Source of the DNA: Beijerinckiaceae bacterium
Lineage (GTDB): Bacteria > Pseudomonadota > Alphaproteobacteria > Rhizobiales > Beijerinckiaceae
Length of the DNA stretch: 64,000 bases
Assembly (NCBI GenBank): GCA_947454485.1
Contig: CANGJJ010000005.1
Coordinates: 62,001 to 126,000 of the forward strand
Direction: 5' to 3'
Shown here: positions 1 to 64,000 of the stretch, piece after piece
Layout: the number at the start of each line of letters is the position of its first letter
How positions within the stretch are numbered: position 1 is the first letter of the stretch
The notes under the pieces: model-generated
The model's database searches: none
Seen by the model: the letters and a program-made list of their open reading frames with translations, nothing else
What the model was told of the DNA's origin: nothing
Program-made: the position numbers and the translations under genes

Positions 1-839
1 TCCGTTCGCCCCTTCTGCCCTTCGCGGGGATTTGCCTCACCGCTTTGCTGCTCGCAGGCTGCGGCCCGACCGGCACCAATCTGCTGGGGAACGGCCCGCG
101 CATCGCAGAAGTCGAGGCACCTGATGCCTCCTTCTCCGACAATATCGCCTCGCTCAGCGATGTGGTGAAACGCAATCCTGAGTCACCAGATGCCTACAAC
201 ACTCGCGGCGCTGCCTATGCCCGCGCTGGCCGCTATCAAGAAGCCATTGCCGACTTCACTCAGGCGATCCGCATCAATCCCAATCATGCAGCAGCCTATG
301 TGAACCGCGCCCTCGCCAATCGTCAGATCAATCGCAATGATCAGGCACTGGCGGATTTCAACCGCGCGATTGAAGCCAATCCGCGCCATGCCCCCGCTTT
401 CTTGGGCCGCGCCAATCTGCTGCGCACACAAGGCGCGCTCACTGAGGCGCTGGCTGATCTTGATCAGGCCATTCGTCTGGCCCCTGAAGATGCGCAGGCC
501 TTCCATGCGCGTGGCCTGATCCATCAGCGAAATGGCAACCATCCGCGCGCCATTACAGATTTCGACAATGCGATTGACCGCAATCCCTTCGTGGCAGCGC
601 CCTATCAAGCGCGCGGTCAAAGCCTGATCGAGATCGGCAAATATGATGCGGCGGTGGAAGACTTCAACGCGACGCTGAATGTGAACAATCGCAATGCCGA
701 TGCATGGGCAGGCCTTGGCCTTGCCTATGAGCGCCTCGGCAACAAGCCCAAGGCGGTTGAATCTTACGAGCGCGCTTTGGTGGTCGAGCCCAATCACAAA
801 TTGGCCCGCGATGGCCGCGCGCGTCTGGGCCGCAGCTGA
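1..839 (+). CDS. TPR repeat lipoprotein (5'-truncated by window edge)
   Basis: The frame is open to the window edge, so the true start lies upstream; the ORF-track start at 45 is a TTG inside the signal peptide. Just inside the window there is a hydrophobic run ending in a lipobox (LLLAGC), which predicts a lipid-anchored envelope protein. About six tandem tetratricopeptide repeats follow (for example AYARAGRYQEAIADFTQAI), typical of NlpI-like or general scaffold lipoproteins. TPRs mediate protein-protein contacts; no catalytic domain is visible. A bidirectional hairpin terminator follows the stop. Partner proteins cannot be inferred. Confidence 0.85.
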   Translation, partial: RSPLLPFAGICLTALLLAGCGPTGTNLLGNGPRIAEVEAPDASFSDNIASLSDVVKRNPESPDAYNTRGAAYARAGRYQEAIADFTQAIRINPNHAAAYVNRALANRQINRNDQALADFNRAIEANPRHAPAFLGRANLLRTQGALTEALADLDQAIRLAPEDAQAFHARGLIHQRNGNHPRAITDFDNAIDRNPFVAAPYQARGQSLIEIGKYDAAVEDFNATLNVNNRNADAWAGLGLAYERLGNKPKAVESYERALVVEPNHKLARDGRARLGRS

Positions 840-861
840 TCACAGCCAAATTTTGCGTAAT

Positions 862-895
862 AAAAAAGCCCGCGAGATCATCGCGGGCTTTGTTG
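862..895. terminator. Bidirectional intrinsic terminator
   Basis: Stem gcccgcga/tcgcgggc with loop gatca, preceded by six A and followed by tttgttg. It lies between the convergent TPR gene and pntB, so it can serve both strands. Confidence 0.8.
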
Positions 896-910
896 TGAGA
901 GGCTGCTGGC

Positions 911-2314
911 CTAGTGGCCGAGCGCCTTGACGATATTGTCGACCATCTTCTTGGCATCCGCAAAGAGCATCATCGTATTGTCGCGGAAGAACAGTTCGTT
1001 CTCAACGCCTGCATAGCCTGAGCCCATGCCGCGCTTGATGAACAAAACCGTCTTGGCTTTCTCAACATCAAGGATCGGCATGCCATAGATGGCAGACTTG
1101 GGGTCCGTCTTGGCGGCCGGATTGGTCACGTCATTAGCGCCAATCACAAAGGCCACATCAGCCTGACCAAACTCCGAATTGATGTCCTCCAGCTCGAAGA
1201 CTTCGTCGTAGGGCACATTGGCTTCGGCGAGCAGCACATTCATATGGCCGGGCATACGACCCGCCACGGGATGAATGGCATATTTCACCTCAACGCCTTC
1301 CTTCTTCAAAAGGTCAGCCATCTCACGCAGAGCATGCTGCGCTTGGGCCACCGCCATGCCATAGCCCGGCACGATGATGACTTTGGACGCATTCTTCATG
1401 ATGTAAGCAGCATCATCGGCAGAGCCTTGCTTGACGGGGCGCGTTTCCACGACGCCCGCACCAGCAACTTCCGTGTCGCCACCAAAACCGCCCAGAATGA
1501 CGGAGATGAAGGAGCGGTTCATGCCCTTACACATGATGTAGGACAGGATCGCGCCTGAAGAGCCAACCAGCGCGCCCGTGATGATGAGCGCCAGATTGCC
1601 AAGCGTGAAGCCGATGCCCGCTGCTGCCCAACCCGAATAAGAGTTGAGCATGGACACAACCACCGGCATGTCAGCGCCGCCAATCGGCACGATGAGCAAG
1701 ACGCCCAGCACCAGAGAGACGAGCACGATGAGCCAGAAGAGGAGATGGCTCTGCGTGACGCAGAACATCACCACCAGCAGAATGAGGCCAGCGGCCAGAG
1801 CTGCATTGATGAGATGACGCTGCGGCAGCATGATCGGCTTGCCCGACATGCGACCATCGAGCTTCAAAAAGGCGATGATGGAGCCGGTGAAGGTGATGGC
1901 GCCAATGGCCGCACCAATCGACATCTCCAGCAGGCTGGCTGCATGGATATGCTTGGACGTGCCAATACCGAAAGCCTGCGGCGCATAGAGCGCGCCAGCG
2001 GCCACCAGAACAGCCGCAAGACCAACCAGCGCATGGAAGAAAGCCACCAGCTGGGGCATGGCCGTCATCTGCACGGTGCGGGCGCGCCAAGCGCCAATAC
2101 CACCGCCCAGCACAACGCCGCCAATCACCAGCGCCCAGGAGGACAGGCCAGAGGGCAGGCGATAGAGCAAGGTCGTGCCGACCGCCAAGGCCATGCCAAT
2201 CATGCCGTAGAGATTGCCCTGACGCGAGGTCGAGGGATGCGACAGGCCGCGCAGCGACAGAATGAACAAAACGCCTGCGACGAGATAGAGAAGGGCTGCA
2301 AAATTCGCGCTCAT
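911..2314 (-). CDS. pntB: NAD(P) transhydrogenase subunit beta
   Basis: 467 aa, the usual PntB length. The N-terminal half is a bundle of hydrophobic helices (membrane domain II). The C-terminal third is the NADP(H)-binding domain III, with the GYGMAVAQAQHALREM glycine motif and the IGANDVTNPAAKTDP segment. With PntAA and PntAB it forms the inner-membrane proton-translocating transhydrogenase, which uses the proton-motive force to reduce NADP+ with NADH. It is the last gene of a tight operon; its start lies 3 bp after the stop of pntAB. Confidence 0.97.
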   Translation of the reverse strand: MSANFAALLYLVAGVLFILSLRGLSHPSTSRQGNLYGMIGMALAVGTTLLYRLPSGLSSWALVIGGVVLGGGIGAWRARTVQMTAMPQLVAFFHALVGLAAVLVAAGALYAPQAFGIGTSKHIHAASLLEMSIGAAIGAITFTGSIIAFLKLDGRMSGKPIMLPQRHLINAALAAGLILLVVMFCVTQSHLLFWLIVLVSLVLGVLLIVPIGGADMPVVVSMLNSYSGWAAAGIGFTLGNLALIITGALVGSSGAILSYIMCKGMNRSFISVILGGFGGDTEVAGAGVVETRPVKQGSADDAAYIMKNASKVIIVPGYGMAVAQAQHALREMADLLKKEGVEVKYAIHPVAGRMPGHMNVLLAEANVPYDEVFELEDINSEFGQADVAFVIGANDVTNPAAKTDPKSAIYGMPILDVEKAKTVLFIKRGMGSGYAGVENELFFRDNTMMLFADAKKMVDNIVKALGH

Positions 2315-2317
2315 GCT

Positions 2318-2737
2318 TTAGCCCTTCTTCTTGTACATGGAGAGCATGCGCTCTGTGACCATGAAGCCGCCAAAGATATTCACGCAGGCCAGCACCAAAG
2401 CGACAAAACCGAAGGCGCGTGCATAAAGCGCCCCATCATCGCCCGGGCTCGACGCATCAACACCCACCGACAGCAAAGCGCCCACCACGATCACAGACGA
2501 GATCGCATTGGTGACCGACATGAGCGGTGTATGCAGAGCGGGCGTCACCGACCACACAACATAATAGCCAACGAAGATCGCCAGCGCGAAAATCGCGAGA
2601 CGAAACACGAAGGGGTCGATTGCACCGCCGGACGCAGCACCCGCCACATCACCTGCTGCTGTTGCCATCTGGTCAGCATAGGTTTGTGCGGCTTGCTGCA
2701 CGCTGTTCAAAAATGTCTGGGTAGCCTCATTTGCCAT
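2318..2737 (-). CDS. pntAB: NAD(P) transhydrogenase subunit alpha 2 (membrane part)
   Basis: 139 aa from the chosen start MANEATQ; the ORF-track start four codons upstream is less likely because GAGGG sits at proper spacing before 2737. Hydrophobic helices (FRLAIFALAIFVGYYVVW and others) match the membrane part that in Escherichia coli is fused to PntA. A separate alpha-2 gene is the arrangement known from Rhodospirillum rubrum and many alphaproteobacteria. The segment TPALHTPLMSVTNAISSV is the conserved core. It assembles with PntAA and PntB in the inner membrane. Confidence 0.95.
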   Translation of the reverse strand: MANEATQTFLNSVQQAAQTYADQMATAAGDVAGAASGGAIDPFVFRLAIFALAIFVGYYVVWSVTPALHTPLMSVTNAISSVIVVGALLSVGVDASSPGDDGALYARAFGFVALVLACVNIFGGFMVTERMLSMYKKKG

Positions 2738-2776
2738 GACTGCCCTCACAGTTGGCCAAAGGGAAAGCGAAACGCT

Positions 2777-3916
2777 TTACGCCTTGGGCTGGAAGTTGGG
2801 ATGAACAATAGCCCCGCCGCGTGTCAGCAGCGTTGCCTGCACAAGCTCGTCGTCCCAATTGGGCGCGAAGCTCTTGGTTTCTTTCGCCACCAGCGTCTCG
2901 ATGAAGGCGAGCAGATTGCGCGCATAGAGGCTGGAGGCCGTCGCCGCGATACGGCCAGCGACATTGAGATGGCCGACGATCTTCACGCCATTCTCGGTTG
3001 TGACGACTTGGCCCGGCACAGCCAGTTCGCAATTGCCGCCGCGCTCAACCGCAAGATCGACAATCACAGAGCCCGCGCGCATCGAGCGCACCATATCGGC
3101 TGTAATGAGGCGCGGAGCGGGACGGCCGGGAATGAGCGCCGTGGTGATGACGATATCTTGCTTGGCGATATGCGCAGCGGTGAGTGCTGCCTGCTTGGCC
3201 TGATAGTCTTTCGACATTTCTTTGGCATAGCCACCGGCTGTCTGCGCCTGCAAAAACTCTTCGTCTTCGACCGCGAGGAATTTCGCACCCAGCGATTCCA
3301 CCTGCTCCTTGGTGGCAGGGCGCACATCGGTCGCAGTGACAATGGCACCCAGACGGCGCGCAGTGGCAATCGCCTGAAGGCCCGCGACGCCCACGCCCAT
3401 GACGAAGATCTTGGCGGCCGGCACGGTGCCAGCGGCGGTCATCATCATCGGCACAGCGCGGCCATATTCAGCCGCACCATCGAGCACGGCGCGATAGCCC
3501 GCCAGATTGGCCTGCGAGGAGAGCACATCCATCACCTGCGCACGGGTGATGCGCGGCATGAACTCCATCGCGAAACTATTGAGCCCGGCCTGCGCATAGG
3601 CTTGCAGCGCTGCCTCTTGGCCGTAAGGATCCATGACAGCGATGACAGAGGCACCAGCGGCCGCGCCACTCAGCGCAGAGGCCTGCGGGCGACGCACCGC
3701 CAGAATAACATCAGCACCAGCAATGGTCGCACCAGCGCCTTGCGCAATGGTGGCACCTGCTGTTTCAAAGTCTGTATCGGTAATTCCGGAGGCCAAGCCT
3801 GCACCGGATTGGACCGCGACCTGCGCACCCAGCGCGATCAATTTTTTGACGGTCTCGGGAGTAGCTGCCACGCGGGTCTCATTGGACTCGGTTTCAGCTG
3901 GAACAGCAATGCGCAT
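2777..3916 (-). CDS. pntAA: NAD(P) transhydrogenase subunit alpha 1 (NAD-binding)
   Basis: 379 aa, soluble domain I that binds NAD(H). The N-terminus MRIAVPAETESNETRVAATPE is typical of the AlaDh/PNT N-terminal family. The Rossmann motif VMGVGVAGLQAIATARRLGA lies near residue 170. A strong GGGAGG ribosome site precedes the ATG. It is followed by pntAB after 39 bp, so pntAA-pntAB-pntB are one transcription unit, probably with the small oxidase subunit gene upstream. The homologous alanine dehydrogenase is excluded by the neighbours. Confidence 0.96.
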   Translation of the reverse strand: MRIAVPAETESNETRVAATPETVKKLIALGAQVAVQSGAGLASGITDTDFETAGATIAQGAGATIAGADVILAVRRPQASALSGAAAGASVIAVMDPYGQEAALQAYAQAGLNSFAMEFMPRITRAQVMDVLSSQANLAGYRAVLDGAAEYGRAVPMMMTAAGTVPAAKIFVMGVGVAGLQAIATARRLGAIVTATDVRPATKEQVESLGAKFLAVEDEEFLQAQTAGGYAKEMSKDYQAKQAALTAAHIAKQDIVITTALIPGRPAPRLITADMVRSMRAGSVIVDLAVERGGNCELAVPGQVVTTENGVKIVGHLNVAGRIAATASSLYARNLLAFIETLVAKETKSFAPNWDDELVQATLLTRGGAIVHPNFQPKA

Positions 3917-3991
3917 TCAAGCCTCCCTCTCAACACTCACAAGTATGGAGGCCGCTGAGCCGCCAGGTGGCGAGCCCGGCGGCTTGCGTGA

Positions 3992-4138
3992 TTAGAGCAG
4001 TGTGACTGCCATGAAGACCATCACTGCAACGCAGAAAATGGTGCCCCACTTGGTGAGACCAACGAAGAGTTCGTAGGTCTTTTCGTGTTCGACATAGTCC
4101 ATACCGGACTGGCCTGCACTGTTGTGATGTTCAGCCAT
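3992..4138 (-). CDS. aa3-type cytochrome c oxidase subunit IV (48 aa)
   Basis: Too short for the ORF track. Translating the minus strand from the ATG at 4138 gives MAEHHNSAGQSGMDYVEHEK, then TYELFVGLTKWGTIFCVAVM and a further hydrophobic stretch, ending with TAA. This is the pattern of the bacterial aa3 oxidase subunit IV family (COX4_pro_2): a short polar N-terminus with DYxEHEKTY followed by one membrane helix. It is a small accessory subunit of the terminal oxidase. Its position immediately upstream of pntAA is, to my recollection, common in this order. Confidence 0.9.
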   Translation of the reverse strand: MAEHHNSAGQSGMDYVEHEKTYELFVGLTKWGTIFCVAVMVFMAVTLL

Positions 4139-4175
4139 GAGGTCCTCTCAACTGGGCAAATGGGATGTAAATTGC

Positions 4176-4751
4176 TTAGCCGAATCCCTGCCCGGTCGCA
4201 ATCCGGCCGCGCCCGTGCTTTCGGGCCGAATAGCTGACAAAAACGATATAGGCGCTGAGCCCCAAGGCCCCGACCCAATGAATGAGCGCAAGCTGCCCCG
4301 CGCTCTCCACTCCCATGGGCCCGGCATGCCGCACCCACACCAGCGCCCCCAGAGGCATGGCGAGGGTGATGATCTGGGCCAGACGCTCCTCCTTGCGGAA
4401 CAGCAGCAAGCCAACCAGCAGGACCGGCAGGTGATAGGCCTCGACCGCCGAGGCAGGCCCAAGGGCCAGCGCCACATAGAGCGTCACAAAAGTGCCCGCC
4501 AGCCCCAGCAACAGCCGCCCAGCGACCGGCCAGCGTCCCAAAAAGGGCACCAGAAGGAAGAAAGGCGTCGTGAGCCAGGCGACCCGGGCCACCCAACCAG
4601 CATCGCCGATGATCCAGACGAGCCCCAGCGGATAGAGCGGCTGGCCAGAGCCAGCAAAGAGCGCAATCCGCGCCCCTGCCTGCTGCAAAGGATCATCGGT
4701 GGCCGCTGCCGCGCTCAGGCAGGCCCAGAGGGAGCGAAGAGCGGCGATCAT
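4176..4751 (-). CDS. Unknown multi-pass membrane protein
   Basis: 191 aa with roughly five or six hydrophobic segments (for example VAWLTTPFFLLVPFL, LLLGLAGTFVTLYVALAL, YHLPVLLVGLLLF). I recognise no family signature. Its ATG overlaps the stop of the upstream ABC1-kinase gene by 4 bp (ATGA), so the two are translationally coupled and may act together at the membrane. The C-terminus KHGRGRIATGQGFG is basic and probably cytoplasmic. Confidence 0.75.
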   Translation of the reverse strand: MIAALRSLWACLSAAAATDDPLQQAGARIALFAGSGQPLYPLGLVWIIGDAGWVARVAWLTTPFFLLVPFLGRWPVAGRLLLGLAGTFVTLYVALALGPASAVEAYHLPVLLVGLLLFRKEERLAQIITLAMPLGALVWVRHAGPMGVESAGQLALIHWVGALGLSAYIVFVSYSARKHGRGRIATGQGFG

Positions 4752-6094
4752 GGCGTGAGCCCCGCATGGGCAAGGGCGGCCGCCTGACGCTCAGCGATCG
4801 CCCGCGTCGAGAAATGCTCGCCCATCGCCTCTTCAAACAGACGGTGGAAATTGAGCTTGGCATCGAGATGCAAAAACACCCCGCCCAGACCAATGGCCGC
4901 GCGGTCCATAAAGACAAACTCACGCGGCACTTTGACGGGGCCTTTTTCCTTGAGCGCCTTGTGAACCGTGAAGGCCTCGCGCCGACCATATTGGGCAGGC
5001 TCAACACCATCAGCAATGGTGCGCACGCGATCATCGAGCAAAGGCCCGTAGATGAATCGCGCCCAGATATTCAGCACGTCAATCAAATCGCGGCGCAGAT
5101 TTTTGAAGCCCCAGGTCTCATAGGCATGGACCACTTGGGCCTCATCATTGCGCAGCAAACCTTGGTAGAGATCCACCACACCGCCCACAAAGCTGGCGGG
5201 GAAAATACGCACACAGCCATAGTCGAGAAGATTGATCCCCTCGCCATCTCCAAAGACCGTGTAATTGCCCAGATGCGGATCACCATGAATGATGGCGAGC
5301 TGACTGAAAGGCTGCCACCAAGCCCGAAACATCGCTGTTGCAATGCGATTGCGCGTATCCTGATCAGCGCCTTTGAAGCTCAAAAGCTTCTCACCCTGCA
5401 ACCAATCCATCGTCAGCAAGCGACCCGTCGACAGATCATGCCACACGCCGGGTACGCGAATTTCGGAACGGTCGCGCAGAATATGCGCATAGAGCGCGGC
5501 ATGTTTGGCCTCACGGCGATAGTCGAGCTCTTCGCGCACACGCGCGCCAATCTCCACCGCCATATCGCGCGTGTCGATCGCCGGATCAAAACGCCGATGC
5601 AGCGCAAACAACATATCGAGTTGCGACAGGTCCGCCTCAACCGCAGAGGCCATATCAGGATATTGCAGCTTCACGGCAAGCGCCTTGCCATCAAGGCTGG
5701 TGGCGCGATGCACCTGCCCCAACGAGGCAGCAGCTGCCGGATGCAGATCAAACTCAGAAAAATGCGCGCGCCAGTCAGGCCCAAGCTCAGCCTGCATCCG
5801 GCGCTTGACGAAGGCCGCGCCCATGGGCGGCGCATCGGACTGCAGCTTTTGCAGCTCGGCCGCATATTCAGGCGGCAGCACATCGGGAATTGTGGCCATC
5901 AGCTGGGCCACTTTCATCAGCGGACCCTTGAGCCCGCCCAGAGCACGCGCCAGCCCCACGGCATGGGCGCCTGTGACATTGCCTGCCACAACCCGCTCCA
6001 TGGCCATGCGCGCAGCCACCCCGCCCACATTGGTCCCAACACGGGCATAGCGGGCGGCTCGGGCCGAAAAGCGATTGGCTTCCTCGTCTCTCAT
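4748..6094 (-). CDS. ABC1/UbiB-family atypical kinase
   Basis: About 448 aa, AarF/UbiB/COQ8-like. Visible are the family KxGQ-like segment in variant form (LKGPLMKVAQLMA), the Ala-rich loop AAASLGQVHRATS, the lysine strand ALAVKLQYP, the catalytic segment IHGDPHLGNYTV and the DYG metal motif (NLLDYGCVRI). Members support ubiquinone biosynthesis or lipid homeostasis. The ORF track starts at a TTG (6115); I prefer the ATG at 6094 (MRDEEANRFS), although neither has a good ribosome site. It is not next to other ubi genes, so it may be a second ABC1 paralog rather than UbiB proper. Confidence 0.85.
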   Translation of the reverse strand: MRDEEANRFSARAARYARVGTNVGGVAARMAMERVVAGNVTGAHAVGLARALGGLKGPLMKVAQLMATIPDVLPPEYAAELQKLQSDAPPMGAAFVKRRMQAELGPDWRAHFSEFDLHPAAAASLGQVHRATSLDGKALAVKLQYPDMASAVEADLSQLDMLFALHRRFDPAIDTRDMAVEIGARVREELDYRREAKHAALYAHILRDRSEIRVPGVWHDLSTGRLLTMDWLQGEKLLSFKGADQDTRNRIATAMFRAWWQPFSQLAIIHGDPHLGNYTVFGDGEGINLLDYGCVRIFPASFVGGVVDLYQGLLRNDEAQVVHAYETWGFKNLRRDLIDVLNIWARFIYGPLLDDRVRTIADGVEPAQYGRREAFTVHKALKEKGPVKVPREFVFMDRAAIGLGGVFLHLDAKLNFHRLFEEAMGEHFSTRAIAERQAAALAHAGLTP

Positions 6095-6150
6095 GAGGCC
6101 AATACGCGCCAACAAGGCCGTAGGATCAAAATTGACCGGGCTGAGCCTTC

Positions 6151-7350
6151 TTAGACCTCAACCGTGTCCACATTATAGGTGAAAAGCCACTCATAACGTT
6201 GGTTGATCGCCTCGGCGCTCCATTCGCGGTTGATATAGGCATCGGCCCGCTCAACATCGCGATATTCGGGATTGTGGAAGTGCCGGACCATGTCATTGGC
6301 CCCCGCGACCATCTTGTTGTCGCGCACCAGACGGGCCGCCTCATAGCGCTGCAGGGCGACTTTGACGTCCTGATATTTCTCAAGGCAGCGGGCGAGCACC
6401 ACGCCGTCCTCAAGCGCCATGACCGCACCCTGCGCCAGGAAGGGCAGGGTCGGATGGCAGGCATCGCCCAGCAAAGCCACGCGGCCATAGGTGTAATGAG
6501 AGAGCGGATCGCGCACCAGATAGGCCCATTTGAGCAGCTGTGGCGATGTGTCGATCATCTCATGAATATCATCATGCCAACCGGCATAATCTTCATGGCA
6601 TTGCTGCTTGGTGCCCGGAGCCGTCCAGGTCTTTTCATCCCATTCGGCCCGCTCGATCGTGGCAGCAAAATTGAAGATCTTGCCTTCGCGCAAGGGATAA
6701 TGGACCACATGGCCATTGGGGCCAATCCAGTTCACCGCCATGCTCACCTGCATACGCTCTGGCAGCAGATCAATCGGAATAACACCGCGCCAGATCATCA
6801 TGCCCGGATAGCGCGAGGGCGCATCATTGGCGGTGAGGCGGCGAATGACGGAATTGACGCCATCACAACCAATCAAAGCATCGCCTTCAAAGCTGCGACC
6901 ATCTTCAAGGGTCAGCGTCACCTTGTTGTCGCGCTCGACATAAGAGGCAACGCGCGCATTCAGATGCAGCACCTCAGGATGATCGCGCAGCACCGCTTCA
7001 CTGACCGCCGTCAACAGATCGGGGCGATAGACGGTGAGATAGGGATAGCCATAGCGCTCGATAGCAACCGGCCCCAAATCAAACAGCTTCCAGACCTTGC
7101 CCGTGTTCCACAGGCGCACTTCCTTGCGCTCGGCCTTGCAGGAGAGCTGACGCAAAGTTTCGAAAGCGCCGATAGAATCGAGCGCGCGATTGCCATTGGG
7201 GCTGATCTGAATTCCCGCGCCCACTTCGCGCAATTCGCTAGCCTGTTCGAAAATCTGCACGTCAAAGCCGCGCTGCAACAAAGCTGCAGCCGCACACATG
7301 CCGCCGATACCGCCACCGGCGATGAGAATGCGAGGTTTTGATCCAGCCAC
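6151..7350 (-). CDS. FAD-dependent aromatic monooxygenase (salicylate hydroxylase-like)
   Basis: 399 aa, class A flavoprotein monooxygenase. The FAD-binding Rossmann motif ILIAGGGIGGMCAAAALLQ is near the N-terminus, the DG motif is in LIGCDGVNSVIRRL, and the second FAD motif is RVALLGDACHPTLPFLAQGA. Families of this type hydroxylate salicylate, 3- or 6-hydroxybenzoate, 6-hydroxynicotinate and similar substrates with NAD(P)H and O2; the exact substrate is not readable. It starts with GTG after AAGGAG. The aromatic cluster about 15-30 kb away may be related, but linkage is not shown. Confidence 0.88.
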   Translation of the reverse strand: MAGSKPRILIAGGGIGGMCAAAALLQRGFDVQIFEQASELREVGAGIQISPNGNRALDSIGAFETLRQLSCKAERKEVRLWNTGKVWKLFDLGPVAIERYGYPYLTVYRPDLLTAVSEAVLRDHPEVLHLNARVASYVERDNKVTLTLEDGRSFEGDALIGCDGVNSVIRRLTANDAPSRYPGMMIWRGVIPIDLLPERMQVSMAVNWIGPNGHVVHYPLREGKIFNFAATIERAEWDEKTWTAPGTKQQCHEDYAGWHDDIHEMIDTSPQLLKWAYLVRDPLSHYTYGRVALLGDACHPTLPFLAQGAVMALEDGVVLARCLEKYQDVKVALQRYEAARLVRDNKMVAGANDMVRHFHNPEYRDVERADAYINREWSAEAINQRYEWLFTYNVDTVEV

Positions 7351-7421
7351 CCGAGCGTCTCCTTGTTCTTGGACAGCTTCCTAACGCAGGAGCAGTCAAA
7401 AACGCAATGCGATGTGACGTC

Positions 7422-9263
7422 TTATGCGTCCATCGCTTCAAGCTCGGCAATCATGCCCTCGATCATGGTCAGACCGATCTGCCAGAAACCGGGATCGCGC
7501 GCATCAAGCCCGAAGGGGGCCAGAAGTTCAGAATGATGCTTCGTGCCGCCTGCCGAGAGCATGGCGAAATATTTCTCCACAAAGCCGCCCTCAGCCTTCT
7601 GATAGACGCCATAGAGCGAATTCACGAGGCAATCGCCGAAGGCATAGGCATAGACATAAAAGGGCGAATGAACGAAATGCGGGATATAGGCCCAGAAAGT
7701 CTCATAGCCCTCGCGCAAAGCAATCGCCGGCCCCAGACTCTCAGCCTGCACGCTCATCCACAAGTCCCCGATCTGCTCAGCCGTCAACTCGCCCGCACGG
7801 CGCGCCTCATGCAACTTGCGCTCGAAAGAGTAGAAAGCGATCTGGCGCACCACCGTATTGATCATATCCTCGACCTTTGCCGCCAGCATAGCGCGGCGCT
7901 GCTCGGGGCCTGACTGGGCGAGCAAGGTGCGGAAGGTGAGCATCTCGCCAAAGACACTGGCCGTCTCAGCCAAAGTCAGAGGTGTCGGCGCCATCAAGGC
8001 CCCGTTATGCGCGGCAAGCACCTGATGCACGCCATGACCCAATTCATGCGCAAGCGTCATCACATCGCGCGGCTTACCCTGATAATTCAGCAGCACATAT
8101 GGATGCGCAGAGGGAACGGTGGGATGAGCAAAAGCACCGGGCGCTTTGCCGGGGCGCACAGGTGCATCAATCCAGCGCTCATCAAAGAAGCGCTGCGCGA
8201 TCTGCGCCATTTTCGGTGAAAATTCGCCATAGGCCGAGAGCACCAGATGGCGCGCATCTTCCCAATTATAGCTGCGGGTCGGCACATTGGGCAGCGGCGC
8301 ATTGCGATCCCAATGATCGAGTTGCTCACGCCCAAACCATTTCGCCTTCAGCTTGTAATAGCGATGCGACAATCGCGGATAGGCATCACGCACCGCGCTC
8401 ACCAGTGCATCAACCACTTCGCGTTCAACACGGTTCGACAAATGGCGCGAATCCGCCACATCACTAAAGCCGCGCCAACGATCGCCAATCTCCTTGTCCT
8501 TGGCGAGCACATTTGTCACCAGCGAGAAGGTGCGAAGATTGGCGCGCAAGGTCGTGGCCAAAGCCTGCGAAGCATCGCGGCGCACAGCCTCATTGGGATC
8601 TTGCATGAGATTGAGCGTCGGCTCGAGCGACAGTTCCTTATCGCCCACCTTGAAGCGCAGACCCGCGATGGTCTCGTCGAACAAGCGGTTCCATGCGCCC
8701 CGGCCCGTGACGGACTTTTCATGGAAGAGCTGCTCAACGCGGTCCTCAAGCTGATAGGGCTTTTCGCGGCGCACATCTTCAAGCCAAGGGCGATAATGGG
8801 ACAGCGGCGCTTGGCCCATGACAGCGGACATGACGCTGTCCTCGATCCGGTTCAGCTCAAGGGTCAGGAACAAGAGATCGGTCGAGGCATTGGTGATCTT
8901 TTCTTGCGCATCGCCATAAAATTTCGCGCGCGCCGGATCGGTCGTATCCCCGGCATAGATCAGGCCCGCATAGGACATGACCCGGCCGATCAGATCCTCC
9001 AGCGCCTCATAGCGCTGCAACATGGCAAACAGGGTCTGGCTGGCGTCAGGGGCCCCAGCCATCTGAGCGAGCTTGCCGCGATAGTCCTGCGCAAAAGCCG
9101 CGCAATCCTGCGCGATCCGGGCAAGGTCGCCGGCATAAGCGGGCGATTCCATGCCGGGATAAAGATCGGCCAAATTCCACTCCGGCAGCGTGCCTTGGTC
9201 AGCAGCGGCCCCCGATGAGGCGGTGGCGCGGGCAAGCTTGAACGAGGCAGGCGAGGCAAACAT
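7422..9263 (-). CDS. pepF: M3-family oligoendopeptidase
   Basis: 613 aa, the usual length for the PepF/M3B oligopeptidase clade. The zinc site is MTLAHELGHGVHQVL (HExxH) at about residue 400, followed by the downstream glutamate region TLAETASVFGEML. It cleaves short peptides in the cytoplasm; no signal peptide is seen. It is divergently transcribed from the regulator at 9437 and stands alone. Confidence 0.93.
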   Translation of the reverse strand: MFASPASFKLARATASSGAAADQGTLPEWNLADLYPGMESPAYAGDLARIAQDCAAFAQDYRGKLAQMAGAPDASQTLFAMLQRYEALEDLIGRVMSYAGLIYAGDTTDPARAKFYGDAQEKITNASTDLLFLTLELNRIEDSVMSAVMGQAPLSHYRPWLEDVRREKPYQLEDRVEQLFHEKSVTGRGAWNRLFDETIAGLRFKVGDKELSLEPTLNLMQDPNEAVRRDASQALATTLRANLRTFSLVTNVLAKDKEIGDRWRGFSDVADSRHLSNRVEREVVDALVSAVRDAYPRLSHRYYKLKAKWFGREQLDHWDRNAPLPNVPTRSYNWEDARHLVLSAYGEFSPKMAQIAQRFFDERWIDAPVRPGKAPGAFAHPTVPSAHPYVLLNYQGKPRDVMTLAHELGHGVHQVLAAHNGALMAPTPLTLAETASVFGEMLTFRTLLAQSGPEQRRAMLAAKVEDMINTVVRQIAFYSFERKLHEARRAGELTAEQIGDLWMSVQAESLGPAIALREGYETFWAYIPHFVHSPFYVYAYAFGDCLVNSLYGVYQKAEGGFVEKYFAMLSAGGTKHHSELLAPFGLDARDPGFWQIGLTMIEGMIAELEAMDA

Positions 9264-9436
9264 GGGCTGACCTTTCGGCTGGAAACGCCCTCTATATCGG
9301 GCCTTCCGCGCCCCGCTTCAACCGCAAAACCTGTGATCGTGCCAAGCTGACACGCTAATTAATCAGCCGTTTACCCTGTTTGCCTCATAGTTTGGTCCGA
9401 AGCAGGGGCAAGCCCTGCTGGAGAGTGAATCGCGGC

Positions 9437-10927
9437 ATGACTTCCACCATCCTGATCGCCGATGACGATCCTGTTCAACGGCGACTGCTTGAGCAGATGG
9501 CCCGGCGCTTTGGCTATGTAGCTGAATGCGTGGAGGGGGGCGAAGCCGCGCTTGCGCGCCTTGCCGCCACAGACCAGCCGCGCATCGACTGCCTGATTCT
9601 CGATCTCGTCATGCCCGATCTCGATGGGATGGGCGTTTTGGGCAAGCTGCGCGAGCGCCGCTCGACCCTGCCCGTGATCGTCCAGACCTCGCCCAATTCC
9701 ATTGAAGCGGTCGTCTCGGCCATGAAGGCGGGCGCTTTTGATTTTCTCGTCAAACCCGTGGGCGGCGAGCGCCTGCAGGTTTCGCTGAAGAATGCCCTTC
9801 GCCTCAGCGCGGTTGAGAGCGAATTGCGCCGCCAGCCCCCGCAGGGCGCAGCCTCCCTCTCACTGCGCGATCTGGCGCAAGATTCGCCCGATATGGAGCG
9901 CATCTTGCGGCTCGGCGAGCGCGCCGCCAAATCCACCATGCCGGTCCTGATCGAAGGCGAGGCGGGTGTTGGCAAGGAACTCGTGGCCCGCGCTGTTCAT
10001 GCGGCCTCTGATCGGCGCAACCGCGCCTTCATTCCCGTTCACTGCGCCAGTCTTGATGCCCAAAGCGCGGATATTTTCCTCTTTGGTCAGGAAAAGAGCG
10101 CCAGCGACCGCAGCCCCGGCAAATTGGTCGAGGCTTTGGGTGGTGCGCTTTATCTCGAAGACATCGGCCAGCTGCCGCTCGAGACACAAGCCCGTCTGAT
10201 GCGCTTGCTGCAAGATGGCGAGATCGACCCTGTGGGCGCGCGTCGCCCGCTCAAGATCGACACGCGCCTCATCTGTTCCACCAGCCTCAATATGATCGAT
10301 CTGGTAAAACAGGGGCGCTTCCGTGAGGATCTGTATTACCGGCTGAATGTCTTCCCCATCACCGTGCCACCGCTACGCTCGCGCCGCGATGACATCACGG
10401 CTCTGGCCCGACGCTTTTGCGCGCGCTTTGCAGCCCAAGAGGGAAAACATATTCGCGGCCTCTCCAGCGAGGCTTTGGCCTTGCTGACGAGCTATGATTG
10501 GCCGGGCAATGTGCGCCAGCTGGAAAATGCGCTCTTCCGGGCAGTGGTTTTGAGCGAGAGCGATGAACTGACACTGGCAGAGTTTCCCCAGATCGCCGCG
10601 CGCGTTGATGGTTTTGATGTGCGCATTCCCCCCGTGCCGCTGCATGCAGCAGCCCCCGCACAGCGCGAAGTCATTCGCATCGAAGTGCGCGATCCCCATG
10701 CCATGCGCCCGCTCGATGATCATGGCCATGTGCGCAAGCTCGATGAGATGGAAGCTGAACTGATCCGCTTCGCGCTCGCTTATTATCGCGGTCAAATGTC
10801 AGAGGTCGCGCGCAAGCTTGGCATCGGGCGCTCGACGCTCTATCGCAAGATGAAGGATCTGGGCGTGCAAGAGCCCGATCAGGAGCTGGTGCAAGATGCA
10901 GCGCCCCAGAAGAGCGCTGCAGCCTGA
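9437..10927 (+). CDS. NtrC-like response regulator lacking GAFTGA
   Basis: About 496 aa, starting at MTSTILIADDDPVQ rather than the ORF-track start 19 codons upstream. Residues 1-120 form a receiver domain with the acidic pair DDD and phospho-acceptor aspartate in LILDLVMPDLDG. An AAA+ domain follows, with Walker A EGEAGVGKE and arginine-rich FREDLYYRLNVFPI and PPLRSRRDDI. A Fis-type helix-turn-helix ends it (MSEVARKLGIGRSTLYRKMK). The loop that contacts sigma54 (GAFTGA) is absent: the sequence reads EKSASDRSPGKLVEALGGAL. Walker B is LYLEDIG instead of LFLDEIG. It probably regulates without sigma54, as described for HupR and NtrC of Rhodobacter capsulatus. No kinase gene is adjacent. Confidence 0.9.
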   Translation: MTSTILIADDDPVQRRLLEQMARRFGYVAECVEGGEAALARLAATDQPRIDCLILDLVMPDLDGMGVLGKLRERRSTLPVIVQTSPNSIEAVVSAMKAGAFDFLVKPVGGERLQVSLKNALRLSAVESELRRQPPQGAASLSLRDLAQDSPDMERILRLGERAAKSTMPVLIEGEAGVGKELVARAVHAASDRRNRAFIPVHCASLDAQSADIFLFGQEKSASDRSPGKLVEALGGALYLEDIGQLPLETQARLMRLLQDGEIDPVGARRPLKIDTRLICSTSLNMIDLVKQGRFREDLYYRLNVFPITVPPLRSRRDDITALARRFCARFAAQEGKHIRGLSSEALALLTSYDWPGNVRQLENALFRAVVLSESDELTLAEFPQIAARVDGFDVRIPPVPLHAAAPAQREVIRIEVRDPHAMRPLDDHGHVRKLDEMEAELIRFALAYYRGQMSEVARKLGIGRSTLYRKMKDLGVQEPDQELVQDAAPQKSAAA

Positions 10928-10937
10928 CATTGCGCGA

Positions 10938-11975
10938 TTATTTCTTGGGCCGGTAAGGCCCAAGCTCTTTCACAGCTGCATCAACAAAACTCGTATCGAT
11001 CACCTGTTCGATACTGACATCACCGCGCACGAGCCCAGCCTGTTTGTAGAAGGCAAGATCCTTGCGCAAACTCTCGACCCCTACTTTGCCGTCAGGATCG
11101 ACATAGTGGGGGATGATGCGCGCGAGCACCGCTTTATCTTTGACGGTCGAATAGCGCGCGATGATGTCGATGATCTCATCGGCTCCCGACCCTGCCAGAC
11201 GCGCATCTTTCAAAGCATCCACATAATCGCGCAGGCCGCGAATATAGGCCTTCATCACTTTGCGCGCGACATCGGGGCGCGACTTGATGAAATGATCGCC
11301 ATAGACAATCACGCCACTCACATCATCTTCGCGCAGTTGCGAGATCGGCACCATGCTCACCACCGTGCCTTGGGCGATGGCTGAACTCAAAAAAGGCTCG
11401 GGCAAAATACTGGCGTCGAGCGCCTTGCTGGAATAAGCCGCCACCTGCTGGGGCATGGAGAGCAATGTCGTATCAACATCACTGGACGCAAGCCCGACTT
11501 TGCGCAGCGATTCATCCATGACAGCGGCTTCATTGGCACCATTGGCTGTCATCGCGAATTTGCGGCCTTTGAGATCTTTCAACGAGCGCACCGCGCCGCT
11601 GTCCCAAAGATCTTTGCGCACCACAACCGCCTGATAGGAATAGACGCCCTGATTGCGCGCCTTGTCGGCCACCGCGCGCAAGCTGATGCCGCGTTCAAAG
11701 GCATTGTAAGTGCCTGCATTAATCGCGCCTGAGCCCACATCAATTTCGCCCGTCGCCAAAGGGGCGACCATGCGCGCGCTGGAGTCGAACACAATAAATT
11801 GTGCCTCGATCCCTTCGGCTTTCAAATAGCCCTTTGCATCGGCGATATAAAAACCGACATCTGCCGTTCCGCCGATATAAGCGATCTTGACCTGATCGGC
11901 CGCACTCACCGGGCTTGCAGGCCAAAGCGCTGCAAAGCCTGCAAAAAGGGCGATTAGCCCGCGCATGGCTCTCAT
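10938..11975 (-). CDS. NitT/TauT-type ABC transporter substrate-binding protein
   Basis: About 345 aa from ATG 11975, which follows GGGAGGAC; the ORF-track start is 13 codons upstream without such a site. A signal peptide (ALFAGFAALWPASPVSA) precedes the mature start ADQVKIAYIGG. The SsuA/Thi5-like fold is suggested by GFYIADAKGYLKAEGI, ATGEIDVGSGAINAGT and DLKGRKFAMTANGANEAAV. It would bind a small ligand in the periplasm and deliver it to a permease, probably the ATPase/permease set at 14000-16387 that otherwise lacks a binding protein. The ligand is unknown (candidates in the family: sulfonates, nitrate, pyrimidine precursors, aromatic acids). Confidence 0.88.
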   Translation of the reverse strand: MRAMRGLIALFAGFAALWPASPVSAADQVKIAYIGGTADVGFYIADAKGYLKAEGIEAQFIVFDSSARMVAPLATGEIDVGSGAINAGTYNAFERGISLRAVADKARNQGVYSYQAVVVRKDLWDSGAVRSLKDLKGRKFAMTANGANEAAVMDESLRKVGLASSDVDTTLLSMPQQVAAYSSKALDASILPEPFLSSAIAQGTVVSMVPISQLREDDVSGVIVYGDHFIKSRPDVARKVMKAYIRGLRDYVDALKDARLAGSGADEIIDIIARYSTVKDKAVLARIIPHYVDPDGKVGVESLRKDLAFYKQAGLVRGDVSIEQVIDTSFVDAAVKELGPYRPKK

Positions 11976-12258
11976 CCTGTCCTCCCTTGCGGGGGCCTTA
12001 TGGCGGCCCCTCACCTAGAGAATGCGCTGGAGAATGGGCCCTGTCGAGCGGCCATACCTTATTGATGCCCAATTTGACTGGCTTTGCTTTCCACCTTGGC
12101 ATCGGTAAGCTTGTGTCCCGGTTCTGATCACTGCCGCTGAGGGTGGGCTTACGGCCCATTAACCCTTCTCGGCAACACTTCGCTCACCTTACCGAGCTGC
12201 GGCGTGATTGCGGCTCGTCCCAACGCGAGTGGTCCTGTTGCAGAAGTTGCGTCGCCCC

Positions 12259-13785
12259 ATGATGTCTCGAACCTATCGCGTGGCGAGCACTGGTGTGCTG
12301 GCCCTCGCGCTCTCTTCGATGCTGCCGGCGACGACCCAGACTGCCATCGCCAATGGCGATACGCGCACCCTCAGCCTCTATCACACCCATACGCGCGAGA
12401 GCATCGAGATCGCCTTCCGCGTGAATGGGCAATATGATCAGGCAGCGCTGAAAAAGCTGAACTGGTTCTTGCGTGATTGGCGTCGCGATGAGCCCATCAA
12501 TATGGACCCGCGCCTGTTTGACGTTGTGTGGGAAACCTATCGTGAATCGGGCTCTCGCGAGCCCGTGTCGATTGTCTCGGCCTATCGCTCGCCGCAAACC
12601 AATGCGATGTTGCGCCAGCGCTCCAAAGCAGTGGCCGAACAATCGCAGCATATGCTCGGCAAGGCCATGGATATGCACTACACCGATGTGCCCATGTCGC
12701 GCATTCGCGAGATCGGCATGAAATTGCAGCGCGGCGGCGTTGGTTATTATCCCGGCAATGGCTTTGTGCATCTGGATGTCGGCAGCGTGCGCGCTTGGCC
12801 GCGCATGAGCTATGACCAGCTTGTGCGCCTCTTCCCCGATGGCAAGACCGTCCATCTGCCGGCCAATGGCCAGCCCCTCGCGCGTTACGAAGAAGCGCGC
12901 GCTGAGATTGAACAGCGCAATGGCATCTCCATGCCGACCTATGCGCAGGCGCAATCCAAATCCAAAGGTTTCTTTGCCACCCTCTTCGGCCTGAAAGACG
13001 AGGATGAGGATGAGGCACCAGCGCGCGTCTCCAGTGGCCCGCGCTCGCGCGTGGCGACCTATATGGAGAGCCGCCAGCAGCCCAGTCAAATGGCCGCCGC
13101 CGAGCCTGAGCGCCGTGCACCTGTGATCGAGAAAGCGCAAGGCAATCTGCCCAAGGGTGAGACCTTTATGGCCGCCACCCCCCTGCCACCCAGCCGCCAG
13201 CAACCCACGGTTGTAGCCAGCCTGAGCGCGGTGGATATGCCGCTGCCACCCCGCCGCCCGGGTAGCGAGACGACTGTCGAGACCACCGCCAGCATGGCTG
13301 CCACCATTCCCCTGCCGCCCCTGCGCGCGGTTGCTTTGACCACACCGACCGCCATGGGCCGTCCGGTTGATCTGCCCTCGGCCATCACCGGCCAGAGCGC
13401 CCAGAACACCCCTATTGAGGCGCTGGCCTTCGCCCCGCTGCCCGAGCAGATGAGCGCAGCGCCCCTGCCCCCCAGTCGCCCCTCTGCTAGCGCCCGTGCG
13501 CGGACCATGACTTTCGCCCTTGGCAAAGCTGAGCTGATCGCGGTGCGTCTTGATCGCTCGACCTTCTCGGCCCTGCTGAGCGGCACAAGTCTGGCGAGCC
13601 GACTGCCCGCGCTCCCGCCCGCTGCCACCAGTCGCACTGAGATGAAGACTGCGATTTTTGGTCGCCCCACCGCCATGCCACAGGCCTGGACGCGCAGCCC
13701 TGTGCAGCTCTCTTCGGCTGGCTTCACACAACCTGCGCAAAAGAGCGTCAGTGCAGCTCCGCTGGTTTTCGGCCAGCTGCAGTGA
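12259..13785 (+). CDS. Secreted DUF882 (YcbK/M15-like) protein with proline-rich tail
   Basis: About 508 aa from MMSRTYRVASTG, with a signal peptide ending near TAIA. The N-terminal 200 residues match the DUF882/YcbK family of M15-type zinc peptidases of the cell wall: SAYRSPQTNAMLR, HMLGKAMDMHY (H, D ligands) and GNGFVHLDVG (second His). The C-terminal 250 residues are low-complexity with four PLPPxR motifs and many Ala/Pro. The tail is much longer than the core family needs and may act as a spacer or binding arm in the envelope. It is encoded between the two halves of an ABC system, without evident functional link. Confidence 0.88.
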   Translation: MMSRTYRVASTGVLALALSSMLPATTQTAIANGDTRTLSLYHTHTRESIEIAFRVNGQYDQAALKKLNWFLRDWRRDEPINMDPRLFDVVWETYRESGSREPVSIVSAYRSPQTNAMLRQRSKAVAEQSQHMLGKAMDMHYTDVPMSRIREIGMKLQRGGVGYYPGNGFVHLDVGSVRAWPRMSYDQLVRLFPDGKTVHLPANGQPLARYEEARAEIEQRNGISMPTYAQAQSKSKGFFATLFGLKDEDEDEAPARVSSGPRSRVATYMESRQQPSQMAAAEPERRAPVIEKAQGNLPKGETFMAATPLPPSRQQPTVVASLSAVDMPLPPRRPGSETTVETTASMAATIPLPPLRAVALTTPTAMGRPVDLPSAITGQSAQNTPIEALAFAPLPEQMSAAPLPPSRPSASARARTMTFALGKAELIAVRLDRSTFSALLSGTSLASRLPALPPAATSRTEMKTAIFGRPTAMPQAWTRSPVQLSSAGFTQPAQKSVSAAPLVFGQLQ

Positions 13786-13999
13786 CTGTTCACATCTCCG
13801 CCATTGCGTAAGCGGCGCTCATTGACGCCTCTGGCAGGGACCGTTACACAAATACAGTCAAAAATAGACGTCTAAGATCCTATGACGGGGAGGTCAGGTG
13901 GATTAAATTTTGCGCCATCCACGCTTTGCGCTTGCGCGCGACCCCTCCCCCATAATGCAACCCGATATCTGATCGGACTTTCCCGAAAGATCTGGTGAC

Positions 14000-14854
14000 A
14001 TGACAGAAGCTTCCAGCGCTGCAACCGTTGCGTCCGCAACTCAGCCGCAACTTGTGATCGACAATGTCTTCAAGCAATTTGGCGAAGGCCCCGGCGCGGT
14101 CATCGCGGTCGACAATGTCTCTTTCGATGTGAAACCGGGCGAATTCGTCTCGGTGATCGGCCCCTCCGGCTGCGGCAAATCCACCCTCTTCAACATTATT
14201 GGCGGCTTGCTGGACGAATATTCCGGCAATGTCATGATTGAGCGCGAACGTATCGCAGGTCCGCACAAAGCGGTCGGCATGGTGTTTCAGGAAGAGTCGA
14301 CTTTCCCTTGGCGCTCGGTGATGGACAATGTCGCCTTTCCGCTGGAGCTGCAGGGCGTCGCAAAATCCGAGCGGCTTGATCGCGCAGCCCATTTCATCGA
14401 TCTCGTCGGTTTGAAGGGCTTTGAAAAGCGCATGCCCTTTGAATTGTCCGGCGGCATGCGCCAGCGCGTCTCAATTGCCCGCACATTGGTCTCCGGCCCG
14501 CAGATCTTGCTGATGGACGAGCCCTTCGCCGCGCTCGACGAACAGACCCGCTTGCTGCTGGGCGACAAGATCACGCAGATCCAGCAAGAGCTGCATCAGA
14601 CAACGCTGCTCATCACGCATAATCTGACCGAGGCCGTGCAACTCTCCGACCGTATCGTCGTGATGACCTATCGCCCGGGCAAGGTGAAGCGCGTCGTCAA
14701 TATCGACCTGCCCCGTCCACGCACCTCCGATGTCGTCTCCAGCGATGCCTTCGGCCATTACGTCGCCGAAATCTGGGCAGATCTTCGCGAAGAGGCTAGT
14801 CGCGGCATGCAGGACAGCGAGAATATGCAGCGGGGACGCGCGCGCCGTGGGTAA
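14000..14854 (+). CDS. NitT/TauT-type ABC transporter ATP-binding protein
   Basis: 284 aa. Walker A is IGPSGCGKSTLF, the Q-loop is VFQEEST, the signature is ELSGGMRQRVSIA and Walker B is ILLMDEPFAALDEQT, all in the SsuB/TauB/NrtD arrangement. It energises the two permeases that follow; its last codons overlap the GTG start of the first permease by 8 bp. The 214 bp upstream carry no regulatory element I recognise. Confidence 0.95.
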   Translation: MTEASSAATVASATQPQLVIDNVFKQFGEGPGAVIAVDNVSFDVKPGEFVSVIGPSGCGKSTLFNIIGGLLDEYSGNVMIERERIAGPHKAVGMVFQEESTFPWRSVMDNVAFPLELQGVAKSERLDRAAHFIDLVGLKGFEKRMPFELSGGMRQRVSIARTLVSGPQILLMDEPFAALDEQTRLLLGDKITQIQQELHQTTLLITHNLTEAVQLSDRIVVMTYRPGKVKRVVNIDLPRPRTSDVVSSDAFGHYVAEIWADLREEASRGMQDSENMQRGRARRG

Positions 14855-15611
14855 ACTCCTCAACAGCCGCGCCTTCGCGATCTCGACAGGTGTCTTCACC
14901 GTCGTGGGCGTCTTCGTTCTGCTCGAAGTTCTGCTGCGCATCGGCGCCATCAACAAATATATCGTGCCGCTGCCGAGCCAGGTCATCATGAGCCTGGAGC
15001 GCATCATCTTCGAAGAAAATATCATGTCGCGCGTGGCCGAGACGGCCTATGAAATGTCCGTCTCTTGCGCGGCGGTGATTGTCATCGGCGTGCCGATTGG
15101 CGCAGTCCTGTACAAATGGGTTGCCCTGCGCCGGGCCGTCCTCGACTGGGTCGCAGCCATGGCCGCTGCACCGCTCGTCCTCGCCTTCCCGCTCTTTCTC
15201 GTGATGTTTGGCCGCAGCTCGACGACCATCATCGTCATGTCGGTCATCACCGGTCTTGCGCCCATCATCATCAAGACCACTGAGGGCTTGCTGGCGGTGC
15301 GCCCGGTGCTCATCAATGTGGGCAAGAGCCTGAAGCTGACGCAGCAACAAATGTTCTGGAAAATTCTGCTGCCTGCCGCCATGCCAACGATCTTCTCGGG
15401 CATTCGTCTGAGCTGGACCTTCGTGCTCATCTCTGTGGTGGGCATCGAATTCCTGATCAATCTGGGCGGCCTTGGCCAACTCATCAATGATCTTGCCGAA
15501 CGCTATGACCTGCCGGGTACCTATGCCTCCATCGGCTTTGTCATCGTCGTCAGCGTGATCTTCTTCGTCCTTCTGGAGCGTGTGGAAACATGGCTGCGTC
15601 CGGTGAAATAA
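14847..15611 (+). CDS. ABC transporter permease (NitT/TauT type) 1
   Basis: About 254 aa from the GTG at 14847 (VGKLLNSRAFAIST), chosen because a GGGGA site lies just upstream and it couples to the ATPase stop; the longer ORF-track start would overlap the ATPase by 125 bp. Multiple hydrophobic helices and the binding-protein-dependent transport EAA loop (VGKSLKLTQQQMFWKILLPA, with AAMPTIFSGIRL) are visible. It is one half of a heterodimeric channel. Confidence 0.93.
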   Translation: MGKLLNSRAFAISTGVFTVVGVFVLLEVLLRIGAINKYIVPLPSQVIMSLERIIFEENIMSRVAETAYEMSVSCAAVIVIGVPIGAVLYKWVALRRAVLDWVAAMAAAPLVLAFPLFLVMFGRSSTTIIVMSVITGLAPIIIKTTEGLLAVRPVLINVGKSLKLTQQQMFWKILLPAAMPTIFSGIRLSWTFVLISVVGIEFLINLGGLGQLINDLAERYDLPGTYASIGFVIVVSVIFFVLLERVETWLRPVK

Positions 15612-16387
15612 GAACCGCCACGATGGGCTTCCGCGCGAAGCCCAATAGTATGGCGCGTCAGACGAATATCATTCGCATCGCCATCGTGCTCATCATTGCG
15701 GTGAGCTGGGAAGCTTTGTCGCGCTCGGGCCTCGTCTTCAAAGATGTCGTGCCCTCGCTCTTCTCGATTGGCGCGGCGATTGGCAAGCTGCTCACACTGC
15801 CCGCCTTCTATGCCAATTTGCAGGTGACGGCCTGGGAGATCTTCCTGTCGCTCGCCATCGGCTCCAGCCTTGGCATCTTTGTGGGCATTCTGCTTGGCTC
15901 GAACCGCTTCATGTCCTTCGCCTATGAGCACTATGTCTATTACTTGGCCCCCACACCGCGCATCATCTTCTTCCCGGTGATGATCATGTGGTTCGGCGTT
16001 GGCATCGCCTCCAAGATTGCGCTAGGTGCCTTGTCTTGCTTCTTCACCGTCGCGCTCTCCACCGCTGGTGGTATGCGCGAGATCGACAAAGTTCTGATCC
16101 GCGTGGGCAAAAGCTTCCGCGCAACTCCCATGCAGATGGGTTTGAAAATCTATCTGCCCGCCATGCGCGTGCCGGTGCTCAACGGCATTCGCCTTGGCTT
16201 TGGCACCGCAACTGTGACCTGCTTGCTGGCTGAGACAAAGCTCTCCAATCAGGGCCTTGGTTACATGATCATGCAGATCTATTCGCGCTTCGACATGCCA
16301 TCACTTTATGGCCTGCTGATCATCGTCTTCGTCGTCGCGGGAATTGGCAATCTGATCTTGGGCAAAGTGACGGGAACTTCGGCCTAA
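15590..16387 (+). CDS. ABC transporter permease (NitT/TauT type) 2
   Basis: 265 aa, overlapping the previous permease by 22 bp; a later start (MGFRAKP or MARQTN) is possible. The EAA loop is VGKSFRATPMQMGLKIYLPA followed by MRVPVLNGIRLGFG. Two different permeases with one ATPase is a recurring arrangement in this family. A strong terminator follows at 16418. Confidence 0.93.
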   Translation: MAASGEIRTATMGFRAKPNSMARQTNIIRIAIVLIIAVSWEALSRSGLVFKDVVPSLFSIGAAIGKLLTLPAFYANLQVTAWEIFLSLAIGSSLGIFVGILLGSNRFMSFAYEHYVYYLAPTPRIIFFPVMIMWFGVGIASKIALGALSCFFTVALSTAGGMREIDKVLIRVGKSFRATPMQMGLKIYLPAMRVPVLNGIRLGFGTATVTCLLAETKLSNQGLGYMIMQIYSRFDMPSLYGLLIIVFVVAGIGNLILGKVTGTSA

Positions 16388-16417
16388 GGCGCGACACGCG
16401 CAACGACGGCAAAACAA

Positions 16418-16447
16418 AAGAGGCACCATCACTGGTGCCTCTTTTTT
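16418..16447. terminator. Intrinsic terminator after the ABC operon
   Basis: Stem aagaggcacca/tggtgcctctt with a 4-nt loop and six T on the plus strand. A-rich sequence on the other side lets it also stop gapR transcription from the minus strand. Confidence 0.9.
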
Positions 16448-16478
16448 CATGTGCCGATCTTTGCCTCAGCCGCGCGGC

Positions 16479-16745
16479 TTAGAGCTCGCCGAGAGCCTGC
16501 AGATAAAGCTCCAGCACCGTCTCTTCTTCAACACGCTTGTCGCGATCCATACGGCGCAGCGAAATCACCTTGCGCATGATCTTCACATCAAAGCCATTGC
16601 CCTTGGCCTCAGCATAGACCTCTTTGATGTCTTCCATCGTGGCGCGCTTTTCTTCTTCGAGACGCTCGATGCGCTCGATGAAGGCACGCAAATGGCCACC
16701 ATCCACATCCACCGATTCAGGGCTAATTCGTTCGAGCTTGTTCAT
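16479..16745 (-). CDS. gapR: GapR-family DNA-binding protein (DUF2312)
   Basis: 88 aa. [20 protein letters not shown] and [20 protein letters not shown] match GapR of Caulobacter closely in length and motif order. GapR is a nucleoid-associated protein that encircles overtwisted DNA ahead of replication and transcription forks. The body is predicted to be mainly coiled-coil helix. It stands alone; the repeat element at 16877 lies upstream of it. Confidence 0.93.
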
Positions 16746-16876
16746 GGGGCCTGTCCATCTGGAAAACAGTAGCCCCTTCGATGCGACCCCAAGGCCGCTG
16801 GGTCAAGGCCGATAGCGCAAAATCGCCTCGCCCGGAGAATTGTGGGGAAAAGTATGGGCAATTCTAGCGCGCGCCT

Positions 16877-17041
16877 CCTTCTCCCAATGGGAGAAGGTGC
16901 CCGCGGAGCGGGCGGATGAGGGGATCGGGTGTCCGCCCAGAGAGGCTCACCCAAACAGAGCCTCCTCCTGAAAGTCTCGATCCCCGCCTCAGTCGGCATC
17001 CGCCGACAGCTCCTCCCACTGGGAGGAGCGGGTGCCTCTTC
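16877..17041 (-). repeat. Composite palindromic intergenic repeat, copy 1
   Basis: 165-bp element, near-identical in inverse orientation to 50976-51141. It contains the palindromes ccttctcccaatgggagaagg and ctcctcccactgggaggag, and the core cgatccccgcctcagtcgg. It fills the 320-bp gap between gapR and the DUF1244 gene. ORFs across it are chance translations. Confidence 0.9.
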
Positions 17042-17065
17042 TTTTGAGGCACCGCCCCGCAGGGC

Positions 17066-17380
<315 letters not shown>

Positions 17381-17398
17381 GGCGATCCCCTCAGGCGG

Positions 17399-18175
17399 TC
17401 AGCGCCGCGCGGTGCGGCTTTCATAATGTTCAATCATATGGGTGCGCGGATCGGCGAGTACAGGGCGCAGCACATCGGCCAGACGACCCGCCCAGCGCGC
17501 CACCCCCTCAGCCTCGCTGATCTCATCCTGCCGGACCTCGATCAAGACATGGGGCAGACCCGTGCTGGTACCATGTTCATAGAGCGTGTCGCCCTTCAGC
17601 GCCCCATCATAGGGCTCATTATCGCCCACACAGACGCCCTGAGCCCGCAGAGCCTCCAGCACAGGCACAGCCAGGCGCGGATCGCTATCCCACAGCACAG
17701 CCGCCTCCCAAGGCCGGGGCTGGCCCTTCCAGAGCGGGGTGAAGGAGTGCAGCGACACAATCGCCGGGACAGGGCCAGCGGCCCGCATGGCCCCCAGCCG
17801 CTGGCGCACGGCATCGCGATAGGGCTGCCAAAAAAGGCGGCGGCGGGTCTCAATCTCTGCCCCATCCACCCCCGCATTGCCCGGAACAATGGCCCCATCC
17901 GACAGGCGCATGACGAGGGTCGGGTCATCCGCCCCCCGGTTGGGGTCGATCAGCAGGCGCGAAAAAGTGGTCAAAATGGCTGGCGCGCCAAAGGCCTGCG
18001 CCAAAGCGCGGGTCAGGGCGGCCGCCCCAATGTCATAGGCGATATGGCGCTCAAACTGTGCGTCGGGCAGGCCAAGCCGCCCATAGCGCTCCGGCAGAGC
18101 GGGGCTGGCATGGTCGCAGATGAACAGCACACCGGCGTCATATGCGCCGCCGATCTCTTCAACGGGAGCATCCAT
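17399..18175 (-). CDS. N-formylglutamate amidohydrolase-family protein
   Basis: About 258 aa from MDAPVEEIGGAY; the ORF-track start is 17 codons upstream. The family pattern is seen in LFICDHASPALPERYG (metal-binding DHAS), FSRLLIDPNRG, IVSLHSFTPLW and HVLIEVRQDEI. HutG-type enzymes release glutamate from N-formylglutamate in histidine breakdown, but no hut genes are nearby. This copy sits in a conserved block with DUF1244 and DUF1036, so its real substrate may differ. A second family member is at 49882. Confidence 0.85.
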   Translation of the reverse strand: MDAPVEEIGGAYDAGVLFICDHASPALPERYGRLGLPDAQFERHIAYDIGAAALTRALAQAFGAPAILTTFSRLLIDPNRGADDPTLVMRLSDGAIVPGNAGVDGAEIETRRRLFWQPYRDAVRQRLGAMRAAGPVPAIVSLHSFTPLWKGQPRPWEAAVLWDSDPRLAVPVLEALRAQGVCVGDNEPYDGALKGDTLYEHGTSTGLPHVLIEVRQDEISEAEGVARWAGRLADVLRPVLADPRTHMIEHYESRTARR

Positions 18176-18318
18176 GGCCCGCTTGTGGCGCGGCCCGCCG
18201 GGCCGGTCAATGGCTTTGCAGGGCACCCCAGATCAAACCCGGGTCAAACGCCGGTCACAGTTCTGCAAGATCGTGGCAGCACTCGCCCCGTGCAGCGATT
18301 CGGGATAGATCTAGCGCC

Positions 18319-18747
18319 ATGCATTTTCGCAAAGCCGTTCTTCCCCTCCTTGCCCTTGCCGGGCTGTTGCTGGCAACCGAATCCGCCCGAGCGGATTTTC
18401 GACTGTGCAACAACTCCTCTGGACGCGTCAGCGTCGCCATCGCCTATACCGATGGTCGCGGCTGGGTGAGCGAAGGCTGGTGGAATCTGAAGAGCAATGG
18501 CTGCGAAGTTCTGCTGCGCGGCAATCTCGCGGCCCAATTTTATTATGTCTATGCGATGGATGAGCGCGGCGGCGAATGGAAAGGCCGCGCTTATATGTGC
18601 ACCCGCGACCGCGAATTCCGCATCGAGGGACGCGACAACTGCCTTGTGCGTGGCTTCGACCGCACCGGATTCTTCGAAGTAGACACAGGCCGCGATGCAA
18701 AAAATTGGACCGTGCAACTCACGGATGCCAATCAGCAGCCGCGCTAA
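18319..18747 (+). CDS. Secreted DUF1036 protein
   Basis: 142 aa with a clear signal peptide (LLALAGLLLATESARA) and mature start DFRLCNNSSGRVSVAIAYTD. The family hallmark is several conserved cysteines plus the GWWNLKSNGCEVLL segment. The role is unknown; it is expected in the periplasm. It is followed after 13 bp by pyk, possibly in one unit. Confidence 0.88.
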   Translation: MHFRKAVLPLLALAGLLLATESARADFRLCNNSSGRVSVAIAYTDGRGWVSEGWWNLKSNGCEVLLRGNLAAQFYYVYAMDERGGEWKGRAYMCTRDREFRIEGRDNCLVRGFDRTGFFEVDTGRDAKNWTVQLTDANQQPR

Positions 18748-18760
18748 CAAGAGGTTTGAG

Positions 18761-20185
18761 ATGAGACGTCTGCGCCGTGTGAAAATTCTGGCAACGCTGG
18801 GTCCAGCCTCGCAAACACCTGAGGTGTTGGAGCAGCTGGTGCGCGCGGGCGCGGATGTGTTTCGCATCAATATGAGCCACGCCAGCCATGATGCGATGCG
18901 CGAGCGCATTCGCATGATCCGCGATCTGTCGAAAAAGCTCGGCCACGAAATTGGCATCCTTGTCGATCTGCAAGGGCCCAAGCTACGCGTGGGTGAATTC
19001 AAAGATGGCGGCTTTGATCTCGTCAAAGGCCAGAGCTTTGTGCTCGACGATCAAAAAGTGCCCGGCGATGGGACGCGCGTTCACCTGCCTCATCCTGAAA
19101 TTCTGCGTGCACTGCGCCCCGGCCATACGGTGCTCATCGATGATGGCAAGGTGAAGCTGCATATTGTGGACGCCTCGCCCACGCGCGCGGTTGCCAAGGT
19201 CGATGTCGCAGGTCGCATCTCCAACCGCAAAGGCGTCAGCCTGCCAGATACCGAAATTCCTGTCTCTGCCATGACAGAGAAGGATCGTGGCGATCTGGAT
19301 GCTGCGCTGGAAGAGGGCGTTGACTGGATTGCCGTCTCTTTCGTGCAGCGCGCCGATGACATTGCCGAAGTCAAAAAGATTGCGCGCGGCAGAGCCATGG
19401 TTCTGGCCAAGATTGAAAAGCCGCAAGCCATCGCGCGTCTCGACGAGATCATGGAAATCTCTGATGCGCTCATGGTGGCGCGCGGTGATCTTGGCGTTGA
19501 GATGCCGCTTGAAAAAGTTCCCGGCCTGCAAAAGCGCATCACGCGCAATGCCCGTCGCCTCGGCAAGCCCGTCGTGGTGGCAACGCAAATGCTGGAATCC
19601 ATGATCACTTCGCCCGTGCCCACACGCGCAGAAGTGTCAGATGTCGCCACCGCCGTCTTTGAAGGCGCGGACGCCGTCATGCTCTCAGCCGAAAGCGCTG
19701 CGGGTCAATTCCCGATTGAAGCTGTCAGCACGATGAACCGCATCGCCGAAGAGGTGGAGCAAGACGCCATCTATCGCACCGTCATCAATGCACAGCGCAG
19801 CGCCCCTGAAGCCACAGGCGCTGATGCGATTGCGGTTGCTGCGCGCGATGTCGCTGAAACACTCGATGTGAAGACCGTCTGCGCCTGGACATCATCTGGC
19901 TCGACAGCCTTCCGCATTGCGCGCGAGCGTCCCGCCCCGCCCATTCTCGCCCTCACGCCCAAGCGCGAAACGGCCCGCCGTCTGGCGCTTGTCTGGGGTG
20001 TCCATGCCATCGCGACCAAAGATGCGAATGATGTGGATGATATGGCCAAGCGCGCCTGCAAATTCGCCAATCGCGCAGGCTTTTCGCAAGAGGGCGACCG
20101 TATCGTGATTGTGGCTGGCGTTCCCTTCGGCACACCGGGCGCGACCAATATGGTGCGCATCGCCTTCACGGGCGACGAAACTTAA
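18761..20185 (+). CDS. pyk: Pyruvate kinase
   Basis: 474 aa from ATG 18761 (MRRLRRVKILATLGPAS); the ORF-track start lies inside the preceding gene. The substrate lysine and metal region is MVLAKIEKPQAI, with MVARGDLGVEMP and VATQMLESM as in all pyruvate kinases. It converts phosphoenolpyruvate and ADP to pyruvate and ATP in the cytoplasm. Length and order are normal. Confidence 0.97.
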   Translation: MRRLRRVKILATLGPASQTPEVLEQLVRAGADVFRINMSHASHDAMRERIRMIRDLSKKLGHEIGILVDLQGPKLRVGEFKDGGFDLVKGQSFVLDDQKVPGDGTRVHLPHPEILRALRPGHTVLIDDGKVKLHIVDASPTRAVAKVDVAGRISNRKGVSLPDTEIPVSAMTEKDRGDLDAALEEGVDWIAVSFVQRADDIAEVKKIARGRAMVLAKIEKPQAIARLDEIMEISDALMVARGDLGVEMPLEKVPGLQKRITRNARRLGKPVVVATQMLESMITSPVPTRAEVSDVATAVFEGADAVMLSAESAAGQFPIEAVSTMNRIAEEVEQDAIYRTVINAQRSAPEATGADAIAVAARDVAETLDVKTVCAWTSSGSTAFRIARERPAPPILALTPKRETARRLALVWGVHAIATKDANDVDDMAKRACKFANRAGFSQEGDRIVIVAGVPFGTPGATNMVRIAFTGDET

Positions 20186-20193
20186 GCGGGCGC

Positions 20194-20790
20194 TTAAATC
20201 TCCCGTCCCTCCACTTCGAGCCGCAGCTTTTCCACCAAACTGCGCACGCTCTCTTGTTGGGGATGCAATTCAAGGGCGCGCCGCAACAATGCGAGTGCGC
20301 CTTTATCAAATCCAGCGCGGTGCATGATGGAGCCCATGCCCGTCAGAGCGCCAAAATGTTTGGGCTCCAAAGCCAGCGCATGAGCAAGATCCTCCGCAGC
20401 GCCTGCTTCATCCTGCGCATAGAAGCGGGCGATGGCGCGGCGATGGCGCGCCTCGGCCCACTGCGGTTCGATCTCGATGATCGAGTCCAGCACTTGCAAG
20501 GTGAGAGTATAATTCTTGCGCGTCATGGCCTGCATGGCACGGCCCATCAGCAAATCTGCCGTGTCGGAGCCAGAGCGCATCCACACGCGCTGAATGGCCC
20601 GCTCAATGCCGCGCGCTTCGGCAGCATCCTGCGCCTTGGCGAGGCGCTCGAACAATTCATCGAGCACTTTTTGGCGGCCGGGCTGACTTTGCTGGATTGG
20701 GGTCGCGCGCGGCACCTCCTCGCCAGCCTCTACAGGCAAAGCGAGGCCGGAGGCGAGGATCAAGGCACTGAGAAGGAGACGCAGGCTCAT
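20194..20790 (-). CDS. Secreted TPR-repeat protein
   Basis: About 198 aa from ATG 20790 (MSLRLLLSALILASG). A signal peptide ends near VEA. The mature part has TPR-like helices (RKNYTLTLQVLDSIIEIEPQ, AEDLAHALALEPKHFGALTG, LLRRALELHPQ). It is convergent with pyk, 8 bp apart. It is probably a periplasmic scaffold; there is no catalytic motif. Confidence 0.85.
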   Translation of the reverse strand: MSLRLLLSALILASGLALPVEAGEEVPRATPIQQSQPGRQKVLDELFERLAKAQDAAEARGIERAIQRVWMRSGSDTADLLMGRAMQAMTRKNYTLTLQVLDSIIEIEPQWAEARHRRAIARFYAQDEAGAAEDLAHALALEPKHFGALTGMGSIMHRAGFDKGALALLRRALELHPQQESVRSLVEKLRLEVEGREI

Positions 20791-20850
20791 AAACAAAAGC
20801 TAGTGCGCCTCAAGGGCCGCGTCAAAGGCCCAGCGGCCCGCGGCAAACAC

Positions 20851-20880
20851 AAAAAGCCCCGGCACTGGGCCGGGGCCTTT
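20851..20880 (-). terminator. Intrinsic terminator of rpmJ
   Basis: On the minus strand the stem gccccggc/gccggggc is followed by five T. It lies just after the rpmJ stop. Confidence 0.8.
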
Positions 20881-20901
20881 GAAAAAGGACAGACGTGCTG
20901 C

Positions 20902-21027
20902 TTAGCCCTGACGAGCCTTGTAGCGCTTCTGGGTCTTGTTGATGATGTAAACGCGGCCCTTGCGGCGCACGATCTGGTTGTCGCGATGGCGACCGCGCAG
21001 AGACTTGAGTGAGTTACGGACCTTCAT
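20902..21027 (-). CDS. rpmJ: Ribosomal protein L36, zinc-independent form
   Basis: 41 aa, too short for the ORF track. The minus strand reads [20 protein letters not shown], then [20 protein letters not shown] and G-stop. No cysteine is present, so it is the C-minus (YkgO-like) form that does not bind zinc. It is a component of the large ribosomal subunit. A good terminator follows. Confidence 0.96.
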
Positions 21028-21218
21028 GGTCGTCCCCGAAGTTGAAACGGCGCCGCAGATGCGCAGCGCCAGAAAGTGTTGCCGGGTCTATGCCCCACGA
21101 GGGGCGGCTGGGTCAAGCCGGAATCCGCCCGGCAGCGACTTTTTGCCCAATTTGCCGGCTCGGCCTTTGACCTTGCGCCGCCTCAGGTCTATGCGAAAAG
21201 GGCAAGGCGGAGAGAAAA

Positions 21219-22439
21219 ATGCCCCGCGACGAGGATGCCCAGATCACAACGCAGACCCCGCCCCGCCAGACGATTGTCTGGCCGGTGCTGTTTGCGATCA
21301 GTTTCTGCCATGTTCTCAATGACTTGATCCAAGCCCTCGTCCCCGCCATCTATCCCCTCCTGAAAGACAGTTTCGGGCTCGATTTCGCGCAGATCGGCAT
21401 GATCACCCTGGCTTGGCAGTTGACCGCGTCGCTGTTCCAGCCGGTCGTGGGTCTGGTGGCTGACCGCAAGCCCATGCCCTATTCGCTGGCAAGCGGCATG
21501 ATTTTCACCCTCGCGGGCCTGTTGCTGGCTGCTTTTGCCTCAAGCTATGCCATGCTGATCGTGGCCGTGGCGGCCATTGGCGTTGGCTCGGCCATCTTCC
21601 ACCCCGAGTCCTCACGCATCGCCCGCCTCGCCTCAGCGGGCCAATATGGGCTCGGCCAATCGGTCTTTCAGGTCGGCGGCAATCTGGGCTCGGCCCTTGG
21701 GCCACTGGCCGCTGCCTTCCTCATTCTGCCCTTCGGCCAATTAGCTTTGGGCTGGTTTGGTCTGGCTGCCGTGCTGGCGGGGCTCATCCTCTTCAGGATC
21801 GGGGGCTGGTATGCCACCCATCTGCAGGAGCGGGCCAAGCGCCCCGCCCGCCCAAGGCGCGACTGGGGCTTCTCACGGGCCAAGGTCGCGACCTGCCTTG
21901 CGATCCTCATCAGCCTCAGCTTCTCGAAGAGCTTCTATACGGCGAGCATCTCAAGCTTCCTGCAATTCTACATGATGGACCGCTTTGCAGTGGATACGCA
22001 TGACGCGCAGATGTTCCTCTTTCTGTTCACCGGCGCTGTCGCGCTCGGCACCTTCTTTGGTGGGCCGATTGGTGATCGCTTTGGCCGCAAGGTTGTGATG
22101 CTCGCTTCTGTTCTGGGCGCGCTGCCTTTCACGCTCGCTTTGCCCTATGCGGATTTGTTCTGGAGCGGTGTGCTGATCGTCATCATCGGCCTCATCGTCG
22201 CCTCCACCTTCTCCGTCATTCTCGTCTATGCGCAGGATCTGCTGCCCGGTCGCACGGGGCTCGTCTCTGGCATCTTCCTTGGTCTTGCATTTGGGCTCAG
22301 CGGCGTTGGTGCAGCTGTGCTCGGCAAAGTGGCAGATCTGACCAGCATCAGCTTTGTCTTCTCCATCTGCTCATGGCTGCCCGCCATTGGGCTGCTCATC
22401 TTCTTCCTTCCTGATCTGCGCCAAGAGGTTCGTTCGTGA
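21219..22439 (+). CDS. MFS transporter, fosmidomycin-resistance (Fsr) type
   Basis: 406 aa with about 12 hydrophobic helices. CHVLNDLIQALVPAIYPLLK near the N-terminus and VGSAIFHPESSRIARLAS are typical of the Fsr branch of the major facilitator superfamily. It is an inner-membrane carrier or exporter. Its stop overlaps the GTG start of the hydratase gene by 4 bp (GTGA), tying it to catabolism rather than drug export; it may move the pathway substrate or an intermediate. Confidence 0.88.
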   Translation: MPRDEDAQITTQTPPRQTIVWPVLFAISFCHVLNDLIQALVPAIYPLLKDSFGLDFAQIGMITLAWQLTASLFQPVVGLVADRKPMPYSLASGMIFTLAGLLLAAFASSYAMLIVAVAAIGVGSAIFHPESSRIARLASAGQYGLGQSVFQVGGNLGSALGPLAAAFLILPFGQLALGWFGLAAVLAGLILFRIGGWYATHLQERAKRPARPRRDWGFSRAKVATCLAILISLSFSKSFYTASISSFLQFYMMDRFAVDTHDAQMFLFLFTGAVALGTFFGGPIGDRFGRKVVMLASVLGALPFTLALPYADLFWSGVLIVIIGLIVASTFSVILVYAQDLLPGRTGLVSGIFLGLAFGLSGVGAAVLGKVADLTSISFVFSICSWLPAIGLLIFFLPDLRQEVRS

Positions 22440-23170
22440 CTGACGCTCGCACTGCCGCCTTTATCGAAGCCCGCCGCAATCGCGATGTGATCGGCTTTGA
22501 CTATGCGCCCGCCACACTCGAAGAGGGCTTTGCGATTTCTGCGGCCATGCTGCGCGCACTGAATGAAAAAGTCGGCGGCTGGAAAGTTGGCTATGCGCCC
22601 GATGGTTCAGCCGTCGCCTCGCCCATGTATGCATCCGGCTTTTTGAAAAGCGGCGAGACATGGCAATCAAAAGCCGACCGCCCGATGATCCCCGAGATCG
22701 AAATCGCCGTGCGTCTGGCGCAAGATCTGCCCAAGCGCAGCAAGGCCTATGTGCGCGAAGATATTGAGAATGCCGCGAGCGAATATCTGATTGGCATCGA
22801 GATCATCGAGCGCCGCATCCCGATGCAGAATATTCCCTTCCCGATGAATCTCGCCGATGATCTTGGCAATGTCGGCTATGTCACCGGTCCCGGCACAACG
22901 AACTTTCGCGCGCTCGATCTGCCCAATCTCATGTGCACATTTCACATGGCGGGCGAGCTTGTGACGCAGCGCCGGGGCGGCCATCCCAAAGGTGATCCGC
23001 TTCTGCCGCTGATTGATTGGGCCAATCAGCAGCGTGATGATGTGGGCGGCTTGCGCGCCGGTCAGATCGTGACTCTGGGCAGCCTCACGCCCCTCGTCAT
23101 CATGCCTGGCCCCGGCCTTGTCGAGGCCAATATCGAAGGCCTCGGCGATATCACTTTGAAGGTCGCCTGA
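22436..23170 (+). CDS. 2-keto-4-pentenoate hydratase-like protein
   Basis: 244 aa, MhpD / 4-oxalocrotonate decarboxylase family. Seen are GGWKVGYAP, EIEIAVRLAQDLP (metal-binding ExE), LIGIEIIERR and the C-terminal GQIVTLGSLTPLV. Family members hydrate 2-hydroxypenta-2,4-dienoates made by meta ring cleavage, or decarboxylate 4-oxalocrotonate. This fits the extradiol dioxygenase genes about 12 kb away. It is co-translated with the MFS carrier and convergent with the dehydrogenase. Confidence 0.85.
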   Translation: MTDARTAAFIEARRNRDVIGFDYAPATLEEGFAISAAMLRALNEKVGGWKVGYAPDGSAVASPMYASGFLKSGETWQSKADRPMIPEIEIAVRLAQDLPKRSKAYVREDIENAASEYLIGIEIIERRIPMQNIPFPMNLADDLGNVGYVTGPGTTNFRALDLPNLMCTFHMAGELVTQRRGGHPKGDPLLPLIDWANQQRDDVGGLRAGQIVTLGSLTPLVIMPGPGLVEANIEGLGDITLKVA

Positions 23171-24106
23171 TCAGCGCACGATATTGCGCATATCATCAAG
23201 CCTGCCGTCTTGCAGGCAGATGAGATTATGCTCAACGACCGGCAGAATTTGCTTGTCGTAAATATCGCTCATGCCGCCGATACGCGGTGAGATCATGACA
23301 TTCTTCATGCCCCAGAAGGGATGATCCTTCGGCAGGGGCTCGGTGTGAAACACATCGAGCCCCGCGCCCGCGATCTCACCGCTTTGCAAAGCGGCAATCA
23401 TCGCATCCTCATCAATCACATCACCACGCGCGAGATTGATCACAAAGCTCGACTTCGGCATGGCTTTGAAGACATCCGCATTAATCATGTGATGGGTGCG
23501 CTCATCAAGCGGCACCAGAACAATCATGAAATCGCAAGCGGCCGCTGCCTCCAACAATTTGGCGCGCGGCACAATCTTGTCAAAGCCAGGTGACTGCGTG
23601 CGCGCATCACTGACGCCAACCACATTCATCTCAAAGGCCTTGCAACGCGCCGCCACAGCCTCACTGATCGCGCCAATACCAACGATCAGCGCTGTCTTGC
23701 CAACCAGCACAGGTTGCGCCCAACGCTCCCACACGTGGTCCGAGCGATTGTCTTCCATGCGCAGATAATTGCGCGACAGGCCGATCATGAACAAAAAGGC
23801 GAGCTCCGCCATCTGTGGCCCATGGATGCCGCGCCCATTTGTAACCCGCACCGATGGCTTCAGGCTTTTGCAGGTCCACAAATGATCGACACCGGCTGAC
23901 AGCGAGCAGACGTAACGAAGCTTTGGCATGGCCGCGATCAGCTCATCGCTGACATTATGCGCGAGCGCGATCAGCACCTGCGCCTCGCCCGCATGGGGTA
24001 CAGCCTCAGCGGCCGTCTTGAAGGCCTGGATCTTGTGTTGGGGAAACAGCGCCCGCAGATCATCGGGGATGATGTGGCGTTCGCGCTCGACAATGATGAT
24101 TTCCAT
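23171..24106 (-). CDS. D-2-hydroxyacid dehydrogenase-family protein
   Basis: About 311 aa from MEIIIVERERH, preceded by GGGGAG; the ORF-track start 80 codons upstream runs into the IclR gene. The NAD-binding stretch is TALIVGIGAISEAVAARCKA, the catalytic Arg is in INLARGDVIDED and the Glu in DVFHTEPLP. The position where the family has its catalytic His (SPH or TPH) reads MISPRIGG, so the general acid is replaced by Arg. It may have altered or lost activity. It is divergent from the IclR regulator, its likely controller. Confidence 0.88.
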   Translation of the reverse strand: MEIIIVERERHIIPDDLRALFPQHKIQAFKTAAEAVPHAGEAQVLIALAHNVSDELIAAMPKLRYVCSLSAGVDHLWTCKSLKPSVRVTNGRGIHGPQMAELAFLFMIGLSRNYLRMEDNRSDHVWERWAQPVLVGKTALIVGIGAISEAVAARCKAFEMNVVGVSDARTQSPGFDKIVPRAKLLEAAAACDFMIVLVPLDERTHHMINADVFKAMPKSSFVINLARGDVIDEDAMIAALQSGEIAGAGLDVFHTEPLPKDHPFWGMKNVMISPRIGGMSDIYDKQILPVVEHNLICLQDGRLDDMRNIVR

Positions 24107-24126
24107 CACATTCTCCCCAATTTCAC

Positions 24127-24155
24127 TGTACCGCATCTCGGTTTTCTTGTACCAC
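24127..24155. promoter_or_regulatory. Candidate IclR operator (direct repeats)
   Basis: TGTACCGC and TGTACCAC are repeated 21 bp apart (two helical turns) in the 79-bp divergent gap between the dehydrogenase and IclR genes, flanked by tttcac and gtgaaa. The position suits autoregulation. No footprint is known. Confidence 0.4.
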
Positions 24156-24185
24156 GATGTGAAAGACTGACAAGGTGCGGGAGCC

Positions 24186-24959
24186 ATGACGGACGCAGCA
24201 GAGGCCACAACCCAAGACCGCAACGGCGTGCAGGTGATTGCCCGCGCCGCCGCCATTCTGCGCGTCTTGGAGGAGGATGTCTCTGGCCTCAGCCTCGGCC
24301 AGATAGCCCAGCGCACGGGCCTTGCCAGATCCACCGTCCAACGCATCGTCGCTGCGCTTCACACCGAAAAATTTGTCATCGCCGCCTCACCCACCGGCCG
24401 CGTCATGCTCGGCCCTGCCTTGCTGCGTTTGGCGGGTGCTGTGCGCTCTGACTTCCTCGAATTTGCCAAACCCATTCTTGCCCGCCTCTCGCAAGAGCTG
24501 AAAGAGACGGTTGATCTGGCGGCCATTCGCAAAGACCGTCTGCTCTTCGTCGATCAAGTCATCGGCCCGCAGCGCCTTCGCACCGTGTCAGGCGTGGGCG
24601 AAACCTTCCCGCTCTATTGCACCGCCAATGGCAAAGCCTATCTCGCCATGCTTGATAATCGCAGCGTCGAGCGCCTCATCGGCGCGGAGTTTGAAGCGCG
24701 CACACCCCATACGATCACCAAGATCGGCCGCCTGTTTGAAGAGCTCGACCAGATCCGCAAGACAGGCGTTGCCTTCGATCATGAAGAACATACGCTTGGT
24801 ATTTCGGCGGCCGGGATTGCGCTGCTCGATGCGCTCGCAAACCCCATCGCCATTTCAGTGCCCGTCCCCACCCAGCGGTTCGACGATGCGAAAGATCACA
24901 TCGCCGAACGTTTGCTGGAGACCAAGCACGCGCTGCAAGATCTCGTTCAGTCGCGTTAG
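24186..24959 (+). CDS. IclR-family transcriptional regulator
   Basis: 257 aa. The N-terminal winged helix is GLSLGQIAQRTGLARSTVQR. The C-terminal effector domain shows the usual TVSGVGETFPLYCTANGKAYLA and HEEHTLGISAAGIAL segments. IclR proteins bind small aromatic or keto acids and control catabolic operons. It is divergent from the hydroxyacid dehydrogenase and convergent (3-bp overlap of stops) with the BKACE gene, so it is the likely local regulator of this catabolic region. Confidence 0.92.
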   Translation: MTDAAEATTQDRNGVQVIARAAAILRVLEEDVSGLSLGQIAQRTGLARSTVQRIVAALHTEKFVIAASPTGRVMLGPALLRLAGAVRSDFLEFAKPILARLSQELKETVDLAAIRKDRLLFVDQVIGPQRLRTVSGVGETFPLYCTANGKAYLAMLDNRSVERLIGAEFEARTPHTITKIGRLFEELDQIRKTGVAFDHEEHTLGISAAGIALLDALANPIAISVPVPTQRFDDAKDHIAERLLETKHALQDLVQSR

Positions 24960-25903
24960 AACTTCACAAGATCGCGGCCCTTGAGGCCAAGCATTTCGCG
25001 CGCTTCATTGGGGGTGGCGGCTTCATAGCCGAGCTCTTCAATGATGGTGCGGATCTTCGTCACCTGCTGCGCATTGCTGTCAGCCAGCTTGCCGCGTCCA
25101 ATGAAGAGCGAGTCTTCCAGACCCACACGCACATGGCCGCCCATCATCGCTGCCTGCGTGGCAAAAGGCATCTGGAAGCGACCCGCCGCCAGAACCGACC
25201 AGCGATATTGATCGCCGAACAATTTGTCGGCGGTCTTCTTCATGAACATCAAATTTTCAACATCAGGGCCAATGCCGCCCAGAATGCCGAAGATCAGCTG
25301 CAAGAAGACCGGCGGCTTGAACAGGCCGCGATCAAGGCAATGGGCGAGATTGTAGAGATGGCCCACATCATAGCATTCATGTTCGAACTTCGTGCCATGG
25401 CCCTCGCCGAGCGTCTTATAGATGCGCTCGATATCGCGGAATGTGTTGCGGAAAATATTGTCATCTGAATTAACGAGATAGCTCTCTTCCCAATCATGCT
25501 TCCAATTCTTGTAGCGTGAAGCCATGGGATAGAGCGCAAAATTCATCGTACCCATATTGAGCGAGCACATTTCGGGCGAGGCCACCATCGGGGGCGCAAG
25601 ACGCTCCTCAACCGTCATCTTCACCGAACCACCCGTGGTGATATTGACGACCGCATCGGTTGCTTCACCGATGCGCGGCAAGAATTCCATGAAGAGTTTG
25701 GGATCAGCCGAGGGGCGACCGTCTTTCGGGTCGCGCGCATGAAGATGCAAAATCGCTGCGCCTGCATTAGCTGCTTCAATCGCAGAGGTTGCGATCTCAT
25801 CGGGTGTGATCGGCAGAGCATCCGACATCGTGGGTGTATGAATGGAGCCAGTCACCGCGCAGGTGATGATGACCTTGTTTTGGAATTTCTTGGCGTCAGA
25901 CAT
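24956..25903 (-). CDS. Beta-keto acid cleavage enzyme (BKACE, DUF849)
   Basis: About 315 aa from MSDAKKFQNKVIITCAVTG, preceded by AGGGG; the ORF-track start is 29 codons upstream. The zinc motif HLHARDPKDGRPS and the loop VVNITTGGSVKMTVEER are diagnostic of the family of Kce (3-keto-5-aminohexanoate cleavage enzyme). Members condense a beta-keto acid with acetyl-CoA, giving acetoacetate and a new acyl-CoA. The substrate specificity is open. It ends the liv-type operon and overlaps the livM stop by 8 bp. Confidence 0.92.
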   Translation of the reverse strand: MSDAKKFQNKVIITCAVTGSIHTPTMSDALPITPDEIATSAIEAANAGAAILHLHARDPKDGRPSADPKLFMEFLPRIGEATDAVVNITTGGSVKMTVEERLAPPMVASPEMCSLNMGTMNFALYPMASRYKNWKHDWEESYLVNSDDNIFRNTFRDIERIYKTLGEGHGTKFEHECYDVGHLYNLAHCLDRGLFKPPVFLQLIFGILGGIGPDVENLMFMKKTADKLFGDQYRWSVLAAGRFQMPFATQAAMMGGHVRVGLEDSLFIGRGKLADSNAQQVTKIRTIIEELGYEAATPNEAREMLGLKGRDLVKF

Positions 25904-26927
25904 GACTATCCCCTTTGGATTTGGCAAAAACGACCCGCCGTGACAGCGGGACAAGATCAAAGCCCAGCTTCTCACTGAGCCAACCGGCAATGCCGCGCGG
26001 TGCGCGCAGCATGATCACAATCGCAACAAGCCCCAGCATCATCAGATAGAGCGCACCCATATCCGCCAGAGTTTCGCGCAACACGAAGAAGATAAGACAG
26101 CCAATGATCGGGCCTTCGATACGGCCAATGCCGCCAATCACTGCCATGAAGATCACAAAGGCGGTCCAATCATTCACACTGAAGGCTGCATCAGGCGAGA
26201 TGCGCAGCTTCTGCAAAAAGATCAGCGCGCCGACCATTGCTGTGCCAAAACCCGCGAGCACAAAGACGATGAGCTTGACGCGCGTCACATTCACACCGCT
26301 CGCCCGCGCCGCGCCCTCATTATAATGGATCGCGCGCAGAGCCAGACCAAAGCGCGAGCGCAGCAGAAAGATGGTGAGGCCAATGACCACAACCGCAATG
26401 GCAAGCCCCGTCCAATAGATCACATATTCACGCCAGACGCGGCTCGAGGCCATGCTGGTGACGATGCGCGCAGGCAAGCTTGTACCAGAGCCACCACCCA
26501 GCGCCGAGATCTGCGAAGCAAGCAGGCGAAAGACCTCCGCCGCCACCCAAGAACCGATGGCAAAATAAGCGCCGCGCAAGCGAAACAACAGGCCCGCCAC
26601 AGGCAGCGCAATCACAGCCCCGATAATGCCTGCCAGCGCCAAAGCGAGCAGCGGATGAAGATCTGCAAAGATGGTGAGACCAAAGAGTGCATAGCCGCCA
26701 ATGCCAACGAAGGCTTGCTGGCCCACAGACACAAGACCTGAAAAGCCCGCCAGCAAATTCCACAAAGTCGCCAGCGCCAGATAAGCGAAGATCTGCACCA
26801 TCAAATTGAGATGCGCGCTTGTGGCAACCAGCGGCGCACAGGCAAGCGCCAGCACAGCGCACAGAGCCAGCACCATAGTGATGCGGCCAGAGCGTGTCGT
26901 ATCGGTGATGGTGATCTCAGGGCTCAA
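25896..26927 (-). CDS. livM: Branched-chain-type ABC transporter permease
   Basis: 343 aa with about nine hydrophobic helices. The family loop GRNFEAIR-like region appears as RFGLALRAIHYNEGAARASG. The start is a TTG overlapping the livH stop by 4 bp. It pairs with LivH in the inner membrane. The system is named by family only; the cargo here is probably an aromatic or other organic acid rather than leucine, judging by the enzymes in the operon. Confidence 0.92.
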   Translation of the reverse strand: MSPEITITDTTRSGRITMVLALCAVLALACAPLVATSAHLNLMVQIFAYLALATLWNLLAGFSGLVSVGQQAFVGIGGYALFGLTIFADLHPLLALALAGIIGAVIALPVAGLLFRLRGAYFAIGSWVAAEVFRLLASQISALGGGSGTSLPARIVTSMASSRVWREYVIYWTGLAIAVVVIGLTIFLLRSRFGLALRAIHYNEGAARASGVNVTRVKLIVFVLAGFGTAMVGALIFLQKLRISPDAAFSVNDWTAFVIFMAVIGGIGRIEGPIIGCLIFFVLRETLADMGALYLMMLGLVAIVIMLRAPRGIAGWLSEKLGFDLVPLSRRVVFAKSKGDSHV

Positions 26928-27790
26928 TGTTGCACCCTCGGGAAAAAGCCTTCGGGACGCACAGCCAGAACGATCAAAAAGACAAGATGACCGGCGAGCA
27001 ATTGCCAGCCCGGATCAATCTTCGCGCCAATGGCCTGCGCCACACCCAATATGACACCGCCCGCCAGAGTGCCCCACAAATTTCCAAGCCCCCCGATGAT
27101 CACAGCTTCAAAGCCGAAGATGAGGCGCGCAGGCCCCATGGAGGGATCAAAATTGGCGCGCACAGCCAGAAACACACCAGCCACAGCAATGACCGCAAGC
27201 GACAGTGCCATCGCCATGGCAAAGACATGCCGCGGATCAACGCCCACCAGCTGCACCGTTGTTTGATCATCTGAGGTCGCACGGAAGGCACGGCCCCAGG
27301 CTGTGCGATAGGACAGCAATTGCAATCCGCCGATGATCGCCACCGCCACACCAAATTGCAGCAGAGGCAAAATGCCCAGCGACAGATCGCTCGAGAGCGT
27401 CAGGGTTGCCGTCTCAATCGCGCCAGCCTGCAATTTGCGACTGTCGGGGGTGAAAATTTCCATCAGCCCATTTTGCAAAATCACCGACAGGCCGAACGTG
27501 ACAAGCAAAGGCGGCAAGAGATCATCGCCCAGAGTGCGATTGAGAAGGAAGCGCTGCAAAGCATAACCAATCAGCGCCATCAGCGGCACGATGATGAGGA
27601 GGGAGGTCAGCGGATCAAGCCCGAGCGTTGTCGTCACGACAAGCGCGAGATAGGCGGCCAGCACCACCAAATCGCCGTGGGCGATATTAACGAGGCGCAT
27701 CACGCCGAAAATCAGCGACAGGCCAGCAGCGAACATGGCGTAAAGCCCGCCCACCAAAATGCCCTGCGTGATGGAGTTGACCCAATCCAT
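26924..27790 (-). CDS. livH: Branched-chain-type ABC transporter permease
   Basis: About 288 aa from MDWVNSITQGILVGGLYAM; the ORF-track start is 30 codons earlier inside livF. Conserved motifs are LVNIAHGDLVVLAAY and RATSDDQTTVQLVGVDP. It forms the transport channel with LivM. It is separated from livF by 2 bp. Confidence 0.93.
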   Translation of the reverse strand: MDWVNSITQGILVGGLYAMFAAGLSLIFGVMRLVNIAHGDLVVLAAYLALVVTTTLGLDPLTSLLIIVPLMALIGYALQRFLLNRTLGDDLLPPLLVTFGLSVILQNGLMEIFTPDSRKLQAGAIETATLTLSSDLSLGILPLLQFGVAVAIIGGLQLLSYRTAWGRAFRATSDDQTTVQLVGVDPRHVFAMAMALSLAVIAVAGVFLAVRANFDPSMGPARLIFGFEAVIIGGLGNLWGTLAGGVILGVAQAIGAKIDPGWQLLAGHLVFLIVLAVRPEGFFPRVQH

Positions 27791-27792
27791 AA

Positions 27793-28497
27793 TCAGGATC
27801 CGAAATAGGCTGAGGCGATGGCCTCGCGGCTGATGGATTGGCTCTCGCCCTCCAAAGTCACACGGCCCTCTTGCAGGCAATAGACACGGCGCGAGGCTTT
27901 CAAAGCCTGCACGACATCCTGTTCGACAATGATGAGCGACATGCCATCGCCCGTGATCTGCGGCAGGCGCTCATAAATCTCGCGCACAATAATTGGCGCA
28001 AGGCCAAGGCTGATCTCGTCACACAGCAAGAGGCGCGGATTGGACATGAGAGCACGGCCAATCGCGACCATTTGCTGCTGCCCGCCCGACAAAGACGTGC
28101 TCGCCTGATGGCGGCGCTCGCGCAGGATCGGGAAGAGTTGATAGACGCGCTCCAAAGACCAAGGGCCTTTGCGACTATAAGCGCCGCCGATCTGCAGATT
28201 TTCTTCAACGCTGAGCGACGAGAATAAACGCCGCCCCTCAGGCACCAAAGCGATGCCCTGACGCAGCAAGTGATGCGCAGGCACGCCGCCAATCGGAGAG
28301 CCCGCAAAAGTCACAGCATCGGGGCGCGCAGCAATGAGGCCCGCGATGGTTTTGAGCAAAGTGCTCTTGCCCGCACCATTGGCGCCGATAATGGCAACGA
28401 CCTCGCCCTCGTCCACGCGCAAGGACACATCAAACAGGGCTTGAAAATCGCCATAGAAGCTGGCGAGCTGCGAGACATTCAGCAGAGGATCACGCAT
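27793..28497 (-). CDS. livF: Branched-chain-type ABC transporter ATP-binding protein
   Basis: About 234 aa from MRDPLLNVSQLASFYGD. Walker A is IGANGAGKSTLLK, the signature LSGGQQQMVAIGRALM and Walker B LLLCDEISLGLAP. Its length is normal for LivF. The start overlaps livG by 8 bp. Confidence 0.94.
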   Translation of the reverse strand: MRDPLLNVSQLASFYGDFQALFDVSLRVDEGEVVAIIGANGAGKSTLLKTIAGLIAARPDAVTFAGSPIGGVPAHHLLRQGIALVPEGRRLFSSLSVEENLQIGGAYSRKGPWSLERVYQLFPILRERRHQASTSLSGGQQQMVAIGRALMSNPRLLLCDEISLGLAPIIVREIYERLPQITGDGMSLIIVEQDVVQALKASRRVYCLQEGRVTLEGESQSISREAIASAYFGS

Positions 28498-29218
28498 CAG
28501 CGGGAATCCCCATATAGATCTCTTGTACCTGCGGGCTGCGAATGACCTGCGCGGGATCACCATCACCGATCAAAGCACCACCATGCAGCACAACGAGGCG
28601 ATCAACGACAGCGGTGAGCGCATGGACGATATGTTCAATCCAGATCAGTGTGACGCCGCTATCTTTGACTTCGCGCACCAGGGCGACGAGTTCGTGGCAT
28701 TCTTCTTCCGTCAGGCCGCCTGCCACTTCATCAAGCAACAAGAGTTGCGGTTCGCTCGCCAGAGCGCGCGCCACTTCGAGCCGCTTACGCTGCAACAAAG
28801 TGAGTGTGCCTGCGGGGCGATTGGCTTGGTCTGCCAAACCACAGCGCGCAATGATCTGCGCACAATCGCGCTCAAGCCCGCTACTGCGCTTGGCGCGACC
28901 AAATTGCGCAGCCACAAGACAATTCTCGAACACACTCATACCGCCGAAAGGCTGGGGGATTTGAAAGGAGCGTGCCAAACCGCGACGACAGCGCGCATCA
29001 GCTGACAAGGAGGTAATGTCCTCGCCTTCAAACACAATGCGCCCCGCATCGGGACGCACAGCGCCGGTGATCATGCCAAAGAGCGTTGTCTTGCCAGCCC
29101 CATTGGGGCCAATCATGCCGAGCGCTTGGCCTTTGGGCACGACAAGATCAATACCTCCGGCCACAACGACGGCGCCGAACCTCTTTTCAAGTCTCTTGAG
29201 TTCGAGGAGCGGCGCCAT
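28490..29218 (-). CDS. livG: Branched-chain-type ABC transporter ATP-binding protein
   Basis: 242 aa. Walker A is IGPNGAGKTTLFG and Walker B LLLLDEVAGGLTEEE. The usual LSGG signature is replaced by GTLTLLQRKRLEVARAL, a degenerate C-loop that occurs in some LivG relatives. It works with LivF as a heterodimeric ATPase. It starts 6 bp after the binding-protein gene. Confidence 0.92.
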   Translation of the reverse strand: MAPLLELKRLEKRFGAVVVAGGIDLVVPKGQALGMIGPNGAGKTTLFGMITGAVRPDAGRIVFEGEDITSLSADARCRRGLARSFQIPQPFGGMSVFENCLVAAQFGRAKRSSGLERDCAQIIARCGLADQANRPAGTLTLLQRKRLEVARALASEPQLLLLDEVAGGLTEEECHELVALVREVKDSGVTLIWIEHIVHALTAVVDRLVVLHGGALIGDGDPAQVIRSPQVQEIYMGIPADA

Positions 29219-29224
29219 CTGTGA

Positions 29225-30499
29225 TCACAAAGACTGCAACTTGCCGCCAACCGGAATCTGCGGCGCGGTTTTGTTCTGAGCGATGATGAGATCAAAGCCC
29301 TTGTCCGTCTTGCGCCACTGACCCGCCACAAGCGGCGTCTTGGTGACATTCTTGACGGGCTGGCCGGTCCATTTCACCGGACCCACAATCGAATTGTAAT
29401 CGGTTGCGATGATCGACTCCAAAATGGACTCAGGCTTCTTGGGGTCTTTGGTGCGCTTGAGCACATCGATCGCGACTTCCCAAAGCGCATGTTGGAAGCC
29501 AATGGGCTGCGTCCAAGGACGACCCGTCGCCTTCGTATAGGCATCGGTCAAATCGCGGCAGCTCTGACCGGTAAGGCTCGACTTGAAGGGATGATTGGGC
29601 GACCACCAGATCTCGCTCGACAGGCCATCACCGCGCGCACCCAGCGATTCAATGACGGAGGGGAAGAGCAGCGCCTTGCCAATCGTCACAATCTTCGGCT
29701 TGAAGCCCTGCTGCGCGCATTGTGCCCAGAAGGTCGCAAAATCCGGCGGGATCATATTGCCCGTAATGATCTCAGCGCCCGCTTGTTTGAAGGCCGTGAT
29801 CTGCGCGGTGAAGTCATTCGACATCGGCTGATAGCGGCCCGGATCAACCAGCTTGAAACCAGCCTGCGCGAGTGCGGGCGGGAAGCCGATCTTCTGATCG
29901 CCCCATGCATTGCCATCCGCATCATTGGGGAAAATACCGCCCACGACTTTGTTGGTCGGCACTGTCTCCCAAAGCGCAAGGAAGCTGCCGATCACATCTT
30001 CCAGACCCCAGAAGAAATGATAAGTCCATTTGAAACCCTTGGCCGGATCGCCCTTGCGGCCGAAGAAATAAGGCTGCCACGGGCAATTGGTGGTGATGCA
30101 AGGCACTTCATTCACTTCAGCCTGATCAGCCACCGGATTGGTTGTCTCAGGCGCAGAAGTTGCCAGCAGAAGATCAACCTTGTTCGACAAGATCAGCTCT
30201 TGCGCGACTTCAGCCGCGCGATTGGAATTGGACTGGCTGTCCTTCGAAATGATCTCGACCTTCCAGTTTTTGCCGCCGCTCTGCACACCATTGGCGAGCA
30301 GCTTCTGGATCTGATCCAGCGTGAAAGCATCCGCCTCACCAAAGCCCGCGAGCGGACCAGTGCGCGCATTCACATAACCAATTTTGAGAACACCTGCGGT
30401 CTGCGCATTGGCAGAGGAGATGATGGCTGGCATGGCCAGAGCGCCCGCGCCCAGCTTCACCGCATCGCGACGTGTCAGAAAAGTTTTATCTGTGCTCAT
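29225..30499 (-). CDS. Periplasmic amino/organic-acid-binding protein (LivK type)
   Basis: 424 aa. The N-terminus has a Tat-like signal (FLTRRDAVKLGAGALAMPAI) ending near SANA. The mature part is a type I periplasmic binding protein (VLKIGYVNARTGPLAGFGEA; LLLATSAPETTNPVADQAEV). It captures the substrate for LivFGHM. It is rich in Trp and Cys-containing segments (ITTNCPWQPYFFG), unlike classical LivJ/K, suggesting a different ligand, probably aromatic. Confidence 0.92.
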   Translation of the reverse strand: MSTDKTFLTRRDAVKLGAGALAMPAIISSANAQTAGVLKIGYVNARTGPLAGFGEADAFTLDQIQKLLANGVQSGGKNWKVEIISKDSQSNSNRAAEVAQELILSNKVDLLLATSAPETTNPVADQAEVNEVPCITTNCPWQPYFFGRKGDPAKGFKWTYHFFWGLEDVIGSFLALWETVPTNKVVGGIFPNDADGNAWGDQKIGFPPALAQAGFKLVDPGRYQPMSNDFTAQITAFKQAGAEIITGNMIPPDFATFWAQCAQQGFKPKIVTIGKALLFPSVIESLGARGDGLSSEIWWSPNHPFKSSLTGQSCRDLTDAYTKATGRPWTQPIGFQHALWEVAIDVLKRTKDPKKPESILESIIATDYNSIVGPVKWTGQPVKNVTKTPLVAGQWRKTDKGFDLIIAQNKTAPQIPVGGKLQSL

Positions 30500-30524
30500 A
30501 TTTCAGCCTCCCCGAAATGTTGAG

Positions 30525-31433
30525 TTAGGCGTCGTCTTTGCGCGCCTTCTTCAAATGCTGAACAACCTTTTGTCGCAGAGCATCTTGTTCCCCTGCGGTC
30601 CACTTTCTGAAGCCCTCGCCAGACTTCATGCCCAGTTTGCCCTCTGCCACCAGCTTTTCAAGATAGGGCGAGGGACCAGGGCGGCTTTCAATGGCGGGCA
30701 GAACCGTCTTGTGGATCGCGAGTGTCAGATCCGTGCCGACAAGGTCAGCATTTTCGAGCGGGCCAAGCACAGCGATCCGTCGGCCAAAACTCGCCTTGAT
30801 AACAGTGTCGACCGTTTCAGCATCGCAGATGCCATTTTCAACGAGCGAAATTGCTTCGCGCCACAGCGCATGTTGCAGACGATTGCCGACAAAGCCGGGC
30901 ACATCTTTCTTCACATGAACAGGCGTCTTGCCGATGGATGTGTGCAGCTCCATCGTAAAATCAATCGTCGCTTGCGAGGTGCGATCTGTGCCGATCACTT
31001 CCACCAGCGGGACAAGGAAAGGCGGGTTCCACCAATGGGTACCCACCGTGCGGGTGCCATCCTTGATATTCGCCATAATGGCCGTGATCGGAATGACCGA
31101 TGTATTGCTGGCAAGGACTGCATCAGCGCGCGCATAGCGCTCAACTTCGGCGAAGAGTTTTTGTTTGACGGCGAGATCTTCCAGCGCGGCTTCCACGACA
31201 AAATCGGCATCGCCCACGCAGTCAGCAATGGTGGATGAGGGCGCCACATTGGCAGCCGCGCCCTCATCTTCATCAAGATCACGCAGATTGGCGGCGATGC
31301 GATCACGCAAACTGGCGAGCGCTTGGGCTGAAGGGTCATAGACCCGCACCTGATGGCCCTGCAGCGCAAAGACTTGCGCAATGCCATGGCCCATCAAACC
31401 TGCGCCCAAGACACCAATTCGCGCTTTGCCCAT
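30525..31433 (-). CDS. 3-hydroxyacyl-CoA dehydrogenase-family protein
   Basis: 302 aa. NAD-binding motif IGVLGAGLMGHGIAQVFALQ, catalytic region ASNTSVIPIT with TVGTHWWNPPFLVPLVEV (His), and the C-terminal domain with DVPGFVGNRLQHALWREA. Family members oxidise 3-hydroxyacyl-CoAs or free 3-hydroxy acids (for example L-carnitine, L-gulonate). As the same operon encodes a beta-keto acid cleavage enzyme, it may supply that keto acid. A free-acid substrate is inferred, not shown. Confidence 0.88.
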   Translation of the reverse strand: MGKARIGVLGAGLMGHGIAQVFALQGHQVRVYDPSAQALASLRDRIAANLRDLDEDEGAAANVAPSSTIADCVGDADFVVEAALEDLAVKQKLFAEVERYARADAVLASNTSVIPITAIMANIKDGTRTVGTHWWNPPFLVPLVEVIGTDRTSQATIDFTMELHTSIGKTPVHVKKDVPGFVGNRLQHALWREAISLVENGICDAETVDTVIKASFGRRIAVLGPLENADLVGTDLTLAIHKTVLPAIESRPGPSPYLEKLVAEGKLGMKSGEGFRKWTAGEQDALRQKVVQHLKKARKDDA

Positions 31434-31445
31434 TCGCCGTCCCCT

Positions 31446-32252
31446 TTAACCTGCTGTGTAACCACCATCCGCATACAGGATGTGGCCGGTGTAGAAATTC
31501 GACGCATTAGAGGCGAGGAACAACAAGGGGCCGGCAAGATCAGAGGCTTCACCCAAACGGCCCTTGGGCACACGGGTGAGGAAACCGCCACGCACTTGCT
31601 TGGCATTGTCGGTGTCTTCGAACATCCATTGCGTCAGCGGCGAGCGGAACACAGTCGGTGCAATGGCATTGACGGTGATGCCGGTCGGGCCCAATTCGCA
31701 ACCCAGCGCCTTGGTAATGCCATCCACCGCTGCCTTCGAGGCGCAGTAAGCCGTATAGCCTGCAGGATGACCCAACAGACCACGCGCAGATGACATCAGC
31801 ACGATCTTGCCGCCATCACCCTGCTTCATCATCTGAGCCGAGCAAGCGCGCGCCATCAGCCATGACTGGGTGACATTGGCATCCATCACATCAAGGAAGC
31901 GCGAAGGTGCCATTTCGGTAATCTTGGCGACATCATTCTTGCCAGAGGCAACAACGAGAATATCGACACGGCCGAAACGCTTCACCGCTGCATCCACAAT
32001 GCCAGCGCAAGCCTCTTCGCTCGAGGGACGCACATTGACGCCCTCGACCTCTGCGCCAAGCGCTGCACAAGCGGCGCTGACTTCATCAAGCTCAGCCTTC
32101 TTGCCAGCGGTGAGCACGAGCTTGGCGCCCGCACCCGCCAAAACCTTGGCGGCGAGCGCACCAAATGCACCCGACGCGCCGGTTACGATCGCCACTTTGC
32201 CCTTCACGGAGAAGAGCGCGAGAGGATCCTTGAGGAAGTCTTCGCTGCTCAT
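31446..32252 (-). CDS. Short-chain dehydrogenase/reductase
   Basis: 268 aa. The cofactor motif is VTGASGAFGALAAKVLAGAG, with the catalytic tyrosine and lysine in YTAYCASKAAVDG and Ser in IVLMSSARG. Classical SDR fold, NAD(P)(H)-dependent, cytoplasmic. The start overlaps the cupin stop by 4 bp, so it is part of the same operon. The substrate is unknown. Confidence 0.9.
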   Translation of the reverse strand: MSSEDFLKDPLALFSVKGKVAIVTGASGAFGALAAKVLAGAGAKLVLTAGKKAELDEVSAACAALGAEVEGVNVRPSSEEACAGIVDAAVKRFGRVDILVVASGKNDVAKITEMAPSRFLDVMDANVTQSWLMARACSAQMMKQGDGGKIVLMSSARGLLGHPAGYTAYCASKAAVDGITKALGCELGPTGITVNAIAPTVFRSPLTQWMFEDTDNAKQVRGGFLTRVPKGRLGEASDLAGPLLFLASNASNFYTGHILYADGGYTAG

Positions 32253-32599
32253 GGCTTATGTCCCGGAGGATAGGGAATGACGACCAGCAAGGTGCAAACT
32301 TCGTTGCTGCGATTGATGATCTCGCGCACTTCATTGGCTGTGATGGTGCAGGAATCGAGCTTCTTCAGCACGGTCTCTTTACCATCCACAATCACGCACA
32401 TCTCACCTTCAAGAACGACATAGATCTTCTCGAAGGGAGTTGAGTCAGGGCCAGCACCACCACCAGGAAGGAAGTAGGACAGACCGACCCATTGATTGGT
32501 CGGCCCGCCGGGCTCAAAGCCCTGCAAGCGAAGGCCCACATTGCCGCGATGATTCACGGCATCATAGGGCTTGGCGTCTTCGATGCGCTTGACGATCAT
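32249..32599 (-). CDS. Small single-domain cupin
   Basis: 116 aa. The cupin barrel is suggested by FLPGGGAGPDSTPFEKIYVVLEGEM, but the usual first motif histidines (HxH) are replaced (G-A-G-P-D), so metal binding is uncertain. It lies between the cyclase and SDR genes with overlaps of 1 and 4 bp, so it is a member of the operon, possibly an accessory or sensing protein. Confidence 0.82.
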   Translation of the reverse strand: MIVKRIEDAKPYDAVNHRGNVGLRLQGFEPGGPTNQWVGLSYFLPGGGAGPDSTPFEKIYVVLEGEMCVIVDGKETVLKKLDSCTITANEVREIINRSNEVCTLLVVIPYPPGHKP

Positions 32600-33441
32600 C
32601 AGAAGCTCTCCCCGCTCTCAATGCGATACTGACCGCGCTTGTCGATCATCGCGACGAGACGAATGATGCAACCATCGCCACGTTCCCAGTTCCACGGGAA
32701 GAAGGCGAAAGTGACGCGCTTGCCGGTGATCTTGTCGAGATCGCCACCGACATTCTCAATGCCAAGAATGCCGTTGTTGAAGAGGATACGATGCACAGGC
32801 TCCCACTCCGGGAAGTCGTCCTTCCAATCACGTCCGCCCGACCACTCGAAATATTCTTCCTTGAGATGGGGCAGCAGCGGACCATTGCGCTGCGGGCCAA
32901 TGGCGGTCGCGAGCGGATGGTCATTGGCCTGCGTGTCATGGCCGACAACCTTGACCTTCTTTTCCACGAACCATTCGCCAGCGGAGGCCACGAAGCCCGG
33001 CGCGCGTGCGAAATAGTCTTCGTTGTCTTCGTAGATATGGTGCCAACCGGTGTTGACGATCACGACGTCGCCGGGGCGCACGACTTTGCCGGCAGCCTTT
33101 TCCAGATCGTCATAGGTGATCGGCTCCCACTTCTTCTTGGGGATCGAGACAACAATGCCCGTGCCGAAGAAGTGCGGCAGCGGCACTTCATTGATGAAGG
33201 GGGTGCCAGCCACGACATGCGCAGGCGCATCAATATGCGTCGTATTGTGCATGGAGGTGGTGATGCGCTGTGACAACACGCCCGACTTGGCCATGTAATG
33301 GATGCGCTCGATCTTCACATCCTCGAAATAAGGCCAATTCGGTGATTGATAGCCGAAGCGATGCGAGAGATTGTAGAATTCCAGACCCATCGAATTGTCG
33401 AGATTGTCCTCGAAGTCGATGCCGCGAATCTTGATCGTCAT
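32599..33441 (-). CDS. Cyclase-family metal hydrolase (kynurenine formamidase/isatin hydrolase-like)
   Basis: 280 aa. The family metal motif HxxTHxDxPxH appears as MHNTTHIDAPAHV. Other conserved parts are GDVVIVNTGWHH and VVGHDTQANDH. Such enzymes open N-acyl or lactam rings or hydrolyse formamides. It is the first gene of the long minus-strand operon and is divergent from the decarboxylase/LigAB arm across a 117-bp gap. Confidence 0.88.
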   Translation of the reverse strand: MTIKIRGIDFEDNLDNSMGLEFYNLSHRFGYQSPNWPYFEDVKIERIHYMAKSGVLSQRITTSMHNTTHIDAPAHVVAGTPFINEVPLPHFFGTGIVVSIPKKKWEPITYDDLEKAAGKVVRPGDVVIVNTGWHHIYEDNEDYFARAPGFVASAGEWFVEKKVKVVGHDTQANDHPLATAIGPQRNGPLLPHLKEEYFEWSGGRDWKDDFPEWEPVHRILFNNGILGIENVGGDLDKITGKRVTFAFFPWNWERGDGCIIRLVAMIDKRGQYRIESGESF

Positions 33442-33486
33442 ATCCAGAGACCTCCCAATGGTGTTGACCCGTGATGTGGTGCAACT

Positions 33487-33504
33487 GTATCAATATGCGG
33501 ATAC
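33487..33504. promoter_or_regulatory. Candidate operator, GTATC-N8-GATAC
   Basis: A perfect 5-bp inverted repeat lies in the 117-bp gap between the divergent cyclase and decarboxylase operons. GntR- or IclR-type sites look like this, but the half-sites are short and chance is possible. Confidence 0.3.
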
Positions 33505-33558
33505 GCTAGCAAGGGCTCGAACACTCACCCAGCCCAGAACGCGACAGGGATAAACGCC

Positions 33559-34509
33559 ATGAAGAAGATCGCCCTCGAAGAGCACTTTATGTCACCGGGT
33601 CTTGTTGACTACTGGCAAGCCACGATGGCCGATGTGCCGCGTCCGATCTACGACAAAATCTTCGCGGCCTTGACCGATTTCGACGATATTCGCCTGAAAG
33701 CGATGGATTCTGCCGGCATCGAAAAGGCGGTCCTGTCGGTCGCTGGCCCCGGTGTGCAGGTTGAGCCCAATGTGGCTGCCGCCAACAAAGCTGCTGCTGA
33801 AGCAAATGATTTTCTGGCCGAGAAAATCGCCCGCCATCCGACCCGTTACGAGGGCTTCGCGCATATTGCGCTGCAAGATCCAAATGCTGCAGCGCGGGAG
33901 CTCGAGCGCTGCGTGAAAATGGGCTTCAAAGGCGCCATGATTAACGGCCATTCGCTCGGCCATTATCTCGACGAGCGCCAGTTCGATCCCTTCTGGGCGA
34001 AAGCTGAGGAGCTCGGCGCGCCGATCTATCTGCACCCTGCCGATCCCGTCGAACAATATGCCACCTATGGCAACTATAATGAGATCAAGCGCGCCACCTG
34101 GGGCTGGGGCGTCGAGACCGGCACCCATACGTTGCGCATGATCTTTGGCGGCGTCTTTGACCGCTTCCCCAAGGCGCTTTTGCTGCTGGGACATCTTGGC
34201 GAGTCGCTGCCCTATATGCTCTGGCGCATCGACAGCCGCGCCAAACTCTATGGTGTTGAGCTGAAGCGCGAGCCCTCCGACTACATTCGCAACAATATCG
34301 CGGTGACGATCTCGGGCATGTATTCGCCTGAGCCACTGCACTGCGCCGTCTCTGCCCTTGGCGCCTCGCGCGTCATGTTCTCGGCCGACTTCCCCTTCGA
34401 AGACATCAAGGAAGCAGGCCACTTCATGGATGATGTCGCCATCGATACTGAGCTGCGCGAAGCCATCGCCTGGCGCAATGCGGCCCGCATTCTCAACATC
34501 AAGATGTAA
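33559..34509 (+). CDS. Amidohydrolase-family (de)carboxylase, resorcylate/dihydroxybenzoate type
   Basis: 316 aa. The N-terminus KIALEEHFMSP is typical of the ACMSD-like amidohydrolases including gamma-resorcylate, 2,3-dihydroxybenzoate and 5-carboxyvanillate decarboxylases. Further metal and catalytic positions are in IYLHPADPV, LLLGHLGESLPYMLWRID and MFSADFPFED. It probably removes a ring carboxylate without a cofactor. It is followed by ligA/ligB-like genes, which fits decarboxylation before ring cleavage. Confidence 0.9.
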   Translation: MKKIALEEHFMSPGLVDYWQATMADVPRPIYDKIFAALTDFDDIRLKAMDSAGIEKAVLSVAGPGVQVEPNVAAANKAAAEANDFLAEKIARHPTRYEGFAHIALQDPNAAARELERCVKMGFKGAMINGHSLGHYLDERQFDPFWAKAEELGAPIYLHPADPVEQYATYGNYNEIKRATWGWGVETGTHTLRMIFGGVFDRFPKALLLLGHLGESLPYMLWRIDSRAKLYGVELKREPSDYIRNNIAVTISGMYSPEPLHCAVSALGASRVMFSADFPFEDIKEAGHFMDDVAIDTELREAIAWRNAARILNIKM

Positions 34510-34595
34510 GCGATCTGTCGCAAGTCTGAGCTTTGGGCGGTGTATTCCTCTTGCAGGGATGCGCCGCCCTTTGCACAATAGCGCAGGAGGATCCC

Positions 34596-34844
34596 ATGAG
34601 CGCCTATGCCCTCAATAAACTGCTGCGGCAGGTCAACCAGAACCCCGCGATCCGCGAGCGCTTCTTTGCCGACCGCGCAGCGGTTGCAGCTGACTTTGAT
34701 CTGACTGAGGCTGAGCGCGAGGCGCTCCTGAGCCAAGATGTCGGCGCGCTCTACAAATTGGGCGTGCATGGATTGATCCTGCGTCCCTTCACCCTGCTCC
34801 AGCAAATGCCGGAGCCTGATTATCTGACCGCTATCAGGGGCTGA
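34596..34844 (+). CDS. LigA-like extradiol dioxygenase alpha subunit
   Basis: 82 aa from ATG 34596 after an AGGAGG site; the ORF-track start is 21 codons upstream. The all-helical sequence LNKLLRQVNQNPAIRERFFA with LSQDVGALYKLGVHGLILRP matches the small LigA fold of protocatechuate 4,5-dioxygenase. The alpha subunit caps the active site of LigB. It lies 2 bp before the LigB-like gene. Confidence 0.9.
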   Translation: MSAYALNKLLRQVNQNPAIRERFFADRAAVAADFDLTEAEREALLSQDVGALYKLGVHGLILRPFTLLQQMPEPDYLTAIRG

Positions 34845-34846
34845 CC

Positions 34847-35662
34847 ATGCCAATCGTCTACACTTGCGCAGCCAGCCACGCCCCCGGCCTCACCGCTTGG
34901 GCTGATGCGGCACCCGCAGACCAGAAAGCCAAACTCTACAGCGCATTTGAGACCATTCGCGATGAGCTGCAGGCTGCGCGTCCCGATGTGATCTTGCTGC
35001 TAACCTCCGAACATTGGGCCAATTTCTTCGAACATGTCGGCGCCTTTTGCATTGGGCGCGGCGAGACATTCGAAGGCCCGGTTGAGCCTTGGCTCAAAGT
35101 GCCCAAGACAGATGTGAAGGGCGATCCCAAACTCTCCGAGGCTCTGCTTGAGCGCGCTTATGCCAGCGGTTTTGAGCTCAACTTCTCGCATGAAATGCGC
35201 CTTGATCATGGCTCCATGGTGCCGCTGCATTTCCTCACGCCTGAGATGCAGACCAAGGTCGTGCCTTTGATGTTCAACACACTCGCAGCACCGCGCGCAA
35301 CTCCCGCCCGCTGCGTCGGTCTTGGTGAGGCGCTGCGTCCCGTCCTGGAAGCCTGGCCTGAGCGCATCGCCATTGTCGCCACCGGCGGTCTCTCGCATGA
35401 TCCGGGCGAGCGCGGTCATGGTTTCATCGACACAGATTTCGATGCGACCTTTATCGACCGCCTCACCCGCGCTGATCTGCCAGCACTCGCCAGCTATCGT
35501 GATGCAGAGATCATGGCAGCTGGCGCTGGCACGGCTGAATTGCTCGCTTGGCTCTGCATGGCCGGGATTATGGGCCAGACGCAGCCGCGCCTTGTGGCCT
35601 ATGAGGCCGTGAAGCCCTGGGCCACAGGCATTGGCATCATCAGCTATTCGAAAGCTGCCTGA
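34847..35662 (+). CDS. LigB-like class III extradiol ring-cleavage dioxygenase
   Basis: 271 aa. The non-heme iron ligands expected for this class are visible in CAASHAPGLTAW (His), LLTSEHWANFF (His) and further His in HEMRLDHGSMVPLHF and GGLSHDPGERGHGF. With the preceding LigA-like protein it should cleave a catechol-type ring in the meta position using Fe(II) and O2. Protocatechuate or gallate are family substrates; the actual one depends on the decarboxylase product. It is convergent with the next gene. Confidence 0.92.
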   Translation: MPIVYTCAASHAPGLTAWADAAPADQKAKLYSAFETIRDELQAARPDVILLLTSEHWANFFEHVGAFCIGRGETFEGPVEPWLKVPKTDVKGDPKLSEALLERAYASGFELNFSHEMRLDHGSMVPLHFLTPEMQTKVVPLMFNTLAAPRATPARCVGLGEALRPVLEAWPERIAIVATGGLSHDPGERGHGFIDTDFDATFIDRLTRADLPALASYRDAEIMAAGAGTAELLAWLCMAGIMGQTQPRLVAYEAVKPWATGIGIISYSKAA

Positions 35663-36706
35663 TCAGACCTGCGGCGGGGCGACACCATTTTGCTCGGCAA
35701 GTTCGAGCAGCCCCGCCCAGACTTTCGGCGACAGCGGAATGCCCTTGGCGCTGCGCTCAGCAAATGAGGCTGCGCCGCGCTCGCCCGGCAACATGATCGC
35801 GCTATCTGGATCAAGACGCGGCAGCGCTTTCACCACAGCGCCCAATTCGCCCATATCGCGCTTGAACTCATCAAGAGGGCGCAAAGCTGCAATGTCGATG
35901 AGGATCAACATCGCATTGTGACGATGCTTCACCTTGCCGCCCGGACCAATCATTGAGACGAGCAGCGGATTGGCGGCAAGCACGCTGGTGATACATTCGA
36001 ACATGAAAGAAATGCCAGAGCCCTTCGGTCCACCCAGCGGCAACAAAATATCTGCCGTGTTGGGATCGGTTGTCGGCTCGCCCTCTTTCGTCAGCGCGCA
36101 GCCTTCAGGAATGGATTGACCAAGGCGGATCGCTTGCTGCAAGCGGCCATTGGCAATCGTGGAAGTCGCCATATCAAGCACAAGCGGACCATCGAGACTT
36201 GGCACACCAATCGCCATCGGGCTTGTGGCAAGGCTTTTCACCTTCGCGCCGTGATAGGCCATATTCGGCGGGCCGCTGTTGAACACAACGCCCACCAGCC
36301 CCTGCTCTGCCGCCACATGCGCATAATGACCAATCGCGCCCGTATGTGTCGTGGCGCGGATGAGACCAAGCCCGACGCCAAAAGCCTTGGCGCGTTTGAT
36401 ACCTTCTTCGAGCGCCAGTTTCATGGCAACGGGTCCCGGGCAGCGATTTCCCTCAACCACAAACAAAGCGCCCGCTTTGCTCTCGATCTGCGGCACCGCT
36501 TTGGGATCAAGATCCCCATCGCGGATGGTGCGCAGATACATTGAGAGGCGATTGACGCCATGGGAGGAGACGCCGCGCAAATCGGCCCAGACGATCACTT
36601 CAGCCAAAGTGCGCGCATGGGCAGGGATCATGCCCTTGGATTCCAGCAGCGCTGTGGCAAAGGCAATGAGATTGTGCGCAGGCACGCGCATAGGCTGTGA
36701 AGACAC
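35663..36706 (-). CDS. Ldh/MDH-family NAD(P)-dependent oxidoreductase
   Basis: 347 aa, malate/L-lactate dehydrogenase type 2 family (YlbC, ComC, DpkA relatives). Motifs: WADLRGVSSHGVNRLSMYL (catalytic His), TTHTGAIGHYAHVAAEQGLV, LVLDMATSTIANGRLQ and LGGPKGSGISFMFE. Members reduce 2-keto acids or cyclic imino acids. It is convergent with the dioxygenase and divergent from the monooxygenase; it may act late in the same route. Confidence 0.9.
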   Translation of the reverse strand: MSSQPMRVPAHNLIAFATALLESKGMIPAHARTLAEVIVWADLRGVSSHGVNRLSMYLRTIRDGDLDPKAVPQIESKAGALFVVEGNRCPGPVAMKLALEEGIKRAKAFGVGLGLIRATTHTGAIGHYAHVAAEQGLVGVVFNSGPPNMAYHGAKVKSLATSPMAIGVPSLDGPLVLDMATSTIANGRLQQAIRLGQSIPEGCALTKEGEPTTDPNTADILLPLGGPKGSGISFMFECITSVLAANPLLVSMIGPGGKVKHRHNAMLILIDIAALRPLDEFKRDMGELGAVVKALPRLDPDSAIMLPGERGAASFAERSAKGIPLSPKVWAGLLELAEQNGVAPPQV

Positions 36707-36835
36707 GGCAACTCTCCCAATCGAGCTTGATTGCCGGTCTATTCCGAAAGTGGAGGGCCTGGCAACCGCTTGGGTACCTTGCTCCGGCTGCGCTGCATGG
36801 TTAGTTTGCCGCCATCAAGGATGGGGAGTGAGACG

Positions 36836-38164
36836 ATGGCAGGCCATAATGGGCAGATGGTGCTCGGTGTTTTCTTCAACCACACCGGCCATCACGTCGC
36901 GTCCTGGCGCCACCCCGATGCGGACGCCGACGCGGGCATCAATTTCAAACATTATATCCGCCTCGCTCAGACGGCCGAGAAAGCGAAGTTCCATTTTCTG
37001 TTTTTCGCAGACTGGCTCGCCGTGCGCGAAGCCTCTGATCTGACGCTCAGCCGCTCGGCGCAATATACGGCACATTTCGAGCCGCTGACTTTGCTCGGCG
37101 GTCTTGCAGCTGTCACCGAACAGATCGGCCTCGTGTGCACAGCAACCACCAGCTACAACGAGCCCTTCCATGTCGCGCGCAAAATGGCCTCGCTCGATCA
37201 TATGAGCGGCGGGCGTGCGGCTTGGAATGTCGTCACCTCCTCCTTCAAGGCAGAGGCCTATAATTTTGGCCGCGAGGCTCATTATGATCACGAAGACCGC
37301 TATGAGCGCGCGCGTGAATTCGTCGAAGTGGTGAAGGGCCTGTGGGACAGCTGGGATGATGATGCCTTCATCCGCGACAAGGAGAGCGGCATCTATCTCG
37401 ACCCGCAGAAAAAGCATGAGCTCAATCATCAGGGCAAATATTTGCGCGTGCGTGGTCCTCTGAATGTGCCGCGCCCACCACAAGGCTATCCCGTCATCAT
37501 TCAAGCAGGCGCGTCGGACACAGGCCGCGAATTGGCAGCAGCCACCGCAGAAGTCGTCTTCACATCACCACAAAATATCGAAGCAGGCGTTGCCTTCTAC
37601 AATGATGTGAAAGGCCGCATGGCAAAATATGGTCGCCAGCCCGACCAGCTCAAAATCCTGCCCGGCCTCAGCGTGACGGTCGCCGAGACCGATGCACTGG
37701 CGCAGGAGAAATTCGATTATCTGCAATCCCTCGTACATCCCGAAGTTGGCCGCGAGATTCTCTCGCTCATCTTCGAAGGCGCTGATCTGTCATCTTATGA
37801 TCTCGACGGCCCCATGCCGGATCTGAAATTTGAGGGTGGCACACCGCGCGGCGTGATGGAGATGGCGCGCAAAGAAAATCTCACGATGCGACAAGTCTAT
37901 CTGCGCCTTGCGGGTGCACGCGGTAAACGCAGCATCGCGGGCTCAGTTAAAAATGTCGCTGATGAGATGGAGGCTTGGTTCAAGGCTGGTGCCTGCGATG
38001 GCTTCATCATGCAGCCGCCCTATCTGCCGGGCAGCCTCGATGAGATCACCACTCTGCTGATCCCTGAATTACAGCGGCGCGGTATCTTCCAGACCGACTA
38101 TGAAGGCACGACGTTGCGCGACCATCTGGGGCTTGATCGCCCTGCCAGCCGCTACGCCAAATGA
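36836..38164 (+). CDS. NtaA/SnaA/DszA-family FMN-dependent monooxygenase
   Basis: About 442 aa from MAGHNGQMVLGVFFN, after GGGGAG; the ORF-track start is 35 codons upstream. Bacterial luciferase-like fold with FHFLFFADWLAV, HMSGGRAAWNVVTSS and YPVIIQAGASDTGRELAA, all typical of nitrilotriacetate monooxygenase component A. Such enzymes need reduced FMN from a partner reductase, which is not encoded here. Substrates in the family include chelators, sulfones and heterocycles. Confidence 0.92.
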   Translation: MAGHNGQMVLGVFFNHTGHHVASWRHPDADADAGINFKHYIRLAQTAEKAKFHFLFFADWLAVREASDLTLSRSAQYTAHFEPLTLLGGLAAVTEQIGLVCTATTSYNEPFHVARKMASLDHMSGGRAAWNVVTSSFKAEAYNFGREAHYDHEDRYERAREFVEVVKGLWDSWDDDAFIRDKESGIYLDPQKKHELNHQGKYLRVRGPLNVPRPPQGYPVIIQAGASDTGRELAAATAEVVFTSPQNIEAGVAFYNDVKGRMAKYGRQPDQLKILPGLSVTVAETDALAQEKFDYLQSLVHPEVGREILSLIFEGADLSSYDLDGPMPDLKFEGGTPRGVMEMARKENLTMRQVYLRLAGARGKRSIAGSVKNVADEMEAWFKAGACDGFIMQPPYLPGSLDEITTLLIPELQRRGIFQTDYEGTTLRDHLGLDRPASRYAK

Positions 38165-38209
38165 TGAGCCAAGTGATGAGCAGAGGGCGCAGAGATCTGC
38201 GCCCAACTC

Positions 38210-38557
38210 TTAGAGGATGATCGCGCCGCCGCGTTGCTTCCAGCCGCCCGTGCCGAGCGCATAATGGACGACATCCTTGCGACCGGTGGCCTGCACCTGT
38301 GCCAGCGCCTTGGCGGAGCGCCCTCCCGCCTGACAGACGAGTACGACAGGCTTGTCTGTGGGCAATTTTGCCGGATCAAATTGCGACAGGGGATGATTGA
38401 CCGCATGAGGAATGCGGCCTGCGGCATATTCATGCGGCTCACGCACATCAATCACATGGCAATGACCCTCAAGACAGGCCTTCTCAAAGTCTTCATGTTC
38501 AATCGCAGGCACGCTGACGCTTGAGGTCAGGCGGGCGAAGAGACTTGCAAGCGACAT
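38210..38557 (-). CDS. Rhodanese-like sulfurtransferase
   Basis: 115 aa, single rhodanese domain. Active-site loop VCQAGGRSAKAL carries the sulfur-accepting Cys; CHVIDVREPHEYAAGRIPHA is the CH2-like segment. It transfers sulfane sulfur, for instance persulfide to acceptors. It is divergent from the BigR-type repressor and the YeeE/YedE genes, supporting a role in sulfide/persulfide handling. Confidence 0.93.
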   Translation of the reverse strand: MSLASLFARLTSSVSVPAIEHEDFEKACLEGHCHVIDVREPHEYAAGRIPHAVNHPLSQFDPAKLPTDKPVVLVCQAGGRSAKALAQVQATGRKDVVHYALGTGGWKQRGGAIIL

Positions 38558-38683
38558 GGAAGCTACCTCTCAAAATAACCGATGCTGCGTCAGCATGACC
38601 GGCCTGATGAGCTGAGGCAACCATGAGCTGATGCTTTCAGATTGCGCAGAGCCAACAGAACCTGTCCGATTCATGCCTTGACT

Positions 38684-38716
38684 CATATATTAGAACTTAT
38701 TAAATTAGATAATATG
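38684..38716. promoter_or_regulatory. AT-rich candidate BigR operator
   Basis: catatatta and taatatg form an interrupted inverted repeat with two direct ATTAGA copies in between, directly over the start of the repressor gene and within the 156-bp divergent gap to the rhodanese gene. The surrounding sequence is far more AT-rich than the genome. BigR/SqrR regulators bind AT-rich palindromes. Some of it overlaps the start codon at 38714. Confidence 0.55.
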
Positions 38717-39016
38717 AATTTAATAAAGCTCACTCCCAAAGCCGCCGAGGCAGAGGCTCTGCTGAAAACTTTGGCCAACCGCCATCGCCTGATGATCTTG
38801 TGCGAATTGAGCCATGGTGAGCTGAGCGTGAGCGACTTGCAGCAGAGATTGGCGCTCAGCCAATCCTCTTTGTCGCAGCATCTGGCGCGTTTGCGCGCTG
38901 ACCGACTGGTGGCAACACGCCGCGCGCAGCAAGCGATTTTCTATTCCCTCGCCGATGAAGATGTCATGCGCATCATCGGCCTCTTGCATGATCTTTACTG
39001 CAAAGACGCCGTCTGA
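38714..39016 (+). CDS. bigR: ArsR-family BigR/SqrR-type persulfide sensor repressor
   Basis: 100 aa from ATG 38714. Winged helix-turn-helix: LSVSDLQQRLALSQSSLSQH. Only two cysteines occur, Cys30 (LMILCELSHGE) and Cys96 (LHDLYCKDAV); their 66-residue separation equals that reported for the redox pair in BigR, which forms a disulfide or tetrasulfide on oxidation by persulfide. It should repress the rhodanese gene and the downstream membrane genes until sulfide accumulates. Metal-binding ArsR motifs are absent. Confidence 0.87.
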   Translation: MNLIKLTPKAAEAEALLKTLANRHRLMILCELSHGELSVSDLQQRLALSQSSLSQHLARLRADRLVATRRAQQAIFYSLADEDVMRIIGLLHDLYCKDAV

Positions 39017-39027
39017 AGGAGCTTCAT

Positions 39028-39243
39028 ATGAAACCCAATATCGGAACATTCGACCGCATTGCACGGCTCGCGCTCGGCATCCTGCTCATCGCCTATGCGA
39101 TCCCGATCGGCTTCCCCAATACGGGTTGGAACTTTGTTGGCTGGATTGGCGTCGTGCCGATCCTCACCGCGATCTTCCGCTTCTGCCCGGCCTATACGCT
39201 GATCGGTCTCAACACATGCCAGACGAACAACAAGGAGGTGTGA
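39028..39243 (+). CDS. DUF2892 small membrane protein
   Basis: 71 aa. IARLALGILLIAYAI and FVGWIGVVPILTAIF are two membrane helices; the ending FCPAYTLIGLNTCQ is the YgaP-type signature (inner-membrane domain often fused to rhodanese). Its cysteines may carry sulfur. It sits 11 bp after bigR in the same operon. Confidence 0.92.
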   Translation: MKPNIGTFDRIARLALGILLIAYAIPIGFPNTGWNFVGWIGVVPILTAIFRFCPAYTLIGLNTCQTNNKEV

Positions 39244-39248
39244 GCATC

Positions 39249-39803
39249 ATGTCAGTCTCATCCATCGCACAGAATGTGCCGCAGTTGGCTGCGCGTCGCA
39301 TCAACTGGACGCCCTATCTTGTGGGCATTGGCATTGGCGTTTTGAGCTGGATTGCCTTTGCCATCGCCAAAGATCCGCTCGGCGTCACCACGGCCTATAG
39401 CCGCATTGCTGGCGAAGTCGCCATCCCTGTTCTGGGCGCGGAAACTGTCGCCACCAATAGCTATTGGAAGTCCATGCCCTTTGCCTTCGACTATGGCGTG
39501 ATCTTTCTGGGCGGCTTGATGCTGGGCGCTTTTGTCTCTGCTCTTCTGTCCGGCACTTTCAAACTCGAATATGTGCCAGACGTCTGGAAGCAGGAGATGG
39601 GCAGTTCTGTCACCAAGCGCTTCATCAGCGCATTTCTGGCGGGCATCGCCATCATGTATGGCGCGCGCATGGCCGGTGGCTGCACCAGTGGTCATGGCAT
39701 TTCAGGCGGGCTGCAACTGGCCGTCTCCAGCTGGCTCTTTCTGGCGGTCATGTTTGCCACAGGCCTGCTCACCGCCAAACTCACCTTTCGTCATTTGAAA
39801 TAG
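39249..39803 (+). CDS. YeeE/YedE-family sulfur transporter, half 1
   Basis: 184 aa from ATG 39249; the ORF-track start at 38955 is within bigR. Hydrophobic helices and the motif MAGGCTSGHGISGGLQLA, which forms the cysteine-lined pathway in the thiosulfate transporter TsuA. Together with the next gene it makes the two-protein arrangement known as PmpA/PmpB near BigR-type regulators. It probably moves a sulfur compound across the inner membrane; direction is unknown. Confidence 0.9.
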   Translation: MSVSSIAQNVPQLAARRINWTPYLVGIGIGVLSWIAFAIAKDPLGVTTAYSRIAGEVAIPVLGAETVATNSYWKSMPFAFDYGVIFLGGLMLGAFVSALLSGTFKLEYVPDVWKQEMGSSVTKRFISAFLAGIAIMYGARMAGGCTSGHGISGGLQLAVSSWLFLAVMFATGLLTAKLTFRHLK

Positions 39804-39812
39804 GAGCAGATC

Positions 39813-40361
39813 ATGACCTCTTTGTTTGGTCCGGGCGGGCTCGGCCTTGCACTTCTCATCGGCTTTGCTTTCGGCTTCTTGCTGCATCGTGGTCGCGTCA
39901 CCAGCTGCGATGTGATCGTCAATCAGTTCCGCTTGAAAGATTACACCGTCCTCAAAGTCATGCTCACCGCGATCATCGTCGGCGGCATTGGCGTGATGCT
40001 GCTTGTTGACGAAGGCCTCGCCAAATATGCACCCAAAGATGCCAATCTGCTTGGCGTGGCTTTGGGCGCGGCGATCTTCGGGGTTGGCATGGTGATCTAT
40101 GGCTATTGCCCCGGCACGGCCTTGGGCGCCATTGCCACGGGCAGCATTCATGCGGCTGTGGGGGCGCTCGGTATGATCGTGGGCGCGGTGCTCTATGCGC
40201 TCTCCTTTGACTGGGTGAAGGCACATATTCTGAATGTCGGCAGCTATGGCAAAATTCGCCTGCCCGATATCACCGGCCTGTCGCCAGGCGTCATTTTCGC
40301 AGGCCTCACCGTCATGGCTCTGGCATTTTTTGTCTGGGCAGAGCGCCAGCCAAAGAGCTAA
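39813..40361 (+). CDS. YeeE/YedE-family sulfur transporter, half 2
   Basis: 182 aa, several membrane helices. Motifs RGRVTSCDVIVNQFRL and YGYCPGTALGAIATGSIHA (conserved Cys) mark the partner half. It starts 9 bp after half 1. The pair likely forms one functional unit. Confidence 0.9.
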   Translation: MTSLFGPGGLGLALLIGFAFGFLLHRGRVTSCDVIVNQFRLKDYTVLKVMLTAIIVGGIGVMLLVDEGLAKYAPKDANLLGVALGAAIFGVGMVIYGYCPGTALGAIATGSIHAAVGALGMIVGAVLYALSFDWVKAHILNVGSYGKIRLPDITGLSPGVIFAGLTVMALAFFVWAERQPKS

Positions 40362-40376
40362 GCTGATGCATGAACC

Positions 40377-40405
40377 CCGGCCGCCTCGCAGCGGCCGGTG
40401 CTTTA
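40377..40405 (+). terminator. GC-rich hairpin between yeeE half 2 and methyltransferase
   Basis: Stem ccggccgc/gcggccgg with a 6-nt loop, followed by only a short T run (ctttaag). It may act as a partial terminator or mRNA processing barrier inside the operon. Confidence 0.45.
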
Positions 40406-40418
40406 AGGGGGGTGGACT

Positions 40419-41027
40419 ATGGGTGAATATGACCGCTGGCAGGGTCGCTATGCCGCGCAAGAATATATTTTCGGCGAAGAGCCCAATGTTTTTCTGAGCC
40501 AGCAAAAGCATCTGCTGCCCAAGTCAGGCACATGCCTCGCCGTGGCCGATGGCGAGGGGCGCAATGGTGTGTGGCTGGCTGAACAGGGGCTCGATGTGGT
40601 CTCGCTCGACTTCTCTGAAAACGGCCAAGACAAAGCCAAGGCGCTGGCCAAGAAGCGCGGCGTGACCAATATCGAATTTGTGCTCGCCGATGTGCACAAC
40701 TGGACCTATCCCGCAGATGGCTTCGATGTGGTCGCAGAGATCTTCACGCAATTCTCAGACCCCGCTCAGCGCGCCAGCAAATGGGCCGGCATGCGCCGCA
40801 GCCTCAAGACGGGTGGCCTGTTGCTGATCGAAGGCTATACGCCCAAACAGCTCGACTATGGCACCGGCGGGCCCAAAGAACTCGATCATCTCTATACGCG
40901 CGAATTGCTGCAGGCAGAGTTTGGATATTTCTCGCGCCTCGAAATGAAAGACTATGAATGCATGATGGCAGAAGGCAGCCGCCATGCTGGCATGGCGGCG
41001 GTGATTGATCTCATCGGCTGGAAATAA
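40419..41027 (+). CDS. Class I SAM-dependent methyltransferase (TehB/thiol methyltransferase-like)
   Basis: 202 aa. The N-terminus MGEYDRWQGRYAAQEYIFGE matches small methyltransferases of the TehB/thiopurine type; the SAM site is CLAVADGEGRNGVWLAEQGL, with the acidic residue in VVSLDFSEN. Position after the YeeE/YedE genes suggests methylation of a thiol, sulfide or metalloid oxyanion, perhaps as detoxification. This role is inferred from context. Confidence 0.87.
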   Translation: MGEYDRWQGRYAAQEYIFGEEPNVFLSQQKHLLPKSGTCLAVADGEGRNGVWLAEQGLDVVSLDFSENGQDKAKALAKKRGVTNIEFVLADVHNWTYPADGFDVVAEIFTQFSDPAQRASKWAGMRRSLKTGGLLLIEGYTPKQLDYGTGGPKELDHLYTRELLQAEFGYFSRLEMKDYECMMAEGSRHAGMAAVIDLIGWK

Positions 41028-41067
41028 ACGAAACGAGCAATCACCCATCGGGTGGTTGCTCAGTCCG

Positions 41068-41553
41068 TCAGGGCTGCATGGAGGAGAGCGATTCTTCGCT
41101 CATCACACTCGACATATCGACATCAGCCTCGTCATCATGGCCTTTGATAAAGGCCTGCTCGCCCAGTGAGGCGGCAACGGAAGGCGCAGCGGCCATCTCT
41201 TCGAGCGATTGTTTGCCGTAAAGCGCTTGGGCCACCATATGCCAATCAGCAATATTGGCGATGGCATAGGCACCACGCTTGCGCGTCAACAGGCCGCAAT
41301 CAGCCAGTGTCGAACACCAGCGCGCAACCTTTTTGGAATCGACATTGATGATGCGCGAGATCTGCAGCGGTTTCATCTGGCGAAAATGGATGAAGCCTGT
41401 TTCATCACGCTGGATATTCAGGGCACCGATCAGCGCATAATAAACCGTGCCGGTGATCGACGTATCATGCTTGGTCGCAAAAGCCTCGAGCACAGAATAG
41501 CTCTGAGTGACATGAGCGCAGACTTCCAAAAGATTTTGGCTCTGGGCTAACAT
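41068..41553 (-). CDS. Putative winged-helix regulator, unknown
   Basis: 161 aa. The central part (KPLQISRIINVDSKKVARWC followed by STLADCGLLTRKRGAYAI) has the pattern of a winged helix-turn-helix. The C-terminal 40 residues are acidic and Ser-rich (DDEADVDMSSVMSEESLSS), like a disordered tail. I do not recognise the family. It lies downstream of the porin gene on the same strand, beyond a terminator. Confidence 0.7.
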   Translation of the reverse strand: MLAQSQNLLEVCAHVTQSYSVLEAFATKHDTSITGTVYYALIGALNIQRDETGFIHFRQMKPLQISRIINVDSKKVARWCSTLADCGLLTRKRGAYAIANIADWHMVAQALYGKQSLEEMAAAPSVAASLGEQAFIKGHDDEADVDMSSVMSEESLSSMQP

Positions 41554-41580
41554 GGCAGGCGTGCACCTCTTGTGGCCTTG

Positions 41581-41614
41581 AAAAAAGGAAGACCCCGGCG
41601 CGAACGCCGGGGTC
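41581..41614 (-). terminator. Intrinsic terminator of the porin gene
   Basis: Stem gaccccggcg/cgccggggtc with loop cgaa; on the minus strand it is followed by ttccttttttc. It lies 10 bp after the porin stop. Confidence 0.88.
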
Positions 41615-41624
41615 TGGTTTAGGA

Positions 41625-43079
41625 TTAGAAGTTACGCTCGACGCGCAGCTTGGTCGACCAGTTGGTCGCCTTCAAGCCAGTCGCATCGGTCAGAGCAGTC
41701 GTGCCCTGCACCTTGTTCTTCAGCTGAGCATACTGAAGCTCGAGGCCGATATCCAAGTCCTTTGCAGGAGAATAGATGAGCGAGCCCATGTAGTTCTGCA
41801 GCTGACCCTTACCCCACTGCTGAATGCTAGCAGTTTCCTTGGTGGGGGGGATAATTTCGACATAACCAGCGACAAAGTTCGAACGCCACTGGGGAGCCCA
41901 GTAGTGAGTGAACAAGCCGCCAACGTTCCAAGCGGTCACATTGTCAACCGAAGTTTGTGAGGTTTGGACGATGTTGGTCAAAGAGCGGAACACACCGCCG
42001 AGCAAACGGTTCTGCGAAACCGTGTTCACTGCGTTCAGAGTAGCGCCACCCAGGATCGTCGAGATTGCGCCATCCGAATAGTTTGCGGTCAGCCACAGGT
42101 TGTCGCCAGCGCCAATCATCGGAAGCTTCAGATTGACCGTCGCACCGATGGCGTAGCCCTGCTTCATAGCGGTGCTAACCGCCGTTGTAGAAGTGGTCGG
42201 GCTAGCTGTCAGACCAGTGTCGGCACTGAAGTCAGCCATCGTCGGGCCAACTTGACCAGTCGCGTTCTTATAATAGGAGTTCGGCATTGCCAAAGCATGG
42301 ACAGCGGCCATACCCCAAGCCTGGTCGAGGCGGATGTTGCCGACATAGACGATGCCATTGGTCGGGGTCGAGTTGGTAGCACCCAAGGTCTGGACGAAGG
42401 TATCGCGACGATCTTCCAAGGCAATAGTCGCCGAGAAGCCGCCACCGAGGTTCTGGGTGTAGGCGAGCTGGTTCATGCCGCTGGGGAAGCCAGCCCACGG
42501 AGCGCCACCATACATGATGCCAGGCATCATCGCATAGTTTTCAGAACCGCGGCCGAAAGTGAAGCCGGCCCACTGGACCATAGCTGCTTCGAGGGTGATG
42601 GCAGCAGAGGTCGCAGCACCAAGAGCCATGCCGCCGGCATTGACCTGAGCGACAGAAGCGCGAATACCCGAGGTAGAAGCCGTGCGCAGACGAACGAAGG
42701 TACGAGCCGGGCCCATCGAGGTGGGGGTACGGGCATCAACTTCGATGCGGCCACGGACTTCATAGCCCATGGTGTCCTGAAGATTCTTCGGGATTGCGGC
42801 AGCGGCATAGACCGACTGCAAGGTCGCAGCGACAGTCTCAGCCTTGGGCGTATAGGTGTTCACAGCCGGGGTGTACTGATATTCAGCACGCACATAGCCA
42901 CCGACATGCAAGCATGTTTCGGTGCCGGGAATGTAGAAGAAGCCTGCGCCATAAGCGTCGCAGATCTTCACATAAGTAGCAGGAGCAGCCTTCTTCGAGG
43001 GAAGGTCAGCAGCCTGAGCGCCAGCAACAGCGACGAGCGTCGCAGCGGTGCCGAGCAATGCGCTCTTCATGATGTTCAT
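41625..43079 (-). CDS. Outer-membrane porin (alphaproteobacterial type)
   Basis: About 484 aa from [15 protein letters not shown], after GGAGG; the ORF-track start runs far upstream. Signal peptide ends at AQA, mature start [20 protein letters not shown], the classic porin_2 family opening with [14 protein letters not shown]. The C-terminus LRVERNF ends in the aromatic residue needed for outer-membrane insertion. It forms a general diffusion channel. Its 280-bp leader is shared with the gene at 43904. Confidence 0.95.
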
Positions 43080-43360
43080 TCGGAGTACCTCCAATGGGAT
43101 TTCGGATCCAAGGGCCGCCCCAGGTCCGACTGCGCCACGATCTAGGTCGAGGCTGCAGATGGAGATACAAAACTCGGATTCTGAAAGAAGAACCAGAACA
43201 ACTTTGAGTTCAAATGTCGATAGTACAAGCACTGTTGTTGTAAAGCATCGAATTCGCCTATGATGAATACTTAGTAATACTTTCATTATGGACAGCTCGT
43301 TTTGGGTATTCATTTTCTACGAGCATGATCGTTATTATCTGCCCATTTTAAGGTCAATGT
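43080..43360 (-). promoter_or_regulatory. Porin promoter/leader, copy 1 of duplicated region
   Basis: Aligns along its length with 44840-45118 upstream of the second barrel gene (shared stretch cggattctga and others). Two motifs (plus-strand tcgttttgggt at 43297 and cccattttaaggt at 43342) lie about 228 and 275 bp from the start codon, at the same distances as in the other copy. The long untranslated leader suggests regulation at RNA level or a distant promoter. Confidence 0.65.
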
Positions 43361-43903
43361 AATAGTTAAAATTTGAAAATATTTTTCACGAATACTGTCA
43401 AGCTAAAGGTAGGTACACACCAAAGGCTCAGCTCGCAAGGCAAACAGCAAAGTTGCCGCTTGCAGGAGCAGATTGCGAACAGGACTGACCCGACAAAATG
43501 ACGAGGCGCAAATCAAGGCGACGCGCAGCTTCGAAGGCTCGGCTTGGCGTGGCAGACAGGCGCGTCACCTCTCCTCACCTGCAGAGGCGAACAAGCGCGC
43601 GCCTTCAATGAAAGGCGTCATTGAATTTCGTTGGTATCGGCTTTTGCAGATTGATGCGGGATCGAAAGCGAGCTGCGACATCATCAAACACCACACATCT
43701 CATGAGGGCGCAGCCTCATCGCGACAGGGGCGATTTTTCATCATGCTGTGAGTGTGACGCCCCTAGGGGCTGGCCTATGAAATCCAAGGCCTCAGGATAT
43801 TCGGCAATCAGTCTATTGGAAATGGATCGATCAAGCGTGGATGGAGGCCACCCAAGCAGCGATCGCTGCAAGGATGGCCACCGAGATTATGAGTGGATCA
43901 AGC
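43361..43903. other. Gap without a supported gene
   Basis: About 540 bp. The ORFs here have no plausible product or start signal. It contains a 12-bp palindrome (gcccctaggggc) near 43760. No terminator was found for the minus-strand gene at 43904. Confidence 0.5.
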
Positions 43904-44839
43904 TCAGAGCAGACCCAGGCCACCCAAACCGATCAAACGGCTCGGACGGATCGGCTCCAAGGAGGCGCCCGAACGGTCACGCTCGAACAGTGTCGAGGTG
44001 CCGAAGTTCAGCTTGATGCCGGCCATAGCGCGGGTCTCGTTTTCTTTATACGAACCATCGAAGGAAACATTGTTCCAAGCATGGCTCAAGTCGCCGTAAA
44101 CGCTGATCGGCGATGCATCGAGGCGATATTCAGTGCGAGCACCAACGCGCCATGCAGTCTGCTTGACGGCAGAAAGAATGAGACCATCACCAGTGAGGTT
44201 CTGGTAGTCGACCTTCAAAGCCGCCATCCAATTGGGCTCCATAAAATGACGAACCTGAGCAGACAGGTTCATGCCACCAAAGGAGAGTTCAATAGGAAGG
44301 TTAATAATGCCGCTGCCGTAAGACAGGTTCTGATAGGCAGCCTGACCGTAGATGGTCGTCTTGCCGAGGAAGTACTGGCCTTCAGCACCCAAGAAGTAAC
44401 GGCGATGCTGCGTATTTTCGAAAGCCACATTCTCAGTGGTCGAGTTGCCCTGAGCAATCACACCCAGAAGCCCAGTATTGTTACGCGCGAAAACGTGACC
44501 CGCGAGGCTGCCGGTCTGCTCAACGCGATCGAACATATCGCCCAAGCGATTCGAGTTACGCACGAATTCGCCATCGGCCTGGATGCCAATTGCGCCGGTC
44601 AAAGGAGCTGCGAAAGTCGCACGCGTCTCGAAGTTGACGCCGTTCATGCTGCCAACTGACTCACCGTCAACATTGGCGCCAGCCCAGCTATAGCCAAAGC
44701 CGGCCGACACGAAAGCGTCGATGCCCATCTGGGTGAAAGCATTGGCAGGGCTCTTCTTGGACGGAAGATCGGCTGCATTGGCGCTGGCGATCGCGAGGGT
44801 CGCGGCGGAGCAGAGCAAGGCGCTCTTGATGATGTTCAT
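43904..44839 (-). CDS. Outer-membrane beta-barrel protein
   Basis: 311 aa. The leader MNIIKSALLCSAATLAIASA and mature start ADLPSKKSPANAF resemble the porin at 41625, but the barrel is smaller and lacks the [12 protein letters not shown] opening. Alternating strands such as ATFAAPLTGAIGIQADGEFV and AMAGIKLNFGTSTLF are visible. After that last strand a 24-residue tail (ERDRSGASLEP onward) continues to LGLGLL-type end, unlike a normal barrel ending in Phe. Function is unknown; possibly a specialised porin or Omp25/31-like protein. Confidence 0.85.
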   Translation of the reverse strand: MNIIKSALLCSAATLAIASANAADLPSKKSPANAFTQMGIDAFVSAGFGYSWAGANVDGESVGSMNGVNFETRATFAAPLTGAIGIQADGEFVRNSNRLGDMFDRVEQTGSLAGHVFARNNTGLLGVIAQGNSTTENVAFENTQHRRYFLGAEGQYFLGKTTIYGQAAYQNLSYGSGIINLPIELSFGGMNLSAQVRHFMEPNWMAALKVDYQNLTGDGLILSAVKQTAWRVGARTEYRLDASPISVYGDLSHAWNNVSFDGSYKENETRAMAGIKLNFGTSTLFERDRSGASLEPIRPSRLIGLGGLGLL

Positions 44840-45118
44840 TTGGATGACCTCCAGAGGATTGATGCCTCGTGAGTTTCACGAGGCCTCCTGCGCTCTGAGC
44901 GAGTGCTCAAGACCACAGCTGGAGCTACAAAACGCGGATTCTGATAGAAGAGCCATACTTACTTTCAGTTTAACCATCGATCACTGAAGTACTGTTGTTT
45001 GTTAGCATCGAAATTGCCTATTATATACTGTATATCTTATATCCATTATATATTGCCTGTTTTAGGTATACTTATCTTCTAATCTTTTTCATTATATATC
45101 ACCCATTTCAGGTGTTTT
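44840..45118 (-). promoter_or_regulatory. Barrel-gene promoter/leader, copy 2 of duplicated region
   Basis: Counterpart of 43080-43360. Paired motifs on the plus strand are cctgttttaggt at 45056 and cccatttcaggt at 45102, 46 bp apart. Between and around them the sequence is strongly AT-rich (ttatatactgtatatcttat). The distance from the first motif to the start codon (228 bp) is identical in both copies. Confidence 0.65.
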
Positions 45119-45139
45119 ATTATGATAAGTAGATATAGG

Positions 45140-45349
45140 CTACCGCCGATCATTGTCTGCAATGCGCCAAGACTTTGCAGCCGATTCCATTGGCTCAGTG
45201 CGCAATGAGCCCCACTTGAAAACAGGGCTCGTCGTGATGGCCTTAGCGGCGCGGATGATTGGCGCCGGGCGCATAGGCTGACGCGCCACGGGCGCCTGTG
45301 AGGGGCCATTCCCAAACAGATCAACGCATGGTGCTTTTGGTGAACGCAT
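45140..45349 (-). CDS. Possible small protein of 69 aa, unknown
   Basis: Lies 48 bp after the methyltransferase stop on the same strand. The product is basic and Pro-rich (SQAPVARQPMRPAPII) and ends SWRIADNDRR. There is no clear ribosome site, and third-position GC is near the genome average, so coding is uncertain. If real it could be a substrate or partner of the methyltransferase. An overlapping alternative frame (45079-45360) looks less protein-like. Confidence 0.3.
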   Translation of the reverse strand: MRSPKAPCVDLFGNGPSQAPVARQPMRPAPIIRAAKAITTSPVFKWGSLRTEPMESAAKSWRIADNDRR

Positions 45350-45397
45350 GATGCGTTCAAACGCTCACGAAATGATCACCGACAGTACCAACAAGGA

Positions 45398-46606
45398 TCA
45401 GACCTGCCCGAACTTGATGGAGATGAAGTCCAACTGCCACATGAGCGTCATTAACTCCATGACGCGGCGTGTGAGATCTTCACCACGCCCCGCTACAGTC
45501 GGCAGATTCGCAGCCTTTGCGATGATCTGCTCAATCGACAGAGCCCCATCGACGCAGCCCAAAATGGCCGCTTGAAAATCATCAAGCTCCATTTGCCAAT
45601 TTGGCCTGATCATGCGGCGACCTTCGATGTAACAGCGAAATCGAAAGACGGGCACATAATGACGCGCTGACGCTGAACCCAAGTCGATCCTGTAGGTCTG
45701 CGGCGCTCTGTCAGCGCGGCACGCCGTAAAGAAGTGGCAGCCATTGCGAAAATTGAGGCGCTCCATCATCGCCCAGCGCTGACGATCTGATGCAGCCGCC
45801 AGTGACGACACAAAACGACCATTCAGACCAAGGGGGATCTCGTAAGGCGCCCTCAAAAAGAAGTTTTGAAACTCAAGCCCGGCACCTTCCACCAACTCAA
45901 AGCAACCATCGACTGAATAACTTCGATCGCGGCCATGTAGAAACGTGTCCACCAACCCCGCATCATAAGCCAGATCTGGGGCCATCTGGATGTAACTCTG
46001 AACCGGATGATCGTTCGGCAGCAGTGATATGGCTTCTTTCACAAGCTCAAGAGAGTTTTCGTTTTGGCTCAGACCCAGATCACGAAACACCCCTTGCAGC
46101 ATTTCGACGCCAAGACGCCCGTAACATGCGTAGAGCATGAGTGCCATAACGCCATCTTGCCGCAGACATTGCGACAGGCAAACCAGACCCTTCAGCGGAT
46201 CGGCCAGATGATGAAGAACCCCGGTCGATATAATCAGATCAAATTCGCGCTGGAGAGACGACACCTCTTCAATCGGCAGCCTGTAGAGATCAAGATTTTT
46301 CAGATTATATTTGCGTTTGAGAGACGCGTGGTTGTCCAGCGATGACTGGCTCACATCAATTGCAACAACACAGGCCTGTGGATTCGTATAGGCCAAAACC
46401 GCCGCCTGATTGGTGCCACAGCCCGCCACAAGGATCTGCATGCCCGGCCAATAATCCCGATCGGGCCAGAACATCAGATGCGAATGGCTTGGATCGAACC
46501 ATTGCCAATTCGACTGAAGCCAACCGGGCAAATCCACGATGGGTTGAGGATAGACCCACCGTTCATATTGCGCCGAAACAACATCTGAGAGCGGATCCGT
46601 CGTCAT
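45398..46606 (-). CDS. SAM-dependent methyltransferase with C-terminal wHTH-like domain
   Basis: 402 aa. Residues 50-180 form a class I methyltransferase core: ILVAGCGTNQAAVLAYTNPQ (SAM-binding), CVVAIDVSQSSLDNH and IISTGVLHHLADPLKG. The last 70 residues (DDFQAAILGCVDGALSIEQI) resemble the PqqD-like pattern often found behind peptide-modifying enzymes, though this is only by eye. The substrate is unknown. It is divergent from the hydroxylase-type gene and has lower GC than the core genes nearby. Confidence 0.8.
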   Translation of the reverse strand: MTTDPLSDVVSAQYERWVYPQPIVDLPGWLQSNWQWFDPSHSHLMFWPDRDYWPGMQILVAGCGTNQAAVLAYTNPQACVVAIDVSQSSLDNHASLKRKYNLKNLDLYRLPIEEVSSLQREFDLIISTGVLHHLADPLKGLVCLSQCLRQDGVMALMLYACYGRLGVEMLQGVFRDLGLSQNENSLELVKEAISLLPNDHPVQSYIQMAPDLAYDAGLVDTFLHGRDRSYSVDGCFELVEGAGLEFQNFFLRAPYEIPLGLNGRFVSSLAAASDRQRWAMMERLNFRNGCHFFTACRADRAPQTYRIDLGSASARHYVPVFRFRCYIEGRRMIRPNWQMELDDFQAAILGCVDGALSIEQIIAKAANLPTVAGRGEDLTRRVMELMTLMWQLDFISIKFGQV

Positions 46607-46737
46607 AGCAGCCCCTTGAGTCCCGATACATCGTCATTGGCAAAAGACATTTGTGCAGACCAACGCCTTAGCCGTCGTATTGCAACGAAGTTTACGTATA
46701 TGCTGTGGCAAAACTTGAAGGTTCAAAGGCGAGTCTC

Positions 46738-47526
46738 ATGACAATCGGTTGGGCTGAACTTCTGCTCGCAATAGCCTGGATAGGTCCATTCACATTCGCT
46801 GGGTTTTTTACGCTGATCGAACGCAAATATCCCGATGGCCAATATCCCAAAGAAAGCCATGTGAAGGTCAATTTTCTTTTCGGCGGAATGACGGCACTCA
46901 TATCTTTTTGCTTTCTGCAGACCATGCAGGACTCGATTGGTGCGACAATGAGCGTCTTTGATTTTGTCGATTTTTCAGACCCTGTGCTGCCTGAGATCCT
47001 GCACTACAGCCTGTGCTTTCTCTTCATTGACTTTGTCTATTATGCCCAACATCGGCTTTCTCATCATATATCGCTGCTCTGGCGACTGCATAAAGTACAT
47101 CACGGCGACGACAGGGTGACAGCTTCAACATCTCTCGTTCATCATCCACTCGAAGCGATCTTCGTTTCCGCGACTGCTTTTTCGATCTATGTGCTCGTCA
47201 ATATGCCTTTGGGCGTGATCCTGAGTTACGGGGCCGTGAATGCCGTTCATGTGGCTTTTGTTCACAGCAACATCACAATGCCCAGACGGCTCGAATGGAG
47301 CCTGTCAAAAATCATCTACACGCCAAGGCTTCACAAAATTCATCATTCAATCCGCATGGATGAAGGCAATTCCAATTTCGGCATGATCTTCGTGATCTGG
47401 GACCAGATGCTCAGGAGCTGGCGCTCTAGCGCCTGCGTCAGTCATGAAGCTCTGCAAATGGGAATTGAAGATTTCAAACACCCACGCTGGAACATGACAA
47501 AGCTTTTGCTTCTTCCCTTCAAATAA
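46738..47526 (+). CDS. Sterol desaturase/fatty acid hydroxylase-family membrane enzyme
   Basis: About 262 aa from ATG 46738, which follows AAGGCGAG; a GTG at 46705 is the ORF-track alternative. Hydrophobic helices surround the three histidine boxes of the family: AQHRLSHHI, RLHKVHHGDD and RLHKIHHSIRMDEGNSNFG. These bind a di-iron centre that hydroxylates or desaturates lipids (hopanoids, carotenoids, fatty acids) in the inner membrane. The neighbouring methyltransferase might act on the same lipid, but this is inference. Confidence 0.92.
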   Translation: MTIGWAELLLAIAWIGPFTFAGFFTLIERKYPDGQYPKESHVKVNFLFGGMTALISFCFLQTMQDSIGATMSVFDFVDFSDPVLPEILHYSLCFLFIDFVYYAQHRLSHHISLLWRLHKVHHGDDRVTASTSLVHHPLEAIFVSATAFSIYVLVNMPLGVILSYGAVNAVHVAFVHSNITMPRRLEWSLSKIIYTPRLHKIHHSIRMDEGNSNFGMIFVIWDQMLRSWRSSACVSHEALQMGIEDFKHPRWNMTKLLLLPFK

Positions 47527-47528
47527 AG

Positions 47529-47552
47529 AGGCCTGCTTAGCAGCACGCCTTT
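47529..47552 (+). terminator. Weak hairpin after the hydroxylase gene
   Basis: aggc-ctgc-tta-gcag-cac-gcct followed by ttcaat, between the convergent hydroxylase and secreted-protein genes. The T tract is short. Confidence 0.4.
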
Positions 47553-47555
47553 CAA

Positions 47556-48071
47556 TCATGGCGGAGGTGAGCCACCGCCGCCGTTGCCGCCGCCGCCGCC
47601 ATTGTCTAGCGTTCTCAACGCGCAGGAGGGTTTACGCAGCGAATTCACCCCGACATAAGGCGCGAATGAATTGGGTACTGTGTAATTCAAACCTGCCGTC
47701 GAATAGGGCGCCTGAACGCCAACCGCAAACAGAGGCTGGTTGGTAGCAAAGCTCCAGCCCAATCCGGCTTCACCCTGAACATCGCAGCTTCCTGCGAGCC
47801 CCATGGCGCGGAAAGTTGGCATTGTCCAAGTCTTGCTATCGAGCGGAATAGCGACATCAAGCTTCGCACCCGTGACCTGCGAGGTGTGACGCGACTGTGT
47901 CGTGCGCACGCCCAGCACCAATTCTGGTTTGGACGCGCCAAAGTTCCACTGAATACCACCGAAGGCGAGGGTTTCGTTCCTGTTCGTCAGCGTTGTGGTG
48001 ACGACAGCTCCTGCTTGCGCATCACATGCGACAACAGAGCAGAGCAACAGTGCTGTAAGCGACTTATTCAT
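47556..48071 (-). CDS. Unknown secreted protein, tandem paralog B
   Basis: 171 aa with a signal peptide (LTALLLCSVVACDAQA). The body shares most positions with paralog A at 48096: FGGIQWNFGASKPELVLGVR, MPTFRAMGLAGSCDVQGEAG and VPNSFAPYVGVNSLRKPSCA. Two conserved Cys may form a disulfide. A Gly-rich ending (GGGGGNGGGGSPPP) is unique to this copy and may be disordered. The glycine/aromatic alternation could be a small beta-barrel or beta-sandwich. I do not recognise the family. Confidence 0.85.
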   Translation of the reverse strand: MNKSLTALLLCSVVACDAQAGAVVTTTLTNRNETLAFGGIQWNFGASKPELVLGVRTTQSRHTSQVTGAKLDVAIPLDSKTWTMPTFRAMGLAGSCDVQGEAGLGWSFATNQPLFAVGVQAPYSTAGLNYTVPNSFAPYVGVNSLRKPSCALRTLDNGGGGGNGGGGSPPP

Positions 48072-48095
48072 ATGCCTTGCCTTCCGCGAGCCGAT

Positions 48096-48569
48096 TTATA
48101 GAGGAGCGTTTGCCTTGAACGCACAGGCCGGCTTGCGCAGCGAATTCACACCCAGATAGGGAGCGAATGAATTGGGAATGGAATAGTTGACGCCAAGGGT
48201 TGAGTAAGGCGCCTGAACGCCCAGAGCGAAGAGCGGATGATTGGTGGCGAAATTCCAACCCAAACCAGCTTCACCCTGAACATCGCAACTGCCGGCAAGA
48301 CCCATGGCGCGGAACGTCGGCATCTTCCATCGGATGCTGTCCATGGGAATAGCCATTTCAAACTTCACGCCTGTCACATGAGACGTCGAATTGGATTGGG
48401 TCGAGCGTGCGCCCAAAACCAGTTCAGGCTTTGATGATCCAAAGTTCCATTGGATGCCACCAAAGACGACGGTCTCATTTTGCTTATGGAGAATTTCCAA
48501 ATTCGCAATGGACCACGCGGGCGTGGATGCGGTGACAACAAGAGCCAATGCGATCAGAATTTTCTTCAT
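48096..48569 (-). CDS. Unknown secreted protein, tandem paralog A
   Basis: About 157 aa from MKKILIALALVVTAS; an ATG six codons upstream (48587) is also possible. Signal peptide ends near AWS. It carries the same core as paralog B (FGGIQWNFGSSKPELVLGAR, FRAMGLAGSCDVQGEAGLGW, NSLRKPACAF) but not the Gly-rich tail. It precedes paralog B by 24 bp, so both are co-transcribed products of a tandem duplication. Confidence 0.85.
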   Translation of the reverse strand: MKKILIALALVVTASTPAWSIANLEILHKQNETVVFGGIQWNFGSSKPELVLGARSTQSNSTSHVTGVKFEMAIPMDSIRWKMPTFRAMGLAGSCDVQGEAGLGWNFATNHPLFALGVQAPYSTLGVNYSIPNSFAPYLGVNSLRKPACAFKANAPL

Positions 48570-49200
48570 AGCAAGAGTCGCTTTCATAAAGCTTGCGGAT
48601 CAAAATATTCATCAGCCAAACAACGATAAAAACAATCGAAAATGCTGGGTCAAAACTGCGTAGTTTCACCTATTGTGGGCACAATAACGCGATACAATTA
48701 TGGTGATCTCTTCCTCAGAAATCCGTCTCGTTAAACATAGACTTTGTCGTCATGATAGTGAACTTGAAGCATGAATAGTGAGACTCAGATTTGTCTCATG
48801 CGCTGAGAGCCCAAAGCTCAATGAGCGGGTGTTCGTTTTTTTATCTTACTGATGCAGCCAAGCTAAATTTTCTGCCTGCCTAAATGACACATGACGTCAT
48901 AGCGTATAGCGCTCGTCTCATAACGTGAGTGGCGCGTGAGCTTCCGCAATTTTCAGAATGCGTCTCGCACTGGTTTAACGTCCCTGGGCAAACAACAGAG
49001 CGAAATGCGAATGGGATTGTTTGGGAGGACACTAAACTTGGCGCAGAGATTCCTGAAGATCATCCCAGCACGCGGCCATGACAGCCCGCATGTCTGGCGC
49101 TGACAAAAGGCTCACAAAGACTGGAAGGTGTTTGGAAGCTGGATGGGAGAGAGTTTCCAGCTTTTCCGGCGATGACCATTCCTGCCACTGGGGCAAGGAA
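48570..49200. other. 630-bp AT-rich gap with several small palindromes
   Basis: No gene supported. It holds the upstream region of the secreted paralogs, a perfect inverted repeat tgagac-N8-gtctca at 48779-48798, tgacgtca near 48891, and two hairpins beside the tRNA: ggaagctgga/tccagc near 49135 and ccattcctgcc/ggcaaggaatgg at about 49169-49195. The last could be the end of the tRNA transcript. Confidence 0.55.
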
Positions 49201-49275
49201 TGGTGGGCGCGACAGGGATCGAACCTGTGACCCCTACCATGTCAAGGTAGTGCTCTCCCGCTGAGCTACGCGCCC
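49201..49275 (-). tRNA. tRNA-Val (anticodon GAC)
   Basis: The minus strand reads GGGCGCGTAGCTCAGCGGGA onward with a full cloverleaf. Anticodon stem-loop is CTACC-TTGACAT-GGTAG, anticodon GAC. T-arm has GGTTCGATCC. The acceptor stem GGGCGCG pairs with CGCGCCC and the 3' ACCA is encoded. Confidence 0.97.
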
Positions 49276-49349
49276 GCCTGCGCCCTCAAGGGGCATGCGG
49301 AATGGAGGGGGGTATAGCGGCAAGCGTCGGTGGGCGCAAGCGCCGAACG

Positions 49350-49730
49350 TCACGCTGCCAAAAGACGCTGCACTTCGCTGACGAGATCGCGCAGATGGAA
49401 GGGCTTGGAGAGGATTTTGGCCTCTTTGGGCGCCTGATTGTCGGGGTTGAGCGCCACGGCGGCAAAACCGGTGATGAACATGACCTTCATATCCGGATCG
49501 AGCTCAGTGGCGCGGCGCGCCAGCTCAATCCCATCCATCTCCGGCATGACGATATCGGTCAGCAAAAGCTCGAAAGGTTCTTCGCGCAGGCGATTATAGG
49601 CCGACAGGCCATTGTCGAAGGAGGCGACCTCGAAGCCCGCATTCTGCAAAGCGCGCACAAGGAAGCGACGCATATCATTGTCGTCTTCTGCGAGCAGGAT
49701 CTTGGTGGACACAACGCCAGTCTCAGTCAT
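49350..49730 (-). CDS. cpdR: Single-domain response regulator CpdR
   Basis: 126 aa from MTETGVVSTKILLAEDD; the ORF-track start is 13 codons upstream. Receiver domain with LAEDDNDMR, phospho-acceptor in LLLTDIVMPEMDGIELA, and KPFHLRDLVSEVQRLLAA at the end. MFITGFAAVALNPDNQAPKE is specific to CpdR, the adaptor that primes ClpXP for cell-cycle proteolysis when unphosphorylated. It is regulated by the CckA-ChpT phosphorelay in relatives. Confidence 0.95.
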   Translation of the reverse strand: MTETGVVSTKILLAEDDNDMRRFLVRALQNAGFEVASFDNGLSAYNRLREEPFELLLTDIVMPEMDGIELARRATELDPDMKVMFITGFAAVALNPDNQAPKEAKILSKPFHLRDLVSEVQRLLAA

Positions 49731-49881
49731 TTCAGCCTCGATACTTGACCTGCGACCATAGGGACCCAAGCGGGTAAATGATCAGTGAAGACAGACCTGA
49801 AATAGCCTCGTCAGCGTTAATTCTTTCTCTTGGCAGCGCCCGCCTCTCAAGGCAGTGTGGCCCCAAGGACCTGAAACAGCC

Positions 49882-50817
49882 ATGGATCGCTTCGACCTCA
49901 AAGCCTCTGCCCTGCCGCTGAGCAGCCCGGATTTCGGGACGCCCTGCGCGCCTGAGCTTGCGCGCCCGCTTGAGCTGATCGACCCCGCCCAGAGCCCCGG
50001 CCCGGTCGTGGTCTCCTCGCCCCATTCGGGCGCCATTTATCCGGCCGCCTTGATCGCGGCCTCCCAGCTCGACGCTTTTACCCTGCGCCGCTCCGAAGAT
50101 GCCTTTGTCGATCAACTCCTGAGCAGCGCGCCCGAGCTTGGTGTGCCTTTGCTCAAAGCCCATTTTCCGCGTGCCTATCTCGATGTGAATCGCGAGCCCT
50201 ATGAGCTTGATCCGCGCATGTTCGACGGGCCGCTGCCAAGCTATGTGAACAGCCGTTCTCTGCGTGTGGCTGGCGGGCTTGGCACGATCGCGCGCGTTGT
50301 GGGCGAGGCCAAAGACATCTATCCGCGCCGCCTGCCGGTGAGCGAGGCTTTCGCGCGGATTGAGGCACTCTATGTGCCGTGGCATCGCACATTGCGCGGC
50401 GTGATGGCGCGCGCCCATCGCCTGCATGGGCAGGCCGTGCTGATCGACTGCCACTCCATGCCCTCGCATAATGGCCGCGCTGAGCGCATCAAGACCGATA
50501 TTGTCTTGGGGGATCGCTATGGAACGAGCTGCGATCCTGCCGTGACCGATGCTGCCGACAGCGTTTTGAGCTCATTGGGCTATCGCGTCTCACGCAACAA
50601 ACCCTATGCAGGCGGCTTCATCACCGAACATTACGGCGACCCGGCGATGGGCTGGCATGCGCTGCAAATCGAAATCAACCGCGCGCTCTATATGGATGAA
50701 GCCACGCTCGAACCCCTGCCCTCTTTTGAAGACCTCAAAGGCCATCTGCATCAGATGATCGCGCAGATTGTGGAGGTTGTGGACAGACCCGGCCAGCGGC
50801 GCCTCGCGGCGGAGTGA
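49882..50817 (+). CDS. N-formylglutamate amidohydrolase-family protein
   Basis: About 311 aa from MDRFDLKASALPL. Motifs: VVVSSPHSGAIYP (metal His), LKAHFPRAYLDVNREPYELD, AVLIDCHSMPS and AGGFITEHYGDP. HutG-type hydrolase fold. It is divergent from cpdR. No histidine-utilisation genes flank it, so the physiological substrate is not certain. It is distinct from the shorter copy at 17399. Confidence 0.9.
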   Translation: MDRFDLKASALPLSSPDFGTPCAPELARPLELIDPAQSPGPVVVSSPHSGAIYPAALIAASQLDAFTLRRSEDAFVDQLLSSAPELGVPLLKAHFPRAYLDVNREPYELDPRMFDGPLPSYVNSRSLRVAGGLGTIARVVGEAKDIYPRRLPVSEAFARIEALYVPWHRTLRGVMARAHRLHGQAVLIDCHSMPSHNGRAERIKTDIVLGDRYGTSCDPAVTDAADSVLSSLGYRVSRNKPYAGGFITEHYGDPAMGWHALQIEINRALYMDEATLEPLPSFEDLKGHLHQMIAQIVEVVDRPGQRRLAAE

Positions 50818-50880
50818 AGGGCCCTTGCGGGCGGCAGTCGGCAGATCGGCAGTGGGCAGTCGTGTGCGGTGATGGTGCCC

Positions 50881-50947
50881 CACTCCGCCAACACACGATC
50901 CCCTCATCCGCCGCCATCCGGCGGCACCTTCTCCCACTGGGAGAAGG
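50881..50947 (+). repeat. Partial copy of the composite intergenic repeat
   Basis: Matches the right-hand module of the element (cgatcccctcatccgcc, hairpin, ccttctcccactgggagaagg) but lacks the left module. It precedes the complete copy by 29 bp. Confidence 0.85.
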
Positions 50948-50975
50948 ATGACGAAGGATTGCTACAAACTAAAAA

Positions 50976-51141
50976 GAAGAGGCGCCCGCTCCTCCCAGTG
51001 GGAGGAGCTGTCGGCGGATGCCGACTGAGGCGGGGATCGAGACTTTCAGAATGAGGCTCACACTGGGCGAGCCTCACTCCGCCAACATCCGATCCCCTCA
51101 TCCGCCCGCATCCGCGGGCACCTTCTCCCACTGGGAGAAGG
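50976..51141 (+). repeat. Composite palindromic intergenic repeat, copy 2
   Basis: 166 bp. Nearly identical to the reverse complement of 16877-17041, with differences mainly in the middle. Contains cctcccagtgggagg, gctgtcggcggatgccgac and ccttctcccactgggagaagg. Confidence 0.9.
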
Positions 51142-51154
51142 AAAACCCGGCCCC

Positions 51155-51242
51155 AAAAAGAAAAGAGGCCGCGGTGAGGCGGCCCCAAGTCAAGGGAGGA
51201 AACGCCCAAAGGAGGGCATTTGCGCCCCGACATGCGGGACGC
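51155..51242 (-). ncRNA. Small RNA, suhB/MmgR-like, copy A
   Basis: Minus strand. A promoter with TTGCAA (51272-51277), 17-bp spacer and CATATC (51249-51254) precedes the predicted start near 51242. The RNA has a 5' hairpin, a small gccc/gggc hairpin, the single-stranded anti-Shine-Dalgarno stretch TTTCCTCCCTT, and a terminator stem ggggccgc/gcggcctc followed by ttttcttttt. Layout and motif resemble the alphaproteobacterial suhB/MmgR (alpha-r8) family, and the gene is upstream of an inositol-phosphatase-family gene. Exact ends are inferred. Confidence 0.72.
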
Positions 51243-51365
51243 GAGGGGGATATGGCTGCATTTGCAGATGATTGCAAGTGCAAACAGCGAAGATTCGCAC
51301 ATTTTGGGAATTCTAACGTAGCGGGAGGGTTAATCGACCGCTCACGGCACCTTTTAAGGTACCCC

Positions 51366-51456
51366 AAAAGAAAGGAGGCCGCCGGCAAGTGCACAGCGGC
51401 CCCAAGTCTAGGGAGGAAACGCCCAAGAAGGGCAAGCAACACCGAGGTGTTGCATA
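51366..51456 (-). ncRNA. Small RNA, suhB/MmgR-like, copy B
   Basis: Minus strand. Promoter TTGCTT (51486-51491), 17-bp spacer, TATACA (51463-51468); predicted start near 51456. 5' hairpin gcaacacc/ggtgttgc, then gccc/gggc hairpin, TTTCCTCCCTAGACTT, and terminator stem gggccgc/gcggcct with ctttctttt. The shared core with copy A is ccaagtc-aggga-ggaaacgccca on the plus strand. It could base-pair with ribosome-binding sites of target mRNAs. Confidence 0.74.
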
Positions 51457-51576
51457 GGCATATGTATAATGCTGCATTGCACAAAAAGCAAGAGCTTTTT
51501 TTGGGTTCCTGCAGAACGGCGCAGACAGGCCCTTGCCGGTTCATGTATGTCTGGCCACCAATCTACGGGAGCAGCC

Positions 51577-52374
51577 ATGAAGCCGGTCGATTTTGCCCAT
51601 TTCGTTGAAGATCTGGCCCGAACATCCGGCGAGGCGATTCTCCCCTTTTTTCGCACGGCCATCGGCGCCGACGACAAAGCTCCGGGCGGCGTTTTTGATC
51701 CTGTGACAGAGGCGGACCGCGCCGCTGAAGCTGCGATGCGCCGTCTCATCACGCAGGCCTTTCCCCATCACGGTATTATCGGCGAAGAATTCGGCAATCA
51801 GAATGAAGATGCTGAATGGGTCTGGGTGCTCGATCCGATCGACGGCACCAAGAGCTTCATCTCCGGCATGCCGGTGTGGGGCACATTGATCGGCCTGCAG
51901 CATCAAGGCACGCCTTGCTATGGTGTGATGAACCAACCTTTCACACGCGAGCGCTTTACCGGTGACGGCAAAAGCGCCTCATGGCGCGGCATGGATTTGC
52001 ATGGGCAGATGAGTGAGCGCCGCTTGCATGTGCGCGCCTGCGAAAATCTTGCGCAAGCAACTTTGATGACAACCCATCCTGCGCTTCTGGCAGAAGGCAC
52101 GCTCGCACCTTATCGCCGCGTGGAAGAGCAAGTGCGCCTGTCGCGCTATGGTGGTGATTGCTATGCCTACTGCATGTTGGCCGCTGGCCATGTTGATCTT
52201 GTCATCGAGAGCGGATTGAAGCCTTTCGACATTGTCGCTCTGGTGCCGATCGTTGAAGGCGCTGGCGGTGTGATCACCAGCTGGGATGGTGGCAGTCCTG
52301 CCAAGGGTGGCTCTATCATCGCCTCTGGTGACAAGCGCATTCATGAGCAAGCTTTGAAGCGCCTCAACGCCTGA
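51577..52374 (+). CDS. hisN: Inositol-monophosphatase-family phosphatase (HisN type)
   Basis: 265 aa from MKPVDFAHFVED; the ORF-track start is 36 codons upstream. Family motifs: HGIIGEEFG, WVLDPIDGTKSFISGMPVWG and SGLKPFDIVALVPIVEGAGG. The sequence form and the neighbourhood with cpdR and the hutG-like gene match the histidinol-phosphatase branch (histidine biosynthesis) in this order; a SuhB-like inositol phosphatase role cannot be excluded. Confidence 0.85.
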   Translation: MKPVDFAHFVEDLARTSGEAILPFFRTAIGADDKAPGGVFDPVTEADRAAEAAMRRLITQAFPHHGIIGEEFGNQNEDAEWVWVLDPIDGTKSFISGMPVWGTLIGLQHQGTPCYGVMNQPFTRERFTGDGKSASWRGMDLHGQMSERRLHVRACENLAQATLMTTHPALLAEGTLAPYRRVEEQVRLSRYGGDCYAYCMLAAGHVDLVIESGLKPFDIVALVPIVEGAGGVITSWDGGSPAKGGSIIASGDKRIHEQALKRLNA

Positions 52375-53334
52375 TCAGGCCGAGCTTGTCTCAAGCGTCA
52401 TCGAGCCGGGGACAAAGGCATCAAAAGCCGCCCAAAATTGCGCGCGCAGATCCTCCCGCTCTTGCAAAATTTCATGATGAGAGCCGGGCAGAACAATCAC
52501 ACTGCCAGCTTTGAGCCTTTGCCCAAAGCGTTCAATCGCGCGCGCATCCGTCACACGATCAGATCCCGCACATAAAACTAATGTCGGCACCATAATGCGG
52601 CGCGGATATTCGGCATCCGCAAATTCATCCATCAACCGAAAGGCGGCATTGACCCAGCCAATGGTGGGATCGCCGAGGCTCAGCCTGTCATCCGCGCGCA
52701 ACACGTCCGCACAGCGATGATAGCGCGCCTCATCATGGGTGAGTTTGTTGCCATAATAAGCGCGCATCAAACGTGCTTGCGATGTACCCAAGGGAATGAA
52801 GGCCGCGCCCAATCCAATGGCGTCGAGCAATTCAGCGAGCGCGCGTGAGGCGCGCGGAAAATGCAAACCATATAGATCAATCATCGGTGCTGTGGTGACA
52901 ATGCGCGCGAAGGGTGAGCGCCCCGCGCGGGCTTGCGCCAGGACAATCGCACCACCCATGGAATGGGCGAGCGCAAACCACGGGCGCGGACAAAAGGGTT
53001 CGAGCACTTGCGCGAGGATCGCATCAAGATCGCGCTCATAGATCGAGAAGTCGTCAATATGGCCTTTGAGGCGATTGGGCAGTTCACGCTCTGACAATCC
53101 TTGGCCGCGCCAATCAAAGGCAACAACGCTGAGTTTGCGCGCCAGCAACTCGCCCACCGTTTCAAAATATTTCTCGATGAATTCTGCGCGGCCCTGACAG
53201 ATCACCACCGTGCCGCAAGAAACACCGGCGGGGTGCCAGCGCGTGACGCGCAGATCAAGCCCATCGGCCGTGCGCAGAGTGGCGGTGAGATGGCCGCCGG
53301 GCGCTGGATTATCGGGGGTCAGAACAAGATCCAT
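52375..53334 (-). CDS. Alpha/beta hydrolase (lysophospholipase-like)
   Basis: About 319 aa from MDLVLTPDNPAPGG; the ORF-track start is 32 codons earlier. Serine hydrolase elbow is ALAHSMGGAIVLA, with oxyanion region VVAFDWRGQGLSE and a late His in VLPGSHHEILQ. It resembles monoacylglycerol lipase/PldB-type enzymes. No signal peptide. It is convergent with hisN (stops adjacent). Confidence 0.88.
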   Translation of the reverse strand: MDLVLTPDNPAPGGHLTATLRTADGLDLRVTRWHPAGVSCGTVVICQGRAEFIEKYFETVGELLARKLSVVAFDWRGQGLSERELPNRLKGHIDDFSIYERDLDAILAQVLEPFCPRPWFALAHSMGGAIVLAQARAGRSPFARIVTTAPMIDLYGLHFPRASRALAELLDAIGLGAAFIPLGTSQARLMRAYYGNKLTHDEARYHRCADVLRADDRLSLGDPTIGWVNAAFRLMDEFADAEYPRRIMVPTLVLCAGSDRVTDARAIERFGQRLKAGSVIVLPGSHHEILQEREDLRAQFWAAFDAFVPGSMTLETSSA

Positions 53335-53489
53335 GGGAAGACTTATAGCGCAGCCAGCCGCGCGCGACAGGGCCACCGCCCCTCTTGCAAAGCGGCAATC
53401 CCATTCCCACCTTTTTTCTGCGCGGGCCAAACCGGACGCGCATCAACCCTAGGGCGCCCGGATGGGGCCTCACCGGCACACCAGGCGTC

Positions 53490-53516
53490 CATGTCGCTCA
53501 GATGAGGATATGAACC
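53490..53516 (+). promoter_or_regulatory. ROSE-like RNA thermometer hairpin
   Basis: In the leader of hsp20 the sequence tcgct (53494-53498) can pair with the Shine-Dalgarno agga (53505-53508), leaving one G bulged and an extra C-G pair before a 4-nt loop. U-Y-G-C-U opposite AGGA is the hallmark of ROSE elements, which block translation of small heat-shock genes at low temperature. Start codon is 8 nt after the pairing. Confidence 0.7.
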
Positions 53517-53984
53517 ATGCGTCACTTTGATCTGTCCCCCCTCTACCGCTCCACGGTCGGCTTTGACCGTATGTTCTCCCTGCTCGATCAGGTGACAGGC
53601 GGCGGCGATGGAACAACCACTTATCCGCCCTACAATATCGAGCGCACCGGCGAGAACGCCTACCGCATCACTGTTGCGGTTGCGGGCTTTGCTGAAGATG
53701 ACCTCGCCATTGAGGTGAAAGAAGGCGTCCTGCTCATTCGCGGGTCGAAAGAGAACCGCGCCGCTGACGCTGAGCGCGAAACTGAAGTCCTGTATCAAGG
53801 CATCGCAGCCCGCGCTTTCGAGCGACGCTTCCAACTGGCCGATCATGTCGAAGTCACAGGTGCCAGCCTGCGCAACGGCCTTCTCCATGTTGAGCTGACG
53901 CGCCATATTCCCGAAGCACAAAAGCCGCGCCGCATCGAGATCGGCGGGCCGAAATCCGTCGAGGCCACGCGCGAAGCTGCGTAA
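53517..53984 (+). CDS. Small heat-shock protein (Hsp20/IbpA)
   Basis: 155 aa. The N-terminus MRHFDLSPLYRSTVGFDRMF is that of rhizobial class A Hsp20 proteins. The alpha-crystallin domain spans about residues 35-135, with YRITVAVAGFAEDDLAIEV and RNGLLHVELTRHIPE. It holds unfolded proteins in oligomers for refolding. Expression is probably controlled by the ROSE hairpin in its leader. Confidence 0.96.
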   Translation: MRHFDLSPLYRSTVGFDRMFSLLDQVTGGGDGTTTYPPYNIERTGENAYRITVAVAGFAEDDLAIEVKEGVLLIRGSKENRAADAERETEVLYQGIAARAFERRFQLADHVEVTGASLRNGLLHVELTRHIPEAQKPRRIEIGGPKSVEATREAA

Positions 53985-54007
53985 CGACGCCGCACCGGAC
54001 AGACTGA

Positions 54008-54036
54008 AAAGGGCACCTCTCGCGGGTGCCCTTTTT
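54008..54036. terminator. Bidirectional intrinsic terminator after hsp20
   Basis: Stem aaagggcacc/gggtgccctt with a 6-nt loop and trailing T. It lies between hsp20 and the convergent gene at 54035. Confidence 0.85.
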
Positions 54037-54589
54037 AATCAAGCGGATTGATCGGCACGCCATTGGCAAAGCCCGGGCCGCTTTTGGGCACGAAGGGCGG
54101 CGCGGGCTTGGAGGGCGCGGGGGCCGCTTGCTGCGACGCAGGCTCGCTGGAGGTGGCCGGCGCATTCGCCTCGCTGCCCTTGGGCTGTGGGGCGCTTTGT
54201 TGCGGGCTCGTGCGGCTGCGCGGCGGCGCGCGCTCACCGGGCGGGGCGCCCTCAATTGTGCCGCGGCGCGGCTCAACACTGGCATTAGGCAGCGCGACAT
54301 GCTGCAGCACAGAGCCATCCACCGGATCGACCAGCAACCGGAACGTCTGACCCGCCAGATCTGTGGCTTCAGCCACATAGCCTTGCGGGCTGCGGCGCAG
54401 GCGTACGACTTTGAATCCCATTCGCGTCAGGCGGCTCGTAACCACATCGGGCGGCAAGGGCGGCGGGGGCTCAGCCGAAGGAAAGCCAAAAAGCTGCATG
54501 AATTGCGCGGGTGCAGGCCCTGCCGACAGGCTGAGGCTTGCCGCCACCAACCCGGCTGTGATGCCCGCCCGCCTCCAAAAATGCTGCAT
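54035..54589 (-). CDS. Secreted protein with PepSY-like region and Pro/Ser-rich tail
   Basis: 184 aa. Signal peptide AGLVAASLSLSAGPAPA. Residues 45-100 (VVTSRLTRMGFKVVRLRRSP and TFRLLVDPVDGSVLQHV) have the pattern of a PepSY-type fold. The remaining half is Pro/Ala/Ser-rich and probably disordered. The role is unknown; expected in the periplasm. Confidence 0.78.
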   Translation of the reverse strand: MQHFWRRAGITAGLVAASLSLSAGPAPAQFMQLFGFPSAEPPPPLPPDVVTSRLTRMGFKVVRLRRSPQGYVAEATDLAGQTFRLLVDPVDGSVLQHVALPNASVEPRRGTIEGAPPGERAPPRSRTSPQQSAPQPKGSEANAPATSSEPASQQAAPAPSKPAPPFVPKSGPGFANGVPINPLD

Positions 54590-54633
54590 CGTTCCGCCTC
54601 CTGAACCCCTCTAACGCCCGAGCCCGCGTTTGG

Positions 54634-55698
54634 TTACGCGAGGACTTCCCGGACGATATGGGCGAAGCGGTCGACCTCATTGCGGGTCGTGGCGAAAGAG
54701 GTGACGAGCCGCACGAAGATCTCATCCTCGCGTGGGGCCTCTTCTGGCGTCAGACCGCGCGAGCCCCAGTCATAATAGACCGCCCCCTCCATTTTCAGGG
54801 CGAGATGGGCCTTATGCGGCAAAATGGCGAAGACCTCATTGACCTCGGTCCGCCAGGGCAAGCGCACGCCGGGCACTTCTTTCAGCTGCACCGCCAGCCG
54901 CTCGGCCATGGCATTGGCCTGAATGGCGAGATCGAGCCAATGGCCGCCCTCCAGATAAGCGCACATCTGCGCCCCGACGAACCGTGACTTGGAGAGAGTC
55001 TGGCCTGCCCTTTTGCGGCGGAACACCAATTCGCGGGCGAGCATTTTGTTAAAGACAACCACCGCCTCGCAATTCAGCGTGCCGTTTTTGGTCGCCCCAA
55101 AGGACAGAATATCGACGCCCGCCTTCCAGCTCATCTCAGCGGGCGAGCAGCCCAGCTGCACCAAGGCATTGGCAAAGCGCGCCCCATCCATATGGACATC
55201 CACCCCCGCCCCATGGGCCTCATCGCACAGGGCCTTGAGGCTCGCCAGATTATAGAGCGTGCCTGATTCTGTGGCCTGGGTGAGGGAGAGGACCGAAGGC
55301 TGCACCTGTTTCACCAGCCCACGGGGAAAACGTTTGAGGCCCGCCTGAAAGCTCTCGAGCGTGATGCGGCCCTTTTCGCCGGGCAAAGGCACCAATTTGG
55401 CCCCGGCAGTGAAAAATTCCGGCGCACCGCATTCGTCATTCGCAATATGGCTATCTGCGTGACAGAAGATCGCACCATGGGCTGGCGAGGCCGCGGCCAG
55501 CGCCAAAGCATTGGCCGCCGTGCCCGAGCCCACCAAAAACACCGCGCAATCTGTCTCAAACAGCTCCTGCAGGCCCTTTTCAGCCGCAGCGGTCCAAGGA
55601 TCGGCCCCATAAGGGAGGGCATGGCCGGCATTGGCCTCAACCAGCGCCGCAAGCACCTTGTCTGAGGCGCCGGAGGCATTGTCACTGGCAAAAAACAT
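54634..55698 (-). CDS. Low-specificity L-threonine aldolase-like enzyme
   Basis: About 354 aa from MFFASDNASGASDKVL; the ORF-track start is 28 codons earlier. PLP enzyme of fold type I: ESGTLYNLASLKAL, VDVHMDGARFANALVQL (Asp) and the PLP lysine in LSFGATKNGTLNCEAV. It splits beta-hydroxy amino acids such as L-threonine into glycine and an aldehyde. Upstream is the divergent gltB promoter region. Confidence 0.9.
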   Translation of the reverse strand: MFFASDNASGASDKVLAALVEANAGHALPYGADPWTAAAEKGLQELFETDCAVFLVGSGTAANALALAAASPAHGAIFCHADSHIANDECGAPEFFTAGAKLVPLPGEKGRITLESFQAGLKRFPRGLVKQVQPSVLSLTQATESGTLYNLASLKALCDEAHGAGVDVHMDGARFANALVQLGCSPAEMSWKAGVDILSFGATKNGTLNCEAVVVFNKMLARELVFRRKRAGQTLSKSRFVGAQMCAYLEGGHWLDLAIQANAMAERLAVQLKEVPGVRLPWRTEVNEVFAILPHKAHLALKMEGAVYYDWGSRGLTPEEAPREDEIFVRLVTSFATTRNEVDRFAHIVREVLA

Positions 55699-56017
55699 GG
55701 CAGTCCCAGGGTAGGAGCGCTGGCCCCAAGGGAGCCTGCAGCGCTTGGCTTCAAACGTCGTCCACAACAGGCTTACAACCACTCGGAATCAAGAGCCAAC
55801 CCGCTTGTGCGGCCAGTTTAAATCTGTCATGTTCGCGCGCCGTAGATAGGACAGCGTTGCTGACCATTTTACGGAACGGGCTCCCCTCTTCTTCAAGTCT
55901 GGCTTGGCTGCTGCGGTATGCGGCTTGCAAGCCGGTTTTGCCGGTGTCTGGCGAGATTGGGTGGGGAGCGCGGCAACGAGGCCGAGCTCGGCGCGCAGGC
56001 GCTGAATGGAGCAGACC

Positions 56018-59000
56018 ATGGACGGGCATGACAACAAGGGACTTGAGCGAATGGCGACCGAATTGAAATCGGGCACGTCCAAACGCATGCCCTCGCCCGT
56101 AAAGACATCGACCGCTGTTTCTTCTGGAGCCGCCCCCATGTTTGGCCCGATTTCTGATCCGTCTCTTCCGCAGGCCCAAGGCCTGTTCGATCCGCGTCTT
56201 GAGCGCGATTCCTGCGGCGTTGGCTTCATCGCCAATCTGCACAATGCCAAGTCGCACGAAATCGTGCAGCAGGGCCTGCAGATTCTGCTCAACCTCGATC
56301 ATCGTGGCGCGGTCGGCGCTGACCCCAAATTGGGCGATGGTTGCGGCATTCTTGTGCAGATCCCGCATCGCTTCTTCCAGGAAGAATGCGCAAAGCTGGG
56401 TCTCAAGCTCCCCGGCGCGCAGGAATATGGCATTGGCCAGTTCTTCATGCCGCGCGATGCCAAGGCCCGCGCAGAGGCTGAAGAGGTCGTTGCCAAGGCG
56501 CTCGCCCAAGAGGGCCTGAGCCTCATCGGCTGGCGCGATGTGCCGGTTGATAATTCGGATCTGGGCGAAACTGTGAAGGCGGTTGAGCCTGTGATGCGTC
56601 AGGTCTTCGTGGCCCATGGCGCAGGCACCAAGGATGAAGACCATTTCGAGCGCCAGCTGTTTGTGGCGCGCAAGGTCATCTCTAACAATATCTATGCGCT
56701 GGCACGTCGCGAGATGGCGGAATTCTATCCCGTCTCCATGTCCTGCCGCACCATTGTCTATAAGGGCATGGTGCTCGTCAGCCAGCTGGGCTCCTATTAC
56801 AAGGACCTTGGCGACACGCGTTTTGACAGCGCTCTGGCCCTCGTCCATCAGCGCTTCGCCACCAACACATTCCCCAGCTGGCGCCTCGCGCATCCCTATC
56901 GCATGGTCGCGCATAACGGCGAGATCAACACGCTGCGCGGCAATGTGAACTGGATGGCGGCCCGTCAGGCCTCGGTCGCCAGCGAACTCTTTGGCGACAA
57001 CATTTCGAAGCTGTGGCCGATCTCTTATGAAGGCCAGTCCGACACGGCTTGCTTCGACAATGCGCTCGAATTCCTCGTGCAGGGCGGCTATTCGCTCTGC
57101 CATGCGATGATGATGCTGATCCCCGAAGCTTGGGCCGGCAATCCTTTGATGGATGAAGATCGTCGCGCTTTCTATGAATATCATGCAGCCTTGATGGAGC
57201 CGTGGGACGGCCCCGCCGCCATGGCTTTCACCGATGGTCGCCAGATTGGCGCAACGCTTGATCGTAACGGCCTGCGCCCCGCGCGCTATATCGTCACCGA
57301 TGATGGCCTTGTGATCATGGCCTCCGAAGTTGGCGTTCTGCCGATCCCCGAAGAGAAGATCATCACCAAATGGCGCTTGCAGCCCGGCAAGATGCTGCTC
57401 GTTGATCTGGAACAGCATCGCATCATCTCGGACGACGAGATGAAGAAGACGCTCTCCACCGCTGCCCCTTATGGCAAGTGGCTCGGCGATACGCAGATCG
57501 TTCTGGAAGATCTGAAGCCCGTCGAGGCTCGCGCTGCACGCACCGATGTGTCGCTGCTCGATCGCCAGCAGGCCTTTGGGTATACGCAGGAAGATCTCAG
57601 CATCCTGATGTCGCCCATGGCCGTGACGGGTGAAGAAGCTGTCGGCTCGATGGGCACCGATACGCCGATCTCCGCGCTCTCCAACAAGTCGAAGCTGCTC
57701 TATACTTACTTCAAGCAGAACTTCGCGCAGGTCACCAATCCCCCGATTGATCCGATCCGCGAACAGCTTGTGATGAGCCTCGTCTCCTTCATCGGCCCGC
57801 GTCCGAATATTTTCGACCGCGAAGGCAATTCCAAGCGCAAGCGTCTGGAAGTTCGCCAGCCAATCCTGACCAATGAAGATCTCGAGAAGATCCGCTGCAT
57901 CGGCCATCTGGAAGATACTTTCGACACCAAGACGCTCGACATCACCTATGCCGCCGAACATGGCGCCAATGGCATGGCGGCCATGCTGGAGCGTCTGTGC
58001 GAACGTGCTGAACAGGCTGTGCGCGGCGGCTATAACATCATCATTCTGTCCGACCGCATGGTGGGCCCGGACCGTATGCCGATCCCCGCTTTGCTGGCGA
58101 CGGCTGCCGTGCATCATCACCTGATCCGCAAGGGTCTGCGCACCTCTGTGGGCCTTGTGGTGGAGACGGGTGAAGCGCGCGAAGTGCATCACTTTGCTTG
58201 CTTGGCCGGCTATGGTGCTGAAGCGATCAATCCCTATCTCGCCTTCGAAACTCTCGCCAATATGGCCAAAGAGTTCCCCGAAGAAGTGGATGAATATGAA
58301 GTCGTGAAGCGCTTCATCAAATCCGTCGACAAGGGCCTGCTCAAGGTCATGTCGAAGATGGGCATCTCGACCTATCAGTCCTATTGTGGCGCGCAGATCT
58401 TCGACGCCATCGGCCTGTCGAGCGAATTTGTGAAGCAATATTTCACCGGCACCGCCACGACGATTGAAGGTGTTGGTTTGGCAGAAGTCGCCAAGGAAAG
58501 CGCTGAGCGGCATCAAGACGCCTTTGGCGATGCGCCTGTCTATCGCACCGCGCTCGATGTGGGCGGCGAATATGCCTATCGTACACGCGGCGAGGCGCAT
58601 GCCTGGTCGGCGCAGTCCGTGTCGCTGTTGCAACATGCGGTGCGTGGCAATGCGCAGGACAAATATCGCGCCTATGCCCAGCTCCTCAATGAGCAGGACG
58701 AGCGCTTCTTGACGATCCGTGGGCTCTTCCGCCTGAAGGGCGCTGAAGAGGATGGCCGCAAGCCAGTTCCGCTCGATGAGGTGGAAGCCACGGTCGATAT
58801 CGTGAAGCGTTTTGCCACCGGCGCCATGTCCTATGGCTCGATCTCGCGTGAAGCGCACACCACACTCGCGATTGCGATGAACCGCATTGGCGGCAAGTCC
58901 AATACGGGTGAAGGCGGTGAAGAGTCAGATCGCTTCAAGCCCATGGCCAATGGCGATAGCATGCGCTCTGCGATCAAGCAGGTCGCGTCGGGTCGCTTCG

Positions 59001-60796
59001 GTGTGACGACGGAATATCTCGTCAATTCCGACATGATGCAGATCAAAATGGCGCAGGGCGCCAAGCCCGGCGAAGGCGGTCAGCTGCCCGGCCACAAGGT
59101 CGATGCAGTCATCGCCAAGGTGCGCCATTCGACACAGGGCGTCGGCCTCATCTCGCCCCCGCCCCATCACGACATCTATTCGATTGAAGATCTCTCGCAG
59201 CTGATCTTCGATCTGAAGAATGTGAATCCCTCAGCACAAGTCTCGGTGAAGCTCGTCTCGGAAGTCGGCGTCGGCACAGTGGCGGCTGGCGTCTCCAAGG
59301 GCCGCGCCGATCATGTGACGATCTCGGGCTATGAAGGTGGCACGGGTGCGTCCCCGCTCACCTCCATCAAGCACGCCGGCAGCCCGTGGGAAATCGGCCT
59401 TGCTGAGACGCACCAGACTCTCGTCCTCAACCGTCTGCGCTCGCGCATTGCGGTGCAGGTCGATGGTGGTCTGCGCACGGGCCGCGACGTTGTCGTGGGC
59501 GCACTCTTGGGCGCTGATGAATTTGGCTTTGCCACGGCACCTTTGATTGCAGCGGGCTGCATCATGATGCGCAAGTGCCATCTCAACACCTGCCCTGTGG
59601 GCGTTGCGACGCAGGATCCTGTGCTGCGCAAGCGCTTCGTGGGTCAGCCTGAGCATGTCATCAACTTCTTCTTCTTTGTGGCTGAAGAAGTGCGCGAGAT
59701 CATGGCGTCGATGGGCTATCGCCGCTTCGATGAAATGATCGGCCAGATGCAGATGCTCGACAAGGACAAGGCTGTTGAGCATTGGAAGGCGCGCGGCCTC
59801 GACTTTGGCAAGCTCTTCCACAAGCCTGTGACCCAAATGCCGACCCCGATCTTCCACACGGAAAATCAGGATCACGGCCTCGAGAAGGTCATGGACAACA
59901 AGCTGATCGAACAGGCCCGCAAGGCCATCGACACCAAGACCCCGGTCGTCATTGAAGGCACGATCAGCAATGTGGACCGCACCACCGGCGCGATGCTGTC
60001 GGGTGAAGTGGCTCGCAAATGGGGCCATACCGGCCTGCCGGACAATACGATCAACATCAAGCTGAAGGGCACTGCAGGCCAGAGCTTTGGTGCATGGCTG
60101 GCGCAAGGCGTCACGCTCGAGCTGCAAGGTCAGGCCAATGACTATGTCGGCAAGGGCCTGTCGGGTGGCCGCATCATCGTGCGCCCTGCTCCTGAGGCCA
60201 AGAAGATCGTCGCACATGAGTCGATCATCGCGGGCAATACGCTGCTCTATGGTGCGATCTCCGGTGAATGCTATCTCAGCGGCGTGGCTGGTGAGCGCTT
60301 TGCGGTCCGCAACTCCGGCGCCATCGCCGTTGTTGAAGGCACGGGCGACCATGGCTGCGAATATATGACCGGTGGCATCGTTGTGGTGCTGGGTCAGACG
60401 GGCCGCAACTTCGCGGCGGGCATGTCGGGCGGTATTGCCTATGTGCTCGACGAAGACGGCAGCTTCGCCAAGCGTTGCAATCTCTCGATGGTGGATCTGG
60501 AGCCGGTCGAGGAAGAAGAAGAGCTGAACCAGCGCCTGCATCATCAGGGCGGCGACCTTCAGGGCCACGGCCGCGTGGACATTATGAAGGATATGACGCG
60601 CTTTGATGCTGAGCGTCTGCACCAGTTGGTGTCGAACCACTTCCGTTACACGGGCTCTGTCCGTGCGAAGGAAATCCTCGACAACTGGGACAGCTTCAAG
60701 GGCAAGTTCCGCAAGGTCATGCCTGTCGAATATCGTCGCGCCTTGGCCGAACTGATGGCTCAATCGGGCGAGCAACTCGCTGTTGCGGGAGAGTAA
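56018..60796 (+). CDS. gltB: Glutamate synthase large subunit
   Basis: About 1592 aa from [16 protein letters not shown] after GGAG; the ORF-track ATG is four codons upstream. The class II glutaminase domain opens with the nucleophile Cys in [15 protein letters not shown], with a propeptide-like N-terminus of about 60 residues that may be removed. Central and FMN-binding synthase domains follow ([20 protein letters not shown]) and the 3Fe-4S cysteines are in [16 protein letters not shown]. The C-terminal beta-helix domain is Gly-rich ([13 protein letters not shown]). It makes glutamate from 2-oxoglutarate and glutamine. It is followed by gltD after 2 bp. Confidence 0.97.
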
Positions 60797-60798
60797 TC

Positions 60799-62217
60799 AT
60801 GGGCAAGGTCACTGGCTTTCTCGAAATCGACCGTCGCGACCGTCGCTATGCGCCGGCCTCCGACCGCATCCGTCACTACAAGGAATTCGTCATTCCCTTG
60901 AGTGAAGAAGCAACGCGCGATCAATCAGCGCGCTGCATGAATTGCGGCATTCCCTACTGCCATAATGGCTGTCCGGTGAATAACCAGATCCCCGATTGGA
61001 ATGATCTGGTTTATCACGGCAACTGGGAAGAGGCCTCGCGCAACCTGCATTCGACGAACAACTTCCCTGAGTTCACGGGCCGCGTGTGCCCTGCGCCTTG
61101 CGAAGCGTCCTGCACATTGAACCTCACCGATGCGCCGGTCACGATCAAGACCATCGAATGCGCCATCGTGGATCGTGCTTGGTCGGAAGGCTGGTTGAAG
61201 CCGGAAGTCGCTGCACAGAAGACCGGCAAGAAGGTCGCTGTGATCGGCTCTGGCCCTGCAGGCCTTGCTTGCGCGCAGCAGCTCGCCCGCGCAGGCCATG
61301 AAGTCCATGTCTATGAGAAGAACAGCCGCCCCGGTGGTCTGCTTCGCTACGGCATTCCTGACTTCAAGATGGAGAAGCAACTGATCGACCGCCGCGTGGA
61401 GCAGATGAAGGGCGAAGGCGTCACATTCTTCTGCAACAAGAATGTCGGCACCGATGTGAAGGTCTCTGATCTTGTCGCGCAATATGATGCGGTGGCTTTG
61501 GCAGGCGGTGCAGAAAAGCCGCGTGATTTGCCGATCCCGGGCCGCGAGCTTGCGGGCGTGCATTTCGCGATGGATTTCCTGCCTCAGCAGAACCGCCGCG
61601 TCGGCAATGAGCCGGTTGGTACCAATGAGCCCATTCTTGCCAGCGGCAAGCATGTGGTTGTGATTGGCGGCGGCGACACGGGCTCCGATTGCATCGGCAC
61701 CTCTGTGCGTCAGGGCGCTTTGTCTGTGACGCAGCTTGAGATCATGCCCAAGCCGCCGGAGAAAGAAAACAAGCTGATGACCTGGCCAGAATGGCCGCTG
61801 AAGCTGCGCACCTCTTCAAGCCATGAAGAAGGTGCAGAGCGCGACTTCGCCGTGAATACGGTTGAGTTCCTCGGCGAAGGCGGCTCGGTCAAGACGCTGC
61901 GTTGCGTGCGTGTTGATGGCAAGTTCCAGCCGATTCCCGGTTCGGAATTCGACCTCAAGGCCGATCTCGTTCTGCTCGCCATGGGCTTCGTTGCGCCCAT
62001 GCAAGAGGGCATGATCAAGGATCTGGGCGTGAAGCTCGATGCGCGTGGCAATGTGCAGGCCGATACGCTGCAATATAAGTCCTCGGTCGAGAAGGTCTTC
62101 ACCTGTGGCGACATGCGCCGTGGCCAGTCGCTCGTCGTATGGGCGATCCGCGAAGGCCGCCAATGCGCCCATTCGATCGACAAGCAGCTGATGGGCACCA
62201 CCAGCCTGCCGCGCTAA
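60799..62217 (+). CDS. gltD: Glutamate synthase small subunit
   Basis: 472 aa. N-terminal Fe-S cysteines in [19 protein letters not shown] and [17 protein letters not shown] motif [25 protein letters not shown] motif [20 protein letters not shown]. It passes electrons from NADPH to GltB. The stop is followed by a strong terminator. Confidence 0.97.
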
Positions 62218-62241
62218 AAAGCGAAAAGGTCCAAACACAAT

Positions 62242-62275
62242 ACGCCGCTCGGCACCAGCCGGGCGGCGTTTTGTT
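62242..62275 (+). terminator. Intrinsic terminator of gltBD
   Basis: Stem acgccgctcggc/gccgggcggcgt with a 4-nt loop, followed by ttttgttt. Confidence 0.88.
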
Positions 62276-62462
62276 TATCCTCCTGGCACAAACATCCAGG
62301 CCCTGATGCAGAGCGCAGCCTTTGACGCAGGCCCCATGGTAAAGACCTTCTTAAGTTTCCTCTGAGAGGCTAAGCCGAGCCTGTCAGATGGACTGAACCA
62401 TGAGCGACCTCGGGATCCCCTGCTATACATTCCGCGCGCAAAAGCCCATTCGCGGCAAGGAT

Positions 62463-63506
62463 ATGACTCTGGCCCAGAGCCTGCGCGCCCTGCTTGTTCT
62501 GGCACTGTTCAGCAGTATCATCCTGCTCTTCTCTCATCTGCCGGGCCATGCGCAGCAAGCCAATGACGCGGCACAGTTCCGCGCCTTTGTCGCAAGCCTG
62601 TGGCCTGATGCGCAGAAGAAGAATATTTCGCGCGCAACATTCGACCGCGCCTTTCAAGGCGTGACGCTTGACGAAAGCGTCATTGCAAAAACGCGCAAAC
62701 AGCCCGAATTCACGCGCCCCGTCTGGGACTATATCAACAGTGCCGTGTCGCGTTCGCGCATCGAAACCGGCACTGTCAAAGCGCGTGAGCTTGATGCTCT
62801 GCTCGACAAGATTGAAGACAAGACCGGTGTGGATCGCTTCGTCGTTCTGGCTGTATGGGGCATGGAAACCAACTTCGGCAGCTTCACCGGCAATACGCCT
62901 GTTATTCGTGCGCTCGCCAGTCTGGCCTATGTGCGCTATCGCGGAGAATTCTTCCGCAATGAATTACTGACCGCTTTGCAGATCTTGCAAGAGGGTCATG
63001 TCGATCTTGCCAATTTCAAAGGCTCATGGGCTGGCGCCATGGGCCAGACGCAATTCATGCCCTCGAGCTTCCAGCGCTTTGCTGTCGATCATGATGGCGA
63101 TGGCCGCAAAAATATCTGGAGCAATATTCCCGACGCTCTCGCCTCCACCGGCAATTATCTGGAGAAGAATGGCTGGGTGCGAGGCGCGACCTGGGGCTAT
63201 GAAGTCAATCTGCCCTCTGGCTTTGATATGACGCAGATCAACAGCACCAAGAGCTTTGGCAGTTTTGCACGCCAAGGCGTGACACGGGTCGACGGCGATG
63301 CGATGCCCAATGAGCCCATGGCAACGCTGGTCGCTCCCGCTGGCGAGCAAGGTCCGGTCTTTTTGTTGACCGACAATTTCAAAGTCATCCGCCGCTATAA
63401 TAATTCGCTGTCTTATGCGCTGGGCGTTGCCCTGCTGAGCGACCGAATCGCAGGCCTGCCTGCCTTGCGCACGCCTTGGCCCATGACAAAAGAAGCGCTG
63501 CGCTGA
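62463..63506 (+). CDS. MltB-type lytic murein transglycosylase
   Basis: About 347 aa from MTLAQSLRALLVLAL after AAGGAT; the ORF-track start is 21 codons upstream. Signal peptide ends at GHA. The catalytic Glu is in VWGMETNFGSFTGN and the substrate region in GSWAGAMGQTQFMPSSFQ. It cleaves peptidoglycan glycan strands in the periplasm. A second domain (ATWGYEVNLPSGFD onward) is the SLT_2/MltB C-terminal part. Confidence 0.92.
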   Translation: MTLAQSLRALLVLALFSSIILLFSHLPGHAQQANDAAQFRAFVASLWPDAQKKNISRATFDRAFQGVTLDESVIAKTRKQPEFTRPVWDYINSAVSRSRIETGTVKARELDALLDKIEDKTGVDRFVVLAVWGMETNFGSFTGNTPVIRALASLAYVRYRGEFFRNELLTALQILQEGHVDLANFKGSWAGAMGQTQFMPSSFQRFAVDHDGDGRKNIWSNIPDALASTGNYLEKNGWVRGATWGYEVNLPSGFDMTQINSTKSFGSFARQGVTRVDGDAMPNEPMATLVAPAGEQGPVFLLTDNFKVIRRYNNSLSYALGVALLSDRIAGLPALRTPWPMTKEALR

Positions 63507-63542
63507 GCCTGACGGCGCGCGCGCCCTGCGCTATATTGGGCT

Positions 63543-64000
63543 ATGCGCGCTTCATTATCTTTGCGTCTTAGCCTGAGCTTGGCTGCGGTCCTGTGGGGTC
63601 TCAGCTCGCCTGTCTTTGCGCAAATGCTGGATGAACCTGCCGGCGCCTTCTTCCGTCAGGAATGGGAGCGCGAACGTCGCAAAGCGCAATCACCCGTGCG
63701 CCAGCGCCCCACCAAGCTCATTCGCCGCGCTGCGCCCGTGCCGGGCTTTACGGTTGATGCGCCTCATGAGACGACCACAGAAACACCTGCCGCTGAGAGC
63801 CCCACAGACAAGCCCGTGCAGGAGGCAGCGCCCGTTGCGCAGCCCAGCGAGCCGCGTGCAGATGGCAGCTTTGCCATCGCAGTGCTGGGCGACAGTCTGG
63901 GGACTCTGCTTGCGCAGGGGCTAACGGAAGCTTTCAGTGATCGCAGGGAAGTGGCAGTGCTGCGCCGCGCGCGCGATGGCTCAGGCCTTGTGCGCGATGA
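63543..64000 (+). CDS. DUF459 SGNH-hydrolase-family protein (3'-truncated by window edge)
   Basis: Not complete in the ORF track because the stop lies beyond the window. From ATG 63543 the frame reads MRASLSLRLSLSLAAVLWGL with a signal peptide ending near VFA. A Pro/Ala-rich linker follows, then AIAVLGDSLGTLLAQGLTEA, the block I motif of the SGNH/GDSL family used in DUF459. It is expected to be periplasmic, perhaps an O-acyl hydrolase or transferase on envelope polymers. Confidence 0.85.
   Translation, partial: MRASLSLRLSLSLAAVLWGLSSPVFAQMLDEPAGAFFRQEWERERRKAQSPVRQRPTKLIRRAAPVPGFTVDAPHETTTETPAAESPTDKPVQEAAPVAQPSEPRADGSFAIAVLGDSLGTLLAQGLTEAFSDRREVAVLRRARDGSGLVRD

Follow-up and report, generated by a model that had tools for sequence, protein, structure and literature searches.

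The minus strand at positions 51155–51491 of the window, the 64,000-nucleotide stretch of Beijerinckiaceae DNA that was analyzed as a whole, very probably carries a tandem pair of trans-acting sRNA genes of the suhB/MmgR (alpha-r8, Sis) family (probability about 85%). The family, its core motif, and tandem copies have already been described, and the pair is an ordinary, well-supported further member; the fresh point is a PhaR control site that is kept by the first copy only. The upstream gene is referred to as copy 1 and the downstream gene as copy 2, and expression of the pair in the host organism is predicted from the sequence.

Both copies matched the Rfam covariance model RF00519 (suhB/MmgR; gathering threshold, 41 bits) over its full length (model positions 1–77), copy 1 with 60.4 bits at 51440–51361 and copy 2 with 58.6 bits at 51224–51151. 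The fold z-scores were −5.8 for copy 1 and −5.6 for copy 2, and 0/200 shuffles were equally stable. With both Rfam scores above the gathering threshold and with these z-scores, the locus is more than a chance occurrence. Among 53 aligned copies, the anti-Shine-Dalgarno 10-mer and the preceding GGGCG were invariant, and six pairs of the terminator stem showed two-sided changes that keep the pairing. A preliminary description of this DNA had reported two minus-strand sRNA-like stretches, assigned them to suhB/MmgR (alpha-r8), and proposed a covariance search with the Rfam suhB model. Each element that it listed was located on the minus strand, and the assignment was confirmed by the two scores and by the compensatory changes in the terminator stem. 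AbcR (alpha-r15) identity, which calls for two anti-Shine-Dalgarno motifs per RNA, was ruled out because each RNA has a single 10-mer.

The copy 1 gene spans 51361–51456 on the minus strand, with a predicted transcript of about 90–96 nt. Its promoter (51463–51491) consists of a −35 box, TTGCTT (51491–51486), a 17-nt spacer, and a −10 box, TATACA (51468–51463), and a PhaR/AniA-type operator in the spacer, TTTTTGTGCAATGCAGCATTA (51467–51487), is a perfect match to WNWDDNYGCRNYGCRNHHWNW. Folding gave a 5′ hairpin (51436–51453) and, in agreement with the Rfam alignment, a weak GCCC/GGGC hairpin (51421–51433); these are followed by the 10-mer TTTCCTCCCT (51410–51419), the core of the family (PMC12559287), and by a Rho-independent terminator (51366–51403) identified by folding and covariation. 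Copy 2 (51155–51242, minus strand; predicted transcript of about 88 nt) has a promoter at 51249–51277, in which TTGCAA (−35, 51277–51272) and CATATC (−10, 51254–51249) are also 17 nt apart. By the same means, its 5′ hairpin was placed at 51222–51242 and its weak GCCC/GGGC hairpin at 51204–51217, with TTTCCTCCCT at 51193–51202; the Rho-independent terminator (51155–51186) has its stem at 51186–51165 and a TTTTCTTTTT tail. At about 96 and 88 nt, the two predicted RNAs exceed the 77-nt MmgR somewhat, because the RF00519 model starts after the 5′ hairpin. The sequence of this hairpin varies within the family, and a hairpin is usually present (mean fold z-score of −1.8 over 137 copies). The 5′ hairpins of the two copies do differ, as had been noted earlier along with a possible difference in targets or stability; however, since the 10-mer is common to both copies, it suggests that the main difference between them is when each is made and not which targets it has.

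A HisN-type histidinol-phosphatase gene (51577–52374, plus strand; PF00459) is divergent from copy 1. It scored 324.6 bits with TIGR02067 (cut-off, 275 bits) and 86.5 bits with NF008027 (cut-off, 332 bits), so that the earlier placement of this gene in the inositol-phosphatase family was correct as to family, but a true suhB gene next door was rejected. The characteristic neighbor of the alpha-r8 family is not on this inositol-phosphatase side, as had been supposed, but on the other side, where an N-formylglutamate amidohydrolase (FGase) gene (49855–50817, plus strand; PF05013, 247 bits) is convergent with the sRNAs and a CpdR-type response regulator gene lies beyond it. The FGase gene is the usual neighbor of alpha-R8 genes (PMC12559287), and 91 sRNA-bearing loci contain it. 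The order HisN-copy 1-copy 2-FGase(-CpdR) was found again in relatives, and the pair is also present in named relatives, among them Beijerinckiaceae and Hyphomicrobiales metagenome-assembled genomes. In relatives whose neighboring HisN gene is about 83% identical to that of the window, the identity of the FGase gene (49855–50817) is only about 60%. A dispersed palindromic repeat with a CCTTCTCCCANTGGGAGAAGG core occurs in the window at 50877–50948, 51071–51142, and 16877–16897; the interval from the FGase gene to copy 2 holds two of the repeats, with 90% identity over 72 nt, and a third in inverted orientation (50989–51039). Downstream Rfam matches to MIR1437 and MIR1858, at 40 bits against thresholds of 168 and 137, were rejected and traced to these repeats.

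The promoters of the two copies had been described as matching. Their 17-nt spacing is equal, but the spacer sequences are not the same, and the PhaR-type operator is confined to copy 1. No promoter was called when the pair region was scanned with strict E. coli-type sigma-70 criteria, so the promoter calls rest on conservation: the putative −35 and −10 boxes of both copies are weak and become recognizable by comparison with relatives (CTTGC...17...CATATT). None of the 21 bases of the copy 1 operator departs from the PhaR consensus published for S. meliloti, and 16 of the 21 are the same as in the mmgR site that PhaR binds there (PMC12542648). The single mmgR gene of S. meliloti had already been described with a PhaR dyad in its promoter spacer (PMC8401924, PMC12542648). 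The YGCRNYGCR operator is absent from the copy 2 promoter, where only TGC-N4-GCA palindromes were found. The PhaR consensus matched four sites in the 64-kb window against 0.64 expected, and about 50 in the genome against 23 for the reversed pattern.

The operator split was compared across FGase-linked loci. Among single copies, 60/71 have YGCRNYGCR at the promoter position, a frequency to be set against 4.5% in random windows. In the 14 FGase-linked tandem loci, which come from the genus of the window and near relatives and mostly from one genus, the operator is present in every first copy (14/14) and in no last copy (0/14); the Fisher value of 5e-8 for this split overstates independence, because the 14 loci may descend from a single ancient duplication or a small number of them. 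In further tandem arrays (Bosea, Ancylobacter, L016, L020, and L089) the operator pattern is different, so the first-copy-only rule is not general.

With somewhat less than even confidence, we read the alpha-r8 pair in this Beijerinckiaceae genus as a two-channel device, in which copy 1 would be PhaR-gated and copy 2 PHB-blind with the same anti-Shine-Dalgarno core. The copies could instead be redundant dosage duplicates that make the same RNA for the same targets at similar levels, the promoter differences being inconsequential; the 10-mer is identical, the RNA bodies are on average 93% identical within loci, and multi-copy sibling sRNAs such as Qrr share overlapping targets (discussed in PMC12559287). 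However, the copies of a locus are much less alike in promoter and leader (61% identity) than in the RNA body, and across species these upstream parts are conserved according to rank: the best match of promoter plus leader was in 26 of 28 cases the copy of equal rank elsewhere, and it was in no case the other copy of the locus. This pattern suggests that the duplication is old and that the promoters have stayed different since. Along with the retention of the operator by the first copy alone in all 14 loci, this makes redundancy rather unlikely. The RNA bodies are only slightly more alike within loci than between them (90%), and their homogenization was considered; the most similar body was in most cases that of equal rank in a close species, so that gene conversion was not demonstrated.

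A decaying copy 2, leaving copy 1 as the sole working sRNA gene, would agree with its slightly lower score, its shortened terminator loop, and two non-standard pairs relative to the model. It is nevertheless improbable, since copy 2 retains the 10-mer, the 5′ hairpin, and a terminator with a good T tail, and its promoter position is conserved across species. Open frames of 132–196 codons cross the segment, as would be expected if it were protein coding or a 5′ or 3′ UTR element of the neighbors and not free-standing sRNA genes, but these frames matched no Pfam family, the sRNAs are opposite in strand to both neighboring genes, each copy has its own terminator, and members of the family are proven sRNAs, which leaves this explanation with hardly any likelihood. 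If the two-channel reading is true, uptake genes would be repressed at a constant base level with a storage-dependent increment, and the promoter split in 14/14 tandem loci would be the selected feature.

In the proposed mechanism, the two promoters would drive separate leftward transcription of the copies, each stopping at its own terminator, and each RNA would display the single-stranded 10-mer UUUCCUCCCU between the weak hairpin and the terminator. Pairing of this 10-mer, together with Hfq, to purine-rich ribosome-binding sites (GGGAGGAA) would repress translation, chiefly that of genes for solute uptake and carbon catabolism. As the PhaR (AniA) operator lies in the promoter spacer, PhaR is expected to repress copy 1 in the absence of PHB, and titration of PhaR by PHB granules would release it; the output of copy 2, which lacks the operator, would not depend on PHB. 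A likely interpretation is that the two RNAs share a targeting core and that one of them is under the PHB-storage sensor and the other outside its control. The blocking of translation starts, as proposed in the preliminary description, is the mechanism shown for the same 10-mer in Caulobacter SisA, where it pairs with the ribosome-binding site and repression was shown with compensatory mutations (PMC12559287).

The genome encodes Hfq, and its use by the RNAs in the host organism is a prediction, as are the targets. Candidate targets were picked by pattern search for perfect pairing, in which GGGAGGAA, which pairs without mismatch with the eight central bases of the 10-mer, had to stand 1–9 bases before ATG; GGGAGGAA-N(1-9)-ATG occurs at 22 sites in the genome, and the reversed pattern at 0. 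TctC-type solute receptors account for 6 of the 20 plausible candidates, one of them just under the Pfam cut-off (rough hypergeometric value of 6e-5, assuming about 3,150 genes), and ABC-transporter parts and ring-hydroxylating oxygenases are among the others. The candidates include TctC-family genes at C4:44951 and C5:208780 and a gene of the chromate-transporter family at C17:14964. This candidate set, a prediction only, resembles the SisA regulon of transporters and metabolism (PMC12559287). TctC (tripartite tricarboxylate transporter receptor) matches number 118 in the 3.29-Mb genome, a large expansion.

Two profile models found no match to a PhaR gene in the assembly; most relatives have PhaR. 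The best match in the assembly to phaA from a same-genus relative is only 45% identical, and for this reason the phaA-phaR locus is probably missing as a block from the draft. PhaC and two phasins are encoded in the genome, and both phasin promoters have PhaR-type sites, one of which was also recovered by the genome-wide consensus search. True absence of PhaR from the organism is considered less likely, because an assembly gap fits better with phaA missing too and the phasin sites kept. PhaR control of copy 1 in the host is therefore put forward on the basis of the operators and with the phaA-phaR locus apparently absent from the assembly.

The alpha-r8 family was present in 54/61 genomes searched, and its copies often stand in tandem in the same genus. 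Four copies are present in this genome, arranged as two tandem pairs, of which the second lies at 395350–395616 of contig C1, between acetyl-CoA-synthetase/GNAT-like and LUD-like genes (named by reading the sequences and not by profile search). In five relatives, the sRNA copies have a relative of the acetyl-CoA-synthetase/GNAT-like gene next to them, and in two of these five they also adjoin a relative of the LUD-like gene. The second pair is without a clear 5′ hairpin, and its downstream copy has a PhaR-type motif (TGCGGTGCA), with none in the upstream copy. At this locus in relatives, the partner copy has diverged to below the Rfam cut-off.

Three known systems were compared with the pair. 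AbcR1/AbcR2 (alpha-r15) are likewise tandem Hfq-dependent anti-Shine-Dalgarno sRNAs, acting on transporter mRNAs, and are partly similar to the SuhB RNA (PMC7143759), but they are about 114–120 nt long, have two anti-Shine-Dalgarno motifs, and adjoin lsrB at another locus. SisA-D of Caulobacter crescentus (alpha-R8) have the exact UUUCCUCCCU core, several siblings, the FGase neighbor for sisA, and promoters unrelated among siblings (PMC12559287); the Caulobacter siblings lie at separate places, whereas the window copies are in tandem, and a PhaR site is not discussed for sisA-D in that study. The promoter split bears on why alphaproteobacteria retain several alpha-r8 siblings, a question raised in PMC12559287, and the pair adds a directly testable comparative observation in that the targeting core is kept in both duplicates and the PhaR operator in one. 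MmgR of Sinorhizobium meliloti (RF00519) is a 77-nt RNA in single copy, unlike the two pairs per genome found here and the added predicted 5′ hairpin of the window copies, and it shares with them the covariance model, the 10-mer, the terminator, and the PhaR/AniA dyad between the −35 and −10 boxes (PMC12542648, PMC8401924).
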